Source of the DNA: Sulfurimonas sp. HSL-1716 | Lineage (GTDB): Bacteria > Campylobacterota > Campylobacteria > Campylobacterales > Sulfurimonadaceae | NCBI RefSeq assembly: GCF_039645975.1 | Contig: NZ_CP147918.1 | Coordinates: forward strand, 62,001 to 126,000 | DNA: 64,000 nucleotides | Reading direction: 5' to 3' | In this document: positions 1 to 64,000 of the stretch, in pieces | Layout of the letters: every line of letters begins with the position of its first letter | Position numbering within the stretch: position 1 is the first letter of the stretch | Program-made: the position numbers and the translations under genes | Notes under the pieces: model-generated | What the model was told of the DNA's origin: nothing | The model's database searches: none | Seen by the model: the letters and a program-made list of their open reading frames with translations, nothing else

Positions 1-732
1 CATCATATCGATAAGGTAAGGTGATGAGCCCCATAAATAGATTGCCCCCACCTGATTAAAGGTCAATATGGCGAAGATAACGCCTATAAGGTAAGCGTTA
101 TACCAAAAGTACTCTTTTTTTCGAAGAATGAACCAGATAAAGATATTGTAAAAAAGCAATATGCCAAGAGCACTCATGATCCCTACCAGAAGATCGATGT
201 AAAAGTGTTGCGAACTTATGAACTCCTTTTTGCTCCAGACGGAGTTAAACATCTCCATGACCCCGGCATCGGCGTAGGAGAGCTTAATATAGATCGTGTT
301 TTTTGCTTTTGATGAGGTAATAAAATCAAATGTATTGCGTTGACTGAAAGATGTTTTAGATACGTTTAGATAGTGGTCGCCTTTTATAGAGTGGGCAAGC
401 AGAAGGCCTGTATCGTCGAATTGCCAGCTTTCCATCGTGTCGAATTGACGGTAATTGAATTTTAATACCCACTCTATGGCTTTGTCCGTGGGATTTTGGA
501 CATGAAGTCTTATCCACCAATCAGACCGGCTTGCTCCTTTATTCGTACGAAAAGGAGTTCCTCTTTTAAAATTTTGCGTCATGATCTCTTTGATATTCAT
601 CTTTTTCGTAGTATCTTCAAAAAAAGAGATGTTTGAAGAGGTTGCCACCCCTTTCATCTGCGGATCCAATCTTAATGTATCGGCATATGAAAAAAGCATC
701 AGCGAAAGAGTGAAAAAGAGTATTTTAAACAT
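1..732 (-). CDS. 7TMR-DISM membrane sensor protein, N-terminal part (runs off window)
   Basis: The reverse strand is open from an ATG at 732 to the window edge (244 codons, no stop), so the C-terminal output domain is not visible. The protein starts with a Sec-type signal peptide (MFKILFFTLSLMLFSYA), then an extracytoplasmic domain of about 170 residues with the 7TMR-DISMED2 pattern (for example SDWWIRLHVQNPTDKAIEWV). From about residue 178 come the first hydrophobic segments of a multi-helix membrane region (IDLLVGIMSALGILLFYNIF, then a second starting YNAYLIGVIFAIL). This layout is typical of 7TMR-DISM receptors, which usually end in a histidine kinase or GGDEF domain; which one applies here cannot be seen. 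It is divergent from the phosphatase gene on its right. Confidence 0.8.
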   Translation of the reverse strand, partial: MFKILFFTLSLMLFSYADTLRLDPQMKGVATSSNISFFEDTTKKMNIKEIMTQNFKRGTPFRTNKGASRSDWWIRLHVQNPTDKAIEWVLKFNYRQFDTMESWQFDDTGLLLAHSIKGDHYLNVSKTSFSQRNTFDFITSSKAKNTIYIKLSYADAGVMEMFNSVWSKKEFISSQHFYIDLLVGIMSALGILLFYNIFIWFILRKKEYFWYNAYLIGVIFAILTFNQVGAIYLWGSSPYLIDMM

Positions 733-845
733 ATTGTTTCGGTAAGATATCTTTTATGCTAAAGATAGCCGTCTCCTTTTTTTCATATTTTATCATTGTT
801 TTTAATTAAGTGGATTATCAGTATTATTTTAGTCAAATATATGTT

Positions 846-1304
846 ATGAAAAGATTTTATTTTATAAGACATGCAAAATCAAGCTGGAAAGATCTGGCAT
901 TAGATGATTATGACAGACCCTTGAACAAAAGAGGGGAAAAAGACGCCCCTTTTATGGGTGCACTGCTTAGAAAAAAAGGTGTCATCCCCGATCTTATCAT
1001 ATCCAGCCCCGCGCTCAGAGCAAAAAGAACTGCACAGATCATCGCCGAAGCGGTGAATTTCACGAAACCTATAGTATATGAAGAGCGGATATACGAAGCA
1101 GATGTGAAAGACTTGCAGGAAATAATCGAAAATATCGATCATAAATATAAAACGGTCTTTATCATCGGGCACAATCCCGGATTAAACATGTTCATAGAGC
1201 GTTTGGTCGGTTTTCATGAGAACATTCCGACGTGCGGGATAGTTGAAATCGATCCTCAAAGTAAAGAACTTATATCTTTTGATTATCCCAAAAGATACCG
1301 CTAA
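846..1304 (+). CDS. SixA-type histidine phosphatase family protein
   Basis: This is a 152-residue member of the histidine phosphatase (phosphoglycerate mutase-like) superfamily, SixA type, which removes phosphate from phosphohistidine or small phosphoesters in the cytoplasm. The catalytic RHAK motif lies at residues 8-11 (H9 is the predicted phosphoacceptor), and the second histidine is in IIGHNPG near residue 110. An in-frame ATG 36 nt upstream (810) would add 12 residues ahead of the conserved beta strand MKRFYFIRHAK. I chose 846 because the family normally begins directly with that strand. The true substrate is unknown. Confidence 0.85.
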   Translation: MKRFYFIRHAKSSWKDLALDDYDRPLNKRGEKDAPFMGALLRKKGVIPDLIISSPALRAKRTAQIIAEAVNFTKPIVYEERIYEADVKDLQEIIENIDHKYKTVFIIGHNPGLNMFIERLVGFHENIPTCGIVEIDPQSKELISFDYPKRYR

Positions 1305-1352
1305 AGTAAGTATAAATATGTTAAGATTTTAAAAATATACCAAGGAACACCA

Positions 1353-1589
1353 ATGCTACACGAATATCGCGACATTATTACACATATGAAAGAAAATGAA
1401 GCGGCAAACGCTCATTTTTTAAAGATTTTTGATCGTCATAACGAACTCGATGATAAGATTGCAAAAGGCGAAAACGGTGATATGCCTCTAACCGACATCG
1501 AGCTGGAAAAACTTAAAAAAGAGAAATTGAAACTAAAAGACGAAGCGTACGCTATCATCTTGAACTACAAAAAAGAGCACAATCTATAA
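1353..1589 (+). CDS. YdcH/DUF465 family small helical protein
   Basis: A 78-residue, charged, almost wholly alpha-helical protein. It fits the YdcH (DUF465) family: an N-terminal helix ending in FDRHNELDDKI, an acidic linker with MPLTDIELEKLKKEKLKLKDE, and a second helix. Members are small cytosolic coiled-coil hairpins of uncertain function. A ribosome site AAGGA lies about 8 nt before the ATG. It stands between the SixA-type phosphatase and a strong bidirectional terminator. Confidence 0.8.
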   Translation: MLHEYRDIITHMKENEAANAHFLKIFDRHNELDDKIAKGENGDMPLTDIELEKLKKEKLKLKDEAYAIILNYKKEHNL

Positions 1590-1610
1590 TCCATCGCTAT
1601 GATGGATTAT
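1586..1610. terminator. Bidirectional terminator between convergent genes
   Basis: A perfect 10-bp stem (ATAATCCATC at 1586-1595, GATGGATTAT at 1601-1610) encloses a 5-nt loop. It covers the stop codons of both convergent genes, YdcH and the nitroreductase, and is flanked by A/T-rich sequence on each side. Confidence 0.75.
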
Positions 1611-2236
1611 CTTATATATTCTACTATATCCTCATAAGGCAGTCTGAGTTGCTTGGATTGTTCTTTTATCCTATACCCGAACGGTAAGAACATAGACAAT
1701 CTATACTTCGTAGTGTCAAGACCGAGTATCTCTTCGGCGGCATTTATGTCCATCCCCTCTATCGGGCAGGAATCTATGCCTATAAATGCCGCAGCAGTCA
1801 TCATGTTTGCCGCTGCGATATATGTCTGTTTCGCCGTCCATGCATATATATTTTCATCGCTGCTCAATGTCTCTTTTAAATGATCTTCGTAAAGGTTGAG
1901 GTAAAAGTCAAGTTTGTCATCGGGCATATTGCGTCTTTGAAACCGTTTTTTAGGTATGCCGCTTTGCGGTTTGACGTTTTCGATCCCTGCAAGCACGGCA
2001 ACAAGATGCGAACAAGTGGTTATCTGCGGTTGATCCCAGCATACGGGACGAAGCTTTGCCTTGAGCTCCTCGTTGGTAATGACTAAAAATTTCCAGGCTT
2101 CCATACCGAAGGATGAGGGCGATATCCTTCCCATCTCCATAATATAATGCATATCTTCTTGCGATATTTTTTTGTTCTCGTCAAATATCTTGCAGGCATG
2201 TCTGAAATTCATGGCATTTACAAATTCATTTTTCAT
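1607..2236 (-). CDS. NAD(P)H-dependent nitroreductase family oxidoreductase
   Basis: A 209-residue FMN-dependent nitroreductase-family flavoprotein (NfsB-like). Visible family marks are the N-terminal FRHACKIFDENKKIS (usually R..xR.f), the ISPSSFGMEAWKFLVI segment that lines the flavin and active site, and a C-terminal conserved block with GIDSCPIEGMD. Such enzymes reduce nitro groups, quinones or flavins with NAD(P)H in the cytosol; the physiological substrate cannot be read from sequence. It is a single-gene unit, with its stop inside the convergent terminator and an A/T-rich upstream region shared with the FadL-type gene. Confidence 0.88.
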   Translation of the reverse strand: MKNEFVNAMNFRHACKIFDENKKISQEDMHYIMEMGRISPSSFGMEAWKFLVITNEELKAKLRPVCWDQPQITTCSHLVAVLAGIENVKPQSGIPKKRFQRRNMPDDKLDFYLNLYEDHLKETLSSDENIYAWTAKQTYIAAANMMTAAAFIGIDSCPIEGMDINAAEEILGLDTTKYRLSMFLPFGYRIKEQSKQLRLPYEDIVEYIR

Positions 2237-2637
2237 AATATCTCCTGTTTTGTTCGTTCTTTTAGATAATAATACTCTATTATAAAAAAGAGTTTGTTAA
2301 CAAATTATATAGCAATGTGATAAAAATGTTACAAATATTCACAATTGTGATAAAAATTTGATAATATTCAAAAAAACAGTGAAATTTATCAAAAAGTTTA
2401 TTTTTGTTAAAAAAACAACAATAATGAACTTTTTGGTTGCTTTTGATAAGTTTTTATTATATCTACTATCATAAATCAATTTTTTTTGATATTTTTTATA
2501 GAACGTATAATAAACGCTTATTATTCTTAAATTTAGTTTAAGTTTCAGCTAATTTTTCCTCACTTATAATGCTTGTAGTCAAAACGAACTAACGAATCGT
2601 TTGAACAAAATCTATTAAACCTCTAAATGGAGATAAA
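2237..2637. promoter_or_regulatory. 401-bp A/T-rich divergent promoter region (nitroreductase / FadL-type gene)
   Basis: No gene of credible length is present. For the rightward gene a perfect TATAAT lies at 2565-2570 with no recognisable -35, as is usual for vegetative promoters in this phylum, and the ribosome site GGAG is just before the ATG at 2638. Further upstream are two copies of TGTGATAAAAAT (2316-2327 and 2346-2357), exactly 30 bp apart. The palindrome TCACAATTGTGA (2339-2350) overlaps the second copy. These may be operator sites for a Crp-like or other regulator. Confidence 0.5.
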
Positions 2638-3849
2638 ATGAAAAAAACAATCAAATTAGCAGTAGCAGCTGCTTTAGCTCTAGGAACGACTTCTGCGTTC
2701 GCGACAAACGGTGCAACACTTATCGGTGAAGGTGCAAAAACCCGCGGTATGGCAGGAACTGGTATCGGTATGAGTCATGGTGCCGAATCGGCTTTGGTAA
2801 ACCCTGCTTTGATCACATCTGTAGAGGGAACAGAGATCTCATTCGGCGGTACTTTGTTCATGCCGAAAGTTAGCAACACAAATAATTTAGGCGGTCCAGA
2901 TTCGAGTGCAAATAGTGCTGCTGATATGAACGTTATCCCGGAGGTTTCTTTAGCTTCAAAAGTAAATGATAACTTCTACTGGGGTATCGGTATGTGGGGA
3001 ACCGGCGGTATGGGTGTTGATTATCGTACTACAGCTGTTGCTGCAAGTGGCGGTACACAAATGCAAATGGTCACAAACCTGCAGATCATGCAGTTCGGTG
3101 TGCCTCTGGCCTATAAAAATAACGGATTGAGTGTGGCTGTGACGCCAATTATCCAATATGGATCTTTAGATATCAACTATGAAAACCCAAATACATCGGT
3201 AATCGTTGGTGCAGGAGTAGCACAGGATCTGGAGTTCGGATATAGCATAGGGTTGGCGTATGAAATGTCAGGCTTGACTGTAGGAGCGGTTTATAAATCT
3301 CAAATAGATATGGAATACAAAGGCGTATTGTCTACTGCAGTAACTCCTTTCAATGGCGGGTATACAAATGATAAACTCTCTACTCCTGCAGAAATCGGTA
3401 TTGGTGCAAGTTACAAATTTGGAGAAAGCACGGTAGCAGTTGATTATAAACAGATTAAATGGTCGTCTGCAAAAGGGTATGAAGATTTTGAATGGGATGA
3501 TCAAAACGTTATCTCTGTCGGTTATGAGTATGCGACAGATGATTGGTCTGCGCGTATTGGTTATAACTACTCTAAAAGTCCAATTTCTGAAAAGTCTGCA
3601 ACATTTACAAATAGTGTAAATTTATCAGGACCGGTTATAAACACATTTAATCTTTTGGGATTCCCTGCTATAGTTCAATCTCATATAGCTGTGGGTGGTA
3701 CATATAATTTCAGTAAAACGACTTCTCTTGACTTGGCGTATGCGTATGCTCCGGAAACAAAAGAAACGTTTACAAATTTTGCAAGTCAGGACATTACAAC
3801 TAAGCATCATCAATCAAGCATCAGTATGCAGCTTAACTACGCGTTTTAA
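2638..3849 (+). CDS. FadL/OmpP1/TodX family outer membrane protein
   Basis: A 403-residue outer membrane beta-barrel predicted to carry hydrophobic compounds across the outer membrane. The signal peptide MKKTIKLAVAAALALGTTSAFA is followed by the family N-terminus ATNGATLIGEGAKTRGMAGT and then the ALVNPALI segment, matching the N-terminal hatch of FadL-like transporters. The rest alternates in barrel-strand fashion and ends with the aromatic terminus SISMQLNYAF expected for BAM insertion. It is monocistronic, with its own promoter region and a hairpin terminator just downstream. The substrate (fatty acid, hydrocarbon or sulfur-related) cannot be decided. Confidence 0.88.
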   Translation: MKKTIKLAVAAALALGTTSAFATNGATLIGEGAKTRGMAGTGIGMSHGAESALVNPALITSVEGTEISFGGTLFMPKVSNTNNLGGPDSSANSAADMNVIPEVSLASKVNDNFYWGIGMWGTGGMGVDYRTTAVAASGGTQMQMVTNLQIMQFGVPLAYKNNGLSVAVTPIIQYGSLDINYENPNTSVIVGAGVAQDLEFGYSIGLAYEMSGLTVGAVYKSQIDMEYKGVLSTAVTPFNGGYTNDKLSTPAEIGIGASYKFGESTVAVDYKQIKWSSAKGYEDFEWDDQNVISVGYEYATDDWSARIGYNYSKSPISEKSATFTNSVNLSGPVINTFNLLGFPAIVQSHIAVGGTYNFSKTTSLDLAYAYAPETKETFTNFASQDITTKHHQSSISMQLNYAF

Positions 3850-3880
3850 ATAAACGGTCTTTATTACTATTTCATTTCCT

Positions 3881-3896
3881 GCCGCCTTCGGGCGGC
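3881..3896. terminator. GC-rich hairpin terminator after the FadL-type gene
   Basis: GCCGCC and GGCGGC pair around a TTCG tetraloop, followed by TCTCCTCATTTTT. It separates two convergent genes and can act on both strands. Confidence 0.8.
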
Positions 3897-3907
3897 TCTC
3901 CTCATTT

Positions 3908-4117
3908 TTAATTCGGATGCAGCTCTTTTTTTAACTCTTTTGGCAGTTGTGCGAAAGCTATTTTCTGCTGACCCTGTTTTACGTCGCTTTCATATACCAT
4001 CACATCAACGGTCATATCTTTTTGATAAAAACGGATAAGTTTATAGGTCGTATTATCTCTTGTGAACGATATTTTCTTATCGCTCAGTTCGATTGTAGGT
4101 TTCTTCTTTTTAGCCAT
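3908..4117 (-). CDS. Conserved small hypothetical protein
   Basis: A 69-residue basic protein, lysine-rich at its start (MAKKKKPTIELSDKKISF), with alternating beta-like segments and no membrane helix. I do not recognise a named family. It ends at the FadL terminator and starts 4 nt after the stop codon of the S1-type gene, so the two are almost certainly co-transcribed, which hints at an RNA- or translation-related role. That is inference only. Confidence 0.65.
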   Translation of the reverse strand: MAKKKKPTIELSDKKISFTRDNTTYKLIRFYQKDMTVDVMVYESDVKQGQQKIAFAQLPKELKKELHPN

Positions 4118-4121
4118 GCGT

Positions 4122-4967
4122 TTACTTTAAATATATCCCCGTATCCTTGACCTCGATGAGATTTTTTTCCTGTAAGACGGTCAACGAGTGTTTAAATACT
4201 TTTTTGCTCATACCAAAAGCATCCGTGATAAGCTGGGCATCGCTTTTGTAGTTGTAGGGCATACTTCCTCCGTTTTGTTTTATAAGCTCTAATACTTTTG
4301 TAGAGGAATCATCTTTTCTCTCCTGCCCAATTTTTTGCAGCGATATATCGATGTTCCCGTCATTTCGGATATTTTTGACGTACCCCGTTCTTTTATCGCC
4401 TATATGGACGCTCTCAAACACTTCGTTTCTATATACAAGCCCGTTATACCTGTTATCGACTATACATTTATATCCAAGCGGACTTTCGTCATATATAAGT
4501 ATCTCGACTGCGCTGTTGCGAAAAAGCCCTTTTGGTTTGTCATCAAGATATTTAACAAATTTTTGAGTTCCGATGAGCCTGTCCGTCTGCTCGTCGATGA
4601 CGATGCGGAGCAGCTTTTTATCGCCGATTTGAAATGGCTGCTTTTGCAGAGCTTTAGGGACAAAAAGGTCTTTTGGAAGTCCCCAGTTCACGAACGCTCC
4701 GAATTTTGTCGTATCCACTACCTCGAAAAGTCCGAACTCGTCTACCATTGCCGCCGGTCTAAGTGTCGTTGAAACCAAACGGTCTTCGCTGTCCGTATAT
4801 ACGAACACGTCAAGCAGATCGCCGACCTTCATGCTTTCATTATAATATTGATTCGGAAGAAGTACGTCTTCACCGTCTGCTGCGACGAGATAAAGCCCCG
4901 GAGAGGTATACCTGTCGACCAAGAGCGTGTTTACGCGGCCGATAAGAATATGTTCGTTTTGAGTCAA
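4122..4967 (-). CDS. CvfB/YitL family S1-like RNA-binding protein
   Basis: A 281-residue protein of the CvfB (YitL) family: N-terminal S1-type OB domains (for example FGLFEVVDTTKFGAFVNWGL near residues 78-97), a third S1-like repeat near 165-210, and a C-terminal winged helix (from about residue 235, SDAQLITDAFGMSKKVFKHS). In Firmicutes CvfB binds RNA and affects virulence gene expression; the role here is unknown. The start is a TTG at 4967 with AAAGG upstream, because no ATG lies at the conserved N-terminus. A palindrome TTACATGTAA (4977-4986) stands 10 nt upstream of the start. Confidence 0.85.
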   Translation of the reverse strand: MTQNEHILIGRVNTLLVDRYTSPGLYLVAADGEDVLLPNQYYNESMKVGDLLDVFVYTDSEDRLVSTTLRPAAMVDEFGLFEVVDTTKFGAFVNWGLPKDLFVPKALQKQPFQIGDKKLLRIVIDEQTDRLIGTQKFVKYLDDKPKGLFRNSAVEILIYDESPLGYKCIVDNRYNGLVYRNEVFESVHIGDKRTGYVKNIRNDGNIDISLQKIGQERKDDSSTKVLELIKQNGGSMPYNYKSDAQLITDAFGMSKKVFKHSLTVLQEKNLIEVKDTGIYLK

Positions 4968-5049
4968 AAGATACCTTTACATGTAATAGGGGCATTATAT
5001 CAGTATCCGCATCAATTTTCGTTTAATATATATTTTACATTTATTCTGA

Positions 5050-5186
5050 TATAATGCGCATCCGCTTTGCTGTTTTGTACACAATAAGTGAATGTTTGTA
5101 TCTGTACAAGTTGGTGTAGACACAAGTATTGGTTAAAGGTATTTAACCTCAATAAGCGGCAAAGATTTAAAGAACAGGAGCTTTCA
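5050..5186 (+). promoter_or_regulatory. Promoter and structured leader of the ribosomal alpha operon
   Basis: A perfect TATAAT lies at 5050-5055, so transcription should begin near 5062 and leave a leader of about 125 nt before rpmJ. The leader contains two inverted repeats: TTGTACA/TGTACAA (5075-5081 with 5103-5109) and GGTTAAA-GGTA-TTTAACC (5131-5148), the latter extended by a flanking TATT/AATA pair. The ribosome site GGAG is at 5178-5181. Leaders of such operons often carry autoregulatory sites for a ribosomal protein (S4 in Escherichia coli); that this one does is an inference. Confidence 0.55.
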
Positions 5187-5300
5187 ATGAAAGTACGCGC
5201 TTCAGTAAAGAAGATGTGTGACGATTGTAAAGTCGTTAAGAGAAAAGGGATCGTCAGAGTGATCTGTAAAAATCCTAAACATAAACAGAGACAAGGATAA
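5187..5300 (+). CDS. rpmJ: 50S ribosomal protein L36
   Basis: A 37-residue zinc-ribbon ribosomal protein of the large subunit. The start [11 protein letters not shown] and the zinc ligands C11, C14, C27 and H32 match the family, so this is the zinc-binding (C+) form. The reading frame is open further upstream to 5088, but the family start and the GGAG ribosome site fix the ATG at 5187. It is first in the alpha operon and lies 2 nt before rpsM. No infA precedes it, so in this genome the alpha operon has its own promoter and is not directly continuous with the spc operon. Confidence 0.96.
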
Positions 5301-5302
5301 GA

Positions 5303-5665
5303 ATGGCACGTATCGCAGGTGTGGACTTACCTAAGAAAAAACGCGTAGAGTACGGACTGACATACATTTATGGTATCGGTCTTCACAAATCACGTCAAAT
5401 TCTAGAAGCTACAGGAATCAATCCTGATAAACGCGTTCATGAATTAGACTCAGAAGATGTTGCGGCTATCACGAAAGAGATCAGAGATTCTCACATCGTC
5501 GAGGGTGATCTTCGTAAACAAGTTGCAATGGATATTAAAGCATTGATGGAACTAGGTTCTTATCGTGGACTTCGCCACCGCCGTGGATTACCATGTCGTG
5601 GACAAAAAACTAAGACAAACGCGCGTACTCGTAAAGGTAAGCGTAAAACTGTCGGCTCAGCGTAA
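5303..5665 (+). CDS. rpsM: 30S ribosomal protein S13
   Basis: A 120-residue small-subunit head protein that contacts the P-site tRNA and 16S rRNA. The sequence begins [20 protein letters not shown] and has the helix-hairpin-helix motif around [14 protein letters not shown]. The C-terminal tail is basic ([20 protein letters not shown]). Length and content are normal for S13. It is the second gene of the alpha operon, with 2 nt and 11 nt separating it from its neighbours. Confidence 0.98.
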
Positions 5666-5676
5666 GGAATTATTAG

Positions 5677-6069
5677 ATGGCAAAAAGAAAAGCTGTACGT
5701 AAAAAAGTAGTAAAAAAGAACATTGCACGCGGTGTGGTTCACATCTCTGCATCATTTAATAATACTCTTGTAACTATTACTGACGAAATGGGTAATATGA
5801 TCGCATGGAGTTCTGCTGGAAGTCTTGGTTTTAAAGGTTCCAAAAAATCTACTCCGTTTGCAGCGCAACAAGCAGTTGAAGCAGCAGTAGAAAAAGCAAA
5901 AGTTCATGGTATAAAAGAGCTGGGTATTAGAGTTCAAGGTCCTGGTTCAGGTCGTGAGACAGCGGTTAAGGCCGTAGGTGCTATCGAAGGTATCCGTGTT
6001 ACATTCATGAAAGATGTTACACCATTACCGCATAACGGTTGCCGTGCACCAAAACGTCGTAGAGTTTAA
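5677..6069 (+). CDS. rpsK: 30S ribosomal protein S11
   Basis: A 130-residue platform protein of the 30S subunit. It has the basic N-terminal extension ([20 protein letters not shown]), the core signature around [20 protein letters not shown], and the conserved C-terminal [15 protein letters not shown]. It lies between rpsM and rpsD with 11-nt gaps on both sides, the normal alpha operon order. Confidence 0.98.
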
Positions 6070-6080
6070 GGAGATTACTG

Positions 6081-6707
6081 ATGGCAAGATATAGAGGTCC
6101 AGTAGAAAAAATCGAACGTAGATTCGGTGTAAGTTTGGCGCTTAAAGGTGAACGTCGTCTGGCTGGAAAATCAGCTTTAGACAAACGTCCTTATGCACCG
6201 GGACAACACGGTCAGCGTCGTAAAAAAATATCTGAGTATGGTTTACAGTTAAACGAAAAACAAAAAGCGAAGTTCATGTACGGTGTTTCTGAAAAGCAGT
6301 TCCGTACATTGTTCCAAGAAGCTAACCGCCGTAACGGCAATACAGGTTCGATCCTTATTACTCTTTTAGAGACTCGTTTGGATAACGTACTTTATCGCAT
6401 GGGATTTGCTAGTACACGTCGTTTTGCACGCCAATTAGTAAATCATGGTCATGTCCTTGTTGACGGTAAACGCGTTGATATCCCATCATACGCTGTTAAA
6501 CCTGGTCAAAAAGTTGAGATCCGTGAAAAAAGCAAGAAAAATCCTCAGATTCTTCGTGCAATCGAGTTGACGAACCAAACAGGTTTGGCTCCATGGGTTG
6601 ATATTGATGCTGATAAAGTGTTTGGAATCTTTACACGTTTACCAGAACGTGAAGAGGTTATAATTCCGGTAGAAGAACGTTTAATCGTTGAGCTTTACTC
6701 GAAATAA
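6081..6707 (+). CDS. rpsD: 30S ribosomal protein S4
   Basis: A 208-residue primary 16S rRNA-binding protein needed for early 30S assembly. It starts [16 protein letters not shown] and contains the S4 RNA-binding fold around residues 97-160 ([39 protein letters not shown]). The N-terminal zinc-ligand cysteines are absent, so it is the C-minus form. In Escherichia coli S4 represses its own operon by binding the leader; the structured leader upstream of rpmJ is a candidate for similar control. Confidence 0.98.
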
Positions 6708-6731
6708 TAAATCAAAAAAAGGCGCTTGAGA

Positions 6732-7724
6732 ATGAACAAGATAAAAACTACTCCGCTTCTTCCGCAAGAGTTTGTGGTTGAGCAGATCAGTGATAACGAA
6801 GCGAATATCATCGCTTATCCATTCGAGACGGGTTATGCTGTATCTTTAGCTCACCCGCTTCGCCGTTTCCTATTAAGTAGTTCTGTCGGATACGCTCCGA
6901 TAGCTATTAAAATAGAGGGTGCTAAGCATGAGTTCGACTCGGTGCGCGGTATGCTTGAAGATATTTCTGATTTTATTATCAACTTAAAAGGTATCCGTTT
7001 TAAACTAAAAAACGGTGCAACGGCGGTTGAAGCAAACTACAGTTTTGTAGGTCCATGCGAAATAAAAGGGAGTGATCTTAATAGTGATGAAGTAGAAGTT
7101 GTTACTCCTGAAGCATTCCTTGCAACGCTAAATGAAGATGCAACGCTAAACTTTAGCATCATCATAAACCAAGGTATCGGATATGTACCGAGCGAAGATA
7201 TCAGAGACAGCCTGAAAGAGGGTTATATCGCTCTTGATACCTTCTTCACTCCGGTACGCAGAGCAACTTATAAAATAGAAAATGTTTTGGTAGAAGACAA
7301 TCCGAACTTTGAAAAAGTTGTACTTAACATAGTCACAGACGGGCAGATTTCACCGCTTGACGCGTTTAGAAACTCTTTAGAGGTTATGTATGCGCAGCTT
7401 GCAGTGTTTAACAGTGAGATCAGTATAAAAACTCCTGTTTCTATCGAACGTGCAGAAGAGAGTGCAGAACTGAAAAAACTTACGGCTCGTATCGAAGAGC
7501 TGGGTCTAAGTGCTAGAAGTTTTAACTGTTTGGATCGTTCAAACATCAAGATGATCGGCGAGATCGTTTTAATGAGTGAAAGCGATCTTAAAAATGTTAA
7601 GAATTTAGGTAAAAAATCATTCGAAGAGATACTAGAGAAAGTGCAAGAGTTCGGTTTTGCAGTCGGTGCTGATCTTTCAGATGATTTGGTAAGTTCATTA
7701 AAAAAGAAAATAGAAGCTGAGTAA
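6732..7724 (+). CDS. rpoA: DNA-directed RNA polymerase subunit alpha
   Basis: A 330-residue alpha subunit that nucleates core RNA polymerase assembly and contacts promoter UP elements and activators. The N-terminal domain carries [20 protein letters not shown], and the C-terminal domain from about residue 250 has the helix-hairpin-helix part ([16 protein letters not shown], then [15 protein letters not shown]). A TTG 6 nt upstream is in frame; I chose the ATG at 6732 because MNKIKTTP matches the usual epsilonproteobacterial start and AAAAAGG lies at suitable distance. It is the likely contact for the Crp/Fnr-type regulator at class II promoters in this window. Confidence 0.97.
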
Positions 7725-7742
7725 GCTTAAAGAGGATTTTAG

Positions 7743-8093
7743 ATGAGACATCGTCATGGATACCGCAAACTTGGTCGTACAAGTGCTCACCGTGGAGCGC
7801 TTCTTAAAAACCTAAGTATTGCATTAATTGAAAATGGTAAGATAGAGACAACTGTACCAAAAGCAAAAGAGCTTCGTTCATTTGTTGAAAAACTAATCAC
7901 AACTGCCGGTAAAGGCGACGCGAACGCTCACCGTGCAGTATTTGCAGCTTTACAAAACAAAGAAGCAACAAAAAAACTTGTTAACGAAATAGCTCCGCAG
8001 TATGTAGAACGTGCAGGTGGATACACACGTATAACAAGAACTCGTATTCGTCGTGGTGATGCTACTACTATGGCGTTTATCGAATTAGTATAA
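7743..8093 (+). CDS. rplQ: 50S ribosomal protein L17
   Basis: A 116-residue large-subunit protein near the exit tunnel. It starts [20 protein letters not shown] and has the conserved C-terminus [20 protein letters not shown]. Ribosome site GAGGA precedes the ATG. It is last in the alpha operon and is followed by a hairpin terminator at 8113-8127. Confidence 0.98.
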
Positions 8094-8112
8094 TCTGCTG
8101 ATTCGACTCTTC

Positions 8113-8127
8113 TCGGGCTCTGCCCGA
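8113..8127 (+). terminator. Hairpin terminator of the alpha operon
   Basis: TCGGGC pairs with GCCCGA around a 3-nt loop 19 nt after the rplQ stop. The following AACTTTCAT is only weakly T-rich, so efficiency is uncertain. Confidence 0.6.
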
Positions 8128-8217
8128 AACTTTCATACTACAATAGAATTAAGAATTAATTGAAATCTATGAACAACAGTTCTGTTTAGATGTTTCAATT
8201 ATCTAAAAGAGAATATT

Positions 8218-9450
8218 ATGGCAGATTTCGGATTTGGTACGTACAGGATAAGCGAACACAACCCTCAGCATATTCAAGCACTGCGCGAAGCTATTGCAGG
8301 CGGTATTAAAGTAATAGATACCTCTACTAATTATATGGACGGCGAAGCCGAACGGGCGATCGCAAAGGCTATGAAACTTCTTAGCGATGAGGAGATAAAT
8401 GGTGTCGAGATCGTCTCTAAAGCAGGCTATATACAAGGATCGACGCTGATGCGTCACAATGAAAATCGATTCGAAGAGGTTGTTGAGTACAGCCAAAACT
8501 GCTATCACTCTATCTCCCAATCATTTATAAAAGATCAGATATCACAGTCGCTCGAGAGACTAGAGATTGAAAGTATAGACTGTCTGCTGCTCCATAATCC
8601 CGAATATTATATCTTAGACGGTATAAACCGCGGTGTAGAGAAAGAGGAGAGACTAGAGGGGATGTATCGGCGGCTTTTCGATGCTTTTTTGGCATTGGAA
8701 GAGGAGATACGAACGGGCAGGATCAAAAGTTACGGCATCAGTTCGAACAGCTTTTCCAAACATCACGATGACGAAGAGTTCCTGCCGTATGAAGATCTTT
8801 TGACGCTTGCGGCCGATGCGGCACGGGAGCTGAGAAATAAAAAGCACGGGTTTACGACCATAGAACTGCCGATAAACATGCTTGAAACCGAAGGGCTGAG
8901 ATGTGCAGCCTGGGCGAAAGAAAATGGGCTCAGAGTTCTTGCAAACCGTCCTCTGAACGCTCAAAAAGAAAAACGAATGTTCAGACTGGCGGATTATGAG
9001 GAACCAAGAGAGTATTATTATCATCTAAACGAATTGCTTGAAATGACTGACAATGAGCCTTTAAGAGCGATATCCAACCTGATCTCCCAGTTGGATCAAA
9101 GCAAACATAAATACGGATGGATCGGTGAATATGATCTGTTTTTGTATTCGCAGATAGTTCCTCATATTAAAAGATCTCTGCAGTCGGTTGATGAAGAAAA
9201 CAGAGCTGTTTTGATCGAGCTTATAGATCTTTTTTTGCAAGAATATGGCAAAATGGTGGCCTATGAATGCGCAAAAAACACAAGAATCGCGTTAAAAGAG
9301 GAGTTTAAGTCATGCAGGACTTCTTTGCAGCACTGCGCATTTAGATTTTTGCTCGATAACGAAAATATCGATTATGTTTTGGTCGGAGCCAGAAAGCCGA
9401 TATATGTCGCAGATATATTGTCAATTCGGGACGAACTCCTTAAAAATTGA
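8218..9450 (+). CDS. Aldo/keto reductase family oxidoreductase with C-terminal extension
   Basis: A 410-residue protein whose first ~250 residues form an aldo/keto reductase TIM barrel using NAD(P)H. The catalytic tetrad is recognisable: D and Y in VIDTSTNYMDGE, K in IVSKAGYI, and H in CLLLHNPE. Typical enzymes have 280-330 residues; the extra ~100 residues (from about position 280, with ISNLISQLDQSKHKYGWIGE) are helical and not assigned. It ends with the family's final cofactor-site strand (YVLVGARKPIYVADIL), so the extra part is an insertion before the last barrel element. The substrate is unknown. It stands alone between the alpha operon and the NifU-like gene. Confidence 0.82.
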   Translation: MADFGFGTYRISEHNPQHIQALREAIAGGIKVIDTSTNYMDGEAERAIAKAMKLLSDEEINGVEIVSKAGYIQGSTLMRHNENRFEEVVEYSQNCYHSISQSFIKDQISQSLERLEIESIDCLLLHNPEYYILDGINRGVEKEERLEGMYRRLFDAFLALEEEIRTGRIKSYGISSNSFSKHHDDEEFLPYEDLLTLAADAARELRNKKHGFTTIELPINMLETEGLRCAAWAKENGLRVLANRPLNAQKEKRMFRLADYEEPREYYYHLNELLEMTDNEPLRAISNLISQLDQSKHKYGWIGEYDLFLYSQIVPHIKRSLQSVDEENRAVLIELIDLFLQEYGKMVAYECAKNTRIALKEEFKSCRTSLQHCAFRFLLDNENIDYVLVGARKPIYVADILSIRDELLKN

Positions 9451-9531
9451 CAGAAAAAATATCTTTTATCACTTGTTAAGCAATATTTTCATATTTTATG
9501 AAATAAATATATAATATATATAAGGTGTAAG

Positions 9532-9807
9532 ATGATACCGTTTACAGATGAAGAGTTAATAGAACCGGTTAAGAACGTAATAGAAAAAGTTCGTCCGTCG
9601 CTTGCGCTTGACGGAGGAGATATAGTTTTTATTACAGTTAAAAATTCTACCGTGTATGTACAGCTTCGCGGTGCATGCGTGGGATGCGGAAGCAGCGGAA
9701 ATACACTGAAATACGGTGTAGAAAGACAGCTTAAAATGGATATACATCCAGAATTGACAGTTATTAATGTACCCATAGGTATGGAAAACGATATAGATAA
9801 ATTATAA
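9532..9807 (+). CDS. NifU C-terminal domain-like Fe-S scaffold/carrier protein
   Basis: A 91-residue stand-alone Nfu domain that carries iron-sulfur clusters to target enzymes in the cytosol. The conserved LALDGGDIVFI strand and the cluster-binding C49-x2-C52 in LRGACVGCGSSGNTLK are present. The ribosome site AAGG lies 7 nt before the ATG. It is the first gene of a unit with a TPR-like protein and murE. Candidates for its clients in this window include Nap ferredoxins and NirJ, but that is inference. Confidence 0.92.
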   Translation: MIPFTDEELIEPVKNVIEKVRPSLALDGGDIVFITVKNSTVYVQLRGACVGCGSSGNTLKYGVERQLKMDIHPELTVINVPIGMENDIDKL

Positions 9808-9821
9808 ATTAGGAAAAATGC

Positions 9822-10415
9822 ATGAGTAAAATCAGTAAATATAAAACTCTATCTCTTGCAAATGACAGTTTTTTAAAATCGGATTATGACAAGGCATTAA
9901 GATATTTTGCCGAAGTACTGCATGATTATCCGGATTCCAAAGAGGCGTACAACGGTGCGATACTCGCCGAGATGGCAATGAGCGGAGAGGACGGCGCCGA
10001 AGCTCTTTTTGATTATTATACGATATTAAAAGATGAAGATAAAGAGCAGGCAGATCAGGTCATATCCGAGATCCTTGAAACCATCGACGGAACGCTCGAT
10101 CAGCTAAAAACAGTTTTTGCACAGCCTTTAAAAGATAGATTGGAACAGGAAAACGGGATACTTTATAAAGATTTTCTCTCTTTAGTAAAAGATGAGGGTG
10201 ATTTTAAAAGAGTTTTTGAGAACATAATGTTCTCGACAAAAGTGATAATCTCAGAAAAAGAGGATTTTGTCGACTTTTTAGGCAAACTGATGAATAACGG
10301 ATTTAAAGAGATGGCGCTTTCATACCTAGAAAGCGCACTTTCGGTATACCCTAACGATAACCAGCTAAGAGAGTTGCTAAAACGCTTGGCACAAGCGAGA
10401 AATATTGAAAATTGA
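9822..10415 (+). CDS. TPR-like repeat protein
   Basis: A 197-residue, all-helical protein. An N-terminal TPR-like unit (SLANDSFLKSDYDKALRYFA, then AYNGAILAEMAM) and a C-terminal one (MALSYLESALSVYPNDNQLR) flank an acidic middle. No signal peptide or membrane segment is seen. Proteins of this type scaffold other proteins; the partner is not evident. It overlaps the murE start by 11 nt, so the two are translationally coupled. Confidence 0.7.
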   Translation: MSKISKYKTLSLANDSFLKSDYDKALRYFAEVLHDYPDSKEAYNGAILAEMAMSGEDGAEALFDYYTILKDEDKEQADQVISEILETIDGTLDQLKTVFAQPLKDRLEQENGILYKDFLSLVKDEGDFKRVFENIMFSTKVIISEKEDFVDFLGKLMNNGFKEMALSYLESALSVYPNDNQLRELLKRLAQARNIEN

Positions 10416-11700
10416 ACTTCCAAACCAGCCATATAGATATGTAACGGAAAACTCCGAAGAATGTGATGAAGAGACGGCTTTTGTTAAAACCTTTCAGAAT
10501 GAAAAATATCTGTCATCTGCCATAGACAAGGGTGCCTGTTCGATCATCGAAGTAAAAGATATCGCTCATCTTTTCGGGCTTGACCGTATCAAGATTATAG
10601 GGATCACGGGTACCAACGGGAAAACGACGACGGCCAGCGCCATTTACTCCATGCTGCTTGATTTAGGCTATAAAGCGGCGATGCAGGGAACAAGAGGATT
10701 CTTTTTAAACGATGGGGTCGGTGAAGGCAAGTCTCTTACTACACCGAGCGTTTTAAACACCTATCGCCATATCTATCAGGCCGTGCGTGAAGGATGTGAA
10801 TATTTTGTCATGGAAGTCAGCTCGCATGCGATCGTGCAAAAACGTATCGAAGGGATAGATTTTGAGCTAAAGATTCTGACGAACATAACTCAGGACCATC
10901 TTGATTTTCATAAATCATTAGCCGAATATACTTTGGTAAAAAACAGTTTTTTTCAAGACGAAAGTAAAAAGCTCATCAACAAAGATGAGCCCAAAGCGTC
11001 GTTTAATATCAAGAATACCTTTACCTACGGTATAGAAAATCCCGCTACATACAAACTGATGGCATACTCGTTGAACGAAGGCTCAAGCGGTATTATCCAA
11101 AACTTTCATAAAGTCGTTCCTTTTCAAGCGTCGCTTCACGGTTTTTTCAATCTTTACAATCTTTTAGCGGCGATTGCTGCAGTGGATATTGTGACGGATA
11201 AGAGTTTAGAAGAGATAGCCGACGTCGTGGATAATTTTGCGGGTGTAAGCGGCAGAATGGAACAGGTCTGTCAGACGCCTAACGTGATAGTGGATTTTGC
11301 GCACACGCCTGATGGAATGGCACAGGTTCTCAATGCATTGAAAGAAAAAGAGCTCCTTGTGGTTTTCGGCGCAGGCGGAGACAGAGACAGATCAAAGCGT
11401 CCATTGATGGGGAAAGTCGCTTCCGGCCTTGCAAAAAAGATATATATAACAAGCGATAACCCGCGCCATGAAGATCCCGATGAGATCATACAAGAGATAC
11501 TCGAGGGCATAGAGGACAAAAGCAATGTCGTAGTCGAGCCAAACAGAAAACGCGCCATAGAGATGGCGCTGGACGAACAGGAGAACGATGAGGTCGTCGT
11601 TATCCTTGGAAAAGGCGACGAAGCATATCAGATCATCTATGACGAATATCTGCCTTTTGACGATCGAGAAGTTGTAAGAGAACTGCTTCATATCAAGTAA
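10405..11700 (+). CDS. murE: UDP-N-acetylmuramoyl-L-alanyl-D-glutamate--2,6-diaminopimelate ligase
   Basis: A 431-residue Mur ligase that adds meso-diaminopimelate to the peptidoglycan precursor in the cytosol. The ATP-binding loop GITGTNGKTTTASA is near residues 67-80, and SDNPRHEDP near 350 contains the DNPR motif that selects meso-diaminopimelate over lysine. The start is a TTG inside the end of the preceding TPR gene. The protein is about 50 residues shorter than the Escherichia coli enzyme, mainly in the N-terminal UDP-binding domain, which is usual for short MurE forms in this phylum. Confidence 0.93.
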   Translation: MKIELPNQPYRYVTENSEECDEETAFVKTFQNEKYLSSAIDKGACSIIEVKDIAHLFGLDRIKIIGITGTNGKTTTASAIYSMLLDLGYKAAMQGTRGFFLNDGVGEGKSLTTPSVLNTYRHIYQAVREGCEYFVMEVSSHAIVQKRIEGIDFELKILTNITQDHLDFHKSLAEYTLVKNSFFQDESKKLINKDEPKASFNIKNTFTYGIENPATYKLMAYSLNEGSSGIIQNFHKVVPFQASLHGFFNLYNLLAAIAAVDIVTDKSLEEIADVVDNFAGVSGRMEQVCQTPNVIVDFAHTPDGMAQVLNALKEKELLVVFGAGGDRDRSKRPLMGKVASGLAKKIYITSDNPRHEDPDEIIQEILEGIEDKSNVVVEPNRKRAIEMALDEQENDEVVVILGKGDEAYQIIYDEYLPFDDREVVRELLHIK

Positions 11701-11780
11701 ATTTTTCTCATTTAGATTGAAAAGTTGCTTATATCTGTGTTTTAAGTGGCATATACTAAAGATTATCATAGTAATTTTGC

Positions 11781-11786
11781 TATAAT
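11781..11786 (+). promoter_or_regulatory. -10 element for the [2Fe-2S] protein-panD operon
   Basis: A perfect TATAAT lies 31 nt before the ATG at 11817, preceded by TTTTGC and an A/T-rich stretch. No clear -35 is visible. It probably drives the run of six co-directional genes that ends with tkt. Confidence 0.55.
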
Positions 11787-11816
11787 TCGCGAAATTTTAG
11801 ATGGAGAACTATTATC

Positions 11817-12191
11817 ATGGGAATTCCTCAACCGGCTTTTTATATTTTCAAGTGCGAGCAGTCATCGCCTCCGGGTATGCCAAAACCGTCGTGTGTTAAT
11901 CCCGATACACAAGACTTATTTCAATTTTTAGCGCAAACTTTGATGCAAAAAGGTATAATGGGAACAGTTCAACCCATTCGTACTTCATGTCTGAATCGCT
12001 GTAATGTCGGACCGGTGATGCTGGTGGAACCGGGACATACGATGTATGTCGGCCTGGATAAAGCGAAGATTGAGCGTATAATCGATGAACATATCATCGG
12101 CGGAAAAATAGTCGAGGAGTATGTGATCTCCGATGAACTCTGGGATGCCCCGATATCTCCGTCTGATATGCAAGCTCAGATGGGACGCTAA
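11817..12191 (+). CDS. Thioredoxin-like [2Fe-2S] ferredoxin domain protein
   Basis: A 124-residue protein with the cysteine pattern of thioredoxin-like [2Fe-2S] ferredoxins: C13, C26, C58 and C62 ([17 protein letters not shown]). The CxxxC pair followed by GPVMLVEP is characteristic, as in NuoE-like and Shethna-type domains. It likely transfers electrons in the cytosol; the partner is unknown. First gene of the run leading to panD and tkt, 17 nt before panD. Confidence 0.85.
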
Positions 12192-12208
12192 ATTTTAAGG
12201 TTAAGAAT

Positions 12209-12574
12209 ATGACGATAGAGATGTTATATAGCAAGATACACCGTGCGACAGTGACGGATGCCAATTTGAACTATGTCGGTTCGATCACGATCGACGAAGA
12301 GCTTTTGGAAGCTTCGAAGATGCGTGTAGGGCAAAAGGTCGAGATATTAAATATCAACAACGGTGAAAGATTTTCAACATACATCATTTTAGGAGAACGC
12401 GGCAAACGCGATATCTGTTTAAACGGTGCTGCTGCGCGTAAAGTTCACAAAGGCGATAAAGTGATCATCGTAGCGTATGCGACGTATGATGAAAAAGAGC
12501 TTGAGGGTTACAAACCCAGAGTCGTTATCGTAGATGAAGACAACAATATAGATTCTATAGCAGAGAGCATCTAA
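12209..12574 (+). CDS. panD: Aspartate 1-decarboxylase
   Basis: A 121-residue pyruvoyl enzyme that converts L-aspartate to beta-alanine for pantothenate and coenzyme A. The self-cleavage site is the Gly-Ser pair in YVGSITIDE (G24-S25), which makes the pyruvoyl group. K9, within [12 protein letters not shown], and the NGAAARK segment are also typical. Its stop codon directly abuts the ATG of ybaB. Confidence 0.96.
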
Positions 12575-12883
12575 ATGTTTGAAAATATGGGAGATATGGC
12601 AAAAATGTTATCCTCCATGCAAGAACAAGCCAAGCAGTTTGAAGCCGAGCTGGATTCTAAAACCTTTACCGTCAAAACCGGCGGAGGAATGGTCGAAATA
12701 GTCGCAAACGGCAAAGGAGAGGTTATCGACCTCTTGATAGACGATTCTCTTTTGGAAGACAAAGAAGCTTTGCAGATACTTCTTATAGGTGCTTACAACG
12801 ATCTTTTAAAGATGGTTGAGCAAAATAAACAAAACAGTGCGATGGGAATGCTCGGCGGCATAAACCCATTTGGCTCAAAATGA
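12575..12883 (+). CDS. YbaB/EbfC family nucleoid-associated protein
   Basis: A 102-residue DNA-binding dimeric protein of the YbaB/EbfC family. It has the N-terminal MGDMAKMLSSMQEQAKQFEA helix, the beta region KTGGGMVEIVANGKGEVIDL, and a C-terminal helical part. Members bind DNA as tweezer-like dimers and are often found next to dnaX-recR; here the gene lies between panD and a PDZ protein, as in other epsilonproteobacteria. It starts immediately after panD and overlaps the next gene by 4 nt (ATGA). Confidence 0.9.
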   Translation: MFENMGDMAKMLSSMQEQAKQFEAELDSKTFTVKTGGGMVEIVANGKGEVIDLLIDDSLLEDKEALQILLIGAYNDLLKMVEQNKQNSAMGMLGGINPFGSK

Positions 12884-13839
12884 GATATTTTTTTCTTTTT
12901 CTCTTTACACTGACACCGCTTTTGGCCTCATGCAAAGGCGGATATTTCTCCTGCGAACAAAAAATAAAAGATTCGCACTCCATTGTAAATAATTCGCTTT
13001 ATATACCCGTCAGCAAAACTCAAAGACTGGTCTTTTCAGAGTCACTGCCTGTCGGCAATATCATAAAAGCGGACAAATTTCTGGGGCTGTATCTTATCAG
13101 CGGGCTGGAAGGATTTCGTTATCCGTTTAAGATTAGCACGCATCTTCCTTCCGGCTTGGCCGTGGTCGATGACAAGATGGCACTAGAAGGAAAGATCACC
13201 GCTGCGCAGCTGGGCCTTGACAGCTTGGCGAAATTCAGTGAAGTTCCTTTTGTTCCTAGTTTTCTCAGCAGCAGCTGCTGCAATCTGGAAGGACTTGTAA
13301 CGTCCAGAGGTATCATACAAAAAAGCTACCTCTCTCACTTCTTAAACACAAAAAGCAGTGATTACGGAGATATCGGTATAAGAATCGATGAAAAAAGATG
13401 TATTACGAAGATCGATCCCTTTTTGAAAGGCAACCCGTTTCATGTCGCAGACATCGTCGTAGAGTTTGACGGAAAAAAGATCGCAAGTGCAGAGCGCTTT
13501 ATGCAGAACATACTGTTTGCAAAGATCGGATCGCTTCACAAAATAAAGATTTTAAGAGATAAAAAGAGCCTCAATTTCGATGTGAAGATATATAAAAGAT
13601 TCGGCGGCGGCTTGATAAGCGATACTTTTTTAGAACAAAAAGGGTTTTACTTCAATGATGATCTGACTCTTAAAAGTGTTGTAGGATACGGATTGAAAAA
13701 AGGTGATGAACTGCTTAGTATAAACGGCAATAAAATAGGTTCGTTAGATGATATTCCTGCTGCTATCGGAACGAAAACGGAAGATATGGTTTTTCTCTTT
13801 CAAAGAGACGGATTTCAGTTTTTTGTGCATATAAATTAG
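12880..13839 (+). CDS. Secreted PDZ-domain protein, function unknown
   Basis: A 319-residue protein with a signal peptide (MRYFFLFLFTLTPLLASC), so probably periplasmic or membrane-tethered. The middle (about residues 160-225) and the end (240-315) read as PDZ domains: INGNKIGSLDDIPAAI and VVEFDGKKIASAERF are typical of carboxylate-loop PDZ folds. Four cysteines near residues 19, 25 and 122-123 could form disulfides. There is no protease triad, so it is more likely an adaptor than an enzyme. It overlaps ybaB by 4 nt. Confidence 0.75.
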   Translation: MRYFFLFLFTLTPLLASCKGGYFSCEQKIKDSHSIVNNSLYIPVSKTQRLVFSESLPVGNIIKADKFLGLYLISGLEGFRYPFKISTHLPSGLAVVDDKMALEGKITAAQLGLDSLAKFSEVPFVPSFLSSSCCNLEGLVTSRGIIQKSYLSHFLNTKSSDYGDIGIRIDEKRCITKIDPFLKGNPFHVADIVVEFDGKKIASAERFMQNILFAKIGSLHKIKILRDKKSLNFDVKIYKRFGGGLISDTFLEQKGFYFNDDLTLKSVVGYGLKKGDELLSINGNKIGSLDDIPAAIGTKTEDMVFLFQRDGFQFFVHIN

Positions 13840-13851
13840 TTAAAATTCCTT

Positions 13852-14700
13852 ATGCATAATTTTGAAACTTTTTTACAGCGTCATTTACCAAAAGCACCGA
13901 GTTTTCATCCGTATTACGAGGATGCATTGCACAGTATGCTGCAAGCAGGCGGTAAGCGTTTCCGTCCGGCACTCCTTTTGGGCGTCGTAAACGCATTTAA
14001 TCCGCTTTTGACGGAAGGAGCAATGCATGCCGCGCTTGCAATAGAGATGCTTCATACCTATTCGCTGATTCATGACGATCTGCCCGCAATGGACGATGCC
14101 TCGCTTCGCCGCGGGCATCCGACTTTGCATGTAAGCTATGACGAGGTTACTGCGATACTTGCCGGCGACGCCTTGAATACTTACGCATTTGAGATACTCA
14201 GCAACGCTCCTTTCAGCGACAATACGAGAGTGAGACTTATCCGCGAGCTTTCCGTAAACGGCGGGGTTACGGGTATGGTACTGGGGCAGGCGATAGACTG
14301 TTATTTTGAAAATCAGCCACTTTCCGTGGACAAGATAAAACTCTTGCATATAAACAAAACGGCGAAGCTGATCGCCGCTTCTTTGAAGATGGGTGCGATA
14401 ATAGCAGGTGAAGAAAAACTTGAAGAGGAAATATATGATTTTGGGATCAAACTCGGGCTTTTGTTTCAGATCCAAGACGATATCCTGGATGTGACGCAAA
14501 CCGACGATGAAGCTGGAAAAACAACGAACAATGATGACGGCAAGAACAGTTTCGTGACGGTGCTTGGACTTGACGAGGCGATGAAAGAAGCTGACGATTT
14601 GGCTGATGAACTAACACAGATGATGCAGAGTTTCGATGAAAGACTTTATAAAGAACTTTCACCGCTTTTAACAAACTACATAAACAGACATAAAGGATAG
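13852..14700 (+). CDS. ispA: Polyprenyl (farnesyl/geranyl) diphosphate synthase
   Basis: A 282-residue trans-isoprenyl diphosphate synthase that condenses IPP with allylic diphosphates in the cytosol, feeding quinone and undecaprenyl synthesis. Both aspartate-rich motifs are present: DDLPAMDD near residues 80-87 and DDILD near 212-216, and the GGKRFRPALL segment binds IPP. The chain length made cannot be stated confidently; the two residues between the aspartates of the first motif fit the farnesyl type of most bacteria. Confidence 0.92.
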   Translation: MHNFETFLQRHLPKAPSFHPYYEDALHSMLQAGGKRFRPALLLGVVNAFNPLLTEGAMHAALAIEMLHTYSLIHDDLPAMDDASLRRGHPTLHVSYDEVTAILAGDALNTYAFEILSNAPFSDNTRVRLIRELSVNGGVTGMVLGQAIDCYFENQPLSVDKIKLLHINKTAKLIAASLKMGAIIAGEEKLEEEIYDFGIKLGLLFQIQDDILDVTQTDDEAGKTTNNDDGKNSFVTVLGLDEAMKEADDLADELTQMMQSFDERLYKELSPLLTNYINRHKG

Positions 14701-14705
14701 ACAAC

Positions 14706-16622
14706 ATGGCAAACGAGATGCGCCAAAAGATGGCAGACAGTATAAGATTTTTAGCAGCAGATATGGTTCAGGCCGCAAATTCAGGACACCCGGGTGCACC
14801 GATGGGTCTGGCAGATGTTGCGGTGGTCTTGAGTGAACATCTTCGCCATAATCCGAAAAATCCTTCATGGCTCAACCGCGACAGGTTAGTGTTTTCAGGA
14901 GGACATGCAACGGGGCTTATCTACTCTCTTTACTACCTTTGGGGGTACGGCTTAGAGGTAGAAGACCTTGAGAACTTTCGCCAGCTGGATTCTAAAACAC
15001 CTGGGCATCCGGAATACGGGCATACGAAGGGCATAGAGATAACGACGGGTCCGCTGGGACAGGGTGTAGCCAATGCCGTAGGCTTTTCTATGGCAAGCAA
15101 GTTCGTCGGAGCTCAGGTAAACAGCGAGACCGCCAAACTGATAGATCATAACGTATACTGTCTATGCGGCGACGGTGATCTGGAAGAGGGGATCAGTTAT
15201 GAGGCATGTTCGATCGCGGGACACAACAAGCTGGACAATCTGATCCTTATCTACGATTCAAACTGCATCACGATAGAGGGTTCTACATCTCTTAGTATCA
15301 GTGAAGATATACGACAAAGATTCCAATCGCAGGAGTGGGACGTCTTTGAATGTGACGGGCATGACTACGAGGAGATAAACAGTGCCATAGAGAGTGCAAA
15401 AGCAAGCGCAAAACCTGCCCTTATCATAGCACATACTACGATCGCAAAAGGCGCGTGCGAGCTGGAGGGTTCACACCATTCTCACGGTGCTCCGCTCGGT
15501 GATGCCGTTATAAAAGAAGCAAAAGAAAAAGCAGGTTTTGATCCGCAGATGAAATTCTTTGTTCCAGAAGACGTGATGGCAAGATTCAGATGTGCGATAG
15601 AAAAGGGCGACTTGCTGGAGCGCGAATGGATCCACAGCCAAAAGACGATGCCTTTGATGGAACAAAACTCCGCGCTTGACGCATTGCAAAACCCTGATTT
15701 CTCAAAAATCCAATGGCCTGTTTTTGACAAGGCGGATGCTACCCGTAACACGAACGGCAAGATCATGAACGCTATCGCCCGCGCGCTTCCAAGCTTTTTG
15801 GGAGGTTCGGCTGACCTTGGCCCGTCAAACAAAACGACGCTAAACGATATGGGCGTATTTCCAAAAGGAAGAAATATTTACTTCGGTATCCGTGAACACG
15901 CTATGGCGTCTATCGTGAACGCTATGGCCCTATACGGACCGCTAATGCCTTTTTCATCGACGTTCTTTGTGTTTTCCGACTATATGAAGCCATCTACCCG
16001 TATAGCTGCTTTAAGCGGTATCCAGCAGTTCTTTATCTGGACGCATGACAGCATCGGTGTGGGTGAAGACGGCCCGACACACCAGCCGATAGAGCATCTG
16101 AGCCAATTTAGAGCGCTGCCGAACTTTTATGTATGGCGTCCGGCTGACGGCGCAGAAAACATTGCAGCTTGGAAAGTGGCGCTCTCTATGAAAAACTCTC
16201 CGTCCGCGTTCGTCTGTTCTCGTCAGAATCTCCCCGTCCTGCCTGAGTGCGTAAAAGGCGATATGGCAAAAGGCGGATATCTTTTAGCTTCTGACAACGA
16301 TGCGAAGATAACACTGATGGCATCGGGATCCGAGGTAGAAGTGGCGCTGAAAACAAAAGAACTTTTAAATGCACAGGGTAAAAAAGTAAATGTTGTCAGC
16401 GTACCGTGTTTTGATCTTTTTATAGAGCAGGATAGAGAGTATATAGAGGGTATCATAATACCAGATACGAAAAAAATAGCCATCGAAGCTGCCCGCGGAA
16501 TGGAATGGTACAGGTTTGCCGATGAAGTTATCTGCATGAACAGTTTCGGTGCATCTGCACCTGCGGGGGATCTGTTTGAAAAATTCGGTTTTACGGCTCA
16601 AAAGATAGTCGAAAAAATATAA
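14706..16622 (+). CDS. tkt: Transketolase
   Basis: A 638-residue thiamine-diphosphate enzyme of the pentose phosphate pathway and, in autotrophs, of pentose interconversion. The cofactor motif is GDGDLEEGISYEA, with N-terminal NSGHPGAPMGLADVAVVL and the phosphate-binding HDSIGVGEDGPTHQP around the catalytic region. Full domain order (PP, Pyr, C-terminal) is intact. It begins 5 nt after ispA, so it closes the operon that starts with the [2Fe-2S] protein. Confidence 0.96.
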   Translation: MANEMRQKMADSIRFLAADMVQAANSGHPGAPMGLADVAVVLSEHLRHNPKNPSWLNRDRLVFSGGHATGLIYSLYYLWGYGLEVEDLENFRQLDSKTPGHPEYGHTKGIEITTGPLGQGVANAVGFSMASKFVGAQVNSETAKLIDHNVYCLCGDGDLEEGISYEACSIAGHNKLDNLILIYDSNCITIEGSTSLSISEDIRQRFQSQEWDVFECDGHDYEEINSAIESAKASAKPALIIAHTTIAKGACELEGSHHSHGAPLGDAVIKEAKEKAGFDPQMKFFVPEDVMARFRCAIEKGDLLEREWIHSQKTMPLMEQNSALDALQNPDFSKIQWPVFDKADATRNTNGKIMNAIARALPSFLGGSADLGPSNKTTLNDMGVFPKGRNIYFGIREHAMASIVNAMALYGPLMPFSSTFFVFSDYMKPSTRIAALSGIQQFFIWTHDSIGVGEDGPTHQPIEHLSQFRALPNFYVWRPADGAENIAAWKVALSMKNSPSAFVCSRQNLPVLPECVKGDMAKGGYLLASDNDAKITLMASGSEVEVALKTKELLNAQGKKVNVVSVPCFDLFIEQDREYIEGIIIPDTKKIAIEAARGMEWYRFADEVICMNSFGASAPAGDLFEKFGFTAQKIVEKI

Positions 16623-16689
16623 GTTTTACCATAAAAATTTTTTATTTGTGATAAAATATTTTAAATTATAATGATCGGAGGAATTGTTT

Positions 16690-17763
16690 ATGTTTGGCTC
16701 AGGTGCTAAGATTGCAGAGATAGAGAGAAAGTATGAAGCCGAATTGGCAGCTCTTCAGACGGAAAATGAAGAATTAAAAAGCAAAATAGCACATTTGCAA
16801 AGTGAAAGTTCTAAACCAAAAGACGAAGGTAAGACACCGGAGCTGGTAGATGAGATTATTGACAGCTACAGTGCAGGTACGCTGTTCTTGCAAAAAATAA
16901 TCGAAGACAATCTTCAAAAACTTCTTTCGATCAATGAATTGAACGACAAGACGGTCAATAGAATGGAAAATGTAGAGGAGGAGACAAATACTATCGCGAA
17001 TTCGATCGATAGTATCCAGCAATACTCCAACCAGCTCGGAGATGATTCCAACTCTTTAAATTCGAGCGTTATGTCGATCGCCGATATTATCAACCTTATC
17101 AAAGATATATCCGATCAGACCAACCTGCTTGCTTTGAATGCCGCCATCGAAGCCGCGCGCGCGGGTGAACACGGACGCGGTTTTGCCGTTGTTGCCGATG
17201 AGGTAAGAAAGCTTGCCGAACGTACTCAAAAAGCGACGCAAGAGGTCGAGATAAATATAAACGGACTTAAACAAAACTCAAACTCTATGATGGAGATAAG
17301 CAATACGTTCATGGAAGAGACAGGTAAAGTCATGGATATTCTTGACGGGTTCAGAGAGAATGTTTCTGCTGTCAGACGCAACTCGAGAAGCATCCAAAAA
17401 AGTACAGAAGCTCTTACGAACGAGCTGCATGTAAGTAACGGAAAGATCGATCATATAGCACTTAAACTAAAAGGCTATAAAGCCATGATAGATCAAACTT
17501 CTATCGATGTGGTTGATGAGCACAGCTGTAGATTCGGCAAATGGTTCGCTACTATAACAGATACGCTTTTAAAAGATCATGGAAAAGAAGTAAACGTCAT
17601 ATCAAGACACCATTCGAACGTTCATCAGGGTATCAAACAAGAGGTTGAGCTTTGGACATCAGGAAAAGAGAACGAAGGACTCGCACGAATGAAAGATGTG
17701 GAAAAATCAAGCGATGAAGCGTTTGAAGTTCTTTTAGCAGCCGTCAGGGATGCTTCAAAGTAG
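16690..17763 (+). CDS. Soluble methyl-accepting chemotaxis protein with CZB domain
   Basis: A 357-residue cytosolic chemoreceptor. An N-terminal coiled coil ([20 protein letters not shown]) replaces membrane segments. The signalling hairpin is intact ([20 protein letters not shown] then [18 protein letters not shown]). The C-terminus is a CZB zinc-binding domain with HSCRFGKWF and HHSNVHQ supplying Cys/His ligands; in Helicobacter pylori TlpD and relatives such domains sense zinc, hypochlorous acid or redox state. The ATG at 16690 has GGAGG 8 nt upstream; a TTG 6 nt earlier is rejected. Its last 9 nt overlap the 3' end of the convergent maf gene. Confidence 0.92.
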
Positions 17764-18306
17764 GTAGGGCTTAAATACTTCGATGGTGAGCCCCATCGCA
17801 GTACTTTCAAAGCCGCGAACCTCTTTTATATATTTTTTACAAAACCCCTCTACCATACAGGCACCGGCTTTTCCCCGCCATGTGCCGCTTGCAATGTACT
17901 TTTCCATGGCGTCTTCGTCAAATTTCTCAAACAGATAATCAGTGGATGATATATCTATGATCTTTACCTCTTTGCTGTGATAGATCAAGCAGGTAATGAT
18001 GGAAGTGATGCTGCCGCTTTGGGTTAGAAGAATATTTCTGGCTTCGTCTGCGCAGCGCGCTTTTCTTAAGATATTGCCGCCTGTGGATACGACCGTATCG
18101 GCTACTAAAAGAGGATGTTCGTCGATACCGAAATGTTTGAAGTTGACCTCATATTTTCCCAGTGTTGCCAGATAAACGAAGTTCTTTGCATCTTTGGCGA
18201 CAATGGAATCTTCATCGAATTCTACACTTTCTTGCAGGAACTCTATACCGGCATTCTTTAAAAGTTTTGCACGGGTCTGTGAAGAGGAGGCAAGCCTAAT
18301 ACGCAT
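17755..18306 (-). CDS. Maf-family nucleotide pyrophosphatase
   Basis: A 183-residue Maf/HAM1-fold protein that hydrolyses canonical or modified nucleoside triphosphates in the cytosol. It begins [20 protein letters not shown] (family: LASxSxxR), has [18 protein letters not shown] with the catalytic Asp, and ends with [11 protein letters not shown]. Maf proteins have been linked to septation arrest. The gene overlaps the membrane-protein gene upstream by 11 nt and is the last of the alaS unit. Confidence 0.88.
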
Positions 18307-18832
18307 TTCTCAAAAATACGCCCAGATAGATCGCGGCAAGTCCCAGAAGTATATTGAGAGGAACCATATATTTGGCGATAAACTTAAGTTTTGAAGCAGC
18401 TTCGATAAGATCGCCGTTTAAAATAAGGTTTGCGGCCTTGTTGCGCTTTAGAACCATCGCAAGGAAGTTCACCGTCATAACGACCCAGAGAGATTCTTTT
18501 ACATGCACCATGTTGTAGACAAACATAGCGTAGTTGTTTAAAACATGTCCGCTCGCATCCACCGCGGAATCTCTAAAGCCGTATCCTACGGCCATGATCA
18601 CAGCCGTGATTATAAGGATGACGACAAACGGAGCAACGATGCTAAAGAGTCTTTTGAGTGCATATGAAGAGCGTTCTATTTTTTCGGGAACACTGTCTAT
18701 CATCTGGATGGATTGGTGTGCCGCAAAACGCATAGCGATCATTCCTCCGACCCAGATAACGGCGCTGAGGATGTGCAAAAAGACGACGATGTTCTTGTAT
18801 TCGGCAAAGACTGCATAGATAAGATGCTTCAT
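18296..18832 (-). CDS. CopD-like integral membrane protein
   Basis: A 178-residue inner membrane protein with four predicted helices (about 14-34, 66-88, 108-128, 150-175). The first helix contains FLHILSAVIWVGGMIAMRF with a buried His, as in the CopD/DUF2269-type family of putative copper or haem-binding membrane proteins. A second buried His lies in NMVHVKESLWVV. Its function is not established. It sits between alaS and maf with overlaps on both sides. Confidence 0.65.
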   Translation of the reverse strand: MKHLIYAVFAEYKNIVVFLHILSAVIWVGGMIAMRFAAHQSIQMIDSVPEKIERSSYALKRLFSIVAPFVVILIITAVIMAVGYGFRDSAVDASGHVLNNYAMFVYNMVHVKESLWVVMTVNFLAMVLKRNKAANLILNGDLIEAASKLKFIAKYMVPLNILLGLAAIYLGVFLRNAY

Positions 18833-21381
18833 TAGGACAAAGCTTTCGTTATGAAGTCGTTTGCAACCTCTTTGGCTTCAGGAAGCTTTGTTACGTCTTT
18901 TCCTCCCGCCTGTGCGAAGTCCGGTCTTCCGCCGCCGCCGCCGCCAAGAACAGGAGCTACTATCTTGATCCAATCGCCCGCCTTAACGGCAGAATTTTTG
19001 ATCCCCGCTGCGATGAGAACTTTGTCCTCTTTTACCTGGAAAAGCATCGCGCAGATAGATTCGTGTTGATTTTTAAGCTCGTCAATACGCTCTTTGATGT
19101 CCCCGGCAGTTATCTGCTCGATCACGACAGCCGTTGCTCCGATCATTTGAACGTCTATCTTCTCTTTTGAAGCATTATGTGCTTCTACCAGTTCATTTTT
19201 GAGCGTATGCACCTGCTCTTTGAGTCTCTCTATGCCTGCAAGCAGGTCTTGGTTCTTGACACTCTCTTTTGCCGTATTTAGAGTGTGGCGCTGTGCTTTT
19301 ATGTAGTTGTACGCCGCATTGCCGCAGACCGCTTCGATACGTCTGACACCCGCACTCACGCCGCTCTCTTTTACGATGATGAACGTTCCTATCTCGGTTG
19401 TGTTTTGAACGTGCGTCCCGCCGCAGAACTCTACCGAAGCGTCGCCGAAACTGACGACTCTGACCCTGTCGCCGTATTTTTCGCCGAACTGGGCTTTTGC
19501 TCCGCTGTTTTTCGCTTCTTCGATATCCATCTCTTTGGTCATTCCCGAGATGGAGTGCATGATCTGGAAGTTGACGGTTTCTTCTATCTGAGCTATCTCA
19601 TCGGCAGTAAGCGCTTTTGGATGTGAAAAATCGAATCTCAGACGCGTGGCTTCGACAAGCGAGCCCGCTTGGGATATATGCGATCCCAGAGTTTCGTAAA
19701 GCGCTGCGTGAAGCAGGTGGGTCGCAGAGTGGTGTTTTGTCACTTCGCCCCTTGAGATGTCAACCACGGCTTTGACGGTGTCACCTACCTGTAAAGTTTC
19801 CGTTAGTTCGATATGGCTCAGGATAAGCCCATGGAATTTTTTGGTATCAAGCACTTTTGCATACCCGCTCAAGACACCGATATCTCCTGCCTGTCCGCCG
19901 CTTTGCGCATAAAACGGAGTGTTGTCTAAAAGTACCCAGCCCGTGTGTCTTGCATGAATCTGCTCGACGTTTACAAAATCTTCGCTGAGCAGTGCCAGAA
20001 CTTTTGAATCGTATGAACGGTTTTCATAACCGACAAAACTGTTTTCTCCGAACTTTTCCAACAGCGTCTTGAAATCTCCTGCGGCATGTTCGTCGCCGCT
20101 GCCTTTCCATGCAGCTTTTGCACGAGTTCTCTGTTCTTCCATAAGCGCATCGAATGTTTTGCTGTCGAGTTTGAGATGTTTCTCTTTGAGCATGTCTTCT
20201 GTGAGATCCAGAGGGAAACCGAAAGTATCATAAAGCTTGAACGCCACCTCTCCGCTGAAAATCTCTTGTGTATTTTTCAGCTCTTCATTGAAAAGTTCTA
20301 TTCCCGACTCTATGGTTTTAAAAAATCTTGCCTCTTCGAGCTCTATCTGCTCTTTGACGGCATCGGCCTTCTCGGTTAAGTATCCATACTCTTTACCCAT
20401 AACGGAGATAAGGGTATCGACAAGTTTGTACATAAACGGTTTTTTAAATCCTAAAAGATACCCATGGCGTACACCGCGGCGGAGGATACGGCGAAGAACG
20501 TAGCCGCGCCCTTCGTTTGAGAAGTTCACACCTTGAGCAAGCAGGAAGGTTGCCGTACGGATGTGATCTGCGATGACCCGAAAAGATGCACCGCTCTCGT
20601 AGACGTACTCTTTTTTTATCATCTGCGAAACTTGGTTTATAAGAGGCATAAACAAAGATGAGCCGTAGTTGCTTGTAGCACCTTCGGTAATGGCTACGAC
20701 TCGCTCCAGCCCCATTCCCGTGTCGATGGACGGTTTTGGAAGCGGATGCAGATTGCCTTTTGCATCGCGCTCATACTGCATGAACACAAGGTTCCAGATC
20801 TCTAAAAATCTGTCTCCCTCTCCTCCCATTTTGTCTTCGGGTCCGTTGAAGTGTTCTGCTCCCTGATCGTAAAATATCTCGCTGCACGGACCGCATGGAC
20901 CCGTGTCACCCATCTGCCAGAAGTTATCATCATCACCCAGGCGCATGATGCGCTCTTTTGCGATATGTTTCTGCCAGATAAGCTCGGCTTCGTCATCGCT
21001 GTCATGGACCGTTACCCAGAGTTTGTCTTTATCGAGCTTCAGTACTTCGGTTATAAACTCCCATGCGTAGGCTATGGCGTCCTCTTTGAAGTAATCGCCG
21101 AAGCTGAAGTTTCCAAGCATCTCAAAGAATGTATGGTGGCGTGCGGTGTGCCCTACGTTTTCCAAGTCATTGTGTTTTCCTCCGGCGCGTACGCAGGTCT
21201 GGCATGACGTAGCACGCGGATTTGCAGGGGCAGGAACCTCTCCCGTAAAAATCGATTTGAACGGAACCATCCCCGCATTGTTAAACAGCAGCGTCGCATC
21301 ATCTGGAACAAGAGGAGCACTCTCTACTCTTGCATGATTTTTCGATTCAAAAAATTTTAAAAACTCTTCTCTGATATCCAT
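18832..21381 (-). CDS. alaS: Alanine--tRNA ligase
   Basis: An 849-residue class II aminoacyl-tRNA synthetase. Order: catalytic domain with [16 protein letters not shown], an editing domain with zinc ligands in [12 protein letters not shown] and EFCGGTHV, and a C-terminal domain with a glycine-rich [15 protein letters not shown]. The open frame extends 16 codons upstream of [14 protein letters not shown], but family starts and spacing favour the ATG at 21381. It is the first gene of the reverse-strand alaS-CopD-like-maf unit. Confidence 0.97.
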
Positions 21382-21568
21382 AATAGTTATTCTCGCATGT
21401 AAAATTTGGCGATTATATCTTATTTGCAATTAATCTTTTATATAATCTTGAATATAATAAAAACGAAACCAACATACAGTGATTAAAATTGTTTGTTGAA
21501 AAGGCGGTTCTCTTATAAAATTCCCGTTACAAAAATGAGTTTTGCGGGAGCTGTGCGAAGGATTGAAG

Positions 21569-22810
21569 ATGGAAAATGTATATTTGGGACGTCAGCCGAT
21601 AGTTGACAGTAATTCCGCTATATGTGCTTATGAGATCTTATACAGAGATAAAAACAAGCAGAGCAATATAGACGGAGACAGACATGCGAGCGCTTCGGTC
21701 ATAAACAGTGTTTTAAACGTATTTGGAACAAAATCTCTGCTTGGAGATCATAAAGCTTTTATAAAGATCGATGAAAAATTTTTGATGCATGACATAATCT
21801 TTACTGTGCCCAAAGAGTTTTTTATCTTCTCTTTGCTCAGTAAGGAAGATATGAGCGAAAGAGTGGTCGAGCGGATACGGCAGCTGCATGCAAAAGGCTA
21901 TCAGCTGTGTATCAACAATGCAAGTTTGCTGGAGATGGACAGATATGCCGTAATCTTTAAAGAACTGACTCATATGGAGATAGACTTTGAGAGGGGGATG
22001 CCCTCCAATGTAAAGGATATTATAAAAAAGCTAAAGTCATATAATATTACGGTTATCGCTACGAAAATAGAGACGACAAAAGATTATATATTGGCAAAAG
22101 AGCTTGGCTGCGAATGGTTTGAAGGATATTTTTTTGCAGAACCCAAGATCATAGAAAATGAAAGATATGAACCGTCGCAATCGCACATACTGAAACTTTA
22201 TAATCTTCTTTTAGAAGATGTGAGCATAGATGAGATTACAAAAGAGTTCGAAGCAAATCATGAGATAACGGTCAAGCTTCTGCAGTTCATAAACTCGGGT
22301 GTTTTTCATTTTAGACAAAGGATCTCGTCCATTCATCATATTCTGGTTCTTGTCGGCCGCATACCGCTTGCACAATGGCTTATGCTTATGATATATTCAA
22401 AATCCGTTTCCAAAGACAACATGAAATCACCTCTTATGCTTATGGTGAAAAGCAGAACGGAACTGATGGAAAACATCCTAAAAGCAGTAGATAAAAATGC
22501 AGGCAGCAATATGATGGGAGAAGCTTATTTTGTGGGAGTGCTCTCTCTTGTAGATACCATTTTCAGCGTGAAACTGGAGACGGTACTTGAGGATATGCAT
22601 GTTTCCGATGAGGTGAAATATGCGATCCTTTACGATGAGGGAATTCTTGGTGACATATTTTCATTGGTGCGCGACATAGAAGCGTTTGATACATATGCGA
22701 TATCCGAGTTTGAAAAAAGACATAGACTTCAAGACAATGTGATTAAAAATATCGTCCTTCAAAGTATAAAAGAGGTAAACAGCTTTGAGAACCCCGGCCT
22801 TTCAAGCTAG
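21569..22810 (+). CDS. EAL-HDOD domain protein, probably non-catalytic
   Basis: A 413-residue cytosolic signalling protein of the YuxH/CdgJ type: an N-terminal EAL-like domain (NVYLGRQPIVDSNSAICAYE, residues 2-21) and a C-terminal HDOD domain (about 195-390, with LLQFINSGVFHFRQRISSIH). The signature is AYEILYR rather than EAL, and the metal-binding DDFG-type motif is missing (CINNASLLEMDR in its place), so cyclic-di-GMP hydrolysis is unlikely. Related proteins influence motility and surface behaviour through protein contacts. The ATG at 21569 has AAGGA at good distance; an upstream in-frame TTG was rejected. Confidence 0.86.
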   Translation: MENVYLGRQPIVDSNSAICAYEILYRDKNKQSNIDGDRHASASVINSVLNVFGTKSLLGDHKAFIKIDEKFLMHDIIFTVPKEFFIFSLLSKEDMSERVVERIRQLHAKGYQLCINNASLLEMDRYAVIFKELTHMEIDFERGMPSNVKDIIKKLKSYNITVIATKIETTKDYILAKELGCEWFEGYFFAEPKIIENERYEPSQSHILKLYNLLLEDVSIDEITKEFEANHEITVKLLQFINSGVFHFRQRISSIHHILVLVGRIPLAQWLMLMIYSKSVSKDNMKSPLMLMVKSRTELMENILKAVDKNAGSNMMGEAYFVGVLSLVDTIFSVKLETVLEDMHVSDEVKYAILYDEGILGDIFSLVRDIEAFDTYAISEFEKRHRLQDNVIKNIVLQSIKEVNSFENPGLSS

Positions 22811-22813
22811 GGT

Positions 22814-24229
22814 TTAGTTAATAACGACAGATTTTATCTCTGTCATCTCTTCAATGGCAAAGCGCGGACCTTCTCGTCCGACACCGCTTAGTTTTACGCC
22901 TCCGTAGGGCTGTATGTCAAATCGTAACGTCGGTATGTCGTTTATGATGATACCGCCTGCTTCAAGTTCTTCGATCGCACGTTTGGCAAGAGAGAGGTCA
23001 TTTGTAAAGACAGAGAACTGCAAGCCGTAAGGAGAATCGTTCATTTTCGCTTTTGCAGTGTCAAAATCATCTACCCTGATAAGCGATACGATTGGTGCGA
23101 ACACCTCTTCGCAGACGATCTTCATCTCATCCGTGACGTTCGTCATGACGCATGGCCAAAAAAGCCGTTGGTCTGTTTTGACCTCCAAAAGAGAGGAAGC
23201 ACCTTCGCTTACGGCGCTTTCTACCCAGTTTTTTGCTCTGGCGACGGCGTCTTCGTCTATCAGCGGTCCCATAAACGTATCTTCGTGGTAAGGAGAACCG
23301 ACTGTGAGTTTGGCGGTCTCTTTTGCCATTTTGGCGGCGAACTCTTCATATATTTCACTGTTTACGTAGATACGCTGCAAAGAGATACAGACTTGTCCGG
23401 AGTTCACAAAAGCGCCCAACGCACATTTTTGCGCCGTGTATGCAAGGTCGGCGCTTTTATCTATGTAGGTTGCGGCATTGCCTCCGAGTTCCAGACTTAC
23501 TTTTTTGATCCCTGCGCTTTTGGTGATGATCTCACCGACAGGTACGCTTCCAGTAAAGCTGACGACTCTGGGGATATCGCTGGTTATAAGCGCGCTTCCC
23601 ACTTCCGCATCGCCGTAAACGACGCTAAGGGCATCTTTGATGGCATATTTACTCTCTATAAAGAGTTTTGCAAACTTATATGCCGTCAGAGGTGCTTCGG
23701 GTGTCGGTTTTAAGACTACGGCATTGCCCGAGACGAGCGCGGGGGCAAGTTTATGGGCTATGAGGTTCAGCGGAAAATTAAAAGGAGTGATAGCCACTAC
23801 TACTCCGGCAGGCTCTCTAACAAAATAGGAGACCGCTTTTCTTCCGCTTGGCATTGCATCGGTGTTGATTGTTTCGCCGTGCATCGTTCTCATCGTCTCC
23901 GCGCTGAGTGTGATGGTTTCTATGGCACGTTCCACTTCGATACGCGAGAAAGTTATGGGTTTGCCCACTTCATCGGTTATAGTATTTGCGATATCCTCTT
24001 TGTTCTCGCGCAGTTTGGAGGCGACGTCCAAAAGCCATGAACACCTTTGCCAAAGCGTCGAGTGTTTTGCTTCTTTGGCTGCGTTTTGCGCTATTTTGAG
24101 TGCTTTTTTTGCATCATCGGCACTGCATAGGGGAGCACGGCTCACCACTTCGCCGCTAAAGGGACTGCGTCTGTCGGAAAAAACCTCTTTCGTGTCCTCT
24201 GTTGAACCGAAATATATCTTTGCATCCAT
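22814..24229 (-). CDS. NAD(P)-dependent aldehyde dehydrogenase family protein
   Basis: A 471-residue aldehyde dehydrogenase. The general base Glu is in KVSLELGGNAATYID, the catalytic Cys in AFVNSGQVCISLQRIYV, and the cofactor-binding stretch is GSVPVGEIITKSAG. The C-terminal GGVKLSGVGREGPRFA is typical of succinate-semialdehyde/lactaldehyde-type enzymes; the substrate cannot be read off. It starts 11 nt after the stop of the DUF481 gene and is probably co-transcribed with it. It converges on the EAL-HDOD gene with 3 nt between stops and no visible terminator. Confidence 0.9.
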   Translation of the reverse strand: MDAKIYFGSTEDTKEVFSDRRSPFSGEVVSRAPLCSADDAKKALKIAQNAAKEAKHSTLWQRCSWLLDVASKLRENKEDIANTITDEVGKPITFSRIEVERAIETITLSAETMRTMHGETINTDAMPSGRKAVSYFVREPAGVVVAITPFNFPLNLIAHKLAPALVSGNAVVLKPTPEAPLTAYKFAKLFIESKYAIKDALSVVYGDAEVGSALITSDIPRVVSFTGSVPVGEIITKSAGIKKVSLELGGNAATYIDKSADLAYTAQKCALGAFVNSGQVCISLQRIYVNSEIYEEFAAKMAKETAKLTVGSPYHEDTFMGPLIDEDAVARAKNWVESAVSEGASSLLEVKTDQRLFWPCVMTNVTDEMKIVCEEVFAPIVSLIRVDDFDTAKAKMNDSPYGLQFSVFTNDLSLAKRAIEELEAGGIIINDIPTLRFDIQPYGGVKLSGVGREGPRFAIEEMTEIKSVVIN

Positions 24230-24240
24230 ATCAAGACCTC

Positions 24241-24987
24241 CTAAAATGTATATATCAGACTCGTTGTTTGCGAGAAATCCTCTTTCTTTACGCCCAAAGC
24301 CGGTTTTGAATCTATATTATAAAACAGTTTCAGCGATATGAAAAGTTTAAGATAGACATGTACTTTCAGTTCGGCCGCATTTGAGATAATATAGTCATCA
24401 AAACTATCGATCCTCGGCTGATAATATCCGATATATGCGATATTTGCATCTTTGCCAAGTTTTTTGGAGTAGGAGAGGTAGATATTTGCTCTGGCATTGT
24501 CCTCTTTTTTGTCAAAAGAGGTGGTATAGTCTATGTGTTCGTAAAAGAGTCCCGTTCCGACAAAAGCATTTCCGATCGCCTTGTCAAGCAGATGAAAACG
24601 CAGACCTCCTCCAAGTAAAAAGCGTTCTTGAATCTTGGTGAACTCGTTCGTCTCAGATTGCACGAAAGTCTCCCAATTGATATCTTTATTGTCGAGATAT
24701 GTATGAATATATCGTAGATGCGCATAGGTTTTGTTGGTGTTTTTCACGCCTGAAGCTTCTGCGTAGTTCGCGGTGAATTCACCCCATGTGACGTAGCTTT
24801 CATTGCTGTCGTACTGTATGTTTATACCGCCTTTGTATTCGTCTTTTTCGGTATTTCCTCTTGTGGTCTCAAAAGAGGCTTCGAGCTCCCCGCTAACCCC
24901 GGGTTTTTTCCCTATCTCTACGGGTTCTATCGAAACGACGGCATATGAAAATGTTAAACAAGTGAGAAGTAGTACTAATAAACGCAT
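24241..24987 (-). CDS. DUF481-family outer membrane beta-barrel protein
   Basis: A 248-residue protein with signal peptide MRLLVLLLTCLTFSYA and a DUF481-type body: strands such as LEASFETTRGNTEKDEYKGG and FTKIQERFLLGGGLRFHLL fit the YdiY-like 'salt-induced outer membrane protein' family. The terminal sequence ends in phenylalanine (TSLIYTF), as required for outer membrane assembly. Function is unknown. It lies just upstream of the aldehyde dehydrogenase and 119 nt after the LPP20-type lipoprotein gene. Confidence 0.78.
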   Translation of the reverse strand: MRLLVLLLTCLTFSYAVVSIEPVEIGKKPGVSGELEASFETTRGNTEKDEYKGGINIQYDSNESYVTWGEFTANYAEASGVKNTNKTYAHLRYIHTYLDNKDINWETFVQSETNEFTKIQERFLLGGGLRFHLLDKAIGNAFVGTGLFYEHIDYTTSFDKKEDNARANIYLSYSKKLGKDANIAYIGYYQPRIDSFDDYIISNAAELKVHVYLKLFISLKLFYNIDSKPALGVKKEDFSQTTSLIYTF

Positions 24988-25058
24988 CTCTATCCTTTTT
25001 TAAATTATGCCATTCTACTGAAAAGGAGATTTGAGTATGCTAAGATGAAGTTTTAGGG

Positions 25059-25093
25059 TTTACATGTAAGCAAAGATTATGATTACATGTAAA
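25059..25093. repeat. Paired TTACATGTAA palindromes forming a long inverted repeat
   Basis: TTACATGTAA occurs at 25060-25069 and 25083-25092. Together with flanking bases they form an 11-bp inverted repeat around a 13-nt spacer, between the LPP20-type gene and the DUF481 gene. It could be a terminator/attenuator hairpin or a double operator; a third copy occurs at 4977-4986. Confidence 0.45.
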
Positions 25094-25106
25094 GAGTATT
25101 TTGGAG

Positions 25107-26129
25107 TTATTTTTTCTGATTTCCGTTGGTTATAAAAGAGATGATCCCTTCGCGTGCGATGATATCTTCATATTTTTTTGTGCGCTGCAGAGCATCGCTG
25201 AATCCGTCAGGCGAACCGGATTTTGTTTTGACGACCGCATTGGAGACGCGTTTGCCCGTTTTGTCGTAAGCTTCGATCGTCGTCGTTCTAAACGCCCAGA
25301 CCATCTTTGCGAACTGCGGGTTTGCAGATGCTATCCTTTTTGCTACGGCATGGGTTCGTATCTTTATCAAGACGTTATATGCCCTGTCGCTGAACTTAAA
25401 GTTTTCCAGACTCAGCTCGGAGCGTATCAGAGATGCAAGAGATTTTGAGTTTTCGTCCGATTGTATTTTAAAGACAAGATCGTTTTGAGCTTCTCTTATC
25501 TCTTTTGTGTACATCTTATATCTGCTAAGATATCTGGAATCATTGAAGTTCGGTTTTATGATCTTGATGATGGGAAAGTAATTATCGGTTTCGTTTAGCA
25601 TGGCGTTTATTTTATTGCTGAGCTTTAGTTTTTCAAAAACGGTAGAACTTGAGAATATTTCCCATTCGTTCATTATCCGTTCATCCACTTTTTTTAGCTT
25701 TGTGATGTAAGTACGCGCAAGATCTTCCCTGTTCACTTTTACTAAAACATGCCATCTTTTTCCGTCATCGTAGCTCTCTTCTATGCCGACGTTGGAGTAT
25801 TCTATCTCTTTTGCTTTTGTTACGACATCCTGTTTTACCTTGCTTAAGACATCTTCGTTATCGCCGAGCCTTGAAGCAGAAAGGCTTGAGGTGAATGTAG
25901 AATCTACCGAGACGGAGATACGTGATGAGATATCCGCAAGAGCGTTATTTTTGGCATCGGTCTGCGTTTTGCCTTCGCCAACGCCGTAGTAGTATGCAGG
26001 CGTATCGCCAGGCGGCGAGTTTATCCATGCCGCAGCCGCCGTATTTTGCGGCAGAGACTCAGAAGCTCCGTTACATGACGCAAATATCAGCAATCCTAAA
26101 AACAGTGCAATCATTCTAAGTTTTTTCAT
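25107..26129 (-). CDS. LPP20-family lipoprotein
   Basis: A 340-residue lipoprotein: signal peptide MKKLRMIALFLGLLIFASC with lipobox FASC (C19). The segment WINSPPGDTPAYYYGVGEG followed by TQTDAKNNALADISSRISVS is the LPP20 (COG4259-like) signature, where the alternating basic/small region forms a conserved alpha/beta fold. The C-terminal half (TRTYITKLKKVDER onward) is not recognised. In Helicobacter, LPP20 is an outer-membrane antigen of unknown role. Last of three consecutive lipoprotein genes. Confidence 0.82.
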   Translation of the reverse strand: MKKLRMIALFLGLLIFASCNGASESLPQNTAAAAWINSPPGDTPAYYYGVGEGKTQTDAKNNALADISSRISVSVDSTFTSSLSASRLGDNEDVLSKVKQDVVTKAKEIEYSNVGIEESYDDGKRWHVLVKVNREDLARTYITKLKKVDERIMNEWEIFSSSTVFEKLKLSNKINAMLNETDNYFPIIKIIKPNFNDSRYLSRYKMYTKEIREAQNDLVFKIQSDENSKSLASLIRSELSLENFKFSDRAYNVLIKIRTHAVAKRIASANPQFAKMVWAFRTTTIEAYDKTGKRVSNAVVKTKSGSPDGFSDALQRTKKYEDIIAREGIISFITNGNQKK

Positions 26130-26146
26130 GTTGTCTCCTATATCGT

Positions 26147-27508
26147 TTATTTTACATCTTGCTGTGTAGATGTTGCATTGTCCTCGTTTTTTTGCTCTTT
26201 TGCATCTTGTACAGAGGCTTTGTCCGCTTCTGCCTTAGCATCCGCTGCTTCGACTATGATGTTTGTGATCTCTTCGTATTTGGCTGCGACCGCTGCTTGT
26301 TTATGCGCGTAGTATGACCCCATTCCCATGTTAGGCAGGAAATACAGGGCATTCTTCGTTAGACGTTCTATACGTATTTTGAACTGTTCGGCGAATCGAG
26401 GGAATCGCGCAGCCGCACGGGCTAGAGATACCAATTCTGTCGGAAAATTCTGCAGTATCGGCTGTGTGCCTACGTTTGCAAGAGCGACCCCGAATGCGGA
26501 GTATGCTTCATCTGCGCCGTTTTCAATCTCTTTTGAAACGATATTCACGTTACGGGCAAGCTTTACCTGTTCCTTATCCAGCTTGATATCGGATTTTAAA
26601 GCCGTCGAAGCATCGTCTAAGAGGGTAAAATATATTTTTTGTTTTTCATCGGCATCCGCTTCGGCTTGAGTGATCTGTGCCGCCAGATCATTTAACTGAT
26701 CGTTTATATTTTTTTTATCCTGTTCGCTCAGCGGAGTATAACCGGGATTTTTTGCAGGAGTCGATCTTTTTTCTTGATCCTGATTTAGTACGGTTTTTAA
26801 AGATCCCTCCTGCCCTTTTAGCGAAGCGACGTTTTTTTGTGCTTTTAGCATCTCGTCTTTTGCCTGGGTCAGATCCTTTTGATAGTTTGTCGGAGTAAGT
26901 GCGATCAATGCTTCGTCAAGCGTTTTGTAGGCATCGGTCGTACTTGCCTCGACCAATTTTAGTTTCGCATTTTTAAAAGAGAGGAAATTTTCCGCCGCCG
27001 GATCGAACTCAAACGGATCGGGCCAGTTTGCTCTGTTTTTGCCGTATAGGATTTCGAGTTTTTGCACGGCTCTGTACGTGAGCGGAGAGATAGGGTCCGC
27101 TACGGCGCCGGCGATGGCACTTATATCAAATCCCGTCATATCGTTGAGCTGTTTCATGCCTGCCGAACAGCCGAGCATCTTGCGCTGAATGGGCTCACTG
27201 TAACGAACGGTCATATAATAGGGATCTTTCTTTAAGACTGCCGCGAGATATTTTTGCTCGGTAGCATTGAGATCCGCTGCGATCAGGCGCGGCCATACCG
27301 CATCTCCCGATATCTCCATCAAATTGCTCATAACGTTGTTCTCACGGACTATCGTCATTCCGATAGCGACACGGTTCACCTGTTTTTCAAGCGTAGGAAC
27401 CTCTACCTGGCTAGCCAAGCTTTCTTTTATGGCGCTGCACCCGGTCATATTTACAAGAAGCGCAGCTGCTGCACTTATCTGAATCATTACAGATCTTAAT
27501 CTCACCAT
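26147..27508 (-). CDS. Predicted lipoprotein with long coiled coil, unknown function
   Basis: A 453-residue protein starting with a hydrophobic segment and a lipobox-like VNMTGCSA (C24). Residues ~200-300 are a strong coiled coil (LTQAKDEMLKAQKNVASLKG; QLNDLAAQITQAEADADEKQ), and the C-terminus is lysine/alanine-rich. An internal start at 27487 (MIQISAAAALL) is possible. I do not recognise the family. It is 32 nt downstream of one lipoprotein gene and 17 nt upstream of another, so all three likely act in the same envelope process. Confidence 0.6.
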   Translation of the reverse strand: MVRLRSVMIQISAAAALLVNMTGCSAIKESLASQVEVPTLEKQVNRVAIGMTIVRENNVMSNLMEISGDAVWPRLIAADLNATEQKYLAAVLKKDPYYMTVRYSEPIQRKMLGCSAGMKQLNDMTGFDISAIAGAVADPISPLTYRAVQKLEILYGKNRANWPDPFEFDPAAENFLSFKNAKLKLVEASTTDAYKTLDEALIALTPTNYQKDLTQAKDEMLKAQKNVASLKGQEGSLKTVLNQDQEKRSTPAKNPGYTPLSEQDKKNINDQLNDLAAQITQAEADADEKQKIYFTLLDDASTALKSDIKLDKEQVKLARNVNIVSKEIENGADEAYSAFGVALANVGTQPILQNFPTELVSLARAAARFPRFAEQFKIRIERLTKNALYFLPNMGMGSYYAHKQAAVAAKYEEITNIIVEAADAKAEADKASVQDAKEQKNEDNATSTQQDVK

Positions 27509-27540
27509 TTGTTTATCTATTTCCTTTGTTATTTATATAT

Positions 27541-28479
27541 TTATTCAAACTCATCGGCAGATCTGCCAAGTTCCCCGTTTCGGTTTTTGATCAATCCCTG
27601 ATTTTTTGCATCTTGAGCCTTGGTCTTTTTCAAAAGTTCATAAAAGTTGTCAAAACGTGCTTTTGCAGATATGACAAGCGTATCTTTTGAACCGCCTTTG
27701 CTTAAAGCCATATTATAGTATTCGTCCGCTTTTTCCAGTCCTTGCAGGTTTTCGCTCACGCTTGCCTGCGCCTCGTACAGGATTGCAAGATCATAGTAGA
27801 AATTCATATCGCGTCCGCCTTTATAGCTTTCCATAGCTTTTATCGCACCGCTGTAATTTCTTCGTTTGGCGTAATCTATCGCGTAAGAGATATCATCGGG
27901 AAGCGCTTTGAACTCACGCAGCTGAAAAGTTTTGAGCGGGGATATGTCTGCCACGAAATCTTCTACGACGTCTTTTGCCGCTTCGGACGCGAGCTCTGCT
28001 TCAGACGGCAGTCTTATGACGTCTTTTGACTGGCGATTTTTAGACGTCTTGTACGATTTGGACAAAAACTCCTCCGCTCCGCGTGAAAGAGTGAAGTTTA
28101 TCTCAAGCTCCAGCGAGCGCTTATGTGCCGTCGTATTGTACTGGTAGTTCTCTACGCTCATGATCAAGACGACATCGTTTTCTCCTGCTATTGGATTGAG
28201 TGCGATGAAGTTTGTCTGCGTAAGCTTGGTCTTGATATTGTCTATAAGATAATCTCTCATTTTCGGGAGAGCTCTTTTTATGTTCAGTACATCGGGGTTT
28301 ATGGCAATAGCTATATATGCACCTTCTGGGATCTTATCGTCTTTGGTGATCATTTTTTTGATCTTTGCTTCCTCCCTCGGCGGCGAATATGAAGGGATGG
28401 CTATCTTTGCGCCTGCTGCACATCCCGTAAGAAGCAGTGCACTGAAACTAAGGGCTAAAACTAGATATTTACGATACAA
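27541..28479 (-). CDS. Predicted lipoprotein with CsgG/LpoB-like N-terminal fold and C-terminal helical repeats
   Basis: A 312-residue lipoprotein with signal peptide and lipobox LLLTGC (C20). Residues 55-135 have the rhythm of CsgG/LpoB-type domains: a strand (AYIAIAINPD), a helix ending LIDNIKTKLTQT, then FIALNP and a 'defined variable' strand pair (DVVLIMSVENYQYN). Residues ~200-290 are TPR-like (YAKRRNYSGAIKAMESYKGG; YYDLAILYEAQASV). This suggests a periplasmic or outer-membrane accessory factor; the assignment to the LpoB/CsgG type is tentative. First gene of the lipoprotein operon. Confidence 0.6.
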   Translation of the reverse strand: MYRKYLVLALSFSALLLTGCAAGAKIAIPSYSPPREEAKIKKMITKDDKIPEGAYIAIAINPDVLNIKRALPKMRDYLIDNIKTKLTQTNFIALNPIAGENDVVLIMSVENYQYNTTAHKRSLELEINFTLSRGAEEFLSKSYKTSKNRQSKDVIRLPSEAELASEAAKDVVEDFVADISPLKTFQLREFKALPDDISYAIDYAKRRNYSGAIKAMESYKGGRDMNFYYDLAILYEAQASVSENLQGLEKADEYYNMALSKGGSKDTLVISAKARFDNFYELLKKTKAQDAKNQGLIKNRNGELGRSADEFE

Positions 28480-28621
28480 AACACTCTCCTCTATAAGTAA
28501 TGTTAATAATAATTAACAAGTATAATTTGTTCAGATTTAAAGATGACTGAAAACAAGATAAATGTATTGTAATCTTAAAAGATAGTTTTGATACACTACA
28601 AAAAATATTTTAGAAGAGTTC

Positions 28622-29191
28622 ATGCCAAGAATAGAGAACGAAAAATTTTACAAAGCATCGCTGGAAAAGCACGGGTTTACTTGCAGGGCTCTGCACTGGA
28701 ACAGCGAGCGCAATCAGGAGATAAGGTTCAAGATCCTTCTTTCACTGTTAAAAGAGGATATAACCGCATGCAGAATTGTAGATGTCGGCTGTGGATTTGG
28801 GGACATGTACGGCTACATGAAACAAAAACCGCTGCGCTATACGGGCATAGACGTAATGGACGAGATGGTCAAAGAAGCAAAAAACAGGACCGGATGCGAG
28901 ATATTAAAGCTCGATGCCTGTACGGACGAACTTCCGCATGCGGATTATTATCTGTGCAGCGGGGCGATGAACATACTTCAGAAGTTCGAGACGTACCAGT
29001 TCATACGCAACTGTTACGGCGCGTCGGAAAAAGGATTTCTTTTTAATATTTTAGAAGGGGAAGACGAATCTCTGGTGTATAATTATTTTAAAGAGAAAGA
29101 GATCAGAGAACTCGCTCGCCAATTGGGTGCGAAGATAGAGATACGAAAAGGGTACCTGCAAAAAGACATGTCGGTGGGGATGTATAAGTAA
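28622..29191 (+). CDS. Class I SAM-dependent methyltransferase
   Basis: A 189-residue Rossmann-fold methyltransferase. The SAM-binding motif I is RIVDVGCGFGDMYGY and motif II is YTGIDVMDEMV, followed by acidic ILKLDACTDELP. The substrate is unknown. Its stop codon overlaps the ATG of asnB by one base, so the two proteins are made together. A TATAAT-like element (AGTATAATTTG near 28515) is a plausible promoter. Confidence 0.86.
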   Translation: MPRIENEKFYKASLEKHGFTCRALHWNSERNQEIRFKILLSLLKEDITACRIVDVGCGFGDMYGYMKQKPLRYTGIDVMDEMVKEAKNRTGCEILKLDACTDELPHADYYLCSGAMNILQKFETYQFIRNCYGASEKGFLFNILEGEDESLVYNYFKEKEIRELARQLGAKIEIRKGYLQKDMSVGMYK

Positions 29192-30990
29192 TGTGTGCAA
29201 TATTTGGCATAATCGGAGAGTACGAAGAGCAAAAAGCGAGATATGCCTTGTCACTGATGCAGCATCGCGGACCGGATTTTTGCGGTGTCGTACAAGAAAA
29301 CGACCTCTTTTTCGCACACAATCTTCTAAGCATCATGGACACATCTGCAACCGCGCGCCAGCCGCTGCGCCACAAGGATATCATTGTAAGCTTCAACGGC
29401 GAGATATATAATTTTTTAGAGCTCAAGCGCGAACTGGAGTTCGAGTATCAAAGCAGCGGAGACAGCGAAGTGCTGATGGCCGCGTATCTCAGATGGGGGG
29501 TAGATTTCGTCCGGCATATTCGCGGAATGTTTGCTATAGCGATCAAAGACGGCGATACGCTTTATCTTTTTCGCGACAGGTTCGGCAAAAAACCTCTGTA
29601 TTACCATCAAGGAAAAAGCTTTGTGTTTGCTTCGGAGATCAAGGCACTTGTCCCGTTTTTAAAACACCGCAGTCTGGATAATGACGCACTTTTAAGCTAT
29701 CTTTCGTTTTTGGCACCCACGCCGCCGCACACTTTTTTCAAAGGGATACAAAAACTCGCTGCTGGAGAGTATCTTACATACAGGCACAATAGGATTGAGA
29801 TAAAACGCTATTATGATATTTTGAATGTAAAGCCGGACTTGATAAGTAATGAAGATACTGCCTTAAAGCTGATAGAAAAGAGTCTTTTTGATTCGATCAG
29901 TATACGTTTAAACTCCTCTGTGCCGGCAGCTTCGCTTCTTTCAGGCGGAATAGACAGTGCTTTTATCGCAGCCATTGCAAAAAAGAGGGGGCATTTGCTG
30001 CATACTTTTACGCTGGGATACGATGAATACCGTAATTACGACGAACGCAAAAATGCGGCTGTGACGGCAGAATTTTTGGGTGTAAGAAACAGCGTCGTCG
30101 AGATAGATAAAAACAGGTTTATAGAAGCAAGCGACAGAGTGTTCGATACTCTTGACGAGCCGTTGAACGATCCTGCTGCGATTCCCTTGTATCTGCTTTT
30201 TGAAGAGATTGAAAAAGAGGGGTACAGAGTCGTGATGAGCGGAGAGGGAAGTGATGAGCTCTTTTTGGGCTACAGGCAGTATTTTGAGTACCTCGATATA
30301 CAAAAAGCTTCGGGACTTATGCATAAAAACTGGCTCAAGAAATATTTTCGTTCAAACTTTTCGATGAACAGGGAGTGGGAATGGTATAAGCGTATCTGGG
30401 AAGATACGCTTTTGTTTCGTACTTCCGGAGAAAAATTCACGGATCTGCAAAAGAACGAACTGTTACGTCAAAACATAAGAGACAATGAATCTTTGAAATA
30501 TCTCAAACCCTACAGAGACAGATTTGAGAGCAGTCTGCATACCGATGAGAGTACCTGGTACAGCTATGTTGATCTAAACATCTTTCAGGCGGAACATTTT
30601 TTGAGAAAGCTCGATCATGTGAGTATGGCGCACTCCATAGAATCGCGTACGCCTTTTTTGGATCATCATCTGGCAGAGAACATATTTGGGCTTGCTCCAA
30701 GTCTGCGTTATAAAGACGGTATCACAAAATCGATCCTAAAAAAGATCGCTTCACCCTATTTGAACGAAGAGATACTAAAACGTAAGAAGAAAGGTTTCTC
30801 AAACCCCTATATGGAATGGCTTATGGCTTCGGGAAGAATATCTCTGATCAAAGAAGTGAACGAGCAGACGGGGATGTTTAAAAAAGAGGTGTTGGAAAAA
30901 TATATCGAACGGGCAGAAAGAGGAAGATTTAAACAGCATGTCTGGGGACTCTACGTACTCTCTTGGTGGATCAAGAAGAACCTGCTATAA
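29191..30990 (+). CDS. asnB: Asparagine synthase (glutamine-hydrolysing)
   Basis: A 599-residue AsnB-type amidotransferase. The nucleophile Cys2 (MCAIFGIIGEYEE) and the GATase signature HRGPDFCG are present; the synthetase domain has the pyrophosphate loop ASLLSGGIDSAFIAA near residue 247. It makes asparagine from aspartate using glutamine and ATP, or amidates another carboxylate. The coupling to a methyltransferase leaves open a role in modifying a cell-surface or secondary product instead of, or beside, primary metabolism. Confidence 0.9.
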   Translation: MCAIFGIIGEYEEQKARYALSLMQHRGPDFCGVVQENDLFFAHNLLSIMDTSATARQPLRHKDIIVSFNGEIYNFLELKRELEFEYQSSGDSEVLMAAYLRWGVDFVRHIRGMFAIAIKDGDTLYLFRDRFGKKPLYYHQGKSFVFASEIKALVPFLKHRSLDNDALLSYLSFLAPTPPHTFFKGIQKLAAGEYLTYRHNRIEIKRYYDILNVKPDLISNEDTALKLIEKSLFDSISIRLNSSVPAASLLSGGIDSAFIAAIAKKRGHLLHTFTLGYDEYRNYDERKNAAVTAEFLGVRNSVVEIDKNRFIEASDRVFDTLDEPLNDPAAIPLYLLFEEIEKEGYRVVMSGEGSDELFLGYRQYFEYLDIQKASGLMHKNWLKKYFRSNFSMNREWEWYKRIWEDTLLFRTSGEKFTDLQKNELLRQNIRDNESLKYLKPYRDRFESSLHTDESTWYSYVDLNIFQAEHFLRKLDHVSMAHSIESRTPFLDHHLAENIFGLAPSLRYKDGITKSILKKIASPYLNEEILKRKKKGFSNPYMEWLMASGRISLIKEVNEQTGMFKKEVLEKYIERAERGRFKQHVWGLYVLSWWIKKNLL

Positions 30991-30993
30991 AAT

Positions 30994-31485
30994 TCAGATC
31001 GATTTTTCCTGTATGAGGGATAGTTCCAGCGGACCGCTGACATAGTTGGAAAAAAAGTTCAATATTTTCATATCTTCGGCAGTAAAATCACCGTCTATTT
31101 TGTTAAGAAGCTGAATTATTCCTATGATCTCGTGATTTGAGTCGAAAATAAGCGTGGTAATGATGTTTCTTGTCACAAAGCCTGTTTTTTTATCGATGTT
31201 TGGCATAAAGAATTCATTGTTGTAAGGGTCGTTTACAAGCTGAGGAGTTTTTGATTTAAAAGTATGTCCGACGATTCCGGAGTCTATGGATATAGCGATG
31301 CGGCCGATCCCGTCGCTGTGTTTTGTCCAAAGCATATCGGCATCGTAATCGACAAGGAATATGGAACATCTTTCACAGTTGAGCAGTCTTTTGGCTTCGA
31401 TAGATATCAGCTCAAGGGCATTATCCATATGGGGCGTCTCAATAAGCTGCTTACCAAATTTCGCTATTTCCGTAAACCTTTGCAT
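30994..31485 (-). CDS. GAF-domain protein (single domain), copy 1
   Basis: A 163-residue stand-alone GAF domain (for example ALELISIEAKRLLNCERCSI and GIVGHTFKSKTPQLVNDPYN). It ends IIGIIQLLNKIDGDFTAEDM, the usual last GAF helix and strand, with the NKxxGxF motif of cyclic-nucleotide-binding GAF folds. There is no output domain. It is a close paralogue of the next gene on the left-hand side of the dCMP deaminase, arranged in tandem. It converges on asnB with only 3 nt between. Confidence 0.82.
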   Translation of the reverse strand: MQRFTEIAKFGKQLIETPHMDNALELISIEAKRLLNCERCSIFLVDYDADMLWTKHSDGIGRIAISIDSGIVGHTFKSKTPQLVNDPYNNEFFMPNIDKKTGFVTRNIITTLIFDSNHEIIGIIQLLNKIDGDFTAEDMKILNFFSNYVSGPLELSLIQEKSI

Positions 31486-31598
31486 CTCTCATCCTCATTA
31501 GTAGTTGTTTTTTAATTCTTCTATTGTTTGTCCGCTGTTTTATTTTGATCGCATAGGGGTAATTATACCCTTTTCTTGAAAGTTTTCTCCTGCATCTT

Positions 31599-32102
31599 TT
31601 ATTCTTCGTTTTCATCTTCAAACATCGACGCCAGTTCCAGATAGGTACTGATATAGTGAGAAAAGAATATCATAAATCTTGTATCTTCCTTGTTGAAACC
31701 GCCCTCTTTATTTAAAAGCTGCAAAACACCGATGATCTTTCTGTCCGAACTAAAGACAGGAGAAGTCGCTATGTTTTTTGTGATGTAGCCGGTTTTATGG
31801 TCTATCTCTTTTAAAAATCTGCTGTCTTTGTAAGGGTCATTGCTGATGATGGGTTTTCTCTCTTTTATAGTATATCCGGCCAAACCCTCATCGGCGGATA
31901 TTCTTATCCTGCTTATTCCGTCTGCGAATGTTGTCCATAACTCGTTTTTTTCACTGTCGTATATGTAGATCGAACATCTGTCGGCGTTAAGCAGGTCTTT
32001 TGCCGTTTTTGAGATCAAGACCAAGCCGTCGTTCAAAGAGGGTTTTCCTAACAGTTTTTTTCCAAATTCCGTCAATTTTGCATATCTAGAACTGTTATCC
32101 AT
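31599..32102 (-). CDS. GAF-domain protein (single domain), copy 2
   Basis: A 167-residue stand-alone GAF domain, a tandem paralogue of the 163-residue protein downstream: both share FGKxLxxxP, LLxxxRCSI, DGIxRIxIS, NDPY and the terminal IxGxxQLLNK. The C-terminus is acidic. The two genes are 113 nt apart on the same strand, so they may be one transcript. The ligand and partner are unknown; single-GAF proteins can regulate a kinase or cyclase in trans. Confidence 0.82.
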   Translation of the reverse strand: MDNSSRYAKLTEFGKKLLGKPSLNDGLVLISKTAKDLLNADRCSIYIYDSEKNELWTTFADGISRIRISADEGLAGYTIKERKPIISNDPYKDSRFLKEIDHKTGYITKNIATSPVFSSDRKIIGVLQLLNKEGGFNKEDTRFMIFFSHYISTYLELASMFEDENEE

Positions 32103-32144
32103 AATCTTTCTCCGCTGCTATTATTTACGGATGTTATAGAGATA

Positions 32145-32576
32145 TTAGAGTTTTTCTATAACAACACCGTTGTCTTTTATAAATTTTGAGATGACTTCCG
32201 AATGTGTATGTTCGTAAGATTTTGCGTACACTATGCGTTTTATACCGCTGGCGATAAGGTTCTTGCTGCATTCGCTGCAGGGTTCCAGCGTAACGTAGAT
32301 GGTCGCTCCCTCTACGCTTATTCCTTTTCTTGCAGCCCAGATGATCGCATTCATCTCGGCATGGATCTCGTAGGTCTTGGACCAATCGTGATGCTCTTTT
32401 GTATACTCTCCGTCCCAATGGTCGTTACAGTTTGTATATCCTGCGGGTGTTCCGTTGTAGCCCGTGCTGAGTATTCTTCCGTCTTTTACGATGACGGCAC
32501 CTACCTGCTTAGAGACACATTTTGAAGCGCTTGCAATCTCTGTGGCTATATTGATAAAATTTATATCGCTTAGCAT
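32145..32576 (-). CDS. dCMP deaminase (deoxycytidylate deaminase)
   Basis: A 143-residue zinc-dependent deaminase converting dCMP to dUMP for thymidylate synthesis. Zinc and catalytic residues are H72-x-E74 in EIHAEMNAI and C100/C103 in LEPCSECSK. The substrate-loop segment NGTPAGYTNCND and the insert WDGEYTKEHH are typical of the dCMP-specific form (ComEB-like). It starts 72 nt from the divergent accB gene. Confidence 0.92.
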   Translation of the reverse strand: MLSDINFINIATEIASASKCVSKQVGAVIVKDGRILSTGYNGTPAGYTNCNDHWDGEYTKEHHDWSKTYEIHAEMNAIIWAARKGISVEGATIYVTLEPCSECSKNLIASGIKRIVYAKSYEHTHSEVISKFIKDNGVVIEKL

Positions 32577-32648
32577 ATCTGCCCTGAAATTTAATATTTG
32601 TTATGGTATTATATCGCAAAATTTTAATATATATTTTGGAGACTTAAA

Positions 32649-33098
32649 ATGGACATGAAACAGATAAAGGCGCTTATGCGCGAATTTGATGAAAGTGGTT
32701 TAAGTAGATTAAAAATTGCGAAAGATGAATTTAGTATAGAACTTGAAAAAGCAGTCGGTGCCGTTGCGGCTCCCGTGACTGCCGTCGCTGCTGCACCTGT
32801 TGCTGCTGCACCCGTCGCTGCAGTTGCAGCCCCAAGTGAAACTGCTGTCGAAATTTCTGGCGATATGATCCTTTCTCCAATGGTCGGTACTTTTTATGCA
32901 TCTCCGTCACCGGACTCTCCTGCATTCGTTAAAAAAGGAGATACCGTTAAAAAAGGTCAGGCTCTGGCGATACTCGAAGCGATGAAGATCATGAACGAGC
33001 TTGAAGCCGAATTTGACTGTAAGATCCTTGACGTATTGGTGAGTGACGGTCAGCCGGTCGAATATGATATGCCGTTATTTGTAGTAGAAAAGATTTAA
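32649..33098 (+). CDS. accB: Acetyl-CoA carboxylase biotin carboxyl carrier protein
   Basis: A 149-residue biotin carrier that shuttles carboxyl groups in acetyl-CoA carboxylase. The biotinylated lysine is K113 in ILEAMKIMNE. An Ala/Pro-rich mobile linker (AAPVTAVAAAPVAAAP, residues ~40-62) separates a short N-terminal helix region from the C-terminal biotinyl domain with the 'thumb' ASPSPDSPAFVK. It is 3 nt upstream of accC. Confidence 0.97.
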   Translation: MDMKQIKALMREFDESGLSRLKIAKDEFSIELEKAVGAVAAPVTAVAAAPVAAAPVAAVAAPSETAVEISGDMILSPMVGTFYASPSPDSPAFVKKGDTVKKGQALAILEAMKIMNELEAEFDCKILDVLVSDGQPVEYDMPLFVVEKI

Positions 33099-33101
33099 TC
33101 G

Positions 33102-34442
33102 ATGGCAGAAATAAAACGTATACTTGTTGCAAATCGCGGTGAGATAGCTCTTCGTGCGATCAGAACGATCAAAGAGATGGGCAAAGAAGCTGTCGCTATC
33201 TACTCGACGGCAGACAAAGGCAGTGAATATCTAAAACTGGCTGATGCAGCTATCTGTGTCGGCGGCGGACCGAGCTCTCAGAGTTATCTGAATATCCCTT
33301 CCATCATATCTGCCGCGGAGATCAGCGGTTGTGACGCGATCTTTCCGGGGTACGGTTTTTTAAGTGAAAATCAGCATTTCGTCGAGATATGTACGCATCA
33401 TAAGATCAAATTCATAGGACCGACTCCTGAGATCATGGTTCTTATGAGCGACAAATCAAAAGCAAAAGATGTTATGGTCAAAGCGAATGTTCCCGTAGTC
33501 CCGGGAAGTGACGGTGCGATCACCGACATTAAAGATGCAAAGAAAAGAGCAAAAGAGGTCGGCTATCCGGTCATCTTAAAAGCCGCTCAGGGCGGCGGCG
33601 GGCGCGGTATGCGTGTCGTTGAAGACGAAAGCTACCTTGAAAACGCATTTTTAGCAGCTGAGAGCGAAGCGATCACTGCGTTTGGCGACGGAACCATCTA
33701 TATGGAAAAATTCATCAAAAATCCTCGTCATATCGAAGTTCAGATCATGGCAGATTCTCATGGAAACGTGATCCATGTAGGTGAGCGCGACTGTTCCATG
33801 CAGCGTCGACATCAAAAACTCATAGAAGAGTCTCCGGCCGTCGTGTTGACTCCCGAAGTAAGAACAAGGCTTCATGACGCGGCAGTTCGTGCAGGCGAGT
33901 TCATCAAGTATGAGGGTGCCGGAACTTTTGAGTTCCTGCTCGATGCTGACCTGAACTTCTATTTTATGGAGATGAACACGCGTCTTCAGGTAGAACATAC
34001 CGTTTCTGAAATGGTAAGCGGGCTTGATCTTGTCAAAATGATGATAGAAGTAGCAGAAGGCAAAGAGCTCCCAAAACAAGAGGAGATAACTCTTCATGGA
34101 CATTCTATCGAGTGCCGTATCACGGCAGAAGATCCGATCAAATTTCTTCCATGTCCAGGAAAGATAAGCACCTGGATAGCACCGGGCGGAAAAGATGTTC
34201 GTATAGATACGCATGCGCATGCAAACTATATCGTGCCTCCGACGTATGACTCGATGATAGGAAAGCTTATCGTTTACGGCAAAGACAGAGCTGAGGCGAT
34301 CGCTAGAATGCACAGAGCTTTGAGCGAGTTTCAGGTAAGCGGTATCAAGACCACGATACCGTTTCATAAAAAGATGATGAAAAACCCCGATTTCCTAAGC
34401 AACAACTTCGATACGAAATACTTAGACGGGTATAAAGGCTAA
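33102..34442 (+). CDS. accC: Biotin carboxylase subunit of acetyl-CoA carboxylase
   Basis: A 446-residue ATP-grasp enzyme that carboxylates biotin on AccB. Family motifs include RILVANRGEIALRAIRT, the glycine-rich ATP loop KAAQGGGGRGMRVVE, and the catalytic block EMNTRLQVEHTVSEMVSG with E, N and R. It starts 3 nt after accB and is followed by a hairpin terminator. Confidence 0.97.
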   Translation: MAEIKRILVANRGEIALRAIRTIKEMGKEAVAIYSTADKGSEYLKLADAAICVGGGPSSQSYLNIPSIISAAEISGCDAIFPGYGFLSENQHFVEICTHHKIKFIGPTPEIMVLMSDKSKAKDVMVKANVPVVPGSDGAITDIKDAKKRAKEVGYPVILKAAQGGGGRGMRVVEDESYLENAFLAAESEAITAFGDGTIYMEKFIKNPRHIEVQIMADSHGNVIHVGERDCSMQRRHQKLIEESPAVVLTPEVRTRLHDAAVRAGEFIKYEGAGTFEFLLDADLNFYFMEMNTRLQVEHTVSEMVSGLDLVKMMIEVAEGKELPKQEEITLHGHSIECRITAEDPIKFLPCPGKISTWIAPGGKDVRIDTHAHANYIVPPTYDSMIGKLIVYGKDRAEAIARMHRALSEFQVSGIKTTIPFHKKMMKNPDFLSNNFDTKYLDGYKG

Positions 34443-34447
34443 AAACC

Positions 34448-34473
34448 GATATATGAACTTATGTTCATATATC
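34448..34473. terminator. Terminator between convergent accC and SurA-like genes
   Basis: A perfect 11-bp stem (GATATATGAAC at 34448-34458 with GTTCATATATC at 34463-34473) around a TTAT loop, followed on the + strand by TTCTCTCTTCGTT. A-T-rich stem but long; it can serve both directions. Confidence 0.65.
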
Positions 34474-34499
34474 TTCTCTCTTCGTTAATTTTCTATTTT

Positions 34500-35336
34500 T
34501 TACTCGGGCATTCTTATCGTTTGTATGTTCGCGTTTAGTCTTGCGCGGTCAAAATACTCTTTTAAAACCTGTTCTCGTTTATCGTTCATGATCATATTCG
34601 TGACCTGAGCTTTTATATCTTCAAGAGGCGTCTCTTTGTTTTTAGCAACGCTTTGGACATAAAAGCTGAGATAGCCGTCCTTACCGTTTGGAATAACGGC
34701 GGAGAATCCGTTTACGGGAGTTTTTTCCAGCATCTCTGCTAGCTGGGGCGATATCTTTTTGTATTCGAGGGTCTGATCACGGTGTGATATCTCGGGTGAA
34801 TAGAACATTGGATTGTCTATCTTTTCTTGAAGCAGATCTTTGCGTTTAGATTCGTATACGATCGTTGTAAAGCTCTGCGGGTGGTTAAACTTCGCTTTGT
34901 TGAGTTCGTAATAATCTTTTATCTCCTGCTCATCGGGCTCTTCCATATGAGAAAACGCGATGGATTGGAAAAGTTTTTCGTTGACGAGACGCTCTTTGAT
35001 CTTCTTTTGTATTTCTGAAGATGTCAGGTTCTCGCTGTTGGCGACAGCTTCATAAAACTGGTTGACGTTCATATTGTTTTGGCGTGCCATATTTTTTATC
35101 TCATCGATCACTTCATCATTGCTCACTTCTATTTTACGTGATCGTATCTCCTGTTCTTGCAGTTTTTTTCTTATGAGAATATCTATGCTTTTGCTCTGAT
35201 CCAGATGGGAGTCATGCATCATCTTTTTTATGTCCATCGTCGTTATGGGGTCATCCTGTACCAAGATGGCTACGCCGTCAACCATTTTTGCATTCAGAGC
35301 CAGAGAGAAAAGTATCAAAAATATGATTTTATACAT
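34500..35336 (-). CDS. SurA-like periplasmic chaperone / peptidylprolyl isomerase homologue
   Basis: A 278-residue exported protein (signal MYKIIFLILFSLALNA). The N-terminal helical SurA_N-type domain (GVAILVQDDPITTMDIKKMM; VSNDEVIDEIKNMARQNNMN) is followed by a parvulin-like region (about 165-245) that begins HPQSFTTIVYE and includes EYKKISPQLAEML. It resembles epsilonproteobacterial SurA/Cj1289-type chaperones that help outer membrane proteins fold. Whether the parvulin part is catalytic is uncertain. It probably serves the porin and other barrels of this window. Divergent from gltX. Confidence 0.82.
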   Translation of the reverse strand: MYKIIFLILFSLALNAKMVDGVAILVQDDPITTMDIKKMMHDSHLDQSKSIDILIRKKLQEQEIRSRKIEVSNDEVIDEIKNMARQNNMNVNQFYEAVANSENLTSSEIQKKIKERLVNEKLFQSIAFSHMEEPDEQEIKDYYELNKAKFNHPQSFTTIVYESKRKDLLQEKIDNPMFYSPEISHRDQTLEYKKISPQLAEMLEKTPVNGFSAVIPNGKDGYLSFYVQSVAKNKETPLEDIKAQVTNMIMNDKREQVLKEYFDRARLNANIQTIRMPE

Positions 35337-35428
35337 GTAAGTCGCTTTTTAATTTAATTTGAAATCTTATTTTACCCGCTTTTAACCAATGATTATCTAA
35401 AATTACATACTTTATAAAAAGGCTTATT

Positions 35429-36817
35429 ATGGTTGTTACACGTTTTGCACCCTCACCTACGGGATATCTGCATATCGGAGGCCTTAGAACCGCACTTTTT
35501 TCATATCTTTGGGCCAAAAAAAACGGCGGTAAATTCATCTTGCGCATAGAAGACACCGACTTAACCCGTAACTCTCAAGAAGCGGCGGATGCTATTGTTG
35601 CGGCATTTAAGTGGCTAGGACTCTCGCATGACGGCGAAATCGAGTATCAGTCAAAGCGTATGGATATCTACAAAAGATATATCCAAAAACTGCTAGACGA
35701 GGGTAAAGCTTACAACTGTTATATGTCAAAAGAGGAGCTTAACGAGCTTCGAGAAGAGCAGATGGCACGTAAAGAACGTGCGATGTACGACGGGCGGTAC
35801 CGCGATTTTACGGGAACTCCGCCGGAGGGTGTCGAGCCGGTCGTGCGCATAAAGGCTCCGCTAGAAGGAAGCATAACGGTGCAAGACGGCATCAAAGGGG
35901 ATGTAACCTTTGAGGTAAAAGATATTCTTGATGATTTCATCATTGCCAGAGCCGACGGAAGTCCGACATACAACTTTGTCGTGGCTATCGATGATGCACT
36001 TATGGGTATAAATACGGTCATCCGCGGTGACGATCATCTCTCAAACACGCCAAAACAGATGGTGGTCTATGAAGCTTTAGGTTTTGAGATACCCAAATTC
36101 TATCATGTGCCGATGATCCATAACTCTCAAGGAAAAAAGCTAAGCAAACGCGACGGAGCTACCGATGTCATGGAGTACAAAAATCTCGGTTATACACCCG
36201 AAGCACTTTTAAACTTCCTGGTTCGTCTTGGATGGAGCCACGGAGATCAGGAGATATTCTCTATGACGGAGATGATGGAGCTTTTTGATCCCAAGGATAT
36301 CAACCGTTCGGCCTCCATCTACAATGTCGATAAACTCGATTGGCTGAGCGCACATTACATAAAAAACATGCAAAATCCCGAGCTTTCCGAACTGCTGGAG
36401 TATTTCGGATTGGTGCTCTCCTCGCATGATAAAAGAGAGATATTGCTAGACGCTTTAAAAGAGCGCGCAAAAACATTGCAGGATCTCGCCGATCTGATCA
36501 GTGAAGTCCTGGGAGCACCCGTCGTATATGATGAAAAAGCGGTCAAGAAAGCTTTTAAAGAGGATTCTTTCGAGATATTGAACGACTTTGCTGCGAGACT
36601 GAAAAAGAGCGAAGATCTTCATCTTCCAATTGACTACCACCGCGTGATGGAAGAGCTTGTAAATGAGAGAGCCATCGGCTTTGGCAAGATAGGCCAGCCT
36701 CTGCGCGTAGCGCTGCTGGGAAAACTCTCGGGTCCAGGTCTGGATGTCGTGATGTCCGTGATCGGACGTGATGAAACATTGCAGCGCATAACCTCTGCAA
36801 TAGAAGCAAACAGCTAA
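35429..36817 (+). CDS. gltX: Glutamate--tRNA ligase
   Basis: A 462-residue class I synthetase charging tRNA-Glu. The HIGH-like motif is in RFAPSPTGYLHIGGLRTALF and the KMSKS-like motif in KKLSKRDGATDVMEY. The C-terminal anticodon-binding domain is full length. Campylobacterota often have two GltX copies, one charging tRNA-Gln for later amidation; which type this is cannot be judged here. Glutamyl-tRNA is also the start of tetrapyrrole synthesis, but that link here is only general. Confidence 0.95.
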   Translation: MVVTRFAPSPTGYLHIGGLRTALFSYLWAKKNGGKFILRIEDTDLTRNSQEAADAIVAAFKWLGLSHDGEIEYQSKRMDIYKRYIQKLLDEGKAYNCYMSKEELNELREEQMARKERAMYDGRYRDFTGTPPEGVEPVVRIKAPLEGSITVQDGIKGDVTFEVKDILDDFIIARADGSPTYNFVVAIDDALMGINTVIRGDDHLSNTPKQMVVYEALGFEIPKFYHVPMIHNSQGKKLSKRDGATDVMEYKNLGYTPEALLNFLVRLGWSHGDQEIFSMTEMMELFDPKDINRSASIYNVDKLDWLSAHYIKNMQNPELSELLEYFGLVLSSHDKREILLDALKERAKTLQDLADLISEVLGAPVVYDEKAVKKAFKEDSFEILNDFAARLKKSEDLHLPIDYHRVMEELVNERAIGFGKIGQPLRVALLGKLSGPGLDVVMSVIGRDETLQRITSAIEANS

Positions 36818-36894
36818 ATAATATAACTTTTTAGTGATTATATAAATTTTAATAGCTTAGACGATCAGAAAGATTGGATTGTAAGAATGGCGGG

Positions 36895-36928
36895 TAAAAG
36901 CAAAGAAGGAGAAATTTCTTTGCTTTTA
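36895..36928. terminator. Bidirectional terminator between gltX and the porin gene
   Basis: A 13-bp stem (TAAAAGCAAAGAA at 36895-36907 with TTCTTTGCTTTTA at 36916-36928) with an 8-nt loop. Its A-rich left arm and T-rich right arm provide the U-tract in both directions. The rest of the 134-bp gap shows nothing else. Confidence 0.8.
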
Positions 36929-36951
36929 AAATAGGTCGTTATCCTCTACGA

Positions 36952-38268
36952 TTATTTTGTAGCGAATTTGTAGTCAAGCATCAACCAAGTAACAGTTTTG
37001 TCATGTGTATAACCAGTTGCTTTCCCTTTGTTGTAAGACGCATATTTTACCATACCTGTAAGGTTATTTACGCCAGGGATTTTGTTTACGTATACAGCAT
37101 CGAACTCTGAACCGAGATCTTTTGTAGTTCCGCTTGTTTTAGCCATATCTTTATCAGCGCTAAATGAATGATAAACACCTAAAAGTTTACCGAAACCTTT
37201 TGCTTTATAACCAAGACGAACGTTTGTATCGATCAAACCGCCTGTCGGTGTAGATAAAAACATATCTGCCCAACCGTTGAATGCATGACCAGTTGCAAGA
37301 GGCGTAGCAAATGCTGTTTTTCCTCCAGCAGGTTCACCAATCTTTTTACCACTTAAGTACTCATAGTTTGCACCGACTAATACGCCAGAGATATTAGCGC
37401 CTAAATCCAAGTTATAGTATTGCGCGTCAGCTTTGTAGAGATTTTTATACTCAGCTTGAGTAGACGCGGTAGTACCAGTATAATTTGTTGAATTTTCTTG
37501 ATATTTAATTGATGCATCAGTTTGTTTTGCATACTCTGCACGGTAGTTAAGTTTTGCCATGCCTGCATCTATGTTTCCTGTTAAAGCAGCACCGTAAGTG
37601 TCGCTACCATATCCGTGTAAAGAGAGCATATAGTCGTATGCAGTGATAGTCAGCTCAGGCATTACTTTGTATGAAGCATGTAGTAAAACAGATTTTGTAT
37701 CTGTTGCTTCCGTATCTGCAAGGATAGTGTTTCTTCCATACACATAAGCGGCTAAAAGTGAAAGGTTGTCGATACTGTTATCTACAACGGCAACCGCATC
37801 AAATGTTTGAAACATTTGTCTCCAGCCTACCGCACCGATAAAACGTTGGTTGTCAAGATTTACCATTTGGCGACCTGCACGTACCAAAGTTTTGCCCATT
37901 TTATAATCGACATACCCTTGAGTCATACGAGCTGTTTGTGGATCTTTGATAAAATCATATTGCGTTTTACCGTTATCAGTACTGTTATAATTTTTATAAC
38001 CGAAAGCGTTAACGCTTGTCGCTTCCAAGTAAGCAGAAAGTCCGTCAACTTGTAAAAGGTCCGCACTAATGCCTAAAGTAGTACGAGTAGTAAAAGCTTG
38101 CGCTCTGTCCAAGTTGTTGTCTTTTACATCTGCGTTCTCATAACGAGCACGGATCTCCCCTTTAGCTTTTACGTTGCTTAATATGTTCAGTCCATCAGCA
38201 CTCGCGCTAACACTTAACCCCCCTAGAATCAACGGCACTGCAGCCATCGATAATAACAATCTTTTCAT
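36952..38268 (-). CDS. Major outer membrane porin (epsilonproteobacterial OprD/MOMP-like)
   Basis: A 438-residue beta-barrel porin. Signal peptide MKRLLLSMAAVPLILGGLSV...ASA, then GEIRARYENADVKDNNLDRA and the repeated amphipathic strand/loop pattern of Campylobacterota porins (for example FTTRTTLGISADLLQVDGLS; YVDYKMGKTLVRAGRQMVN). The C-terminus VTWLMLDYKFATK deviates from a terminal Phe by having Phe four residues before the end. An FNR-type box with a matching TATAAT lies upstream, so its expression is probably raised under anaerobic or denitrifying conditions, perhaps for nitrate or nitrite entry. Divergent from the Crp/Fnr-type regulator. Confidence 0.83.
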   Translation of the reverse strand: MKRLLLSMAAVPLILGGLSVSASADGLNILSNVKAKGEIRARYENADVKDNNLDRAQAFTTRTTLGISADLLQVDGLSAYLEATSVNAFGYKNYNSTDNGKTQYDFIKDPQTARMTQGYVDYKMGKTLVRAGRQMVNLDNQRFIGAVGWRQMFQTFDAVAVVDNSIDNLSLLAAYVYGRNTILADTEATDTKSVLLHASYKVMPELTITAYDYMLSLHGYGSDTYGAALTGNIDAGMAKLNYRAEYAKQTDASIKYQENSTNYTGTTASTQAEYKNLYKADAQYYNLDLGANISGVLVGANYEYLSGKKIGEPAGGKTAFATPLATGHAFNGWADMFLSTPTGGLIDTNVRLGYKAKGFGKLLGVYHSFSADKDMAKTSGTTKDLGSEFDAVYVNKIPGVNNLTGMVKYASYNKGKATGYTHDKTVTWLMLDYKFATK

Positions 38269-38304
38269 TTCATTTCCTTGTGTTAAAATATAGGATCAGC
38301 GGAA

Positions 38305-38310
38305 ATTATA
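38305..38310 (-). promoter_or_regulatory. -10 element of the porin promoter
   Basis: Read on the reverse strand this is a perfect TATAAT. Its centre is exactly 32 nt from the centre of the FNR-type box at 38333-38346, the class II activation distance; the predicted transcript starts near 38298, 30 nt before the porin ATG. Confidence 0.7.
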
Positions 38311-38332
38311 ACACTGATGCATTACAATTAAT

Positions 38333-38346
38333 TTGATTTACATCAA
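38333..38346. promoter_or_regulatory. FNR-type box (TTGATTTACATCAA), porin/regulator intergenic region
   Basis: A perfect TTGAT-N4-ATCAA palindrome, the consensus of FNR/DNR/NssR-type regulators. It has the right spacing to a perfect -10 for the porin. In the other direction the class II start would fall on the ATG of the regulator gene at 38381. Confidence 0.8.
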
Positions 38347-38380
38347 GAAAATCTTAATTTAATTTGGTATTATACTATTA

Positions 38381-39049
38381 ATGACAAATACATTGGATTA
38401 TATTAAATTATTGGATTTCTTTAAAAGTTTGAACGAAGACAACCTTTTAAAGTTGAGTGAAATGTCGGTAATACATCAGTACCCAAAGGGGTATGTATTA
38501 TATTATGAAGATGATATAAGCAATAAAATATTCTTTTTGGTCGAGGGTCTGCTTAGGACTTATAAAGTGGACAGATACGAGAACGAGATATTTTTGAGCT
38601 ATGTCTATAAAAACAAACTGATCTCGGAGATTTCGTCGTTAAGTAACAATGATATCCATTGTTATGCAAATACCGAGTTCGTAGAGGACAGTATAGTATT
38701 AGAGGTAGATTATGAACAGTTTAAAGAACATTTCATATATACAAGCCTCTTGACGGACAAGTTTATTGAAGAGATATTGCGCCAAACGCATGAACTGCAC
38801 TGCATCATAAACAGAGAGTTGATATTCGATGCGACGGCCAGAGTGACATACATGCTGTATGAGGATCTGCAAACCTTTAATAAACTGAAAAGACAAGACG
38901 TATCAGCAATGCTGCATATACAGCCGGAGACCTTATCCAGAATACTTCATAAACTAAAAAGACAAAAGGTTATAGATCTTCAAAAAACGGATGTAGTTAT
39001 CGTAAACAGAACCGAGCTACGAAATATTTTTACCGGAAACGACCAATGA
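38381..39049 (+). CDS. Crp/Fnr family transcriptional regulator
   Basis: A 222-residue regulator: N-terminal cyclic-nucleotide-like beta barrel (about 18-115), dimer helix, and a C-terminal winged helix. The recognition helix contains P-E183-T-L-S186-R187, the E..SR pattern that in FNR reads TTGAT. Only two cysteines exist (C94, C141) and there is no N-terminal cysteine cluster, so it is not an Fe-S FNR; it is more like NssR or DNR, which respond to nitrogen oxides. It is a strong candidate to control the five boxes in this window. No ribosome site precedes the ATG. It overlaps the sensor gene by 4 nt (ATGA). Confidence 0.85.
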   Translation: MTNTLDYIKLLDFFKSLNEDNLLKLSEMSVIHQYPKGYVLYYEDDISNKIFFLVEGLLRTYKVDRYENEIFLSYVYKNKLISEISSLSNNDIHCYANTEFVEDSIVLEVDYEQFKEHFIYTSLLTDKFIEEILRQTHELHCIINRELIFDATARVTYMLYEDLQTFNKLKRQDVSAMLHIQPETLSRILHKLKRQKVIDLQKTDVVIVNRTELRNIFTGNDQ

Positions 39050-40044
39050 AAAAACAAAACATCAAAATCACAACGAAGATAAAGATCTACGGCGCCGTAC
39101 TGGTGACACTGATGCTCAGTCTTATCAGTATCAGTATATATCTTAATCAAAAAAACACAAAAGATGCCCTGCTTATCAATATAGCCGGAAAGCAGAGGAT
39201 GCTTACGCAAAAGATCACAAAAGATATCTTTTACATATATTACAGCAAGAACGCAAACTATACGGATCTGGATGTTTCCACAAACGAATTTATGAAAAAC
39301 TTCAAATATATCAAACAGTATGAAGGACTGCAGGATATTTTAGAACTTTCCGAATCTCCGATATCCGTTCAGCTGGATAAGGTCGATCATCTGTGGAACG
39401 GTTTTTACAACGATATAGTAAGGTTTAAACAAATAGCGGGCGAAGATCAAAACAGTCCTGAGCTAAAAGGGCTTGTAGACAATATATTCGTCAACAATAC
39501 GGTTTTGTTAAAAGAGGTTGACCGGGTCGTGGCTATGCTTACGGAGCTGAGTGAGAACAAGATAAAAAATATAGAAAACCTTCAATACAGTGCAGGTTTT
39601 ATCCTTATCGTTTTAATAATATATATCATATCGAAACTAAGAAGCATGGAGTCCAATGCCCTGACTTTTATAGAGCACACTAAAAGTCTCTCCAGCCTGC
39701 CGAACAATGTCGAGTTAAAACCATTGAACAACGTAGTGGAGAGCGAGATAGTAGAGATGAGCGATATCGTGAACCTGTTTATAAACAAGATAAACAGCGC
39801 GATAGAACATTCTAACGAAGCGGTATCGCAGTCAAAACATGCTTCTGTAAAACTTGAAGAGATAACAGAAGAGCTGAACTATATTTTAGACGAGCTCTCG
39901 GACAATACTCTTTTACTCAAACATTTAAGCGCGAGCGAAGATATGGCTATTCAATCTACGGAAGAACTTTTCAGCTCGACAAATAAATTGAAACGCTTAA
40001 GCGACGAGCTGAACAAACTGCTTATAGAGTGTACCCCAAAATAA
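39046..40044 (+). CDS. PilJ/NarX-type nitrate sensor-like membrane protein without output domain
   Basis: A 332-residue inner membrane protein. TM1 spans about 14-34, a periplasmic helical domain follows, TM2 about 182-198, then a cytosolic coiled coil to the end. The segment LLINIAGKQRMLTQKIT (residues 42-58) matches the conserved first helix of the PilJ/NarX-type sensor domain, where the NarX P-box that binds nitrate lies. There is no kinase, MCP hairpin or GGDEF domain; the cytosolic part is helical only. Being coupled to the regulator gene and placed just before napA, it may signal nitrate or nitrite directly to a partner. Confidence 0.75.
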   Translation: MKKQNIKITTKIKIYGAVLVTLMLSLISISIYLNQKNTKDALLINIAGKQRMLTQKITKDIFYIYYSKNANYTDLDVSTNEFMKNFKYIKQYEGLQDILELSESPISVQLDKVDHLWNGFYNDIVRFKQIAGEDQNSPELKGLVDNIFVNNTVLLKEVDRVVAMLTELSENKIKNIENLQYSAGFILIVLIIYIISKLRSMESNALTFIEHTKSLSSLPNNVELKPLNNVVESEIVEMSDIVNLFINKINSAIEHSNEAVSQSKHASVKLEEITEELNYILDELSDNTLLLKHLSASEDMAIQSTEELFSSTNKLKRLSDELNKLLIECTPK

Positions 40045-40081
40045 ACAGATTACTCCCTATTCTTAAACGAAGATTTCATTT

Positions 40082-40095
40082 TTGATCTACATCAA
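40082..40095. promoter_or_regulatory. FNR-type box upstream of napA (TTGATCTACATCAA)
   Basis: A perfect TTGAT-N4-ATCAA palindrome. A -10-like TAGGAT (40118-40123) is centred exactly 32 nt from the box centre, so transcription of the nap operon should start near 40130, about 35 nt before the napA ATG. The ribosome site AGGGGAGGGA precedes the ATG. Confidence 0.82.
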
Positions 40096-40164
40096 GTACA
40101 GTAGTTTAAAATAATGATAGGATTTGAAGGTAAAATTTAAATCTTAATAATAGGGGAGGGAATT

Positions 40165-42978
40165 ATGTCATTCTCAAGAAGAGATTTCCTAAAAAGTTCT
40201 GCTGCAGCATCTGCGGCAGCGGCTGTAGGCATATCAATACCATCGGATCTTAAAGCTGCTGCTGACGAAGCGGAAGCAGGATGGAGATGGGATAAGGCGG
40301 CTTGTCGTTTCTGTGGTACCGGTTGTGGTATTATGATGGCAACCAAAAACGGTAAGATTGTTGCTGTTAAAGGAGACCCTGCAGCGCCTGTTAATCGCGG
40401 GCTTAACTGTATCAAAGGTTACTTTAATGCAAAAATCATGTATGGAGCGGATCGTCTGACGCAACCGCTTTTAAGAGTAAACAGCAAAGGCGAGTTCGAT
40501 AAACATGGAGAGTTTGCTCCTGTTTCTTGGAAAAGAGCTTTTGACGAAATGGAAAAAAATATCCGTAAAGCTCTAAAAGAGAGCGGTCCTGAAGGTGTCG
40601 GTGTATTTGCATCGGGACAATATACAATCATGGAAGGGTATGCAGCTCAAAAAATGATGAAAGCAGGTTTCCGTTCTAATGCGATCGATCCGAATGCTCG
40701 TCACTGTATGGCATCTGCGGTTGTCGGTTTCTATCAAACATTCGGAATCGATGAGCCTTCAGGTTGTTATGACGATATCGAACTTACAGATACTGTTATC
40801 TCTTGGGGTTCAAACATGGCGGAAATGCACCCGATCCTTTGGTCTCGTGTAACTGACAGAAAACTGACTGCACCGGATCGTGTAAAAGTTGTTTCTATCC
40901 AGACTTATACACACAGAACATCGGATTTGGCAGATATCGAGATCATCTTTACTCCAAATACCGACCTTGCACTTTGGAACTATGTAGCAAGAGAGATCGT
41001 ATACAATCATCCAGACGTGATCGATTGGGATTTCATTAAGAAACATATTGTTTTCGCAGCCGGTCCTGTTAACATCGGATACGGTATGAGAAGAGCAGGC
41101 GAAAAGTCTTACAAAGAAGGCAAATACAATGCAAAAGAGATGGAAACTTACTCTAAAGAGATGAGTAAAGCAGTTTCTGATACTGAAGCTCCTGCATTGG
41201 CACCGTACGGATATAAAGCCGGTGATACTATGAAAAATACTGCGGGTACTCTTGCTCACTGGGAGATCTCTTTTGAGGAGTACAAAAAATCATTAGAGCC
41301 GTATACACTTGACTATGTAGCATCGATTTCAAAAGGTGACCCTGATGAAGATATTGAAGAGTTCAAGAAAAAACTTCAAGCTCTTGCAGATCTATACATA
41401 GAAAAAGACAGAAAAGTAGTATCTTTCTGGACAATGGGTATGAACCAACATACTCGCGGAAGCTGGGACAATACTCTAGCTTATAACGTTCACTTTATGC
41501 TAAACAAACAAGCTAGACCTGGTTCTGGTGCGTTCTCATTGACTGGACAGCCTTCAGCTTGTGGTACTGCACGTGAAGTCGGTACGTTTACACACAGACT
41601 TCCTGCAGACTTGATGGTTAAAGTTCCTGCTCACAGAAAAATCGCTGAGAAAAAATGGATGATACCTGACGGTACTCTAAACGGTGTCGGTGTACAGCAC
41701 ATCATGAAAATCCATAGAGATATCGAAGACGGACTGATTAAATTCGCGTGGGTTAACGTTTGTAACGCTTATCAAGATTCTGCGAATGCAAGCCACTGGA
41801 TCAAAGCAGCTCGTGAAATGGATAACTTTATCGTAACTTCTGACGGATATCCTGGTATATCTGCAAAAGTTTCAGATCTTATCTTGCCATCGGCGATGAT
41901 CTATGAAAAATGGGGTGCATACGGAAATGCAGAACGCCGTACACAACACTGGAGACAACAAGTTCTTCCGGTAGGTGACGCGATGAGTGATACTTGGCAA
42001 TGGGTTGAGCTTTCAAAACGCTTTACTGTAGATGATCTATGGGGAGGATATGCTCCTTCAGGTCCAAGAAAAACTCCATTGGCAGACGTAAGAGACAAAG
42101 CTAGAGAGATGGGATACAGTGGTGACACTACTATGTATGAAATCCTTTTTGCAAATAAAATCGCAAAAGCATACAAACTTGATCAAAACGATCCTATTCA
42201 ACAAGGTTATGACAACTCTGAAGGATACGGAGACAGCAGAAATGTCGTCGGTTCTGACGGAAAAGTATTTAAAGGATACGGATTCTTTATCCAAAAATAC
42301 CTTTGGGAAGAGTATGCTGCATTCGGGCGCGGTCATGGACATGACTTGGCACCGTTTGATGTTTACCACAAAGTTCGTGGTCTTAAATGGCCGGTTGTTG
42401 ACGGAAAAGAAACTCCATGGAGATTCAACGCGAAATACGATCCGTATGCTGCAAAAGAAACAAAAGGTACAAACGATGAGTTTGCATTCTATGGAAAAAT
42501 TGCAAAAGCATTACCGTATGGTGATCTAAACGGCGTTAAAAACAAAACTAAAACAGCTCTGAAAAACAAAGCGAAGATATTTGCACGTCCATATATGGAT
42601 CCACCGGAAAAACCGGATGCAGAGTACAACACTTGGTTATGTACAGGTCGTGTACTAGAGCACTGGCACTCAGGAACAATGACTATGCGTGTACCTGAAC
42701 TATATCGTGCAGTACCGGAAGCTCTATGTTATATGCACCCTAAAGATGCAGAAGACAAAGGTATCAAACAAGGCGAACTTGCATGGATAGAATCTCGCCG
42801 TGGTAAGGTCAAAGCTCGTGTTGAAACACGTGGTAGAAATAGACCTAGACGCGGTCTTGTATTTGTTCCATGGTTCGATGAGCGTGTATTTATAAACAAG
42901 GTCACATTGGATGCAACTTGTCCTATGTCTAAACAAACAGACTATAAAAAATGTGCCGTAAAAATTTATAAAGCGTAA
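40165..42978 (+). CDS. napA: Periplasmic nitrate reductase catalytic subunit
   Basis: A 937-residue molybdenum bis-MGD enzyme that reduces nitrate to nitrite in the periplasm. The twin-arginine signal is SRRDFLK (residues 4-10) with an Ala-rich hydrophobic stretch. The [4Fe-4S] ligands are C47, C50, C54 and C82 ([21 protein letters not shown]), and the Mo-ligand is C180 in [10 protein letters not shown]. Length (about 100 residues above the Escherichia coli enzyme) is normal for epsilonproteobacterial NapA. First gene of the nap operon. Confidence 0.97.
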
Positions 42979-43003
42979 GTAGTAGCGTAAGGAATATCCT
43001 GTA

Positions 43004-43795
43004 ATGGAAAAAAAGAATATCAGCGATAGAAGAAAGTTTATCTTCAATATGGCTCAAGGTGTCGGAATCACGGTACTTGGAGGATTTGTATGGAGCGCAT
43101 TTATTGATGAGGCGAAAGCCTCTCAATTGCTCTTACGTCCGCCGGGAGCTTTAAAAGAGAAAGATTTTCTTCGTACATGTATAAAGTGCGGGCTTTGTGT
43201 TGAAGCTTGTCCTTACGATACGTTGATGCTGGCTCGTCCGGGAGATCACAGACCTCTTGGAACGCCGTACTTTATTCCTAGGGATATCCCTTGCTATATG
43301 TGTCCTGATATTCCTTGTGTACCTGTCTGTCCGACGGGAGCATTGAATGAAAAGAGCGTAACGACCGACGGACATCTAAACATCAAAGTCGCCGATATGG
43401 GACTTGCTGTAGTGGATGCGGAGAGTTGTATCGCTTTTTGGGGTATCCAGTGTGATGCATGTTACAGAGCATGTCCGATTTTCGGTGAAGCGATTACGAT
43501 CGAATACCAGAAAAACGAAAGAACGGGCAAGCACGCATATATGACACCGATCGTACACAGCAACGCTTGTACGGGCTGCGGTCTTTGTGAGCATGCCTGT
43601 GTAACAGAAAAACCCGCCATCCATATACTTCCTCGTGAAGTAGCGATGGGTAAAGCCGGAGATTATTATATAAAAGGCTGGGATAAAAAAGACGAGAAAC
43701 GGTTGAAAAACGCTAAAGCGATCAAAAGCACGACGGAAATAAACAAAAAAAGTGCGATAGATTCTTTAAATAGCGGGCTGAAGGATTTATACTAA
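43004..43795 (+). CDS. napG: Ferredoxin-type protein NapG
   Basis: A 263-residue periplasmic iron-sulfur protein that with NapH passes electrons from menaquinol toward NapB/NapA. A Tat-like motif (DRRKFI, residues 8-13) is followed by a hydrophobic stretch. Four [4Fe-4S] motifs are visible, such as CIKCGLCVEACP, CYMCPDIPCVPVCP, CDACYRACP and CTGCGLCEHAC. In Campylobacterota NapGH replaces NapC as the quinol route. Its stop overlaps the napH ATG by one base. Confidence 0.95.
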   Translation: MEKKNISDRRKFIFNMAQGVGITVLGGFVWSAFIDEAKASQLLLRPPGALKEKDFLRTCIKCGLCVEACPYDTLMLARPGDHRPLGTPYFIPRDIPCYMCPDIPCVPVCPTGALNEKSVTTDGHLNIKVADMGLAVVDAESCIAFWGIQCDACYRACPIFGEAITIEYQKNERTGKHAYMTPIVHSNACTGCGLCEHACVTEKPAIHILPREVAMGKAGDYYIKGWDKKDEKRLKNAKAIKSTTEINKKSAIDSLNSGLKDLY

Positions 43796-44610
43796 TGGTA
43801 AAGCTATGGGAAAACTATAGATATCTTATTTTAAGAAGATTGACGCAGGTAGGACTTTTGGTTTTATATTTTGGTGGAAATGTTTGGGGCTGGACCGTTT
43901 TAAGAGGTAATCTCAGCTCGTCGAAAATATTTAATACGATCCCGGTGAGTGATCCTTATGCAGCATTACAAATGCTTGCTGCGGGTGCAACTTTGGCAAC
44001 GGACCTGCTGATAGGCGTAGCTGTGACGACAATATTTTATCTATTGATCGGCGGCAGAGCGTTTTGCAGCTGGGTCTGCCCTATAAATATGGTAACCGAT
44101 GCGGCCAACTATACAAGAAGAGTTCTTGATATTAAGCGCGTACAAGGCAATAAACAGCCGGCTTCGAGAAACATCAGGTACTGGGCATTGGGTCTAAGCC
44201 TTGTGATCTCTGCGGTTATGGGACTGACGGCCTTTGAGTTTATATCTCCTATATCTATGGTTCATAGAGGGATCGTGTTCGGTCTGGGATTCGGCTGGGC
44301 GGCAATAGTCGTCATATTTTTGTTCGACCTTTTGATTTTAAAAAACGGATGGTGCGGTCATGTATGTCCGCTAGGCGGATTTTATTCGCTGCTTGGTAAA
44401 TTTAGTTTAATAAGAGTGCATCATAATGAGGCTAATTGTACATTATGTATGAAATGTAAAGTCGTTTGTCCTGAGCAACAGGTTCTCGGTATGGTAGGCA
44501 AAGAAAGCTTGCCTGTCCTATCGGGAGAGTGTACGAACTGTGCGAGATGTATAGAGGTATGCGATGATGATGCTTTAGGATTTTCTATTAAGTCACTAGT
44601 AAAAAAATAA
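43795..44610 (+). CDS. napH: Quinol dehydrogenase membrane component NapH
   Basis: A 271-residue inner membrane protein with four helices (about 13-30, 60-83, 125-150, 155-180). It has the polyferredoxin-type motifs CSWVCPINM and CGHVCPLGG that flank the helices, and two C-terminal [4Fe-4S] sites, CTLCMKCKVVCP and CTNCARCIEVCD. It is predicted to oxidise menaquinol and pass electrons to NapG. Confidence 0.95.
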   Translation: MVKLWENYRYLILRRLTQVGLLVLYFGGNVWGWTVLRGNLSSSKIFNTIPVSDPYAALQMLAAGATLATDLLIGVAVTTIFYLLIGGRAFCSWVCPINMVTDAANYTRRVLDIKRVQGNKQPASRNIRYWALGLSLVISAVMGLTAFEFISPISMVHRGIVFGLGFGWAAIVVIFLFDLLILKNGWCGHVCPLGGFYSLLGKFSLIRVHHNEANCTLCMKCKVVCPEQQVLGMVGKESLPVLSGECTNCARCIEVCDDDALGFSIKSLVKK

Positions 44611-44625
44611 TAGTAGGAGAGTGAG

Positions 44626-45330
44626 ATGAAAACAATAAGTAAGATAACTATCGGTTTGGCTACTACGGCACTTCTAATGATTGGGTGTGGTAGCGGTTCA
44701 AATGCAACGCCGGCAAACGAGGCAACTGCAAAGCCGAAAATTTCAGAAGAAGCGTTGAGCTATAGAAATACAAGTTTATACACCGAGAAAGGTACTACGG
44801 TACCTGTGGCACTGTACTGTACAGATGCACCGGGAACAAGTAAAAAAATCAAAAGAGCGTTCCAGGATGCTCCGCCTATGATCCCGCATGACACTGACGG
44901 TATGCTTCCGATCAAAAAAGGCAACAACCAATGTTTAAGCTGTCATATGCCGGATGTTGCGTCTAGCATGGGTGCAACACCGATCCCGCAGTCACACTTT
45001 TTGGATATGAGACCGGTTAACAAAATCGTTGACGGCAAACTTGTAAAAGGGGTTGATAATCTTCAAAATCAGGTAAGCATCAAAAAAATAAGCGATGTAT
45101 ACCCGGGAAGATTTAACTGTTCACAATGTCATGCTCCGCAGGCAAATGCAAAACTTGTTACTGAAAATAAATTCCAACCACAGTACATAAGTAAAGACGG
45201 TGCGTACAGATCACACTGGAATGAAGTTGTTACCGATGATCTAGATACACTCGGTAAAGATTCAAGCGTAACTGCAAAAGATGTTGCTAATGAAAATTCT
45301 CCAGCCGGTAAGCCGTTGTTTGGACATTAA
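44626..45330 (+). CDS. napB: Periplasmic nitrate reductase dihaem subunit NapB, probable lipoprotein
   Basis: A 234-residue dihaem c-type cytochrome passing electrons to NapA. Haem-binding motifs are C103-x2-C106-H107 (CLSCH) and C165-x2-C168-H169 (CSQCH), with distal histidine candidates in PQSHF and YRSHWNEV. The leader ends MIGC-GSGS, with a lipobox-like C21 in place of a normal signal-peptidase I site, so it may be lipid-anchored. It is longer than typical NapB because of its Ser/Ala-rich linker and a C-terminal tail. Confidence 0.93.
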   Translation: MKTISKITIGLATTALLMIGCGSGSNATPANEATAKPKISEEALSYRNTSLYTEKGTTVPVALYCTDAPGTSKKIKRAFQDAPPMIPHDTDGMLPIKKGNNQCLSCHMPDVASSMGATPIPQSHFLDMRPVNKIVDGKLVKGVDNLQNQVSIKKISDVYPGRFNCSQCHAPQANAKLVTENKFQPQYISKDGAYRSHWNEVVTDDLDTLGKDSSVTAKDVANENSPAGKPLFGH

Positions 45331-45335
45331 TCATT

Positions 45336-45818
45336 ATGAATAGAAGAGAGCTTTTCAGCTCTCTTACTTCTTCGATCAAAAAGAAGAAAGAGAGTTACAT
45401 CAGACCGCCTTATTATGAAGACGAGTCTCTTTTTTACAGCGAGTGCGAAAAATGCGACGGCAAATGCGCTACTGTCTGTAAAGAGGAGATTATAAAGATC
45501 GCGGGCGATAAGACACCGTATATCGATTTCTCAAAAAACGGCTGTACATATTGTGATGAGTGTGCCCACAGCTGCGAATACGGGGTTCTTGTTTTAGAAA
45601 ATAAAAAGAATATTAACGCCAAGGTTGTAATAAACAAAAAAAAATGTTACAGTTGGAGCGGTATTATGTGCTTTACGTGTAAAGATCCATGTCTTGACAA
45701 CGCCATTGATTTTCAGGCGATGTTCATGCCAGTTATCGATGATTCCAAATGCACGGCTTGCGGCTTTTGCATCAATGTCTGTCCTGCGGCATCGATAGAC
45801 ATAAAGGTGATTGAATGA
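45336..45818 (+). CDS. napF: Ferredoxin-type protein NapF
   Basis: A 160-residue cytosolic iron-sulfur protein. It begins MNRRELFSS like Escherichia coli NapF and has four cysteine clusters: CEKCDGKCATVC, CTYCDECAHSC, CFTCKDPC and CTACGFCINVCPA. NapF is thought to help mature NapA or mediate electron flow to it. Its stop overlaps napL by 4 nt. Confidence 0.92.
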   Translation: MNRRELFSSLTSSIKKKKESYIRPPYYEDESLFYSECEKCDGKCATVCKEEIIKIAGDKTPYIDFSKNGCTYCDECAHSCEYGVLVLENKKNINAKVVINKKKCYSWSGIMCFTCKDPCLDNAIDFQAMFMPVIDDSKCTACGFCINVCPAASIDIKVIE

Positions 45819-46765
45819 AAAAATTTCTATTTATAGTACTGTTTACGGGTACGCTGTTCGCCAGATCGATACTAAATCCATGTCTTACATATACGGCAAC
45901 GGGCGGGGTGACGGATATGGTTATCCATGACGGCAAACTGTATGTCGGTACGACGCAGAGCAGTCTGGATATTTTTGATATGCGCAACGATAAACTTTTA
46001 AAGACCATAAAAGTGGATAAAGTAAAAGACTTTATGGGCGATCTCGTCGATGCCAAAATATACTCCGTCGATGTCGATAAAGACCGTTTGCTGATCCTCT
46101 CAGAAGCCGAACATGGATATAGAAGGGTCTATATAAATGAAGACGGTAAGAACAAGATCGTCATTCCCTCATCCATGTCTCTTTCCATAGAGAAGGCGAA
46201 ATTCTTAGACAAAGATACGATATTGCTGGGGCTTTTGGGCGATGAACTGATATCGTACGACATCAAAAAAGGAAAACAGAACTGGCGTGTACCCGCAGGA
46301 GGATCGAAATTCTCTGATTTTGCATTGAACGAAAGAAAAGACAGAGTGGTCGTAGCCGATGAGAGCGGAGATTTAAAGATTATTGACACGAAAAACGGTG
46401 CTTTGATAAAAACACTGACGGGAGAGAATCTGGATAACGTCTTTCAGGTTGATTATAAAAAAGGGATCATCGTCAGTGCGGGGCAGGACAGAAGAACCGT
46501 GATCTATAATCGAAACACAAACTCCGCATACTATAAAAGTTCGGATTTTATGATATACAGCGTAGGTCTCTCTCCAAGCGGTAAACTGGCAGGATATTCA
46601 AGTGACGAGAACGGCAATGTGACGATTTTCAACACTGCAACAAAAACAGAGATCGGAACGTTCGGTGGAAATAAAATGACTCCCGCTCATATAATTTTCA
46701 TCAATGAAAACGAGTTTTTAGTGTCTAGCAACAACAAGATAATCAATATCTATGAAATTAAATAA
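45815..46765 (+). CDS. napL: NapL, periplasmic WD40-like protein of the epsilonproteobacterial nap operon
   Basis: A 316-residue exported protein: signal peptide MKKFLFIVLFTGTLFA, then repeated beta-propeller blades such as GKLYVGTTQSSLDIFDMRND and ADESGDLKIIDTKNGALIKT. NapL is found between napF and napD in Campylobacterota; its role is unclear but it supports normal Nap activity in Campylobacter/Wolinella. The order here, napF-napL-(PAS)-napD, differs only by the inserted PAS gene. Confidence 0.88.
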   Translation: MKKFLFIVLFTGTLFARSILNPCLTYTATGGVTDMVIHDGKLYVGTTQSSLDIFDMRNDKLLKTIKVDKVKDFMGDLVDAKIYSVDVDKDRLLILSEAEHGYRRVYINEDGKNKIVIPSSMSLSIEKAKFLDKDTILLGLLGDELISYDIKKGKQNWRVPAGGSKFSDFALNERKDRVVVADESGDLKIIDTKNGALIKTLTGENLDNVFQVDYKKGIIVSAGQDRRTVIYNRNTNSAYYKSSDFMIYSVGLSPSGKLAGYSSDENGNVTIFNTATKTEIGTFGGNKMTPAHIIFINENEFLVSSNNKIINIYEIK

Positions 46766-46776
46766 CGGAGTTTGGC

Positions 46777-47229
46777 ATGGTGTTTTATGAAAGCGAATTC
46801 TTAATTGAAACGGAGATCCCACAAAACGAATTGATCATATCCAGAACAGATCTGAGCGGTATCATAACCTATGCAAACGAGACATTTTGCGAGATAAGCG
46901 GTTATAGTATGGACGAGCTTATCGGCAGATCCCATAACATCATAAGACATCCTGACATGCCGCGTTCCGTTTTTGCTGATCTATGGAATACTATAAAAGC
47001 TGAAAAACAATGGGTAGGAATCGTAAAGAACTTTCGTAAAGACAGAGGATTTTATTGGGTCCACACGATAGTCTCGGGTGTTTATAAAAACGGTGAACTT
47101 GTCGAGTACAAATCTTTAAGAACTCCGATAGGTGCCGAAGACAAATTAAAGTATCAGAAGCTGTATGATAAAATACGTAAAGATAATGGCGAAGATATAA
47201 GAAAAATTATTTATGAAAAGGAGATTTAG
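46777..47229 (+). CDS. PAS-domain protein in the nap operon (Aer-like PAS)
   Basis: A 150-residue single PAS domain: ELIISRTDLSGIITYANETF, GYSMDELIGRSHNIIRHPDM and FYWVHTIVSGVYKNGELVEY are close to the Aer-type PAS domain, which in Escherichia coli binds FAD and senses redox. The NIIRHPDMP stretch is typical of that group. No signal peptide, membrane helix or output domain follows. It lies 11 nt after napL and 2 nt before napD, in the same transcript, so it may couple nitrate respiration to a taxis or regulatory partner. Confidence 0.85.
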   Translation: MVFYESEFLIETEIPQNELIISRTDLSGIITYANETFCEISGYSMDELIGRSHNIIRHPDMPRSVFADLWNTIKAEKQWVGIVKNFRKDRGFYWVHTIVSGVYKNGELVEYKSLRTPIGAEDKLKYQKLYDKIRKDNGEDIRKIIYEKEI

Positions 47230-47231
47230 TT

Positions 47232-47618
47232 ATGAATGTATCAAGTATAGTAGTACAAACAGTACCGAAATATTTGGATGAGGTTCTTGAAAGCCTCAAG
47301 AACTGCGGTGTATGTGATTATCATATCCATGATGAAAAAGGGCGTATCGTCGTTACGATTGAGGGAGAAAGTGTTTCAGACGAGTTAAAAAAACTTCGTG
47401 TGATCGAAGAGCTTCCGCATGTGATAGCAGCAGATATGCATATGTCCTACAGCGAAGAGGAACTAGAAAGACATATGAAGGTCATTGAAGACGGTGAAGT
47501 CGTGCCTAAAGTCTTGGACAACGAGATCGTCGATCCTTCTCAAATCGTGTATAACGGTGACTTGAAGAAAAAAGATCTGGAAGCTTTTGCAAAAACTTTT
47601 GATACGACAGAAAGGTAA
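47232..47618 (+). CDS. napD: NapD, NapA-specific Tat proofreading chaperone
   Basis: A 128-residue cytosolic chaperone that binds the NapA twin-arginine signal until the cofactor is in place. The ferredoxin-like fold begins MNVSSIVVQTVPKYLDEVLE and continues with VTIEGESVSDELKKLRVIE. The C-terminal 40 residues (after ELERHMKVIEDG) exceed typical NapD and are probably flexible. Confidence 0.85.
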   Translation: MNVSSIVVQTVPKYLDEVLESLKNCGVCDYHIHDEKGRIVVTIEGESVSDELKKLRVIEELPHVIAADMHMSYSEEELERHMKVIEDGEVVPKVLDNEIVDPSQIVYNGDLKKKDLEAFAKTFDTTER

Positions 47619-47626
47619 GTGGAAGT

Positions 47627-47914
47627 ATGAGTGTTATATTTACGTCGACCATAAAGGTCGATGAAGATCAAAAATGGTTTATTGAACTCAAAGACATGGT
47701 TGATAGCGAAGTCGTTATTTGCAAAAGTATAGATGAGTATACGAAAATGGTCGAAGAGCTCGGCAAAAAATACGGCGGTCATGTCGATTCCGTTAACTGG
47801 TACAAAGACCAGGACGTTCCGCCTTATGTTATGGATGACATCAGATTTAAGATGGCCGAATTAAAACAAGAGGTCGAAAAAGAAACAGGCAAAAGTATAG
47901 ATTCTATGAAGTAA
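47627..47914 (+). CDS. Small conserved hypothetical protein at the end of the nap operon
   Basis: A 95-residue charged protein with no signal or membrane segment, starting MSVIFTSTIKVDEDQKWF. It has a beta-alpha pattern with a helical C-terminus (MAELKQEVEKETGKSIDSMK). I do not recognise its family. It starts 8 nt after napD and is followed directly by a hairpin terminator, so it is part of the nap operon and may aid NapA maturation. Confidence 0.68.
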   Translation: MSVIFTSTIKVDEDQKWFIELKDMVDSEVVICKSIDEYTKMVEELGKKYGGHVDSVNWYKDQDVPPYVMDDIRFKMAELKQEVEKETGKSIDSMK

Positions 47915-47928
47915 TACTTATAGAATCT
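47899..47928. terminator. Bidirectional terminator at the end of the nap operon
   Basis: AGATTCTAT (47899-47907) pairs with ATAGAATCT (47920-47928); an inner AAGT/ACTT pair extends the stem. It overlaps the stop of the 95-residue gene and abuts the stop of the convergent membrane-protein gene. Confidence 0.72.
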
Positions 47929-48309
47929 TTAGATGCCAAAAAAGCGTTTTAGAAAAGCGCGTTCTTTTTTATCTTTGATAAATATTTTTGCGACGCTTTG
48001 ATTTGCGTCGTTTAATATCACGACATCGTTGTCGACTACTTTAAGATGTTTTTTCCCCCAGTTTTTTTCCAACTCGTCAAGACGCAGCATTACATCCGCG
48101 GCACTAGGCGATTCTTTACTGCCGTCACGTTTATCTATTATCGATAGACCGCCTATGGTCTTCTCAAGGGTATAAGGCATATATACTTTCAGCTCTTTGT
48201 ACATATGCGGGTTTTTTGCTTCGGGCATAGCCTGTTTCATAGCGACAACTCCCATAACCAGGAATGCAAATAATGCTCCAAAAAACAATCCTCTTTTAAC
48301 GTTGCTCAT
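47929..48309 (-). CDS. Membrane-anchored periplasmic protein of unknown function, coupled to siroheme synthase
   Basis: A 126-residue protein with one N-terminal helix (GLFFGALFAFLVMGVVAMKQ) and a soluble, presumably periplasmic, domain with a lysine-rich end (KDKKERAFLKRFFGI). I chose the ATG at 48309, which overlaps the siroheme synthase stop by 4 nt and has GGAG upstream, rather than 48321. No family is recognised. Its position after a siroheme gene next to nap suggests a denitrification-related role. Confidence 0.68.
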   Translation of the reverse strand: MSNVKRGLFFGALFAFLVMGVVAMKQAMPEAKNPHMYKELKVYMPYTLEKTIGGLSIIDKRDGSKESPSAADVMLRLDELEKNWGKKHLKVVDNDVVILNDANQSVAKIFIKDKKERAFLKRFFGI

Positions 48310-48893
48310 GATCTTCTCCATGTATTAATATAATCTTGTGCTTTTTTGTCAAGCATCTGCATACGTTCTTTTCCTTTTGGAAGGGAGGAACGCAGCTGCT
48401 TCATCTCGCGTAAAAAATCAGAGATCCCCGAAGGGATCAGATCAAACAGATATTTCTTGAGATGTTTTGCCAGTGCCGGAGAGGCTCCGGAAGTCGAGAT
48501 CGCTATGGTTAGATCATCTTTCTTGATATATGCAGGAAAGATAAAATCACAATAGTCTACCGAATCTACGGCATTGCATAGGCAGTTGTGTTTCTTTGAT
48601 TCTTCAAATATTTCGGCTTGTAAAGGGATGTTGTCCACGGCAACGATGACGATAGAAAAGCCTTCGATGTCTCCTTGGAGGTATGCACGCTGTTCGTATG
48701 CAAGGTTTCTTTCTTTGATACGTTCAAGCATCGGTGCACTGTAGGATTGGGCGATCACTTCTATGTCCGTTGTAAAACATAAGAGATGCTCCAGCTTTTC
48801 ATATGCGATCTTACCGCCGCCGACAATCAGTATCTTACGTCCGTCCAATTTCATAAAAGCCGGAAAATAGCTCAAAACACAACCTTTTTTCAT
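48306..48893 (-). CDS. Siroheme synthase N-terminal domain type (precorrin-2 dehydrogenase / ferrochelatase)
   Basis: A 195-residue Met8/CysG-N-like protein that oxidises precorrin-2 and inserts iron to give siroheme. It starts MKKGCVLSYFPAFMKLDGRK and has the NAD-binding ILIVGGGKIAYEKLEHLL, then the conserved NAVDSVDYCDFIFPAYIKK and AISTSGASPALAKHLK. The frame is open to 48959, but an FNR-type box overlaps that extension, so 48893 is the likely start. In this window siroheme is also the precursor of haem d1, fitting its inclusion in the FNR-like regulon. Confidence 0.88.
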   Translation of the reverse strand: MKKGCVLSYFPAFMKLDGRKILIVGGGKIAYEKLEHLLCFTTDIEVIAQSYSAPMLERIKERNLAYEQRAYLQGDIEGFSIVIVAVDNIPLQAEIFEESKKHNCLCNAVDSVDYCDFIFPAYIKKDDLTIAISTSGASPALAKHLKKYLFDLIPSGISDFLREMKQLRSSLPKGKERMQMLDKKAQDYINTWRRS

Positions 48894-48952
48894 ATTGTAA
48901 AAAATCATTAAATTACTAGAGACAGCATATCCAAAAGAGTATGATCTTTGGC

Positions 48953-48966
48953 TTGACACAAGTCAA
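48953..48966. promoter_or_regulatory. FNR-type box (TTGACACAAGTCAA) between siroheme synthase and the exporter
   Basis: A perfect inverted repeat TTGAC-N4-GTCAA. On the reverse strand a -10-like TATGCT (48924-48929) is centred 33 nt from the box centre, supporting activation of the siroheme synthase gene, with a start near 48918. No matching -10 is obvious on the + side, so the exporter may or may not use this box. Confidence 0.65.
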
Positions 48967-49111
48967 TATCAGCTGCTGCCGATCCCTTGTAAACGTAAAT
49001 GAGATCTTCGTAAAAATTATAGCGTAACTATGTCTTTGGTTTTTTTTGGTATTAATGTTCCAATAACATTAAGAGTATACCATATCAAAATCTGCGAAAC
49101 AGGATTTTGTC

Positions 49112-50371
49112 ATGAGGAAACACCTCTTTTTTTTAACAGCAATGATATCGTCGTTGTGGGCACAGACGGTGACCATGCAAGAGTGCATAGAAAAAACACT
49201 GTATTCTCATCCTGATATCAAAACTTTTATGCTGGAGGTATCAAAGAGCGAACAAAACTATCAGCTTGCCCGTTCTGCATACCTGCCGCATATCGATTTT
49301 GAAGCGGAGTATGATTTTCGGCGTACATTCGCTCTGCCTCAAAACGGTAAGTTTCGCACCGTTGAAGAGGGCGGTTGGCAGGCTGGCGTAGCTCTGCGTC
49401 AAAAGGTTTGGGATTTTTCAAAAACGACATCTTTGATACACTCGGCAGATCTTCAGAAGGATATTGCACGGCTTTCCGTCGAAGAGGCAAAGAACCTTAT
49501 GATATACAGGGTCGAATCGCTTTATGAGACGGTTGTGATACAAAAAGAGATCATTAGAGTGCGGAAAAAAGATATGCAGGCAAAAAAAGAGCTTTATGAG
49601 CAGGCCGAAGCGTTTGTGGAGCAGGGATTGAAAACCACTTCGGACTCGACAAGGTTTTTGTCTGCGTTTTATGCGGCAAAAGATGCGTTGGGAGCGGCAG
49701 AGTCCTCCTATATGAAAACGATAGCGACACTCTCTTTATATACCGCTGAGCAAATCGATTTTGAAGCCGAGTTCGAAAACAATCTTTTAACGGAAGTAAA
49801 AGATCTGGAGAAAAACAGAAAAAAATTAAAACAGGAGATGCTTGAAAATAATATCCAGCTCAAGATCTACGATAAAACCATACAAAAAGACACTCTTTTA
49901 CATCGATCGGCAAAAGCCGCGCATTACGGTTCGATAGACGCCGTCGCCTCATATACCCGTTTTGATACTTTAAACGCTTACGATACGGGCGTTGTCGGAG
50001 TGACTTTGAACATACCCATCTATACGGGATCGCAAATAAGCGCGCAAGAACAGATATCCCGCATCGAGACAGCCGCCGCAAAAGAGGCAAAAGCCTCCAA
50101 ATCTCTAGCGCTTAGCGAAGAGCTTGAAGGGCTCATAATAGATCTTGCGCAGTACAAAAATACGCTGCAGGCAAAACATGCCCAGCTCGAAGCCTCCCTC
50201 AGTACGAAGAAGCTGCTTGAAGCCAGATACAAAGAGGGCTTGTCCACATATATAGAAGTGCTAGATGCCATGAGCTCGTATCTTTCGTCAAAATTAGAGA
50301 TTTTGGAAGCATACTACGGTATTGCGATGGCGCAAAACCGTATTAAATATCTTACAGGAGTACAAAAATGA
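49112..50371 (+). CDS. TolC-family outer membrane efflux protein
   Basis: A 419-residue outer membrane channel of a tripartite exporter: signal peptide MRKHLFFLTAMISSLWAQ, then two long helical repeats typical of OEP domains (for example VRKKDMQAKKELYEQAEAFV; YKEGLSTYIEVLDAMSSYLS). The terminal YKEGLSTYIEVLDA segment is diagnostic. First of four consecutive exporter genes; the next gene starts 4 nt before this one ends. Confidence 0.88.
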   Translation: MRKHLFFLTAMISSLWAQTVTMQECIEKTLYSHPDIKTFMLEVSKSEQNYQLARSAYLPHIDFEAEYDFRRTFALPQNGKFRTVEEGGWQAGVALRQKVWDFSKTTSLIHSADLQKDIARLSVEEAKNLMIYRVESLYETVVIQKEIIRVRKKDMQAKKELYEQAEAFVEQGLKTTSDSTRFLSAFYAAKDALGAAESSYMKTIATLSLYTAEQIDFEAEFENNLLTEVKDLEKNRKKLKQEMLENNIQLKIYDKTIQKDTLLHRSAKAAHYGSIDAVASYTRFDTLNAYDTGVVGVTLNIPIYTGSQISAQEQISRIETAAAKEAKASKSLALSEELEGLIIDLAQYKNTLQAKHAQLEASLSTKKLLEARYKEGLSTYIEVLDAMSSYLSSKLEILEAYYGIAMAQNRIKYLTGVQK

Positions 50372-51513
50372 AGAACTGGAAAAAACTACTTACGATAACT
50401 GTACTCATGATGGCAGGATCGGCACTTTTTTACTTTAAAGTTTATATCCCAAAAACGACATACCGGATAGTAAATCCCAAAAAAGGATATCTCCGTGTTC
50501 AAGTTTTCGGGATAGGTACCGTAGATGCAAAAGATATTTATCAGATCGGTGCACAGACCGGCGGAAAGATCACCGATATCTTGACGGATCAGGGCCGATG
50601 GATAAAAAAAGGCGCATTGATAGCGACCGTAGATCCTGTCGATCTTCCTTTGCAGCTCGAAGAAGCGAAAGCTTCGCTGGCAAAAGCGAGATCCGAGTCG
50701 ATCGCTTTAAGAGAAGAAACGCGAAGTCTAAAAGCCCAAAAAGAGCTGATAAAGATCACGTATGACAGATATGAGAAACTTTACAAACAAAGATACGCGG
50801 CAAAGGCAGAATATGACAAAGCTGCTGCTGATCTGCAAAGCATAAATGCACAGATAGCTGCAAGCAGGGCTCGCGCCAATTCAAGCGACGCAGAGATCAA
50901 AAGAGCAAAACGAAATATAAAAGCGATGGAGGTCAGGCTTTCAAGATATCATATCTATGCACCCATCAGTGGTTATGTCGTATCAAAAAATGTTCAAGCC
51001 GCTCAAAATGTATTGCCGACACAGAGTATAGTGAAAATAGCGGATCCAAAAAGCGTATGGATCAAGGCCTACGTAGATGAACGGATAAGCGCGGATATCA
51101 AAGCCGGTCAGAAAGCCCTCATAACCCTTCGTTCTCAGGAAGATAAAAAGTTTGAAGGCAAAGTCGCGAGGATAGCGGCAATAAGCGACGCAGTAACCCA
51201 GGAACGGGAGGTTGATGTCTCATTTGACGATCTGCCGATCCCTTTTTATCTGAACGAGCAGGCTCAAGTATCCATCACGACAAAAGTTTTAAAGGATCTC
51301 TTTCTCGTGGATACGGCACTGCTTGTTAAAAAAAACAAAAAGAGCGGTGTCTGGGTAGTCAAGGGTTCTACGGCACATTTTCAAATACTTGAGATCATAG
51401 CCGAATCAAACGGATTTGCAGGCATAAAATCGGGGATCGACGAGACTACGAAGATCATCGTATCGGATCCGAAGAAGAAAGCTCTGAGCGAAGGGATAAA
51501 GGTCCGCTTATGA
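50368..51513 (+). CDS. HlyD/MacA-like periplasmic adaptor (membrane fusion protein)
   Basis: A 381-residue adaptor anchored by one N-terminal helix (LLTITVLMMAGSALFYFKVY). The lipoyl-like half motifs IGAQTGGKITDILTDQGRWI and YAPISGYVVSKNVQAAQNV (read as IYAPISGYV) flank an alpha-helical hairpin at about 95-190. It links the TolC-type channel to the inner membrane permease. It overlaps both neighbours by 4 nt. Confidence 0.88.
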   Translation: MKNWKKLLTITVLMMAGSALFYFKVYIPKTTYRIVNPKKGYLRVQVFGIGTVDAKDIYQIGAQTGGKITDILTDQGRWIKKGALIATVDPVDLPLQLEEAKASLAKARSESIALREETRSLKAQKELIKITYDRYEKLYKQRYAAKAEYDKAAADLQSINAQIAASRARANSSDAEIKRAKRNIKAMEVRLSRYHIYAPISGYVVSKNVQAAQNVLPTQSIVKIADPKSVWIKAYVDERISADIKAGQKALITLRSQEDKKFEGKVARIAAISDAVTQEREVDVSFDDLPIPFYLNEQAQVSITTKVLKDLFLVDTALLVKKNKKSGVWVVKGSTAHFQILEIIAESNGFAGIKSGIDETTKIIVSDPKKKALSEGIKVRL

Positions 51514-52658
51514 TGAATCTGGCACAAAAAGATATCTCCCATACTTTGGGAAAGTTTATTGTGACTGCCATGGGCGTCGGGATGCTGCTTGGGATCGTTT
51601 TGATCATGATAGGCGTATATAGAGGAATGATGGTAGACGCGCAGATACTGCTAAAAGATATACATGCCGATCTGTGGATCGTTCAGGAGAATACTTTAGG
51701 ACCGTTTGCAGAAGCCTCCCGCATACATGAAGATTTAAAAGACACCATAAAGGTTATTGACGGCATTGACAAATCCGAAGCTTTGACATTTCAAAACATG
51801 CAGCTTTATATAAAAGGGCAGGCTGTCCGAGTAATGGCGGTAGGATTTGATCCTTTGGGCAGTTTAAACCCTGTAGATCCAAATACTCTTGTAAGCGGAC
51901 GTATGCTGCAAAAGACTCATTATGAAGCGGTTGTATCCTCTGAGACAGGCTTTAAACTCAATGACAGACTGAAGATAGGCAGAGATATTTATACGGTCGT
52001 GGGCACCACCAGAGGTGCGGTCGCATCCGGCGGCGAGCCTCTCATATATATAAGTCTCAAAGATGCCCAGCAGCTGCAGTTTAGCTATTCAAACGCAAAC
52101 ATAAGAAACGACAGAGCCAGAGGAATCTTTGAAGAAAAAGATATCCATACGGTAAACGCGGTAGCAGCGACCGTAAAAAAAGGTTATGACATCAAAGAGA
52201 CGGCACAGAGGATACGGCGATGGAAACATCAAAGTGTTTATACCGATGCACAGCAAAGCGCCATTTTGACAAAAAACGTCGTTGAAAAAGCTTCCAAACA
52301 GATAGGGCTTTTTACGGCGATCCTTGTCGTGGTATCCACTATTATCATAGGGCTTATCATCTATACGATGACTCTGGAAAAAATAAAAGAGATATCTATC
52401 ATGAAGCTCATAGGGATACCCGATCTCATTATCATAAAGATGATCGTCCAGGAAACCGTTTTGCTCGGGTTCTTCGCTTTTATCTTCGGGAATATTTTTT
52501 CTCATCTTATTTATGACAAATTTCCTAAAAGGGTCGTATTGGAGATCCCCGATGCCCTGTCTCTTTTTGCGGTCGTTTTGATCGCTTCCGTTTTTGCTTC
52601 GTTTGTGGGTGTAGGCAAAGTGATGCATGCGGATCCCACGGTTGCGATAGGAGGTTGA
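51510..52658 (+). CDS. FtsX/DevC-type ABC exporter permease
   Basis: A 382-residue permease: TM1 about 17-37, a large periplasmic domain, then three C-terminal helices (about 265-375). The segment DLWIVQENTLGPFAEASRIH and the phrase GVASGGEP-like RGAVASGGEPLIYIS are typical of DevC/MacB-like exporters, which push substrates from the periplasm through a TolC channel. Substrate unknown. It overlaps the adaptor by 4 nt and is followed by the ATPase after 1 nt. Confidence 0.86.
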   Translation: MMNLAQKDISHTLGKFIVTAMGVGMLLGIVLIMIGVYRGMMVDAQILLKDIHADLWIVQENTLGPFAEASRIHEDLKDTIKVIDGIDKSEALTFQNMQLYIKGQAVRVMAVGFDPLGSLNPVDPNTLVSGRMLQKTHYEAVVSSETGFKLNDRLKIGRDIYTVVGTTRGAVASGGEPLIYISLKDAQQLQFSYSNANIRNDRARGIFEEKDIHTVNAVAATVKKGYDIKETAQRIRRWKHQSVYTDAQQSAILTKNVVEKASKQIGLFTAILVVVSTIIIGLIIYTMTLEKIKEISIMKLIGIPDLIIIKMIVQETVLLGFFAFIFGNIFSHLIYDKFPKRVVLEIPDALSLFAVVLIASVFASFVGVGKVMHADPTVAIGG

Positions 52659-52659
52659 G

Positions 52660-53349
52660 ATGAATGCAAAGCAAAGTATCCGTGTCGAGAACCTTGTAAA
52701 AGAGTTTGGAAAAAACGACAATCTCGTAAGCGTCATAGAGGGAGCTTCCTTTACCATATACAAAGGAGAGCTGATCGCTCTCGTCGCTCCCAGCGGAGCA
52801 GGAAAGACCACTCTTTTAATGATGATAGGCTGCGTGATCGATCCGACCTCGGGAGAGATATGGCTGGGAGAGGAAAAGGTGTATGAAAACCGCTGGCTGA
52901 CAAATGATGCCAGAAAGATTCGCCGTGAAAAGATAGGGTTCATATTTCAAGCACATTATCTGATCCCGTTTTTAAATATCATAGAAAACGTTACCTTGGT
53001 ACCGCAGACCGGCGGAATCTCCGATGAAAAAGCGAAAACGGATGCCATGGAGCTGTTAAAGTATTTTGATATTGCCGATAAAGCTTACAATAAGCCCTCT
53101 CAGCTCTCAGGAGGACAGAATCAAAGAGTTGCGATCGCCCGAGCTCTGGCAAACAATCCAAAGATCATCCTTGCCGATGAGCCGACCGCGGCGCTGGATA
53201 CAAAACGTGCCGTTAGTGTGGTGAAAATGCTAAAAAAGATAGCTTTAGAACAGGATGTGGCCATCATTATGGTGACTCACGATGAAAGGATGCTAAAATA
53301 TTGCGACAGGGTAATGAAGATCGAAAATAAAAAAATTATATTCGAATAG
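52660..53349 (+). CDS. ABC exporter ATP-binding protein (LolD/MacB/DevA type)
   Basis: A 229-residue ATPase. Walker A is APSGAGKTT (residues 43-51; Ala replaces the usual first Gly), the signature LSGGQNQRVAIARAL, and Walker B IILADEPTAALD, followed by the H-loop MVTHDERM. It powers the FtsX-type permease. The four-gene order TolC-adaptor-permease-ATPase is complete, so the exporter should be functional. Confidence 0.93.
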   Translation: MNAKQSIRVENLVKEFGKNDNLVSVIEGASFTIYKGELIALVAPSGAGKTTLLMMIGCVIDPTSGEIWLGEEKVYENRWLTNDARKIRREKIGFIFQAHYLIPFLNIIENVTLVPQTGGISDEKAKTDAMELLKYFDIADKAYNKPSQLSGGQNQRVAIARALANNPKIILADEPTAALDTKRAVSVVKMLKKIALEQDVAIIMVTHDERMLKYCDRVMKIENKKIIFE

Positions 53350-53366
53350 TTTCTATCATAGCTTAC

Positions 53367-53380
53367 TTGATGCAAATCAA
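53367..53380. promoter_or_regulatory. FNR-type box upstream of nirDL (TTGATGCAAATCAA)
   Basis: A perfect TTGAT-N4-ATCAA palindrome. TACAAT (53403-53408) is centred exactly 32 nt downstream of the box centre, giving a predicted transcript start near 53415 for the nirDL operon. Confidence 0.82.
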
Positions 53381-53432
53381 CATATATAATTTTAAAAATG
53401 ATTACAATTACTTTTAAATCAAAAACAGAAAG

Positions 53433-54452
53433 ATGTGGCTCATTATGAAACAAGAAGTACTTTCGCGGATCCAAAAATCATTCCCTTTAGTAGAAAGACC
53501 TTTTCGATCGATCGCCGAAGATCTGGGGATGAAAGAGGAAGATGTCCTTGCTATTTTACAAGAGGAAAAAAGCAAAAACATTATCCGCCAGACATCGGCC
53601 ATCTTCGATACCAAACGTTTAGGATACGTATCGTCGCTGGTGGCATTTAAAATAGACGAAGCCGATATCGACGAAGCTGTATCTATTATCAACTCCCATC
53701 CCGGGATATCGCATAACTATGAGCGTAACCATGAGTTCAATATCTGGTTTACGATAGCCGTTGCTCCCGATTCCAAACTGGGTTTGGAAAAAAGCGTGGA
53801 GATATTGGCTTCTTTGACAAAAGCCAAAAGCCATATAATCCTGCCGACACTCAAACTTTTTAAGATATCCGTAAAACTCGATACGACGGGAAAAGATGAA
53901 AAAAAAGAGAAAGTTAAAAAAGTAAAACACACCGAGATAGAGATGACTCCGCTTCATCATGCGATTATCAGACGTGTACAGTACGATATAGATATTGTAA
54001 GCGAGCCTTTTAAAAAGATCATAGATGAGCTGGACATCGATTACGATACTTTCTTCTCCATCTTAAAACAGCTGCAAAACGCAGGTGTCATGAGACGTTT
54101 TGCTTCGATACTCAATCATCGTAAGGCCGGATTTGGCGCCAATGCGATGGTAGTGTGGGACGTCGATCAGGAAAAAGGGGAAGCAGCAGGCGAGCAAGCG
54201 GCGGCATTTAGTGCCGTAAGCCACTGCTATTTACGACCGAAATACGAGAATTGGCCGTATAATCTTTTTACAATGATCCACGGCAAAACGAAAGAGGAGA
54301 CAAACGCTGTCATAGAAGAGATAGCAAATGAGATTGATGCCCGTTCTTATATGCCTCTTTATTCATCAAGAGAGTTCAAGAAAGTAAGAATAGAGTATTT
54401 TACGCCCGAGTTCGAAGCTTGGGAAAACCTACATGTAAAAGAGGAAGGATAA
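53433..54452 (+). CDS. nirDL: Fused NirDL-type siroheme decarboxylase (haem d1 biosynthesis)
   Basis: A 339-residue protein made of two Lrp/AsnC-like units, as in fused NirD-NirL: the first about 1-150 (IRQTSAIFDTKRLGYVSSLV, then YERNHEFNIWFTI), the second about 172-330 (VMRRFASILNHRKAGFGANA, HCYLRPKYENWPYNLFTMIH). These enzymes remove the acetate side-chain carboxyls of siroheme to didecarboxysiroheme. Separate nirG and nirH genes are not in the window, so this single fused enzyme may do the whole step. An alternative ATG lies at 53445; the choice is uncertain. It starts an operon with three small membrane proteins. Confidence 0.88.
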   Translation: MWLIMKQEVLSRIQKSFPLVERPFRSIAEDLGMKEEDVLAILQEEKSKNIIRQTSAIFDTKRLGYVSSLVAFKIDEADIDEAVSIINSHPGISHNYERNHEFNIWFTIAVAPDSKLGLEKSVEILASLTKAKSHIILPTLKLFKISVKLDTTGKDEKKEKVKKVKHTEIEMTPLHHAIIRRVQYDIDIVSEPFKKIIDELDIDYDTFFSILKQLQNAGVMRRFASILNHRKAGFGANAMVVWDVDQEKGEAAGEQAAAFSAVSHCYLRPKYENWPYNLFTMIHGKTKEETNAVIEEIANEIDARSYMPLYSSREFKKVRIEYFTPEFEAWENLHVKEEG

Positions 54453-54844
54453 TGGAACTTTTTTTTAGACTAGAGATCGCCTATATCGTCATAGGCATAT
54501 TCTTTTTGATCGTCACTGCGATAGTGACCACACAATCGACACTGCCGAAAAAATCTTTTAAATATGGAATGATCGGAGTGTTTGCGCTTTTTGCTATCAT
54601 GATCTCATTACATTATTATATTACCGTCAAACGTATGGACGGCGTCAAACAGATCTTTAACGACGGCGGTACCATCATCTGTGAGAACAAAATGCACAGA
54701 ACTATTTCCCAATCGGTTCTGATCTCGAAAAAATTCGAGTGGCGTCTTGAAGGAGATCTTTTCGTCTCGGATAATCATACGCGCTCTTTTCATACGTCAA
54801 GATGCGTAGATTATACTTCTATGATGCAGTCGGCGGAAAAATAA
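54452..54844 (+). CDS. Small inner membrane protein of unknown function
   Basis: A 130-residue protein with two N-terminal helices (about 8-28 and 38-56, AYIVIGIFFLIVTAIV and GMIGVFALFAIMISLHYYIT) and a soluble C-terminal domain with two cysteines (C76, C117). The ATG overlaps the nirDL stop by one base and has GAGGAAGG upstream. No family recognised. Co-transcription with nirDL suggests a part in denitrification. Confidence 0.72.
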   Translation: MELFFRLEIAYIVIGIFFLIVTAIVTTQSTLPKKSFKYGMIGVFALFAIMISLHYYITVKRMDGVKQIFNDGGTIICENKMHRTISQSVLISKKFEWRLEGDLFVSDNHTRSFHTSRCVDYTSMMQSAEK

Positions 54845-54853
54845 GCTTCTAAG

Positions 54854-55015
54854 ATGATGGCAGCACTTAAACGTTATCTTATTGCGTTATTGATTCTTGT
54901 TTTCATCGTTGCCTTGATGCTTGCCGGTACGTTTTTAGTAAAAGATTTAGGAGATAGAATGTTCAAAGATACAAATATTACTATAAAACCCATCGGCGAA
55001 AAGGTGGATCTATGA
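54854..55015 (+). CDS. 53-residue single-span membrane protein
   Basis: A short frame: MMAALKRYLIALLILVFIVA, then LMLAGTFLVKDLGDRM and a soluble tail ending IKPIGEKVDL. One strong transmembrane helix (about 9-30). Its last codons overlap the next gene's ATG (ATGA), and it begins 9 nt after the preceding gene, which is the coupling seen for real genes. No family recognised. Confidence 0.6.
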   Translation: MMAALKRYLIALLILVFIVALMLAGTFLVKDLGDRMFKDTNITIKPIGEKVDL

Positions 55016-55308
55016 ATCTTTATATTATTATCGCGGTAGGTATTGTCTTAAGTGTTATTTTCCATTTTATCGGCGTATATGCCAAAGCGAGAAATATCGT
55101 ATGGATAATGATCATATTGATGTGGGCCGGCTCCATCAGTTTTGCTATGAACGAAATCTCTCCCAAAGGGTATGATTATATAGACAAGATCAAAGGCAAA
55201 TATGCGGATGTGGATGCTTTGATAAATAAGGCTTCACCACATATTTCCATCTATGAAATGCTTGTAATACAAAAAAGTTATGACCAGCACGAAAAAACCG
55301 CGCATTAG
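55012..55308 (+). CDS. Small two-helix membrane protein of unknown function
   Basis: A 98-residue protein with two N-terminal helices (MNLYIIIAVGIVLSVIFHFI; ARNIVWIMIILMWAGSISFA) and a soluble C-terminal part (DKIKGKYADVDALINKASPH). No family recognised. It overlaps the 53-residue gene by 4 nt and the next gene by 29 nt. Confidence 0.7.
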   Translation: MNLYIIIAVGIVLSVIFHFIGVYAKARNIVWIMIILMWAGSISFAMNEISPKGYDYIDKIKGKYADVDALINKASPHISIYEMLVIQKSYDQHEKTAH

Positions 55309-56011
55309 TATCATCGGATGCGGGTGGTTGGGAAAACCTCTCTTTCAAACTCTTTTTAAACAATACGAAGTCTTCTGCTCTACCAGACAAAAAGAGGAAT
55401 CCTCTTTTGAAAATTATTGTTACAATCCTCCACAAAGCAGTTCGTTTTGGGATTGCGACTATGCGATCGTCGCTATATCCACGAAAGACAATTATCTCGA
55501 AACATTAAAACAGATAGCGGCATATGTGAACAGTGAAGCGGTCGTTATTCTGTTGAGCAGTATTTCCGTATATCGCGAATATGACGGCGAAGTTGATGAA
55601 GAGACTCCGATTACGCAGACGGGAAAACAGTATGAAGCCGAAATTCTTATGCAGAGATTAAGAAAAAAACTTATTGTCTTGAGATTGGGCGGTTTGATGG
55701 GAGAAGACCGTATTTCGGGAAAATGGAGCAAAGTATCTACATTTGAGGACGGCCCCGTCAATTACGTCCATCGCGACGATGTCATAGGCATAATACAAAA
55801 GATTCTTTTAAAGAAAACAAGTAGCGGTATTTTTAACGTCGTAGCTCCGCAGCATCCTCTGCGTTCTGCTATTCACCGCAGTAATGCGGAAAAATTCGGC
55901 TTTAAACCGGGAAGATTCGAAGGGATGACAAGACGAAAAATCCTTTCAAAGAAAGTCGTCGAATATCTAAAATATGAGTTCATTTATCCAGATCCGTTAA
56001 GATTCTGGTAG
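55280..56011 (+). CDS. YeeZ-like NAD(P)-binding SDR/epimerase-family protein
   Basis: A 243-residue Rossmann-fold protein close in pattern to Escherichia coli YeeZ: RISIIGCGWLGKPLFQTL at the cofactor site, LLSSISVYREYDGEVDEETP, VNYVHRDDVIGIIQ, FNVVAPQHPLRSAIHR and the C-terminal YEFIYPDPLRF. The YxxxK catalytic pair is represented by a Y in SVYREYD/KQYEAE. The substrate is unknown. It closes the nirDL operon and overlaps the upstream gene. Confidence 0.82.
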   Translation: MTSTKKPRISIIGCGWLGKPLFQTLFKQYEVFCSTRQKEESSFENYCYNPPQSSSFWDCDYAIVAISTKDNYLETLKQIAAYVNSEAVVILLSSISVYREYDGEVDEETPITQTGKQYEAEILMQRLRKKLIVLRLGGLMGEDRISGKWSKVSTFEDGPVNYVHRDDVIGIIQKILLKKTSSGIFNVVAPQHPLRSAIHRSNAEKFGFKPGRFEGMTRRKILSKKVVEYLKYEFIYPDPLRFW

Positions 56012-56075
56012 GTTATCTTTTATTTACATAAGTAATAAAAATTAAATTTTGAAATATTATGTTGGTTTAAATATA

Positions 56076-56089
56076 TTGATTAATGTCAA
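56076..56089. promoter_or_regulatory. FNR-type box upstream of the nor genes (TTGATTAATGTCAA)
   Basis: TTGAT-N4-GTCAA, one mismatch from the perfect palindrome. A -10-like TAGACT (56112-56117) is centred exactly 32 nt from the box centre; transcription would start near 56124, before the 107-residue gene, norC and norB. Confidence 0.78.
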
Positions 56090-56161
56090 AGCATTTATTA
56101 TTGAAATAGATTAGACTACTAACTAGCAATCCAATATTAAAATACAATTAGGGGGATATAT

Positions 56162-56485
56162 ATGATGGAATCAATGATTAGACCTGAAATAGCATTGAAT
56201 GATTTTCTGCCAATTTTTATTTCTTCAGCGTTTGTTTTAGTATTCGGATCGTTATATGTTGGTATATATACGGCAGTAAAGGTTAATATGCTAAAAAAAT
56301 GGGCAATGCCTCTGGCATACCTGTTTTGGTTTTTAACGTGTTATATGCTTTATATAATGGGTAGTTTAATGCATGTAGGAGAGTTTACAGCAAAAGTATT
56401 AGTAGTTGCAATGATAGGGTATCTGATACTTCCTCATGCAATCTATTATATGCAAAATCAAGTTCATGAAGAGAATGGACATTGA
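56162..56485 (+). CDS. Small three-helix membrane protein preceding norC
   Basis: A 107-residue membrane protein with three predicted helices (about 15-40, 46-70, 76-97), including PIFISSAFVLVFGSLYVGI and WAMPLAYLFWFLTCYMLYIM. Two histidines lie near the membrane edge (H71, H92). It is the first gene after the FNR-type box and 43 nt upstream of norC, so it is probably a Nor-associated subunit or assembly factor. No named family recognised. Confidence 0.75.
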   Translation: MMESMIRPEIALNDFLPIFISSAFVLVFGSLYVGIYTAVKVNMLKKWAMPLAYLFWFLTCYMLYIMGSLMHVGEFTAKVLVVAMIGYLILPHAIYYMQNQVHEENGH

Positions 56486-56528
56486 TTAGTGAATATTTTC
56501 AACAATTAATTTTAGTGGGGGGAAAATA

Positions 56529-57182
56529 GTGGCTAATAAATCTGTATGGAGTGACAATCGTTTCTGGCGAAGAACAGCAACGTGGGTTACGGGTTTTGCA
56601 TCAATTTTATTAATCTGGTTGACATTTGATACTTCGGGTCAAATCGCAATGGGTAATGATGCAGATTTAAAAAATGGTGTAACCAAAAGGGTTCCTGGAC
56701 CTACGGTTATCAATTATAAGATCACTTATGAAATGAGTCCGAAACGCGGGCATGAAGTTCCTGTGATCGGAGAGAAAGAGAAGTTTTTCGGAAGAGACGA
56801 CTACTCTGAAAAAGAAGCGACTGCGCTGTTACACTTAGGTAAACTGGCGGAGCAAGCTAAAAACTGTATGGATTGTCATACGCTATTGGGAAATGGAGCT
56901 TATTATGCGCCTGACCTTACAAAAGCGTGGTTGGATCCGGCTTGGGGACCAAACGGTTCAATGCAAGCGATGACAGGAAAAAACACAAGAGAAGAAGCGA
57001 TGGCTGAGTTCTTACAACATCCAAATCAGTATCCTACTCATGCACGTATGATGCCGGATCTTGGTATTACTGCTAAAGAGGCTAAAGGCTTAGTGGCTTT
57101 CCTTAAACATATGTCATCTATAGATACAAACGGTTTCCCAAGAAACTTCGGGAAAATGCAAGGAGCGATACATGGCAAATAA
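56529..57182 (+). CDS. norC: Nitric oxide reductase subunit C (NorC)
   Basis: A 217-residue membrane-anchored cytochrome c. The start codon is GTG with GGGGGGAAAA upstream. An N-terminal helix (about 17-33) precedes the periplasmic haem domain with C113-x2-C116-H117 (NCMDCHTLLGNGAYYAPDL) and an axial Met in ARMMPDLGI. It is longer than many NorC (about 150 residues) because of extra N-terminal residues after the membrane helix. It gives electrons to NorB, whose ATG it overlaps by 11 nt. Confidence 0.95.
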   Translation: MANKSVWSDNRFWRRTATWVTGFASILLIWLTFDTSGQIAMGNDADLKNGVTKRVPGPTVINYKITYEMSPKRGHEVPVIGEKEKFFGRDDYSEKEATALLHLGKLAEQAKNCMDCHTLLGNGAYYAPDLTKAWLDPAWGPNGSMQAMTGKNTREEAMAEFLQHPNQYPTHARMMPDLGITAKEAKGLVAFLKHMSSIDTNGFPRNFGKMQGAIHGK

Positions 57183-58611
57183 TTATTTAAAATCAGAATC
57201 AAAACAGTTAGCGACTTGGTATTTTACCTTTGCTGCTATCATCTTTGGTGCTCAATTAGTATTTGGTTTGGTCGTGGCTATTCAGTTCGTTGTACCAGGC
57301 TTTCTATATGGGGTCCTAGATTTTTCGATCGCAAGAATCCTGCATATTAATGCACTTGTCGTTTGGATGGTTTTTGCTATGTTCGGTTCCGTTTATTGGT
57401 TGTTACCAGACGAAACAGGTATCGAAACTGTCGGTATTAAACTCGGAAAACTGTTATTTTGGATCTTCGCAGCTGCTATAGTAGTCGTTGTTCTTGTATT
57501 CTTATTGGTTCAAGTCGGACCGGCAGACAACACAACTATTTGGTTTATTACGGAAGGTCGTGAGTATATCGAAGCGCCGCGTTGGGCAGACTGGGGTATC
57601 GTAGTTGTTGCTCTTGGATTTGTCGCCAACCTTTTCTTAACAGGAATGAAAGGCAGACAAACAGGTATCGTTACAGTTTTGATGGCTGATATGATAGCGT
57701 TCTCAGGTCTTTACCTTGCAGGTATGTTCTTTACAAATAACATCTCTGTCGATCAATACTGGTGGTGGTGGGTAATCCACTTATGGGTTGAGGCTACTTG
57801 GGAAGTCTTCGTCGGTTCTATCGCAGCTTATGGTCTGATCAAAATGATCGGTGCACATCGTCAAGTTGTTGAAATGTGGTTATGGATCGAAGTAGCTATG
57901 CTATTTGGTTCAGGTATCCTTGGTCTTGGACACCACTATTTCTGGATCGGTACACCTGAGTATTGGTGGGAGATCGGAGCATTGTTCTCTGCACTAGAAC
58001 CTCTGCCGCTTGTTGCTATGTTTATCCATGTTCTTTACGATTGGGGGAAAGAAACAGGTCTTCAAATGGCAGAAGTACACGAAGGACATAAAATTGAAGG
58101 TCATACTATCAATAATAAACCTGCGTTTACTTGGTTCGTTCTCAATGCGTTCGGTAACTTCTTGGGTGCTGGTATATGGGGATTCTTCCATACTCTACCT
58201 CAAGTAAACCTTTATACGCACGGTACACAGTTTACAGCAGCGCATGGTCACCTTGCGTTCTTTGGTGCTTATGCAACTATTCTTGTGGGAATGATGTACA
58301 TAGCTGTTCAGGGCAGCAACGGTATTAAAGTCTTAAATCATACTAAAGCATCTCTATGGGGTGTTTCTTTAATTACCGGAGGTGTTATGGGTATGACCAT
58401 CGCACTTACAATTGCAGGTTATGTTCAAGTTCTTGTTTCACGTGCACAAATGGGTGCGACATGGGCAGCATATTTTGACGGTCAAGACGGCGTTTGGTTC
58501 CAACAAGCTATGGATTGGAGACTTCTAATGGGTGTTGTAACATTCGTAGGATTCCTATTCTTGGCTAAAGACTTGTTAAGCACAGGAAAAAGTGCTGTTC
58601 ACATAAGATAA
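57172..58611 (+). CDS. norB: Nitric oxide reductase subunit B (cytochrome c-dependent type)
   Basis: A 479-residue multi-helix haem-copper superfamily subunit reducing 2 NO to N2O. It starts with helices YFTFAAIIFGAQLVFGLVVA and ILHINALVVWMVFAMFG; the non-haem iron/haem histidines are in HLWVEATWEVF, GLGHHYFWIG and HGHLAFFGAYA, and the conserved glutamates occur in WVEATWE. The short form with partner NorC indicates the cNOR type, not the quinol-dependent fusion type. Followed by a 50-residue membrane gene. Confidence 0.96.
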   Translation: MANNYLKSESKQLATWYFTFAAIIFGAQLVFGLVVAIQFVVPGFLYGVLDFSIARILHINALVVWMVFAMFGSVYWLLPDETGIETVGIKLGKLLFWIFAAAIVVVVLVFLLVQVGPADNTTIWFITEGREYIEAPRWADWGIVVVALGFVANLFLTGMKGRQTGIVTVLMADMIAFSGLYLAGMFFTNNISVDQYWWWWVIHLWVEATWEVFVGSIAAYGLIKMIGAHRQVVEMWLWIEVAMLFGSGILGLGHHYFWIGTPEYWWEIGALFSALEPLPLVAMFIHVLYDWGKETGLQMAEVHEGHKIEGHTINNKPAFTWFVLNAFGNFLGAGIWGFFHTLPQVNLYTHGTQFTAAHGHLAFFGAYATILVGMMYIAVQGSNGIKVLNHTKASLWGVSLITGGVMGMTIALTIAGYVQVLVSRAQMGATWAAYFDGQDGVWFQQAMDWRLLMGVVTFVGFLFLAKDLLSTGKSAVHIR

Positions 58612-58621
58612 GGAGATAAAA

Positions 58622-58774
58622 ATGTTTGAACCGTTTACAGACGTAGTGCCGAGCTTCTTCGGCACGTTGAATCAGGGACCATTGTTCTTAACGATTTTTC
58701 TTCACACTTTTATTGTACTTCCGATGATTTGGATTTACTTTCAAGAAAAAGCTCGTTTGAAAAATGAGAAGTAG
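58622..58774 (+). CDS. 50-residue single-span membrane protein after norB
   Basis: Begins MFEPFTDVVPSFFGTLNQGP, has one transmembrane helix (about 21-40, ending IWIYFQEK) and a charged tail (KARLKNEK). It starts 10 nt after norB with GGAGA as ribosome site and ends just before a strong terminator. It may be a small subunit or assembly partner of the nitric oxide reductase. No family recognised. Confidence 0.65.
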   Translation: MFEPFTDVVPSFFGTLNQGPLFLTIFLHTFIVLPMIWIYFQEKARLKNEK

Positions 58775-58777
58775 GTG

Positions 58778-58812
58778 ATAGGCCCTATAGGGGGGCCTAT
58801 TTAATTTTTTTT
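58778..58812 (+). terminator. Intrinsic terminator-like hairpin directly before nirS
   Basis: ATAGGCCC (58778-58785) pairs with GGGCCTAT (58793-58800) around a 7-nt loop, followed by TTAATTTTTTTT. It ends the nor transcript, yet nirS starts only 28 nt past the stem with its own ribosome site (AGAAGGAG), leaving no room for a normal promoter in between. Confidence 0.78.
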
Positions 58813-58827
58813 AGAAGGAGAAATAGA

Positions 58828-60465
58828 ATGAAGTTTAATAAATTAATTGTATCAGCTGCTGCTTTAGCGGTTGTTTCGTCAGGTCTATTAGCGGATACAT
58901 CTAATATGGATGTTGCAAAAGTGTTCGAGCGTGAGTGTCAAGGCTGTCACGGTCCTAACCATGAAGGTGGGGTCGGTGCGGATCTTCGCCCAGCAAAAAT
59001 CGCTAAGAAAAATACTTATATGTTGGCAGAAACTATCTTAAACGGTAGAGCCGGTACGGCAATGCCTCCGTTTAAAAACAAGTTCACTCAAGCAGATGCT
59101 GATAAAATGGTTGACTATCTACAACACTTTAAAGGCAGAAAAATCAAGCAACTGACTTTAGAAGAAGTTACAAAAGGCTGGAAACCGCTTCACGACAGAA
59201 TGGATTTCTTTAAAAAATATCCACATCCTGCAGATGTTAAAAAGAATACGGATATCGTATTCGTAACTGAGCGTGATGCTGCTCGTGTTGTTTTCTTAGA
59301 TGGTACGACAGGTAAACTATTGTCTAGACATCCTGCCGGATTTGCTGTACACGTTACGGTGACAAACAAACGTCTACCTCGTTACGCATACTCTATCTCA
59401 CGTTCAGGTCTTGTAACAATGTTCGACCTTAACACTCCGGGCCAACAAAAAGTTGCTCAATGTCAAGTCGGTAGTGAATCTCGCGGTCTTGCGGTTTCTC
59501 CAGACGGTAAATACCTAATGGCAGGTGACTATGTACCGGGCGGTGCTGTTTTAATGGACGCTATGACTCTAAAACCGCTTAAAGTGTATCCTACTTCAAG
59601 TGTTATTGATACTGAAGGTAACATCGGTTCATCTCGTGTAGCTGGTGTTTATGATACTCCATACGGTCCATACATCGCATTTGCACTTAAAGATGCAGGT
59701 CATGTTTATATCGTAGACTACTCTAAACCAAACTATCCGATCGTTGGTGATATTCCAAATATCGGTAAAATTCTTCATGACGGTTTCGAAAATGAAGGTA
59801 AAGAGATCGGTCGTTACTTATTCCAAGCTTCTCAAGGAAGCGACGTAATGGGTGTTGTCGATTTTAAAACAAAATCATTAGTTGCTAAAGTTTATACTGG
59901 TCCTGGAACTAAGCCACACCCAGGTCAAGGAAGCTCTTGGTATAACAAAGACTACGGACAACTTGCGGCTACTAACAGTATGAACGTCGGTGATGTCGTT
60001 ATCTGGGACAGTAACTGGGATGTTGTTAAACATATCCGTACAGCAGGCGGTGGATTGTTCATCGGAACAAGCGAGCATACTCCGTTCTTATGGTCAGACA
60101 ACGTAATCGGCGGACCGTCAGCTTGGAACAAAGTACACTTGATCAACAAACAAACTCTTGAACTTGACCGTATCATTACAGTCGGTACAAAAGAGGGAAC
60201 AGTTACTGATGCTGCAAGTCATAAAGTTCTTTACAAATGGAAAGTTCCTACTGTAAAAGATGCTAAAGGCAACCCGGTTATTCCAAGAATCCTACATGCT
60301 GAACCGGCTAACCATGGTATGTGGACTATGATCTCTGAGTGGAATGCAGGTCGTATCGGTGTTTATGATTCTAAAACAGGTAAATTCATTAAATACATCG
60401 AAGGATTAACTACACCAACATTTACTTACTCTATCGAGCATAGACAATCAGTTCCTGGTGCATAA
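58828..60465 (+). CDS. nirS: Cytochrome cd1 nitrite reductase
   Basis: A 545-residue periplasmic enzyme reducing nitrite to NO. Signal peptide MKFNKLIVSAAALAVVSSGL then LA. The c-type haem domain has C37-x2-C40-H41 (CQGCH) and an axial Met in GTAMPPF (M79). The eight-bladed haem d1 propeller carries the proximal ligand H175 (GFAVHVTV) and both distal catalytic histidines, H317 (KILHDG) and H364 (KPHPGQG), by comparison with the Pseudomonas enzyme. All functional residues I could check are present. It stands between two hairpins (58778-58800 and 60476-60495). Confidence 0.96.
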   Translation: MKFNKLIVSAAALAVVSSGLLADTSNMDVAKVFERECQGCHGPNHEGGVGADLRPAKIAKKNTYMLAETILNGRAGTAMPPFKNKFTQADADKMVDYLQHFKGRKIKQLTLEEVTKGWKPLHDRMDFFKKYPHPADVKKNTDIVFVTERDAARVVFLDGTTGKLLSRHPAGFAVHVTVTNKRLPRYAYSISRSGLVTMFDLNTPGQQKVAQCQVGSESRGLAVSPDGKYLMAGDYVPGGAVLMDAMTLKPLKVYPTSSVIDTEGNIGSSRVAGVYDTPYGPYIAFALKDAGHVYIVDYSKPNYPIVGDIPNIGKILHDGFENEGKEIGRYLFQASQGSDVMGVVDFKTKSLVAKVYTGPGTKPHPGQGSSWYNKDYGQLAATNSMNVGDVVIWDSNWDVVKHIRTAGGGLFIGTSEHTPFLWSDNVIGGPSAWNKVHLINKQTLELDRIITVGTKEGTVTDAASHKVLYKWKVPTVKDAKGNPVIPRILHAEPANHGMWTMISEWNAGRIGVYDSKTGKFIKYIEGLTTPTFTYSIEHRQSVPGA

Positions 60466-60475
60466 TCGCGATAAG

Positions 60476-60495
60476 TTCTCCTCTTTTGAGGAGAA
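60476..60495 (+). terminator. Hairpin after nirS
   Basis: TTCTCCTC (60476-60483) pairs perfectly with GAGGAGAA (60488-60495) around TTTT, followed by TTTATATATAAT. It may end or stabilise the nirS message. A TATAAT at 60502-60507 could start the next transcript. Confidence 0.7.
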
Positions 60496-60536
60496 TTTAT
60501 ATATAATACGTAAGCTTTTATAGGCGAGGAAAAATT

Positions 60537-60842
60537 ATGAAAAAATATTTTATTGTTATACTTGCTTTTTGTTCACTTGTACAAGCTGGATCGTTAGACG
60601 GAAAAAAGGTTTTTGAAACATATTGCTGGGGCTGTCATCATCAAACTGCGATGGCTTTCGGACCACCCTTCACACAGATAGCCAAAAAACGTACGCTCGA
60701 AGAGATCGAGGCTTATATTACGAGTCCTAAATCGATGTATAAAGCGTTTGGCTATAAACGAACAGCGATGAGCCAGTTGAATTTAACCGATAAAGAAAAA
60801 GAGACAGTTGCCAAATATATTCTTTCATTCAAAGGAAAATAA
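60537..60842 (+). CDS. Small c-type cytochrome (NirC/NirM-like)
   Basis: A 101-residue monohaem cytochrome with signal peptide MKKYFIVILAFCSLVQAGSL and haem motif C30-x2-C33-H34 (ETYCWGCHH); an axial Met lies in TAMSQLN. By position and size it is the probable electron donor to NirS or a NirC-like helper in haem d1 insertion. It overlaps nirJ by one base. Confidence 0.85.
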   Translation: MKKYFIVILAFCSLVQAGSLDGKKVFETYCWGCHHQTAMAFGPPFTQIAKKRTLEEIEAYITSPKSMYKAFGYKRTAMSQLNLTDKEKETVAKYILSFKGK

Positions 60843-61960
60843 TGTTTAGGCTGTCAAACTTAATAGCATCTGTCGTCGAAGACAAGCCGGAGCGGAATCT
60901 AAACGGTACGATAGCGATCTGGAACTTTACAAACAGGTGTAATCTTTCATGTCTGCATTGTTACTCCAAGTCTACTTTAGACGAGGTCGATACGCTGACT
61001 ACCGAGCAGATCAAAAAAACGATCCTGCAGATGAAAGAGAACGGGATCAAGTTTATTATCTTTTCGGGTGGGGAACCTTTAACAAGAAAAGATATCTTTG
61101 AGATCGCCGATTTTTGTAAAGAGAACGGAATCATTACGTATCTTTCGAGTAACGGATTGTACTTTACCACGAAAAACGTGCAAAAGATAGTAGATACGTT
61201 CAATTATGTCGGTATCAGTATAGACGGGGATGAAGAAACGCATGATTATTTCCGCGGACTAAAAGGTGCTTTTAAAGAAACCCTAAAAGCGGTTCTGCTG
61301 GCGAATTCGACCGGAGCAAAAGTCGGGATCCGTTTTACAATGACAAAAGACACTATAGACTCTTTGGAGTATATCTTCGATCTGGCGGAAAAAAACAATA
61401 TTCCCAAAATATATATATCGCATCTCGTCTATTCGGGACGCGGGCTTGACAATTTGAAGATGGATCTGACAAAAGAACAAAGACGCAAAGCCGTCGAGTT
61501 TATTTTGAAAAAAGCGTTCGAGTATTATAAAACAAAAAGAGATATCGAGATCGTTACGGGGAACATGGAACAAGACGCCGTCTTGTTCTTAAACGAGTTT
61601 TCAAAACATTACCCGGAGCTAAAAGAGAAGATGAGAGACAGACTGGTAAAATGGGGCGGAAACAGTGCGGGAAGAAAACTTTTAAATATAAACAGTGAAG
61701 GAGATGTTCGTCCTGATCCGTTTTTTCCGGTGCTCATAGGCAATATAATTAACGAAGATTTTGGTACTATATGGCAAAAAGGAGAGCTTCTGGACAGATT
61801 AAGGATACATCCGCGGGAATTATCCGGAATATGCGCCGATTGTCAGCAGATAGATATATGCAACGGCGGTTCACGTGCGAGGGCTTTTGCCATGAGCGGT
61901 GATTTATGGAGCGAAGACCCGTCGTGTTACTTAACTTTAGAAGAAAGAAGGATAGATTAA
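60842..61960 (+). CDS. nirJ: Haem d1 biosynthesis radical SAM protein NirJ
   Basis: A 372-residue radical SAM enzyme acting on didecarboxysiroheme to remove propionate side chains and introduce oxo groups on the way to haem d1. The [4Fe-4S]/SAM motif is C33-x3-C37-x2-C40 (RCNLSCLHCYS), followed by FSGGEPLTRKDIF. The SPASM-like C-terminal cysteines are C331, C334, C340 and C362. It overlaps nirF by one base. Confidence 0.92.
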   Translation: MFRLSNLIASVVEDKPERNLNGTIAIWNFTNRCNLSCLHCYSKSTLDEVDTLTTEQIKKTILQMKENGIKFIIFSGGEPLTRKDIFEIADFCKENGIITYLSSNGLYFTTKNVQKIVDTFNYVGISIDGDEETHDYFRGLKGAFKETLKAVLLANSTGAKVGIRFTMTKDTIDSLEYIFDLAEKNNIPKIYISHLVYSGRGLDNLKMDLTKEQRRKAVEFILKKAFEYYKTKRDIEIVTGNMEQDAVLFLNEFSKHYPELKEKMRDRLVKWGGNSAGRKLLNINSEGDVRPDPFFPVLIGNIINEDFGTIWQKGELLDRLRIHPRELSGICADCQQIDICNGGSRARAFAMSGDLWSEDPSCYLTLEERRID

Positions 61961-63063
61961 TGAAAATAAAAACAATATTGTTCGGTATCGCTTTGTCACT
62001 ATCTTTATATGTAAATGCTTATGCGTTTGAAAAGATATTCGTAGTTGAAAGAGAAAGCAGCTCTTTGGCCGTGATCGAAGATGATCTTCCACGTTCACAT
62101 ATGGAAAATATGCACAATATGAATCACGGGGTCGTCAAATTTTACGGAAAGGACGGATATCTTATAAGCCGCGACGGTTATATCGTCAAGTTTGATCCGA
62201 TAAAAGAGAAAAAACTGGCGGAGTATAAGACCAGCAAAAGCGCGATAGGATTCGTGATCAATAAATATTATGTCGCTGTTGCCAATTATGATAACAAAAG
62301 TGTCGATATTTTGGATCGTAATTTAAAACCGATCAAAGCATTCGTGACAAACTCAAGAAACGTCGGTATAAAGATATATAAGAACTATTTAGTGTTTTCG
62401 GAGATGGATAATGACAAGATCATGGTGCTCCGCGATAAGAACAAGGGTAAGAAAATACCTGATTTCGAAGTTTACAAAGAGTTTGACAATGTCGGCACGA
62501 TGCCTTTTGACGCTATGATCAAAGGCAGCAATTTCATAACCGGATTTTTCGAAAGTCCTTTTTTCGGGGTTCTCAATCTTGATACTATGAAGTATAGAAG
62601 GATCAAAATTCTGCTCGGAAACCGCAAGCCTGTCTTAAAAGTGCCTCATTTCGGATTTTGGAGCATCAGCAAAAAATATGTATTCCTGCCTGCCGTAGGC
62701 GACAATAAAGTTCTGGTCTACGACCCTAAATTTAATTTCGTTAAAAATATCAAAACAGAGGGACTCCCGGTATTTACATCTTTAAGTCCGGATCAAAAAT
62801 ATCTTGCCGTGACGTTTAGCGGCAAAAAATTCCCGGTCATCCAGATCATAGATACGGCGACGCTTAAAGTGATTAAGCGTTTTGAATTTGACGGAAAAGT
62901 TCTGCATGTAAGATGGTCAAATGAAAAACCGAAGCTATATGTATCGGTCAACGACACAAATAAGGTCGCTGTTATAAATACGAAAAAATGGTATCTGTCC
63001 CGTGAGATTTTTACGATCAAGAAACCATCGGGTATATTTATATATGAAGAGGCTAATAAATGA
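61960..63063 (+). CDS. nirF: Haem d1 biosynthesis protein NirF
   Basis: A 367-residue exported beta-propeller related to the d1 domain of NirS. The signal peptide is MKIKTILFGIALSLSLYVNA without a lipobox. Conserved parts are KIFVVERESSSLAVIE, SRDGYIVKFDPIKEKKL and LSPDQKYLAVTF. Near residues 45-55 it has a Met/His-rich patch (RSHMENMHNMNHG), where the family has a shorter loop containing the haem-binding His. NirF acts in the periplasm late in haem d1 assembly. The ATG overlaps the nirJ stop; the next gene starts 4 nt before its end. Confidence 0.9.
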   Translation: MKIKTILFGIALSLSLYVNAYAFEKIFVVERESSSLAVIEDDLPRSHMENMHNMNHGVVKFYGKDGYLISRDGYIVKFDPIKEKKLAEYKTSKSAIGFVINKYYVAVANYDNKSVDILDRNLKPIKAFVTNSRNVGIKIYKNYLVFSEMDNDKIMVLRDKNKGKKIPDFEVYKEFDNVGTMPFDAMIKGSNFITGFFESPFFGVLNLDTMKYRRIKILLGNRKPVLKVPHFGFWSISKKYVFLPAVGDNKVLVYDPKFNFVKNIKTEGLPVFTSLSPDQKYLAVTFSGKKFPVIQIIDTATLKVIKRFEFDGKVLHVRWSNEKPKLYVSVNDTNKVAVINTKKWYLSREIFTIKKPSGIFIYEEANK

Positions 63064-63800
63064 GCAGAGTGTATTTGACGGGTGCGGGTCCCGGTGACAT
63101 AGAACTATTGACGCTAAAAGCGCTTAGAGTCATAAAAGAAGCTGACGTGATCATCTATGACCGTCTTGCTAATCCCGATATTTTAAAAGAAGCGAAAAAC
63201 GGCTGCGAGTTTGTCTATGTCGGCAAAGAAGACGGCCATCATATCATGCCTCAAGACCAGATCAATGAAACGATCTATCAAAATGCCTTAAAATACAATA
63301 AGGTCGTACGGCTTAAAGGAGGAGATCCTTTCGTTTTCGGCCGCGGCGGAGAGGAAGGTGCTTATCTTAAAGAGCGCAATATCGAGTTTGAGATCATACC
63401 CGGCATCACTTCTGCCGTCAGCGTCCCGGCTTATGCGGGAATTCCTGTTACGCATCGCGGGGTAGCGGTATCTTTTCGTGTAGTTACCGCTCATGAATCT
63501 CCGAATAAAAAAGAGTCGCAGATCCCTTGGGACAATTATAAGACCGATGACACCATCGTCTTTTTGATGGGATTGCACAATCTGTCAAAGATCTCAAAAA
63601 AGCTTATAGGTATCGGCAAACCGAGCAATTATCCGTGTGCCGTTATCTCAAAAGGAACGACAAAAGATCAGAAAGTCGTTGTGGGTACGCTTGGCGATAT
63701 AGTTGAAAAAGCTGTCGATATGCCTACTCCTGCACTCATTATAGTTGGAGAAGTGGTTAACCTTCGTGAACAGCTGCAATGGTTCAAGGGTAATGATTAA
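63060..63800 (+). CDS. Uroporphyrinogen-III C-methyltransferase (SUMT/NirE-like)
   Basis: A 246-residue SAM-dependent methyltransferase making precorrin-2 from uroporphyrinogen III. It has LTGAGPGDIELLTLKALR, the VVRLKGGDPFVFGRGGEE block and SVPAYAGIPVTHRGVA. Its place among nirJ and nirF indicates that it feeds haem d1 (NirE role), with the Met8-like protein encoded at 48306-48893 converting the product to siroheme. It overlaps the next gene by 8 nt. Confidence 0.93.
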   Translation: MSRVYLTGAGPGDIELLTLKALRVIKEADVIIYDRLANPDILKEAKNGCEFVYVGKEDGHHIMPQDQINETIYQNALKYNKVVRLKGGDPFVFGRGGEEGAYLKERNIEFEIIPGITSAVSVPAYAGIPVTHRGVAVSFRVVTAHESPNKKESQIPWDNYKTDDTIVFLMGLHNLSKISKKLIGIGKPSNYPCAVISKGTTKDQKVVVGTLGDIVEKAVDMPTPALIIVGEVVNLREQLQWFKGND

Positions 63801-64000
63801 TCAAAACCTTGATTTTCAAGAAGCAGTTTGCGTAGCACCCGATATATATTGGGTAGGGATGTTTCTGGAAAACGATCCCTTTCAATGTCATCCCTACCTC
63901 ATAAAAAACGGTAATGAATCGATCCTGATCGATCCCGGCTCCATGCTGGAGTTTGACGAAACGGTCAGAAAGATAAAAACGATATGCGATATGGGATCGA
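63793..64000 (+). CDS. Diiron/metallo-beta-lactamase-fold (ODP/FprA-like) protein, N-terminal part
   Basis: The frame is open from the ATG at 63793 to the window end (69 codons). The start of an oxygen-binding diiron (flavodiiron-type) domain is visible: VAPDIYWVGMFLENDPFQCH, then YLIKNGNESILIDPGSM. In FprA/ODP proteins this domain reduces NO or O2, or serves as a sensor. The metal-binding HxExD region lies beyond the window, so catalysis cannot be judged. Confidence 0.72.
   Translation, partial: MINQNLDFQEAVCVAPDIYWVGMFLENDPFQCHPYLIKNGNESILIDPGSMLEFDETVRKIKTICDMGS

Follow-up and report, generated by a model that had tools for sequence, protein, structure and literature searches.

A membrane sensor with a nitrate-sensor-like periplasmic domain is encoded directly behind an Nss-type Crp/Fnr-family regulator in the window (the whole 64,000-nt stretch of DNA analyzed here), which comes from a complete 2.26-Mb genome. 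We consider it probable (about two chances in three) that the two proteins form a non-enzymatic transmembrane signaling pair that acts by direct contact.

The pair, the nap genes, and all features described within or next to them lie on the plus strand. The regulator gene (38381..39049) is an ORF of 222 aa with cNMP_binding and HTH_Crp_2 domains. The gene of the output-less sensor (39046..40044) encodes 332 aa with a Pfam PilJ domain, a HAMP-like region, and a cytosolic hairpin, and its structural model is NarQ/McpN-like. As the original prediction had stated, this gene overlaps that of a Crp-type regulator by 4 nt, the sensor ATG sharing four bases (ATGA) with the regulator stop, and napA follows. 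The latter ORF (40165..42978), which has a predicted box upstream, is the presumed target. The genes napG, napH, napB, napF, and napL, assigned from ORFs and domains, occupy 43004..46765, and their order after napA is kept in relatives.

Linkage and distribution of the gene pair

Homologs of the sensor were found at an E-value of 1e-5 in 127 of the 228 genomes of the host's family. In this first search, at least 132 of the 148 listed sensor places have the regulator directly upstream, at a spacing of -5 to 30 nt; the other places are contig ends or have the regulator outside the matches listed, and those of the latter that were fetched do have it. A scan of a genome collection, which overlaps in part with the 228-genome set (some genomes are identical), gave 80 named sensor loci. 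These are mostly from Sulfurimonas and Arcobacteraceae, the latter including Aliarcobacter vitoriensis, Arcobacter caeni, Malaciobacter halophilus, and Poseidonibacter ostreae. The regulator precedes the sensor in every one of the 80 loci having upstream sequence, likewise in 40 further genome loci (including ~450-aa sensors with two PilJ domains), and also in six more divergent loci (L238-L243). An automatic pair test was passed by 146 of 152 sensor ORFs; in two of the failures the contig begins within the sensor, in two the contig end truncates the regulator, and in two the regulator ORF is shortened.

Overall, an Nss-type gene lies immediately upstream in ~155 sensor loci from several Campylobacterales families wherever upstream sequence is present, and no sensor of the PilJ-HAMP-hairpin kind without a regulator was found among loci having such sequence. 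A spacing of precisely -4 is shared by 53 of the 126 non-redundant pairs. Across the order, a profile match at 1e-5 was obtained in 227 of 399 genomes and 59 of 87 genera, an upper bound in which other PilJ proteins are counted. Sensorless regulators also exist: 17 were present in the fetched loci, some of them before nap. They presumably do their own sensing, and the sensor may then be no more than a modulator.

The gene next after the pair is napA in most Sulfurimonas-type loci. In Arcobacteraceae, the pair may precede nosZ, napA, a uroporphyrinogen-III methyltransferase gene, or a c-type-cytochrome beta-propeller cluster that, as a guess, could be nor/nir-like. In another family, it comes after a cytochrome c biogenesis (CcsB-type) gene, a placement as in nrf operons. 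The pair shifts as one unit among nap, nosZ, the cytochrome cluster, and siroheme-type genes. Both the co-occurrence in other Campylobacterota and the nap linkage that the original prediction had put up for checking were borne out: the homologs are consistently regulator-linked, and nap or another N-oxide gene is present in most loci with identified neighbors. A description of the sensor was not found in our literature search, the coverage of which did not extend to the primary study of NssA/B/C.

Domains and structural model of the sensor

The Pfam PilJ domain matches residues 32-124 of the sensor (E = 4.7e-12; 46.4 bits vs. a curated cut-off of 26.6), and the sequence has hydrophobic stretches at residues ~14-33 and ~181-198. 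In the Pfam domain search, the sensor had no kinase, GGDEF, or MCPsignal match; the DHp and ATPase domains of NarX/NarQ kinases were not found either, and the protein ends after the hairpin. The NarQ equivalog model aligned to residues 7-201 with 9.7 bits, below its cut-off of 553. Among the 65 aligned members of the sensor family, PilJ was detected in 59 and MCPsignal in two (best E = 0.003). A hidden C-terminal kinase, GGDEF, or MCP domain was ruled out by these domain searches, including the 65-member alignment. The PilJ/NarX-type periplasmic domain, the two membrane helices, and the missing kinase, MCP, and GGDEF domains of the original prediction were thus confirmed, and what it called a cytosolic coiled coil is better described as a HAMP-like region (~residues 199-255) followed by an antiparallel hairpin.

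The AlphaFold2 model of the sensor, built with 65 sequences (pLDDT 79.7 overall), comprises a periplasmic four-helix bundle, two membrane helices, a HAMP-like helix-loop-helix (39640..39810), and one antiparallel hairpin (~residues 256-329; 39811..40032), with the modeled hairpin helices at 233-284 and 290-329. The hairpin, which is also covered by the cytosolic-part profile A4, is tentative because the pLDDT is 45-77 across the cytosolic part, a low-to-medium confidence. The best solved matches of the whole model are sensor-TM-HAMP fragments of NarQ (TM-score of at most 0.79 by target length) and the ligand domain of McpN, and the HAMP-containing NarQ fragments align with it across ~250 columns. 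A search for solved structures resembling the hairpin alone gave only coiled-coil noise.

Two regions stand out by conservation among homologs. The P-box (residues 44-60; 39175..39225), with the sequence INIAGKQRMLTQ, contains G48-K-Q-R51, which corresponds to the G-x-x-R nitrate motif of NarX, NarQ, and McpN (PMC8199190; McpN R61, PMC6381276). G48/R51 are present in 111 of the 126 non-redundant sensor homologs, and the remaining 15 have N/K. The hairpin carries the motif S/K-E298-D/N-x2-I302-x3-E306-x-L308 (39934..39969), in which E298 and I302 are conserved in 99% and E306 in 96% of the 126 sequences; L315 and L322, beyond this motif, are conserved in 97-98%. With these conserved residues, the cytosolic part goes beyond a generic coiled coil.

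Sensors with tandem PilJ domains (L064 6832-8202, L065 7573-8931, and L157-L171) have the hairpin and the regulator linkage unchanged, and G-x-x-R is present in both PilJ domains of the L064 and L065 sensors. The genome's third PilJ protein (404 aa; L036 4986-6200) is a membrane diguanylate cyclase of the PilJ type, with a GGDEF match at E = 5.6e-49.

By profile similarity, the cytosolic part shows a distant relationship to the HAMP-proximal segment of chemoreceptors from Campylobacterota. Profile A4 matches these proteins at ~1e-9 to 1e-16, a score to which shared coiled-coil composition could contribute. The match spans the HAMP and the following helices and stops before the conserved chemoreceptor tip that contacts CheA. 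The transmitter of the sensor therefore seems to be a chemoreceptor stalk lacking the CheA-binding end.

The regulator and its predicted operators

The window regulator matches cNMP_binding (E = 3.1e-10) and HTH_Crp_2 (E = 3.6e-10) in Pfam and has a CRP/FNR fold (AlphaFold2 and Foldseek). DNR is among the relatives. Compared with FNR and CRP, the window regulator probably lacks both the FNR-type N-terminal cysteines and the CRP arginine for the cAMP phosphate. Its fold, position, and box agree with the Nss group: TTGA-N6-TCAA, the consensus for Nss-type regulators (PMC11539149), is found in the predicted boxes at nap/nos genes, as is characteristic of this subfamily. In Wolinella, NssA, NssB, and NssC mediate the responses to nitrate, NO, and N2O, and their sensing mechanism has been stated as open (PMC8139620; PMC6682613). 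In Nitrosophilus, an NssA-like gene (44.8%) lies before nap (PMC11539149).

The recognition helix (residues 182-194; 38924..38962) contains PETLSR with E183 and has R194 at its end. E183 is present in 110 of 111 nap-type regulators and is replaced by alanine or serine in all 15 of the nos type described below. D162 (38864..38866) and R194 (38960-38962) are near-invariant in the 126 sensor-paired regulators (91 and 98%, respectively), and both are absent from all 17 unpaired ones. This difference is suggestive only, because most of the 17 belong to a distant clade, and the two residues, both in the DNA-binding domain, may simply contact each other. Residue 94 (38660-38662) is cysteine in 103 of 111 nap-type regulators and serine or alanine in all nos-type ones; C94 is a possible redox or NO site.

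Two predicted Nss/FNR-type boxes flank the pair, namely, TTGATTTACATCAA upstream of the regulator (38333..38346), a perfect TTGAT-N4-ATCAA, and TTGATCTACATCAA between the sensor and napA (40082..40095), located by searching for the same pattern. This pattern occurs three times in the window vs. 0.28 expected and at eight places in the genome vs. one for the reversed control. The third perfect site of the window is at 53367-53380, and the five others elsewhere in the genome could define the regulon. Among the homologous loci, the 300 nt that follow the sensor contain TTGA-N6-TCAA in 43 of 110 cases of the nap type (1.4 expected) and in 13 of 15 of the nos type (0.15 expected), and where napA directly follows the sensor, 34 of 47 loci have it in between. 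Upstream of the regulator, it is found in only 15 of 111 loci; therefore, autoregulation by the regulator is not general. Relative to TAGGAT at 40118, the predicted box at 40082 would sit at the position of a class II activator site. A class II role of the upstream box (38333-38346) would put the transcription start near 38382, on the annotated ATG (38381), in which case the regulator mRNA may be leaderless or translation may start at a later codon.

Co-divergence of the two proteins and sensorless sister species

Pairwise distances were compared across 58 loci with NapA. The regulator distances correlate with those of the sensor cytosolic part (0.95), the periplasmic part (0.90), and NapA (0.83). 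After the periplasmic part and NapA are controlled for, the regulator and the cytosolic part retain a partial correlation of 0.655 (bootstrap 0.52-0.76). Controlling for the cytosolic part and NapA leaves 0.40 between the regulator and the periplasmic part. NapA and the cytosolic part show no partial correlation (-0.06). By regulator domain, the value with the cytosolic part is 0.66 for the N-terminal domain and 0.42 for the DNA-binding domain. The distance pairs are not independent, so this co-divergence is a lean rather than proof. Mutual information between sensor and regulator columns gave no enrichment in the cytosolic part and is dominated by the split between nap and nos paralogs.

Two congeners (G017 and G018) have the order porin, regulator (68-69% identical), napA, with the sensor missing, and a full sensor was not found anywhere in their genomes. 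G017 keeps TTGA-N6-TCAA before napA and another before the regulator (L070). The regulators of both species deviate at Y73, K154, D162, and R194, columns that are at least 90% conserved in paired regulators. The window regulator has the same deviation at K154 and deviates at 73 too, and the changes specific to G017 and G018 are D162N and R194Q. Since the regulator and nap survive without the sensor in these species, a restraining sensor is easier to reconcile with the pattern than a needed one. We lean slightly toward a sensor that sequesters the regulator without nitrate and releases it with nitrate, because the sister species lost the sensor and yet kept the regulator, the box, and nap. The one-step signaling pair that was originally proposed is thus supported in part: the co-divergence with the cytosolic part and the regulator changes in sensorless species favor a direct pair.

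A paralogous pair linked to nosZ

The genome itself and many relatives carry a paralogous pair (here at C1 ~1777725-1779363, minus strand; L035 8726-10364). The gene that follows this pair was recognized in the relative L058 as nosZ of the Sec-dependent type (clade II); homologs of nosB, nosD, and nosG come after nosZ. In the 15 nos-type pairs, R51 of the sensor is changed to lysine and G48 to asparagine, and E183 of the regulator to alanine or serine. For most of the 15, nosZ is directly downstream; L175 is not followed by nosZ, and L052 ends at the contig. NarX with K or S in place of R54 is no longer sensitive to its ligand, and the R50K variant of NarQ has the putative apo form (PMC7247690). 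By analogy with these mutants, the nos-type sensors are very unlikely to sense nitrate through the arginine pocket; that their ligand is N2O or another signal is speculation. The nosZ-linked pair of L090 is of the nap type with R51 intact, and therefore nosZ linkage by itself does not imply the R51 change.

A small conserved, probably exported protein (~145-157 aa) is encoded directly upstream of the nosZ-linked pair (L058 6560-6997 and L035 10372-10845), and nothing matched it in an NCBIfam search. In another genome (G092), the nosZ-linked sensor (L057 7235-7882) lies in two frames (215 + ~179 aa) and is apparently broken; the regulator is intact.

Proposed mechanism and alternative explanations

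By homology, the periplasmic G48-x-x-R51 pocket of the sensor dimer would bind nitrate, possibly nitrite, and a NarQ-like helix movement would be relayed through the membrane helices and the HAMP. The signal would then alter the short helical hairpin, which would contact the Nss-type regulator, most likely at its effector domain as the covariation suggests. Once released or activated, the regulator would bind TTGA-N6-TCAA before napA and, in some cases, before the regulator gene itself. The pair before nosZ would work alike with a different ligand and perhaps a different operator, because the nitrate arginine is gone from its sensor and the glutamate from the recognition helix of its regulator. 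A broader reading, which we offer tentatively and think less than likely, is that the chemoreceptor-derived HAMP-hairpin is a non-enzymatic transmitter that binds Crp/Fnr-type regulators and represents a signaling class of its own, with the nosZ-linked paralog detecting another N-oxide, possibly N2O.

The regulator could instead sense nitrogen oxides itself, through NO or a thiol/heme signal as in DNR or as proposed for NssB/NssC, with the sensor tuning it or being redundant. We judge this rather unlikely: although sensorless regulators exist before nap, C94 is conserved in the nap type and S/A in the nos type, and DNR is a relative, a sensor with a conserved P-box and hairpin is kept at the large majority of the examined loci linked to nap or nos, and regulator residues have changed in the sister species without a sensor. 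It is also conceivable that the sensor, as a truncated receptor, joins dimers or clusters of receptors and feeds its signal to the chemotaxis array or another chemoreceptor, its co-transcription with the regulator being incidental. The relation of its cytosolic part to the HAMP-proximal segment of Campylobacterota MCPs would suit such a role, as would the PilJ domains of chemoreceptors such as McpN (PMC6381276). However, the CheA/CheW tip of those MCPs is missing, MCPsignal is unmatched in the sensor, and the linkage is always to the regulator, which co-varies with the cytosolic part, and this makes the explanation improbable. Mixed dimers, in which an unlinked histidine kinase or another membrane protein joins the sensor and relays the signal, would account for the missing enzyme domain, but no such partner was seen adjoining the pair in the loci read and the regulator has no receiver domain for phosphorylation; we give this very little weight.

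If the two proteins do signal by direct contact, a membrane partner with a nitrate-type domain behind the regulator would offer a testable answer to how Nss systems sense nitrate, and the small number of known contact-signaling pairs of membrane sensor and regulator would gain one based on Crp/Fnr. The nosZ-linked copy is a candidate regulator of N2O reduction in widespread denitrifiers.

Comparison with known systems

Like NarX/NarQ, which work with NarL/NarP, the sensor has a PilJ-type four-helix periplasmic domain, G-x-x-R, TM helices, and HAMP. Unlike them, it has no S-helix, GAF, DHp, or kinase, and its partner is a Crp/Fnr-type regulator without a receiver domain. It shares the PilJ domain with McpN of P. 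aeruginosa, in which R61, located at the dimer axis, mediates nitrate binding by this domain (PMC6381276). McpN differs in having an MCP signaling domain and using the Che pathway; the tip is missing in the window sensor. The regulator resembles NssA/B/C of Wolinella and NssR of Campylobacter in belonging to the Crp/Fnr superfamily, in its position before nap, and in the consensus TTGA-N6-TCAA. It differs from the described Nss regulators in the membrane partner encoded directly behind it, of which no mention was found in the literature searched. The LytTR Regulatory Systems (HdrRM and BrsRM) are likewise two genes, for a DNA-binding regulator and a membrane protein, outside the phosphosignaling paradigms; they consist of a regulator and its transmembrane inhibitor and are autoregulated (PMC6193735). 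The proteins are unrelated to the present pair, in which the regulator is of the HTH_Crp_2 rather than the LytTR type, a ligand is known for the sensor-domain family, and autoregulation is not a general feature.

Follow-up and report, generated by a model that had tools for sequence, protein, structure and literature searches.

The four plus-strand genes that lie between an FNR-type box and nirS in the window (the whole stretch of DNA that was analysed, 64,000 nucleotides) probably encode a nitric oxide reductase of the cNOR type that belongs to the "ancestral" clade lacking norQD, with NorH as a bound subunit, the product of orf50 as a further subunit or assembly factor, an FeB site that is filled without NorQD, and expression as one FNR-controlled unit. 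In such an enzyme, NorH and orf50 would both bind to NorCB. The sampled cNORs split sharply into a NorQD type, whose NorB carries an acidic pair, and a NorH type, whose NorB does not.

Gene order and promoter

The operon begins with orf107 (56162-56485), which encodes a protein of 107 residues with three transmembrane helices, and continues with norC (56529-57182), which has a GTG start, norB (57172-58611) and orf50 (58622-58774). The first-pass annotation had described norCB as bracketed by two small genes, an arrangement that is borne out by the 107-residue frame 5′ of norC and the 50-residue frame 3′ of norB, all on the plus strand and closely spaced: a gap of 43 bp separates orf107 from norC, norC and norB overlap by 11 bp, and orf50 starts after a gap of 10 bp. 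Ahead of orf107, at 56076-56089 (+), is an FNR/NnrR-type box, TTGATTAATGTCAA, which was located by pattern scan and is conserved in the class of the window's organism (hereafter, the class). Behind orf50, at 58777-58801 (+), is a terminator-like hairpin of 10 pairs followed by a T run, and a gene for a nirS-type cytochrome cd1 nitrite reductase (58828-60465, +) lies directly downstream.

A single unit running from the FNR-type box to the terminator had also been proposed, and the convincing part of the support for it is the conservation of the box. The pattern TTGAYN4RTCAA, which was widened after the best matches of an earlier scan had been seen, occurs 42-96 bp upstream of the orf107 start in all but one of 24 class members (23 of 24), where dinucleotide shuffles would give 0.06; the one member that lacks it (L058) has an uncertain start codon. 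In the window alone, FNR-type boxes with up to two mismatches occur about as often as chance predicts (68 against 62.8), and sites combining a hairpin with a T run number five in the region against a mean of 2.2 in shuffles. The conserved box and gene order thus suggest that the four genes would be expressed together, from a promoter beside nirS that is under FNR-family control, and that NO would be removed where and when it is made.

Other features of the neighborhood can be listed alongside. Perfect TTGATN4ATCAA boxes also occur at 53367-53380, 40082-40095 and 38333-38346, the first of them just 5′ of a regulator-like gene at 53433 that by eye resembles NirDLGH. Between this gene and a ThyD/YfcH-like gene at 55280 are three small open reading frames (54419-55308; up to 141, 53 and 98 residues) with hydrophobic segments, for which Pfam and NCBIfam returned sub-threshold matches only. 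After nirS, at 60537-61960, come a gene for a small cytochrome c and one for a radical SAM (NirJ-like) protein; the Thermus cluster has both types 3′ of nirS as well, in reversed order. The term epsilonproteobacterial in the first-pass annotation agrees with the nap cluster that is present in the window and with the napAGHBFLD operon described for Sulfurimonas in PMC4584964.

NorCB and the NorH homologue

NorB of the window aligns with Pseudomonas NorB (3o0r) over residues 3-458 of 479, with an E value of 5.9e-98, and its motifs HLWVEATWE and GHHYFWIG fall in register with those of the Pseudomonas protein. These motifs hold the H207/H258/H259-type FeB ligands and the E211/E215-type glutamates. 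NorC has one CxxCH haem motif (CMDCH) and scores above the Pfam cut-off as a cytochrome c; its N-terminal hydrophobic segment is visible by eye and lies below the helix-prediction threshold. By homology with cNORs, for which the reaction is established, NorC would take electrons from a periplasmic cytochrome c and pass them to haem b and the haem b3-FeB center in NorB, where NO would be reduced to N2O.

Both subunits resemble their Thermus thermophilus counterparts. NorB is 52.7% identical to the NorB encoded on Thermus thermophilus plasmids, as against approximately 38% to rhizobial NorB, and NorC shares 53% identity with Thermus NorC over 208 residues, the extra N-terminal helix of the latter being absent. 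A NorB at least 64% identical to that of the window was found in 25 of 200 genomes drawn from the class. In a tree of 79 NorBs built by a quick method (25 from the class, 25 from loci in which norH comes last, 18 of 56 other loci and 11 canonical), a branch with a support of 100 separates the canonical proteins from the NorH clade, and each of these four groups lies on one side of a branch with a support of 96-100. Sampling every third of the 56 gave 19 loci, one of which was dropped for want of a complete frame, and the program warned of long branches meeting between L149, L150 and the NorH clade.

That NorCB is the only NO reductase of this genome was considered and dropped, given a gNOR-like candidate at another locus (L004; G000:C1:1252809-1257257). 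By eye, its COX1-like protein P0008 has DLVAD where cNOR has HLWVE, and the neighboring P0009 is a cupredoxin-like partner. The pair may be the gNOR that is listed for Sulfurimonas in PMC8756737 and, if so, a second NO reductase in the genome. The norGH genes named in the available text of PMC8906906 are gNOR genes and are distinct from Thermus NorH.

The first-pass annotation had called the 107-residue protein uncharacterised. Judged by its sequence, orf107 is a homologue of NorH, the third subunit of the "ancestral" cNOR, which has been described in Thermus, and the label therefore does not hold; orf107 adds a member to a described family, at a different place in the operon. A direct blastp comparison with Thermus NorH (P0005; 98 residues, hydrophobic) is weak (E 0.008), and it is through profiles and intermediates that the two are linked. 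A profile built from 25 NorHs outside the class (Thermales, Aquificota, Chloroflexota and Methylacidiphilum) recovers, at E ≤ 1e-3, every one of the 24 class orf107 proteins as well as 53 of the remaining 56 nor loci from outside, and hhalign relates the class orf107 family to the outside NorH family with a probability of 98.4% (E 8.4e-15). The size of approximately 100 residues, the three membrane helices and the position beside norCB of the ancestral clade are likewise those of NorH. The three helices, claimed earlier from the letters of the DNA, reappear as three long helices in the AlphaFold model (pLDDT 92).

In the class, orf107 accompanies this NorB at 24 of 25 loci; the exception, G198, has a contig that ends just 5′ of norB. 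The best other match across the 200 class genomes has an E value of 0.0013, and pN/pS is 0.05-0.33 in nine pair comparisons. NorH adjoins norCB wherever it is found and occurs with this NorB clade in five other phyla, with norH before norC in the class and in Pseudomonadota and after norB in Thermales, Aquificota, Chloroflexota and Methylacidiphilum. In the 11 canonical nor loci, NorH gave no match at E 0.01. There was likewise no profile match in three of the 80 loci outside the class (L118, L130 and L133), where a listing of hydrophobic frames 5′ of norC produced no norH candidate; NorH may thus be dispensable. These three loci, all titled Methylococcaceae, belong to the NorH clade and offer a natural test of that dispensability.

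Comparisons beyond the nor loci were uninformative as to kinship. Pfam and NCBIfam give orf107 no name (two sub-threshold Pfam matches, E 0.098 and 0.43), PDB sequences match the NorH alignment at chance level only (ArcB, 0.029; ATP synthase c subunit, 0.24), and the window NorH model returned a best E of 3.7 in Foldseek and nothing above Z 7.9, mostly helical bundles, in VIA-align. Chain D of the E. coli bo3 structure 8f6c, at Z 4.6, was rejected as a relative. An identity of NorH with NorF is also unsupported, hhalign against five NorFs detecting no profile similarity for either NorH or orf50 (probability ≤0.4%, E 0.17-0.62).

In Thermus, NorH reportedly co-purifies with NorCB. Elsewhere the enzyme is called heterotrimeric NorCBH (PMC5748679) and NorH is listed as a small subunit (PMC5015936), in the accessible portions of both papers. 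By analogy, NorH of the window would span the membrane with three helices and remain attached to NorCB as a subunit, its membership being assigned by homology. A literature search for NorH in combination with NO reductase, norC, denitrification, Sulfurimonas and other genera found it named only for Thermus, and reviews on Campylobacterota and Sulfurimonas, in the passages available, mention NO reductase and not NorH.

FeB insertion and the possible role of orf50

In Paracoccus, NorQ and NorD are required for FeB, whereas qNOR does without helper genes, and the NorB variants D220A and E222A retain approximately 4% of activity and 24-28% of non-haem iron, from which it was proposed that NorD binds at D220/E222 (Kahle et al., 2023, PMC9976466, accessible text). 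All 11 canonical NorBs have the acidic pair, both residues together, which occurs in none of 104 NorBs of the NorH clade (25 from the class, one from the Thermus plasmid and 78 of 80 other loci, L117 and L122 having no complete frame). Window NorB has H and Q at these positions, reading GAHRQ against the canonical G(V/I)DRE. Within the clade, E alone occurs in 7 of 104, D alone in 1 of 104, and Lys or Arg occupies the second position in 84 of 104 (motif table).

The assignment of D220 and E222 to the D and E of GVDRE comes from our own alignment and from this one Paracoccus study, in its available text. The numbering offset sets Paracoccus E198 equal to Pseudomonas E211, and with it the letters D and E both fit; the FeB histidines given as 253/254 in PMC9976466 do not. 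Because the protein starts differ, this D carries the number 220 in Roseibium, 226 in G129 and 212 in another three canonical NorBs.

The absence of norQ, norD and norF from the vicinity, remarked on earlier, extends to the genome of the window's organism (one contig, 99.84% complete), where none of the three gave a match, although the NorF query is weak and also missed G175. The NorQ marker CbbQ_C is absent as well, and the only NorE-like protein met is a COX3 beside a CtaD-like subunit. Across the 200 class genomes, CbbQ_C occurs in two, G129 and G175 (among 14 control genomes it was positive in one in the window-genome search and in none in the class search; the positives were G129 and G175). 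Among 26 genomes, the NorD query finds the same two. The NorQ query matches both strongly and ten others weakly (E 2.5e-6 or worse; window's genome, none), and the NorF query finds G129 only. The genomes with NorQ marker and NorD are exactly the two with a canonical norCB. G175 has canonical norB only. G129, from the same family as the window's organism (loci L149 and L006), has one operon of either type, with separate partners: a NorH-type norCB with orf50 and a canonical operon in the order norC-norB-norD-norQ-norE-norF, which adjoins a divergent regulator gene that by eye is Rrf2-like.

At the level of loci, NorQ and NorD queries taken from one of the 11 canonical loci match 11 of 11 canonical loci and 0 of 105 clade loci (0/25 in the class, searched to 1.5 kb beyond norB, and 0/80 elsewhere, searched to as much as 5 kb, less at contig ends). 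A NorD-free state of the whole clade does not fully hold at the genome level: of the genomes behind 26 of the 80 loci outside the class, 18 are without a NorD-like protein and eight have a NorD-like match. Seven of the eight matches cover the C-terminal part only and lie in open frames of 712-841 residues, the size of the RuBisCO-activating CbbO, which suggests that they are CbbO. The remaining one, a 655-residue frame in G224 (L138), could be a true NorD.

With NorQ and NorD undetected and no acidic pair in NorB, FeB would be loaded in this enzyme without the two proteins. Independence from NorQD looks like a property of this NorB lineage, and the clade NorB may load iron by itself, as qNOR is described to do in the available text of PMC9976466. 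Absence of NorQD from some cNORs is probably already in print in Appelgren & Adelroth (2025), which is cited for cNORs without chaperones in the accessible part of PMC13036017; the point about the acidic pair is perhaps there too.

NorH and orf50 could instead be chaperones that replace NorQ and NorD, loading FeB or holding apo-NorB open for iron, rather than permanent subunits, much as the first-pass annotation suggested in proposing that the small proteins substitute for the usual accessory factors. We judge the substitution possible but unlikely. Genes for NorQ and NorD are absent where NorH and orf50 occur, the 11 canonical loci lack NorH, G129 keeps each operon type with its own partners, and His and Glu are abundant in the tails of many NorHs; but the tail histidine is absent in several class members (for example L015, L018, L019 and L023), and recognisable NorH is missing from 3 of 80 loci. 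Moreover, a NorB without the NorD-sensitive pair may need no NorQD and perhaps no replacement, just as qNOR needs no helper genes (PMC9976466, in part), and NorH is described as a subunit of the Thermus enzyme in the accessible text of PMC5748679 and PMC5015936. A bolder proposal, which seems to us doubtful, is that NorH-type cNORs are a separate, self-sufficient assembly lineage in which NorH, together with orf50 in the class, does the iron loading or gate holding of NorQD, contact with NorD having been lost or never evolved. If true, denitrifiers would have two independent routes of FeB insertion for one enzyme, both of them in G129.

On the preferred reading of a norQD-free cNOR with small subunits, orf50, to judge from where it lies, how well it is conserved and how short it is, is most likely an additional small subunit in the membrane or an assembly factor. 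It lies directly behind norB in 25 of 25 class loci and in 0 of 80 loci elsewhere, and is thus restricted to the class within the sample. The best other match across the 200 class genomes has an E value of 0.0019, and in loci from other phyla the orf50 profile has no match with an E value of 1 or better. A scan of hydrophobic frames 3′ of norB in 78 of the 80 non-class loci (L117 and L122 left out; five loci end within 300 bp of norB) gave no equivalent. The gene is under purifying selection, with pN/pS of 0.02-0.26 for nine of the ten pairs compared (the tenth, which has hardly any changes, gives 0.50), and positions invariant in 25 sequences comprise D, L, QGP, LT, LH, PM, Y and EK. Pfam, NCBIfam and PDB sequences hold no match, and orf50 looks new as far as these family and PDB-sequence searches and those of genomes and literature reach.

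The protein has one hydrophobic helix, and according to the positive-inside rule its N-terminus would be outside and its Lys-rich C-terminus inside, with the helix packing against NorB. A Cys pair, 4-6 residues apart, precedes the helix in 11 of 25 sequences (the other 14 have no such pair and no single Cys there; a lone Cys occurs in 0 of 25), a possible sign of a periplasmic disulfide. That orf50 is part of NorH is unsupported.

It seems quite improbable that orf50 takes the place of the additional N-terminal membrane helix of Thermus-type NorC, which is absent from class NorC. At 25 of 25 loci where norH follows norB, NorC has two predicted N-terminal helices; elsewhere it has at most one, which in the class often falls below threshold, and orf50 would add one helix; however, Pseudomonadota NorC also has at most one predicted helix, yet no orf50-like gene accompanies it. 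Nor does orf50 appear to be a copy of the NorC anchor, blastp against Thermus NorC finding nothing. That the small genes are ordinary neighbors carried along with the operon, with no role in NO reduction, is very hard to reconcile with a shared promoter box, with residues that do not vary, with purifying selection and with a gene order that is maintained across six family codes of the class. The conservation of the two small genes with norCB that was anticipated earlier is thus seen in the class nor loci searched (25/25 for the 50-residue protein, 24/25 for the 107-residue protein), and neither norQ nor norD came to light elsewhere in the genome.

Comparison with known nitric oxide reductases

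The closest described system is norCBH of Thermus thermophilus (Bricio et al., 2014, considered here through the accessible text of PMC5748679 and PMC5015936). NorB and NorC are each 53% identical to those of the window, a NorH homologue is shared, and there too no norQD lies within an 11.4-kb stretch, while nirS and a radical SAM gene follow downstream in the order norC-norB-norH-nirS-nirJ (gene names from PMC5748679, in part). Differences lie in the position of norH, which comes after norB in Thermus and before norC in the window, in the extra N-terminal helix of Thermus NorC, and in orf50, which was not seen in Thermus.

The canonical norCBQD(EF) operons of Paracoccus, Pseudomonas and rhizobia share homologous NorC and NorB with the same haem and FeB ligand motifs. 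They differ in carrying the D220/E222 pair, in having neither NorH nor orf50 in the 11 loci, and in the need for NorQ/NorD to provide FeB that is described for Paracoccus in the available part of PMC9976466. NorF of norEF is likewise small, hydrophobic and encoded beside norCB, and it differs in showing no detectable profile similarity to NorH or orf50 (hhalign ≤0.4%, five NorFs).

Operons of the NorH clade, in five named phyla and that of the window, break the linkage of norQ and norD to norCB that is stated to be constant in the accessible text of the review PMC8139620. Since these operons lack norQD and their NorB lacks the acidic pair, an ATPase-free entry of FeB could be tested by swaps between the enzyme types. 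The operon also adds to a key N2O-producing enzyme a conserved 50-residue protein that is nameless in the family libraries searched, and norH before norC, together with orf50, provides a marker for the NO reductase of the class.
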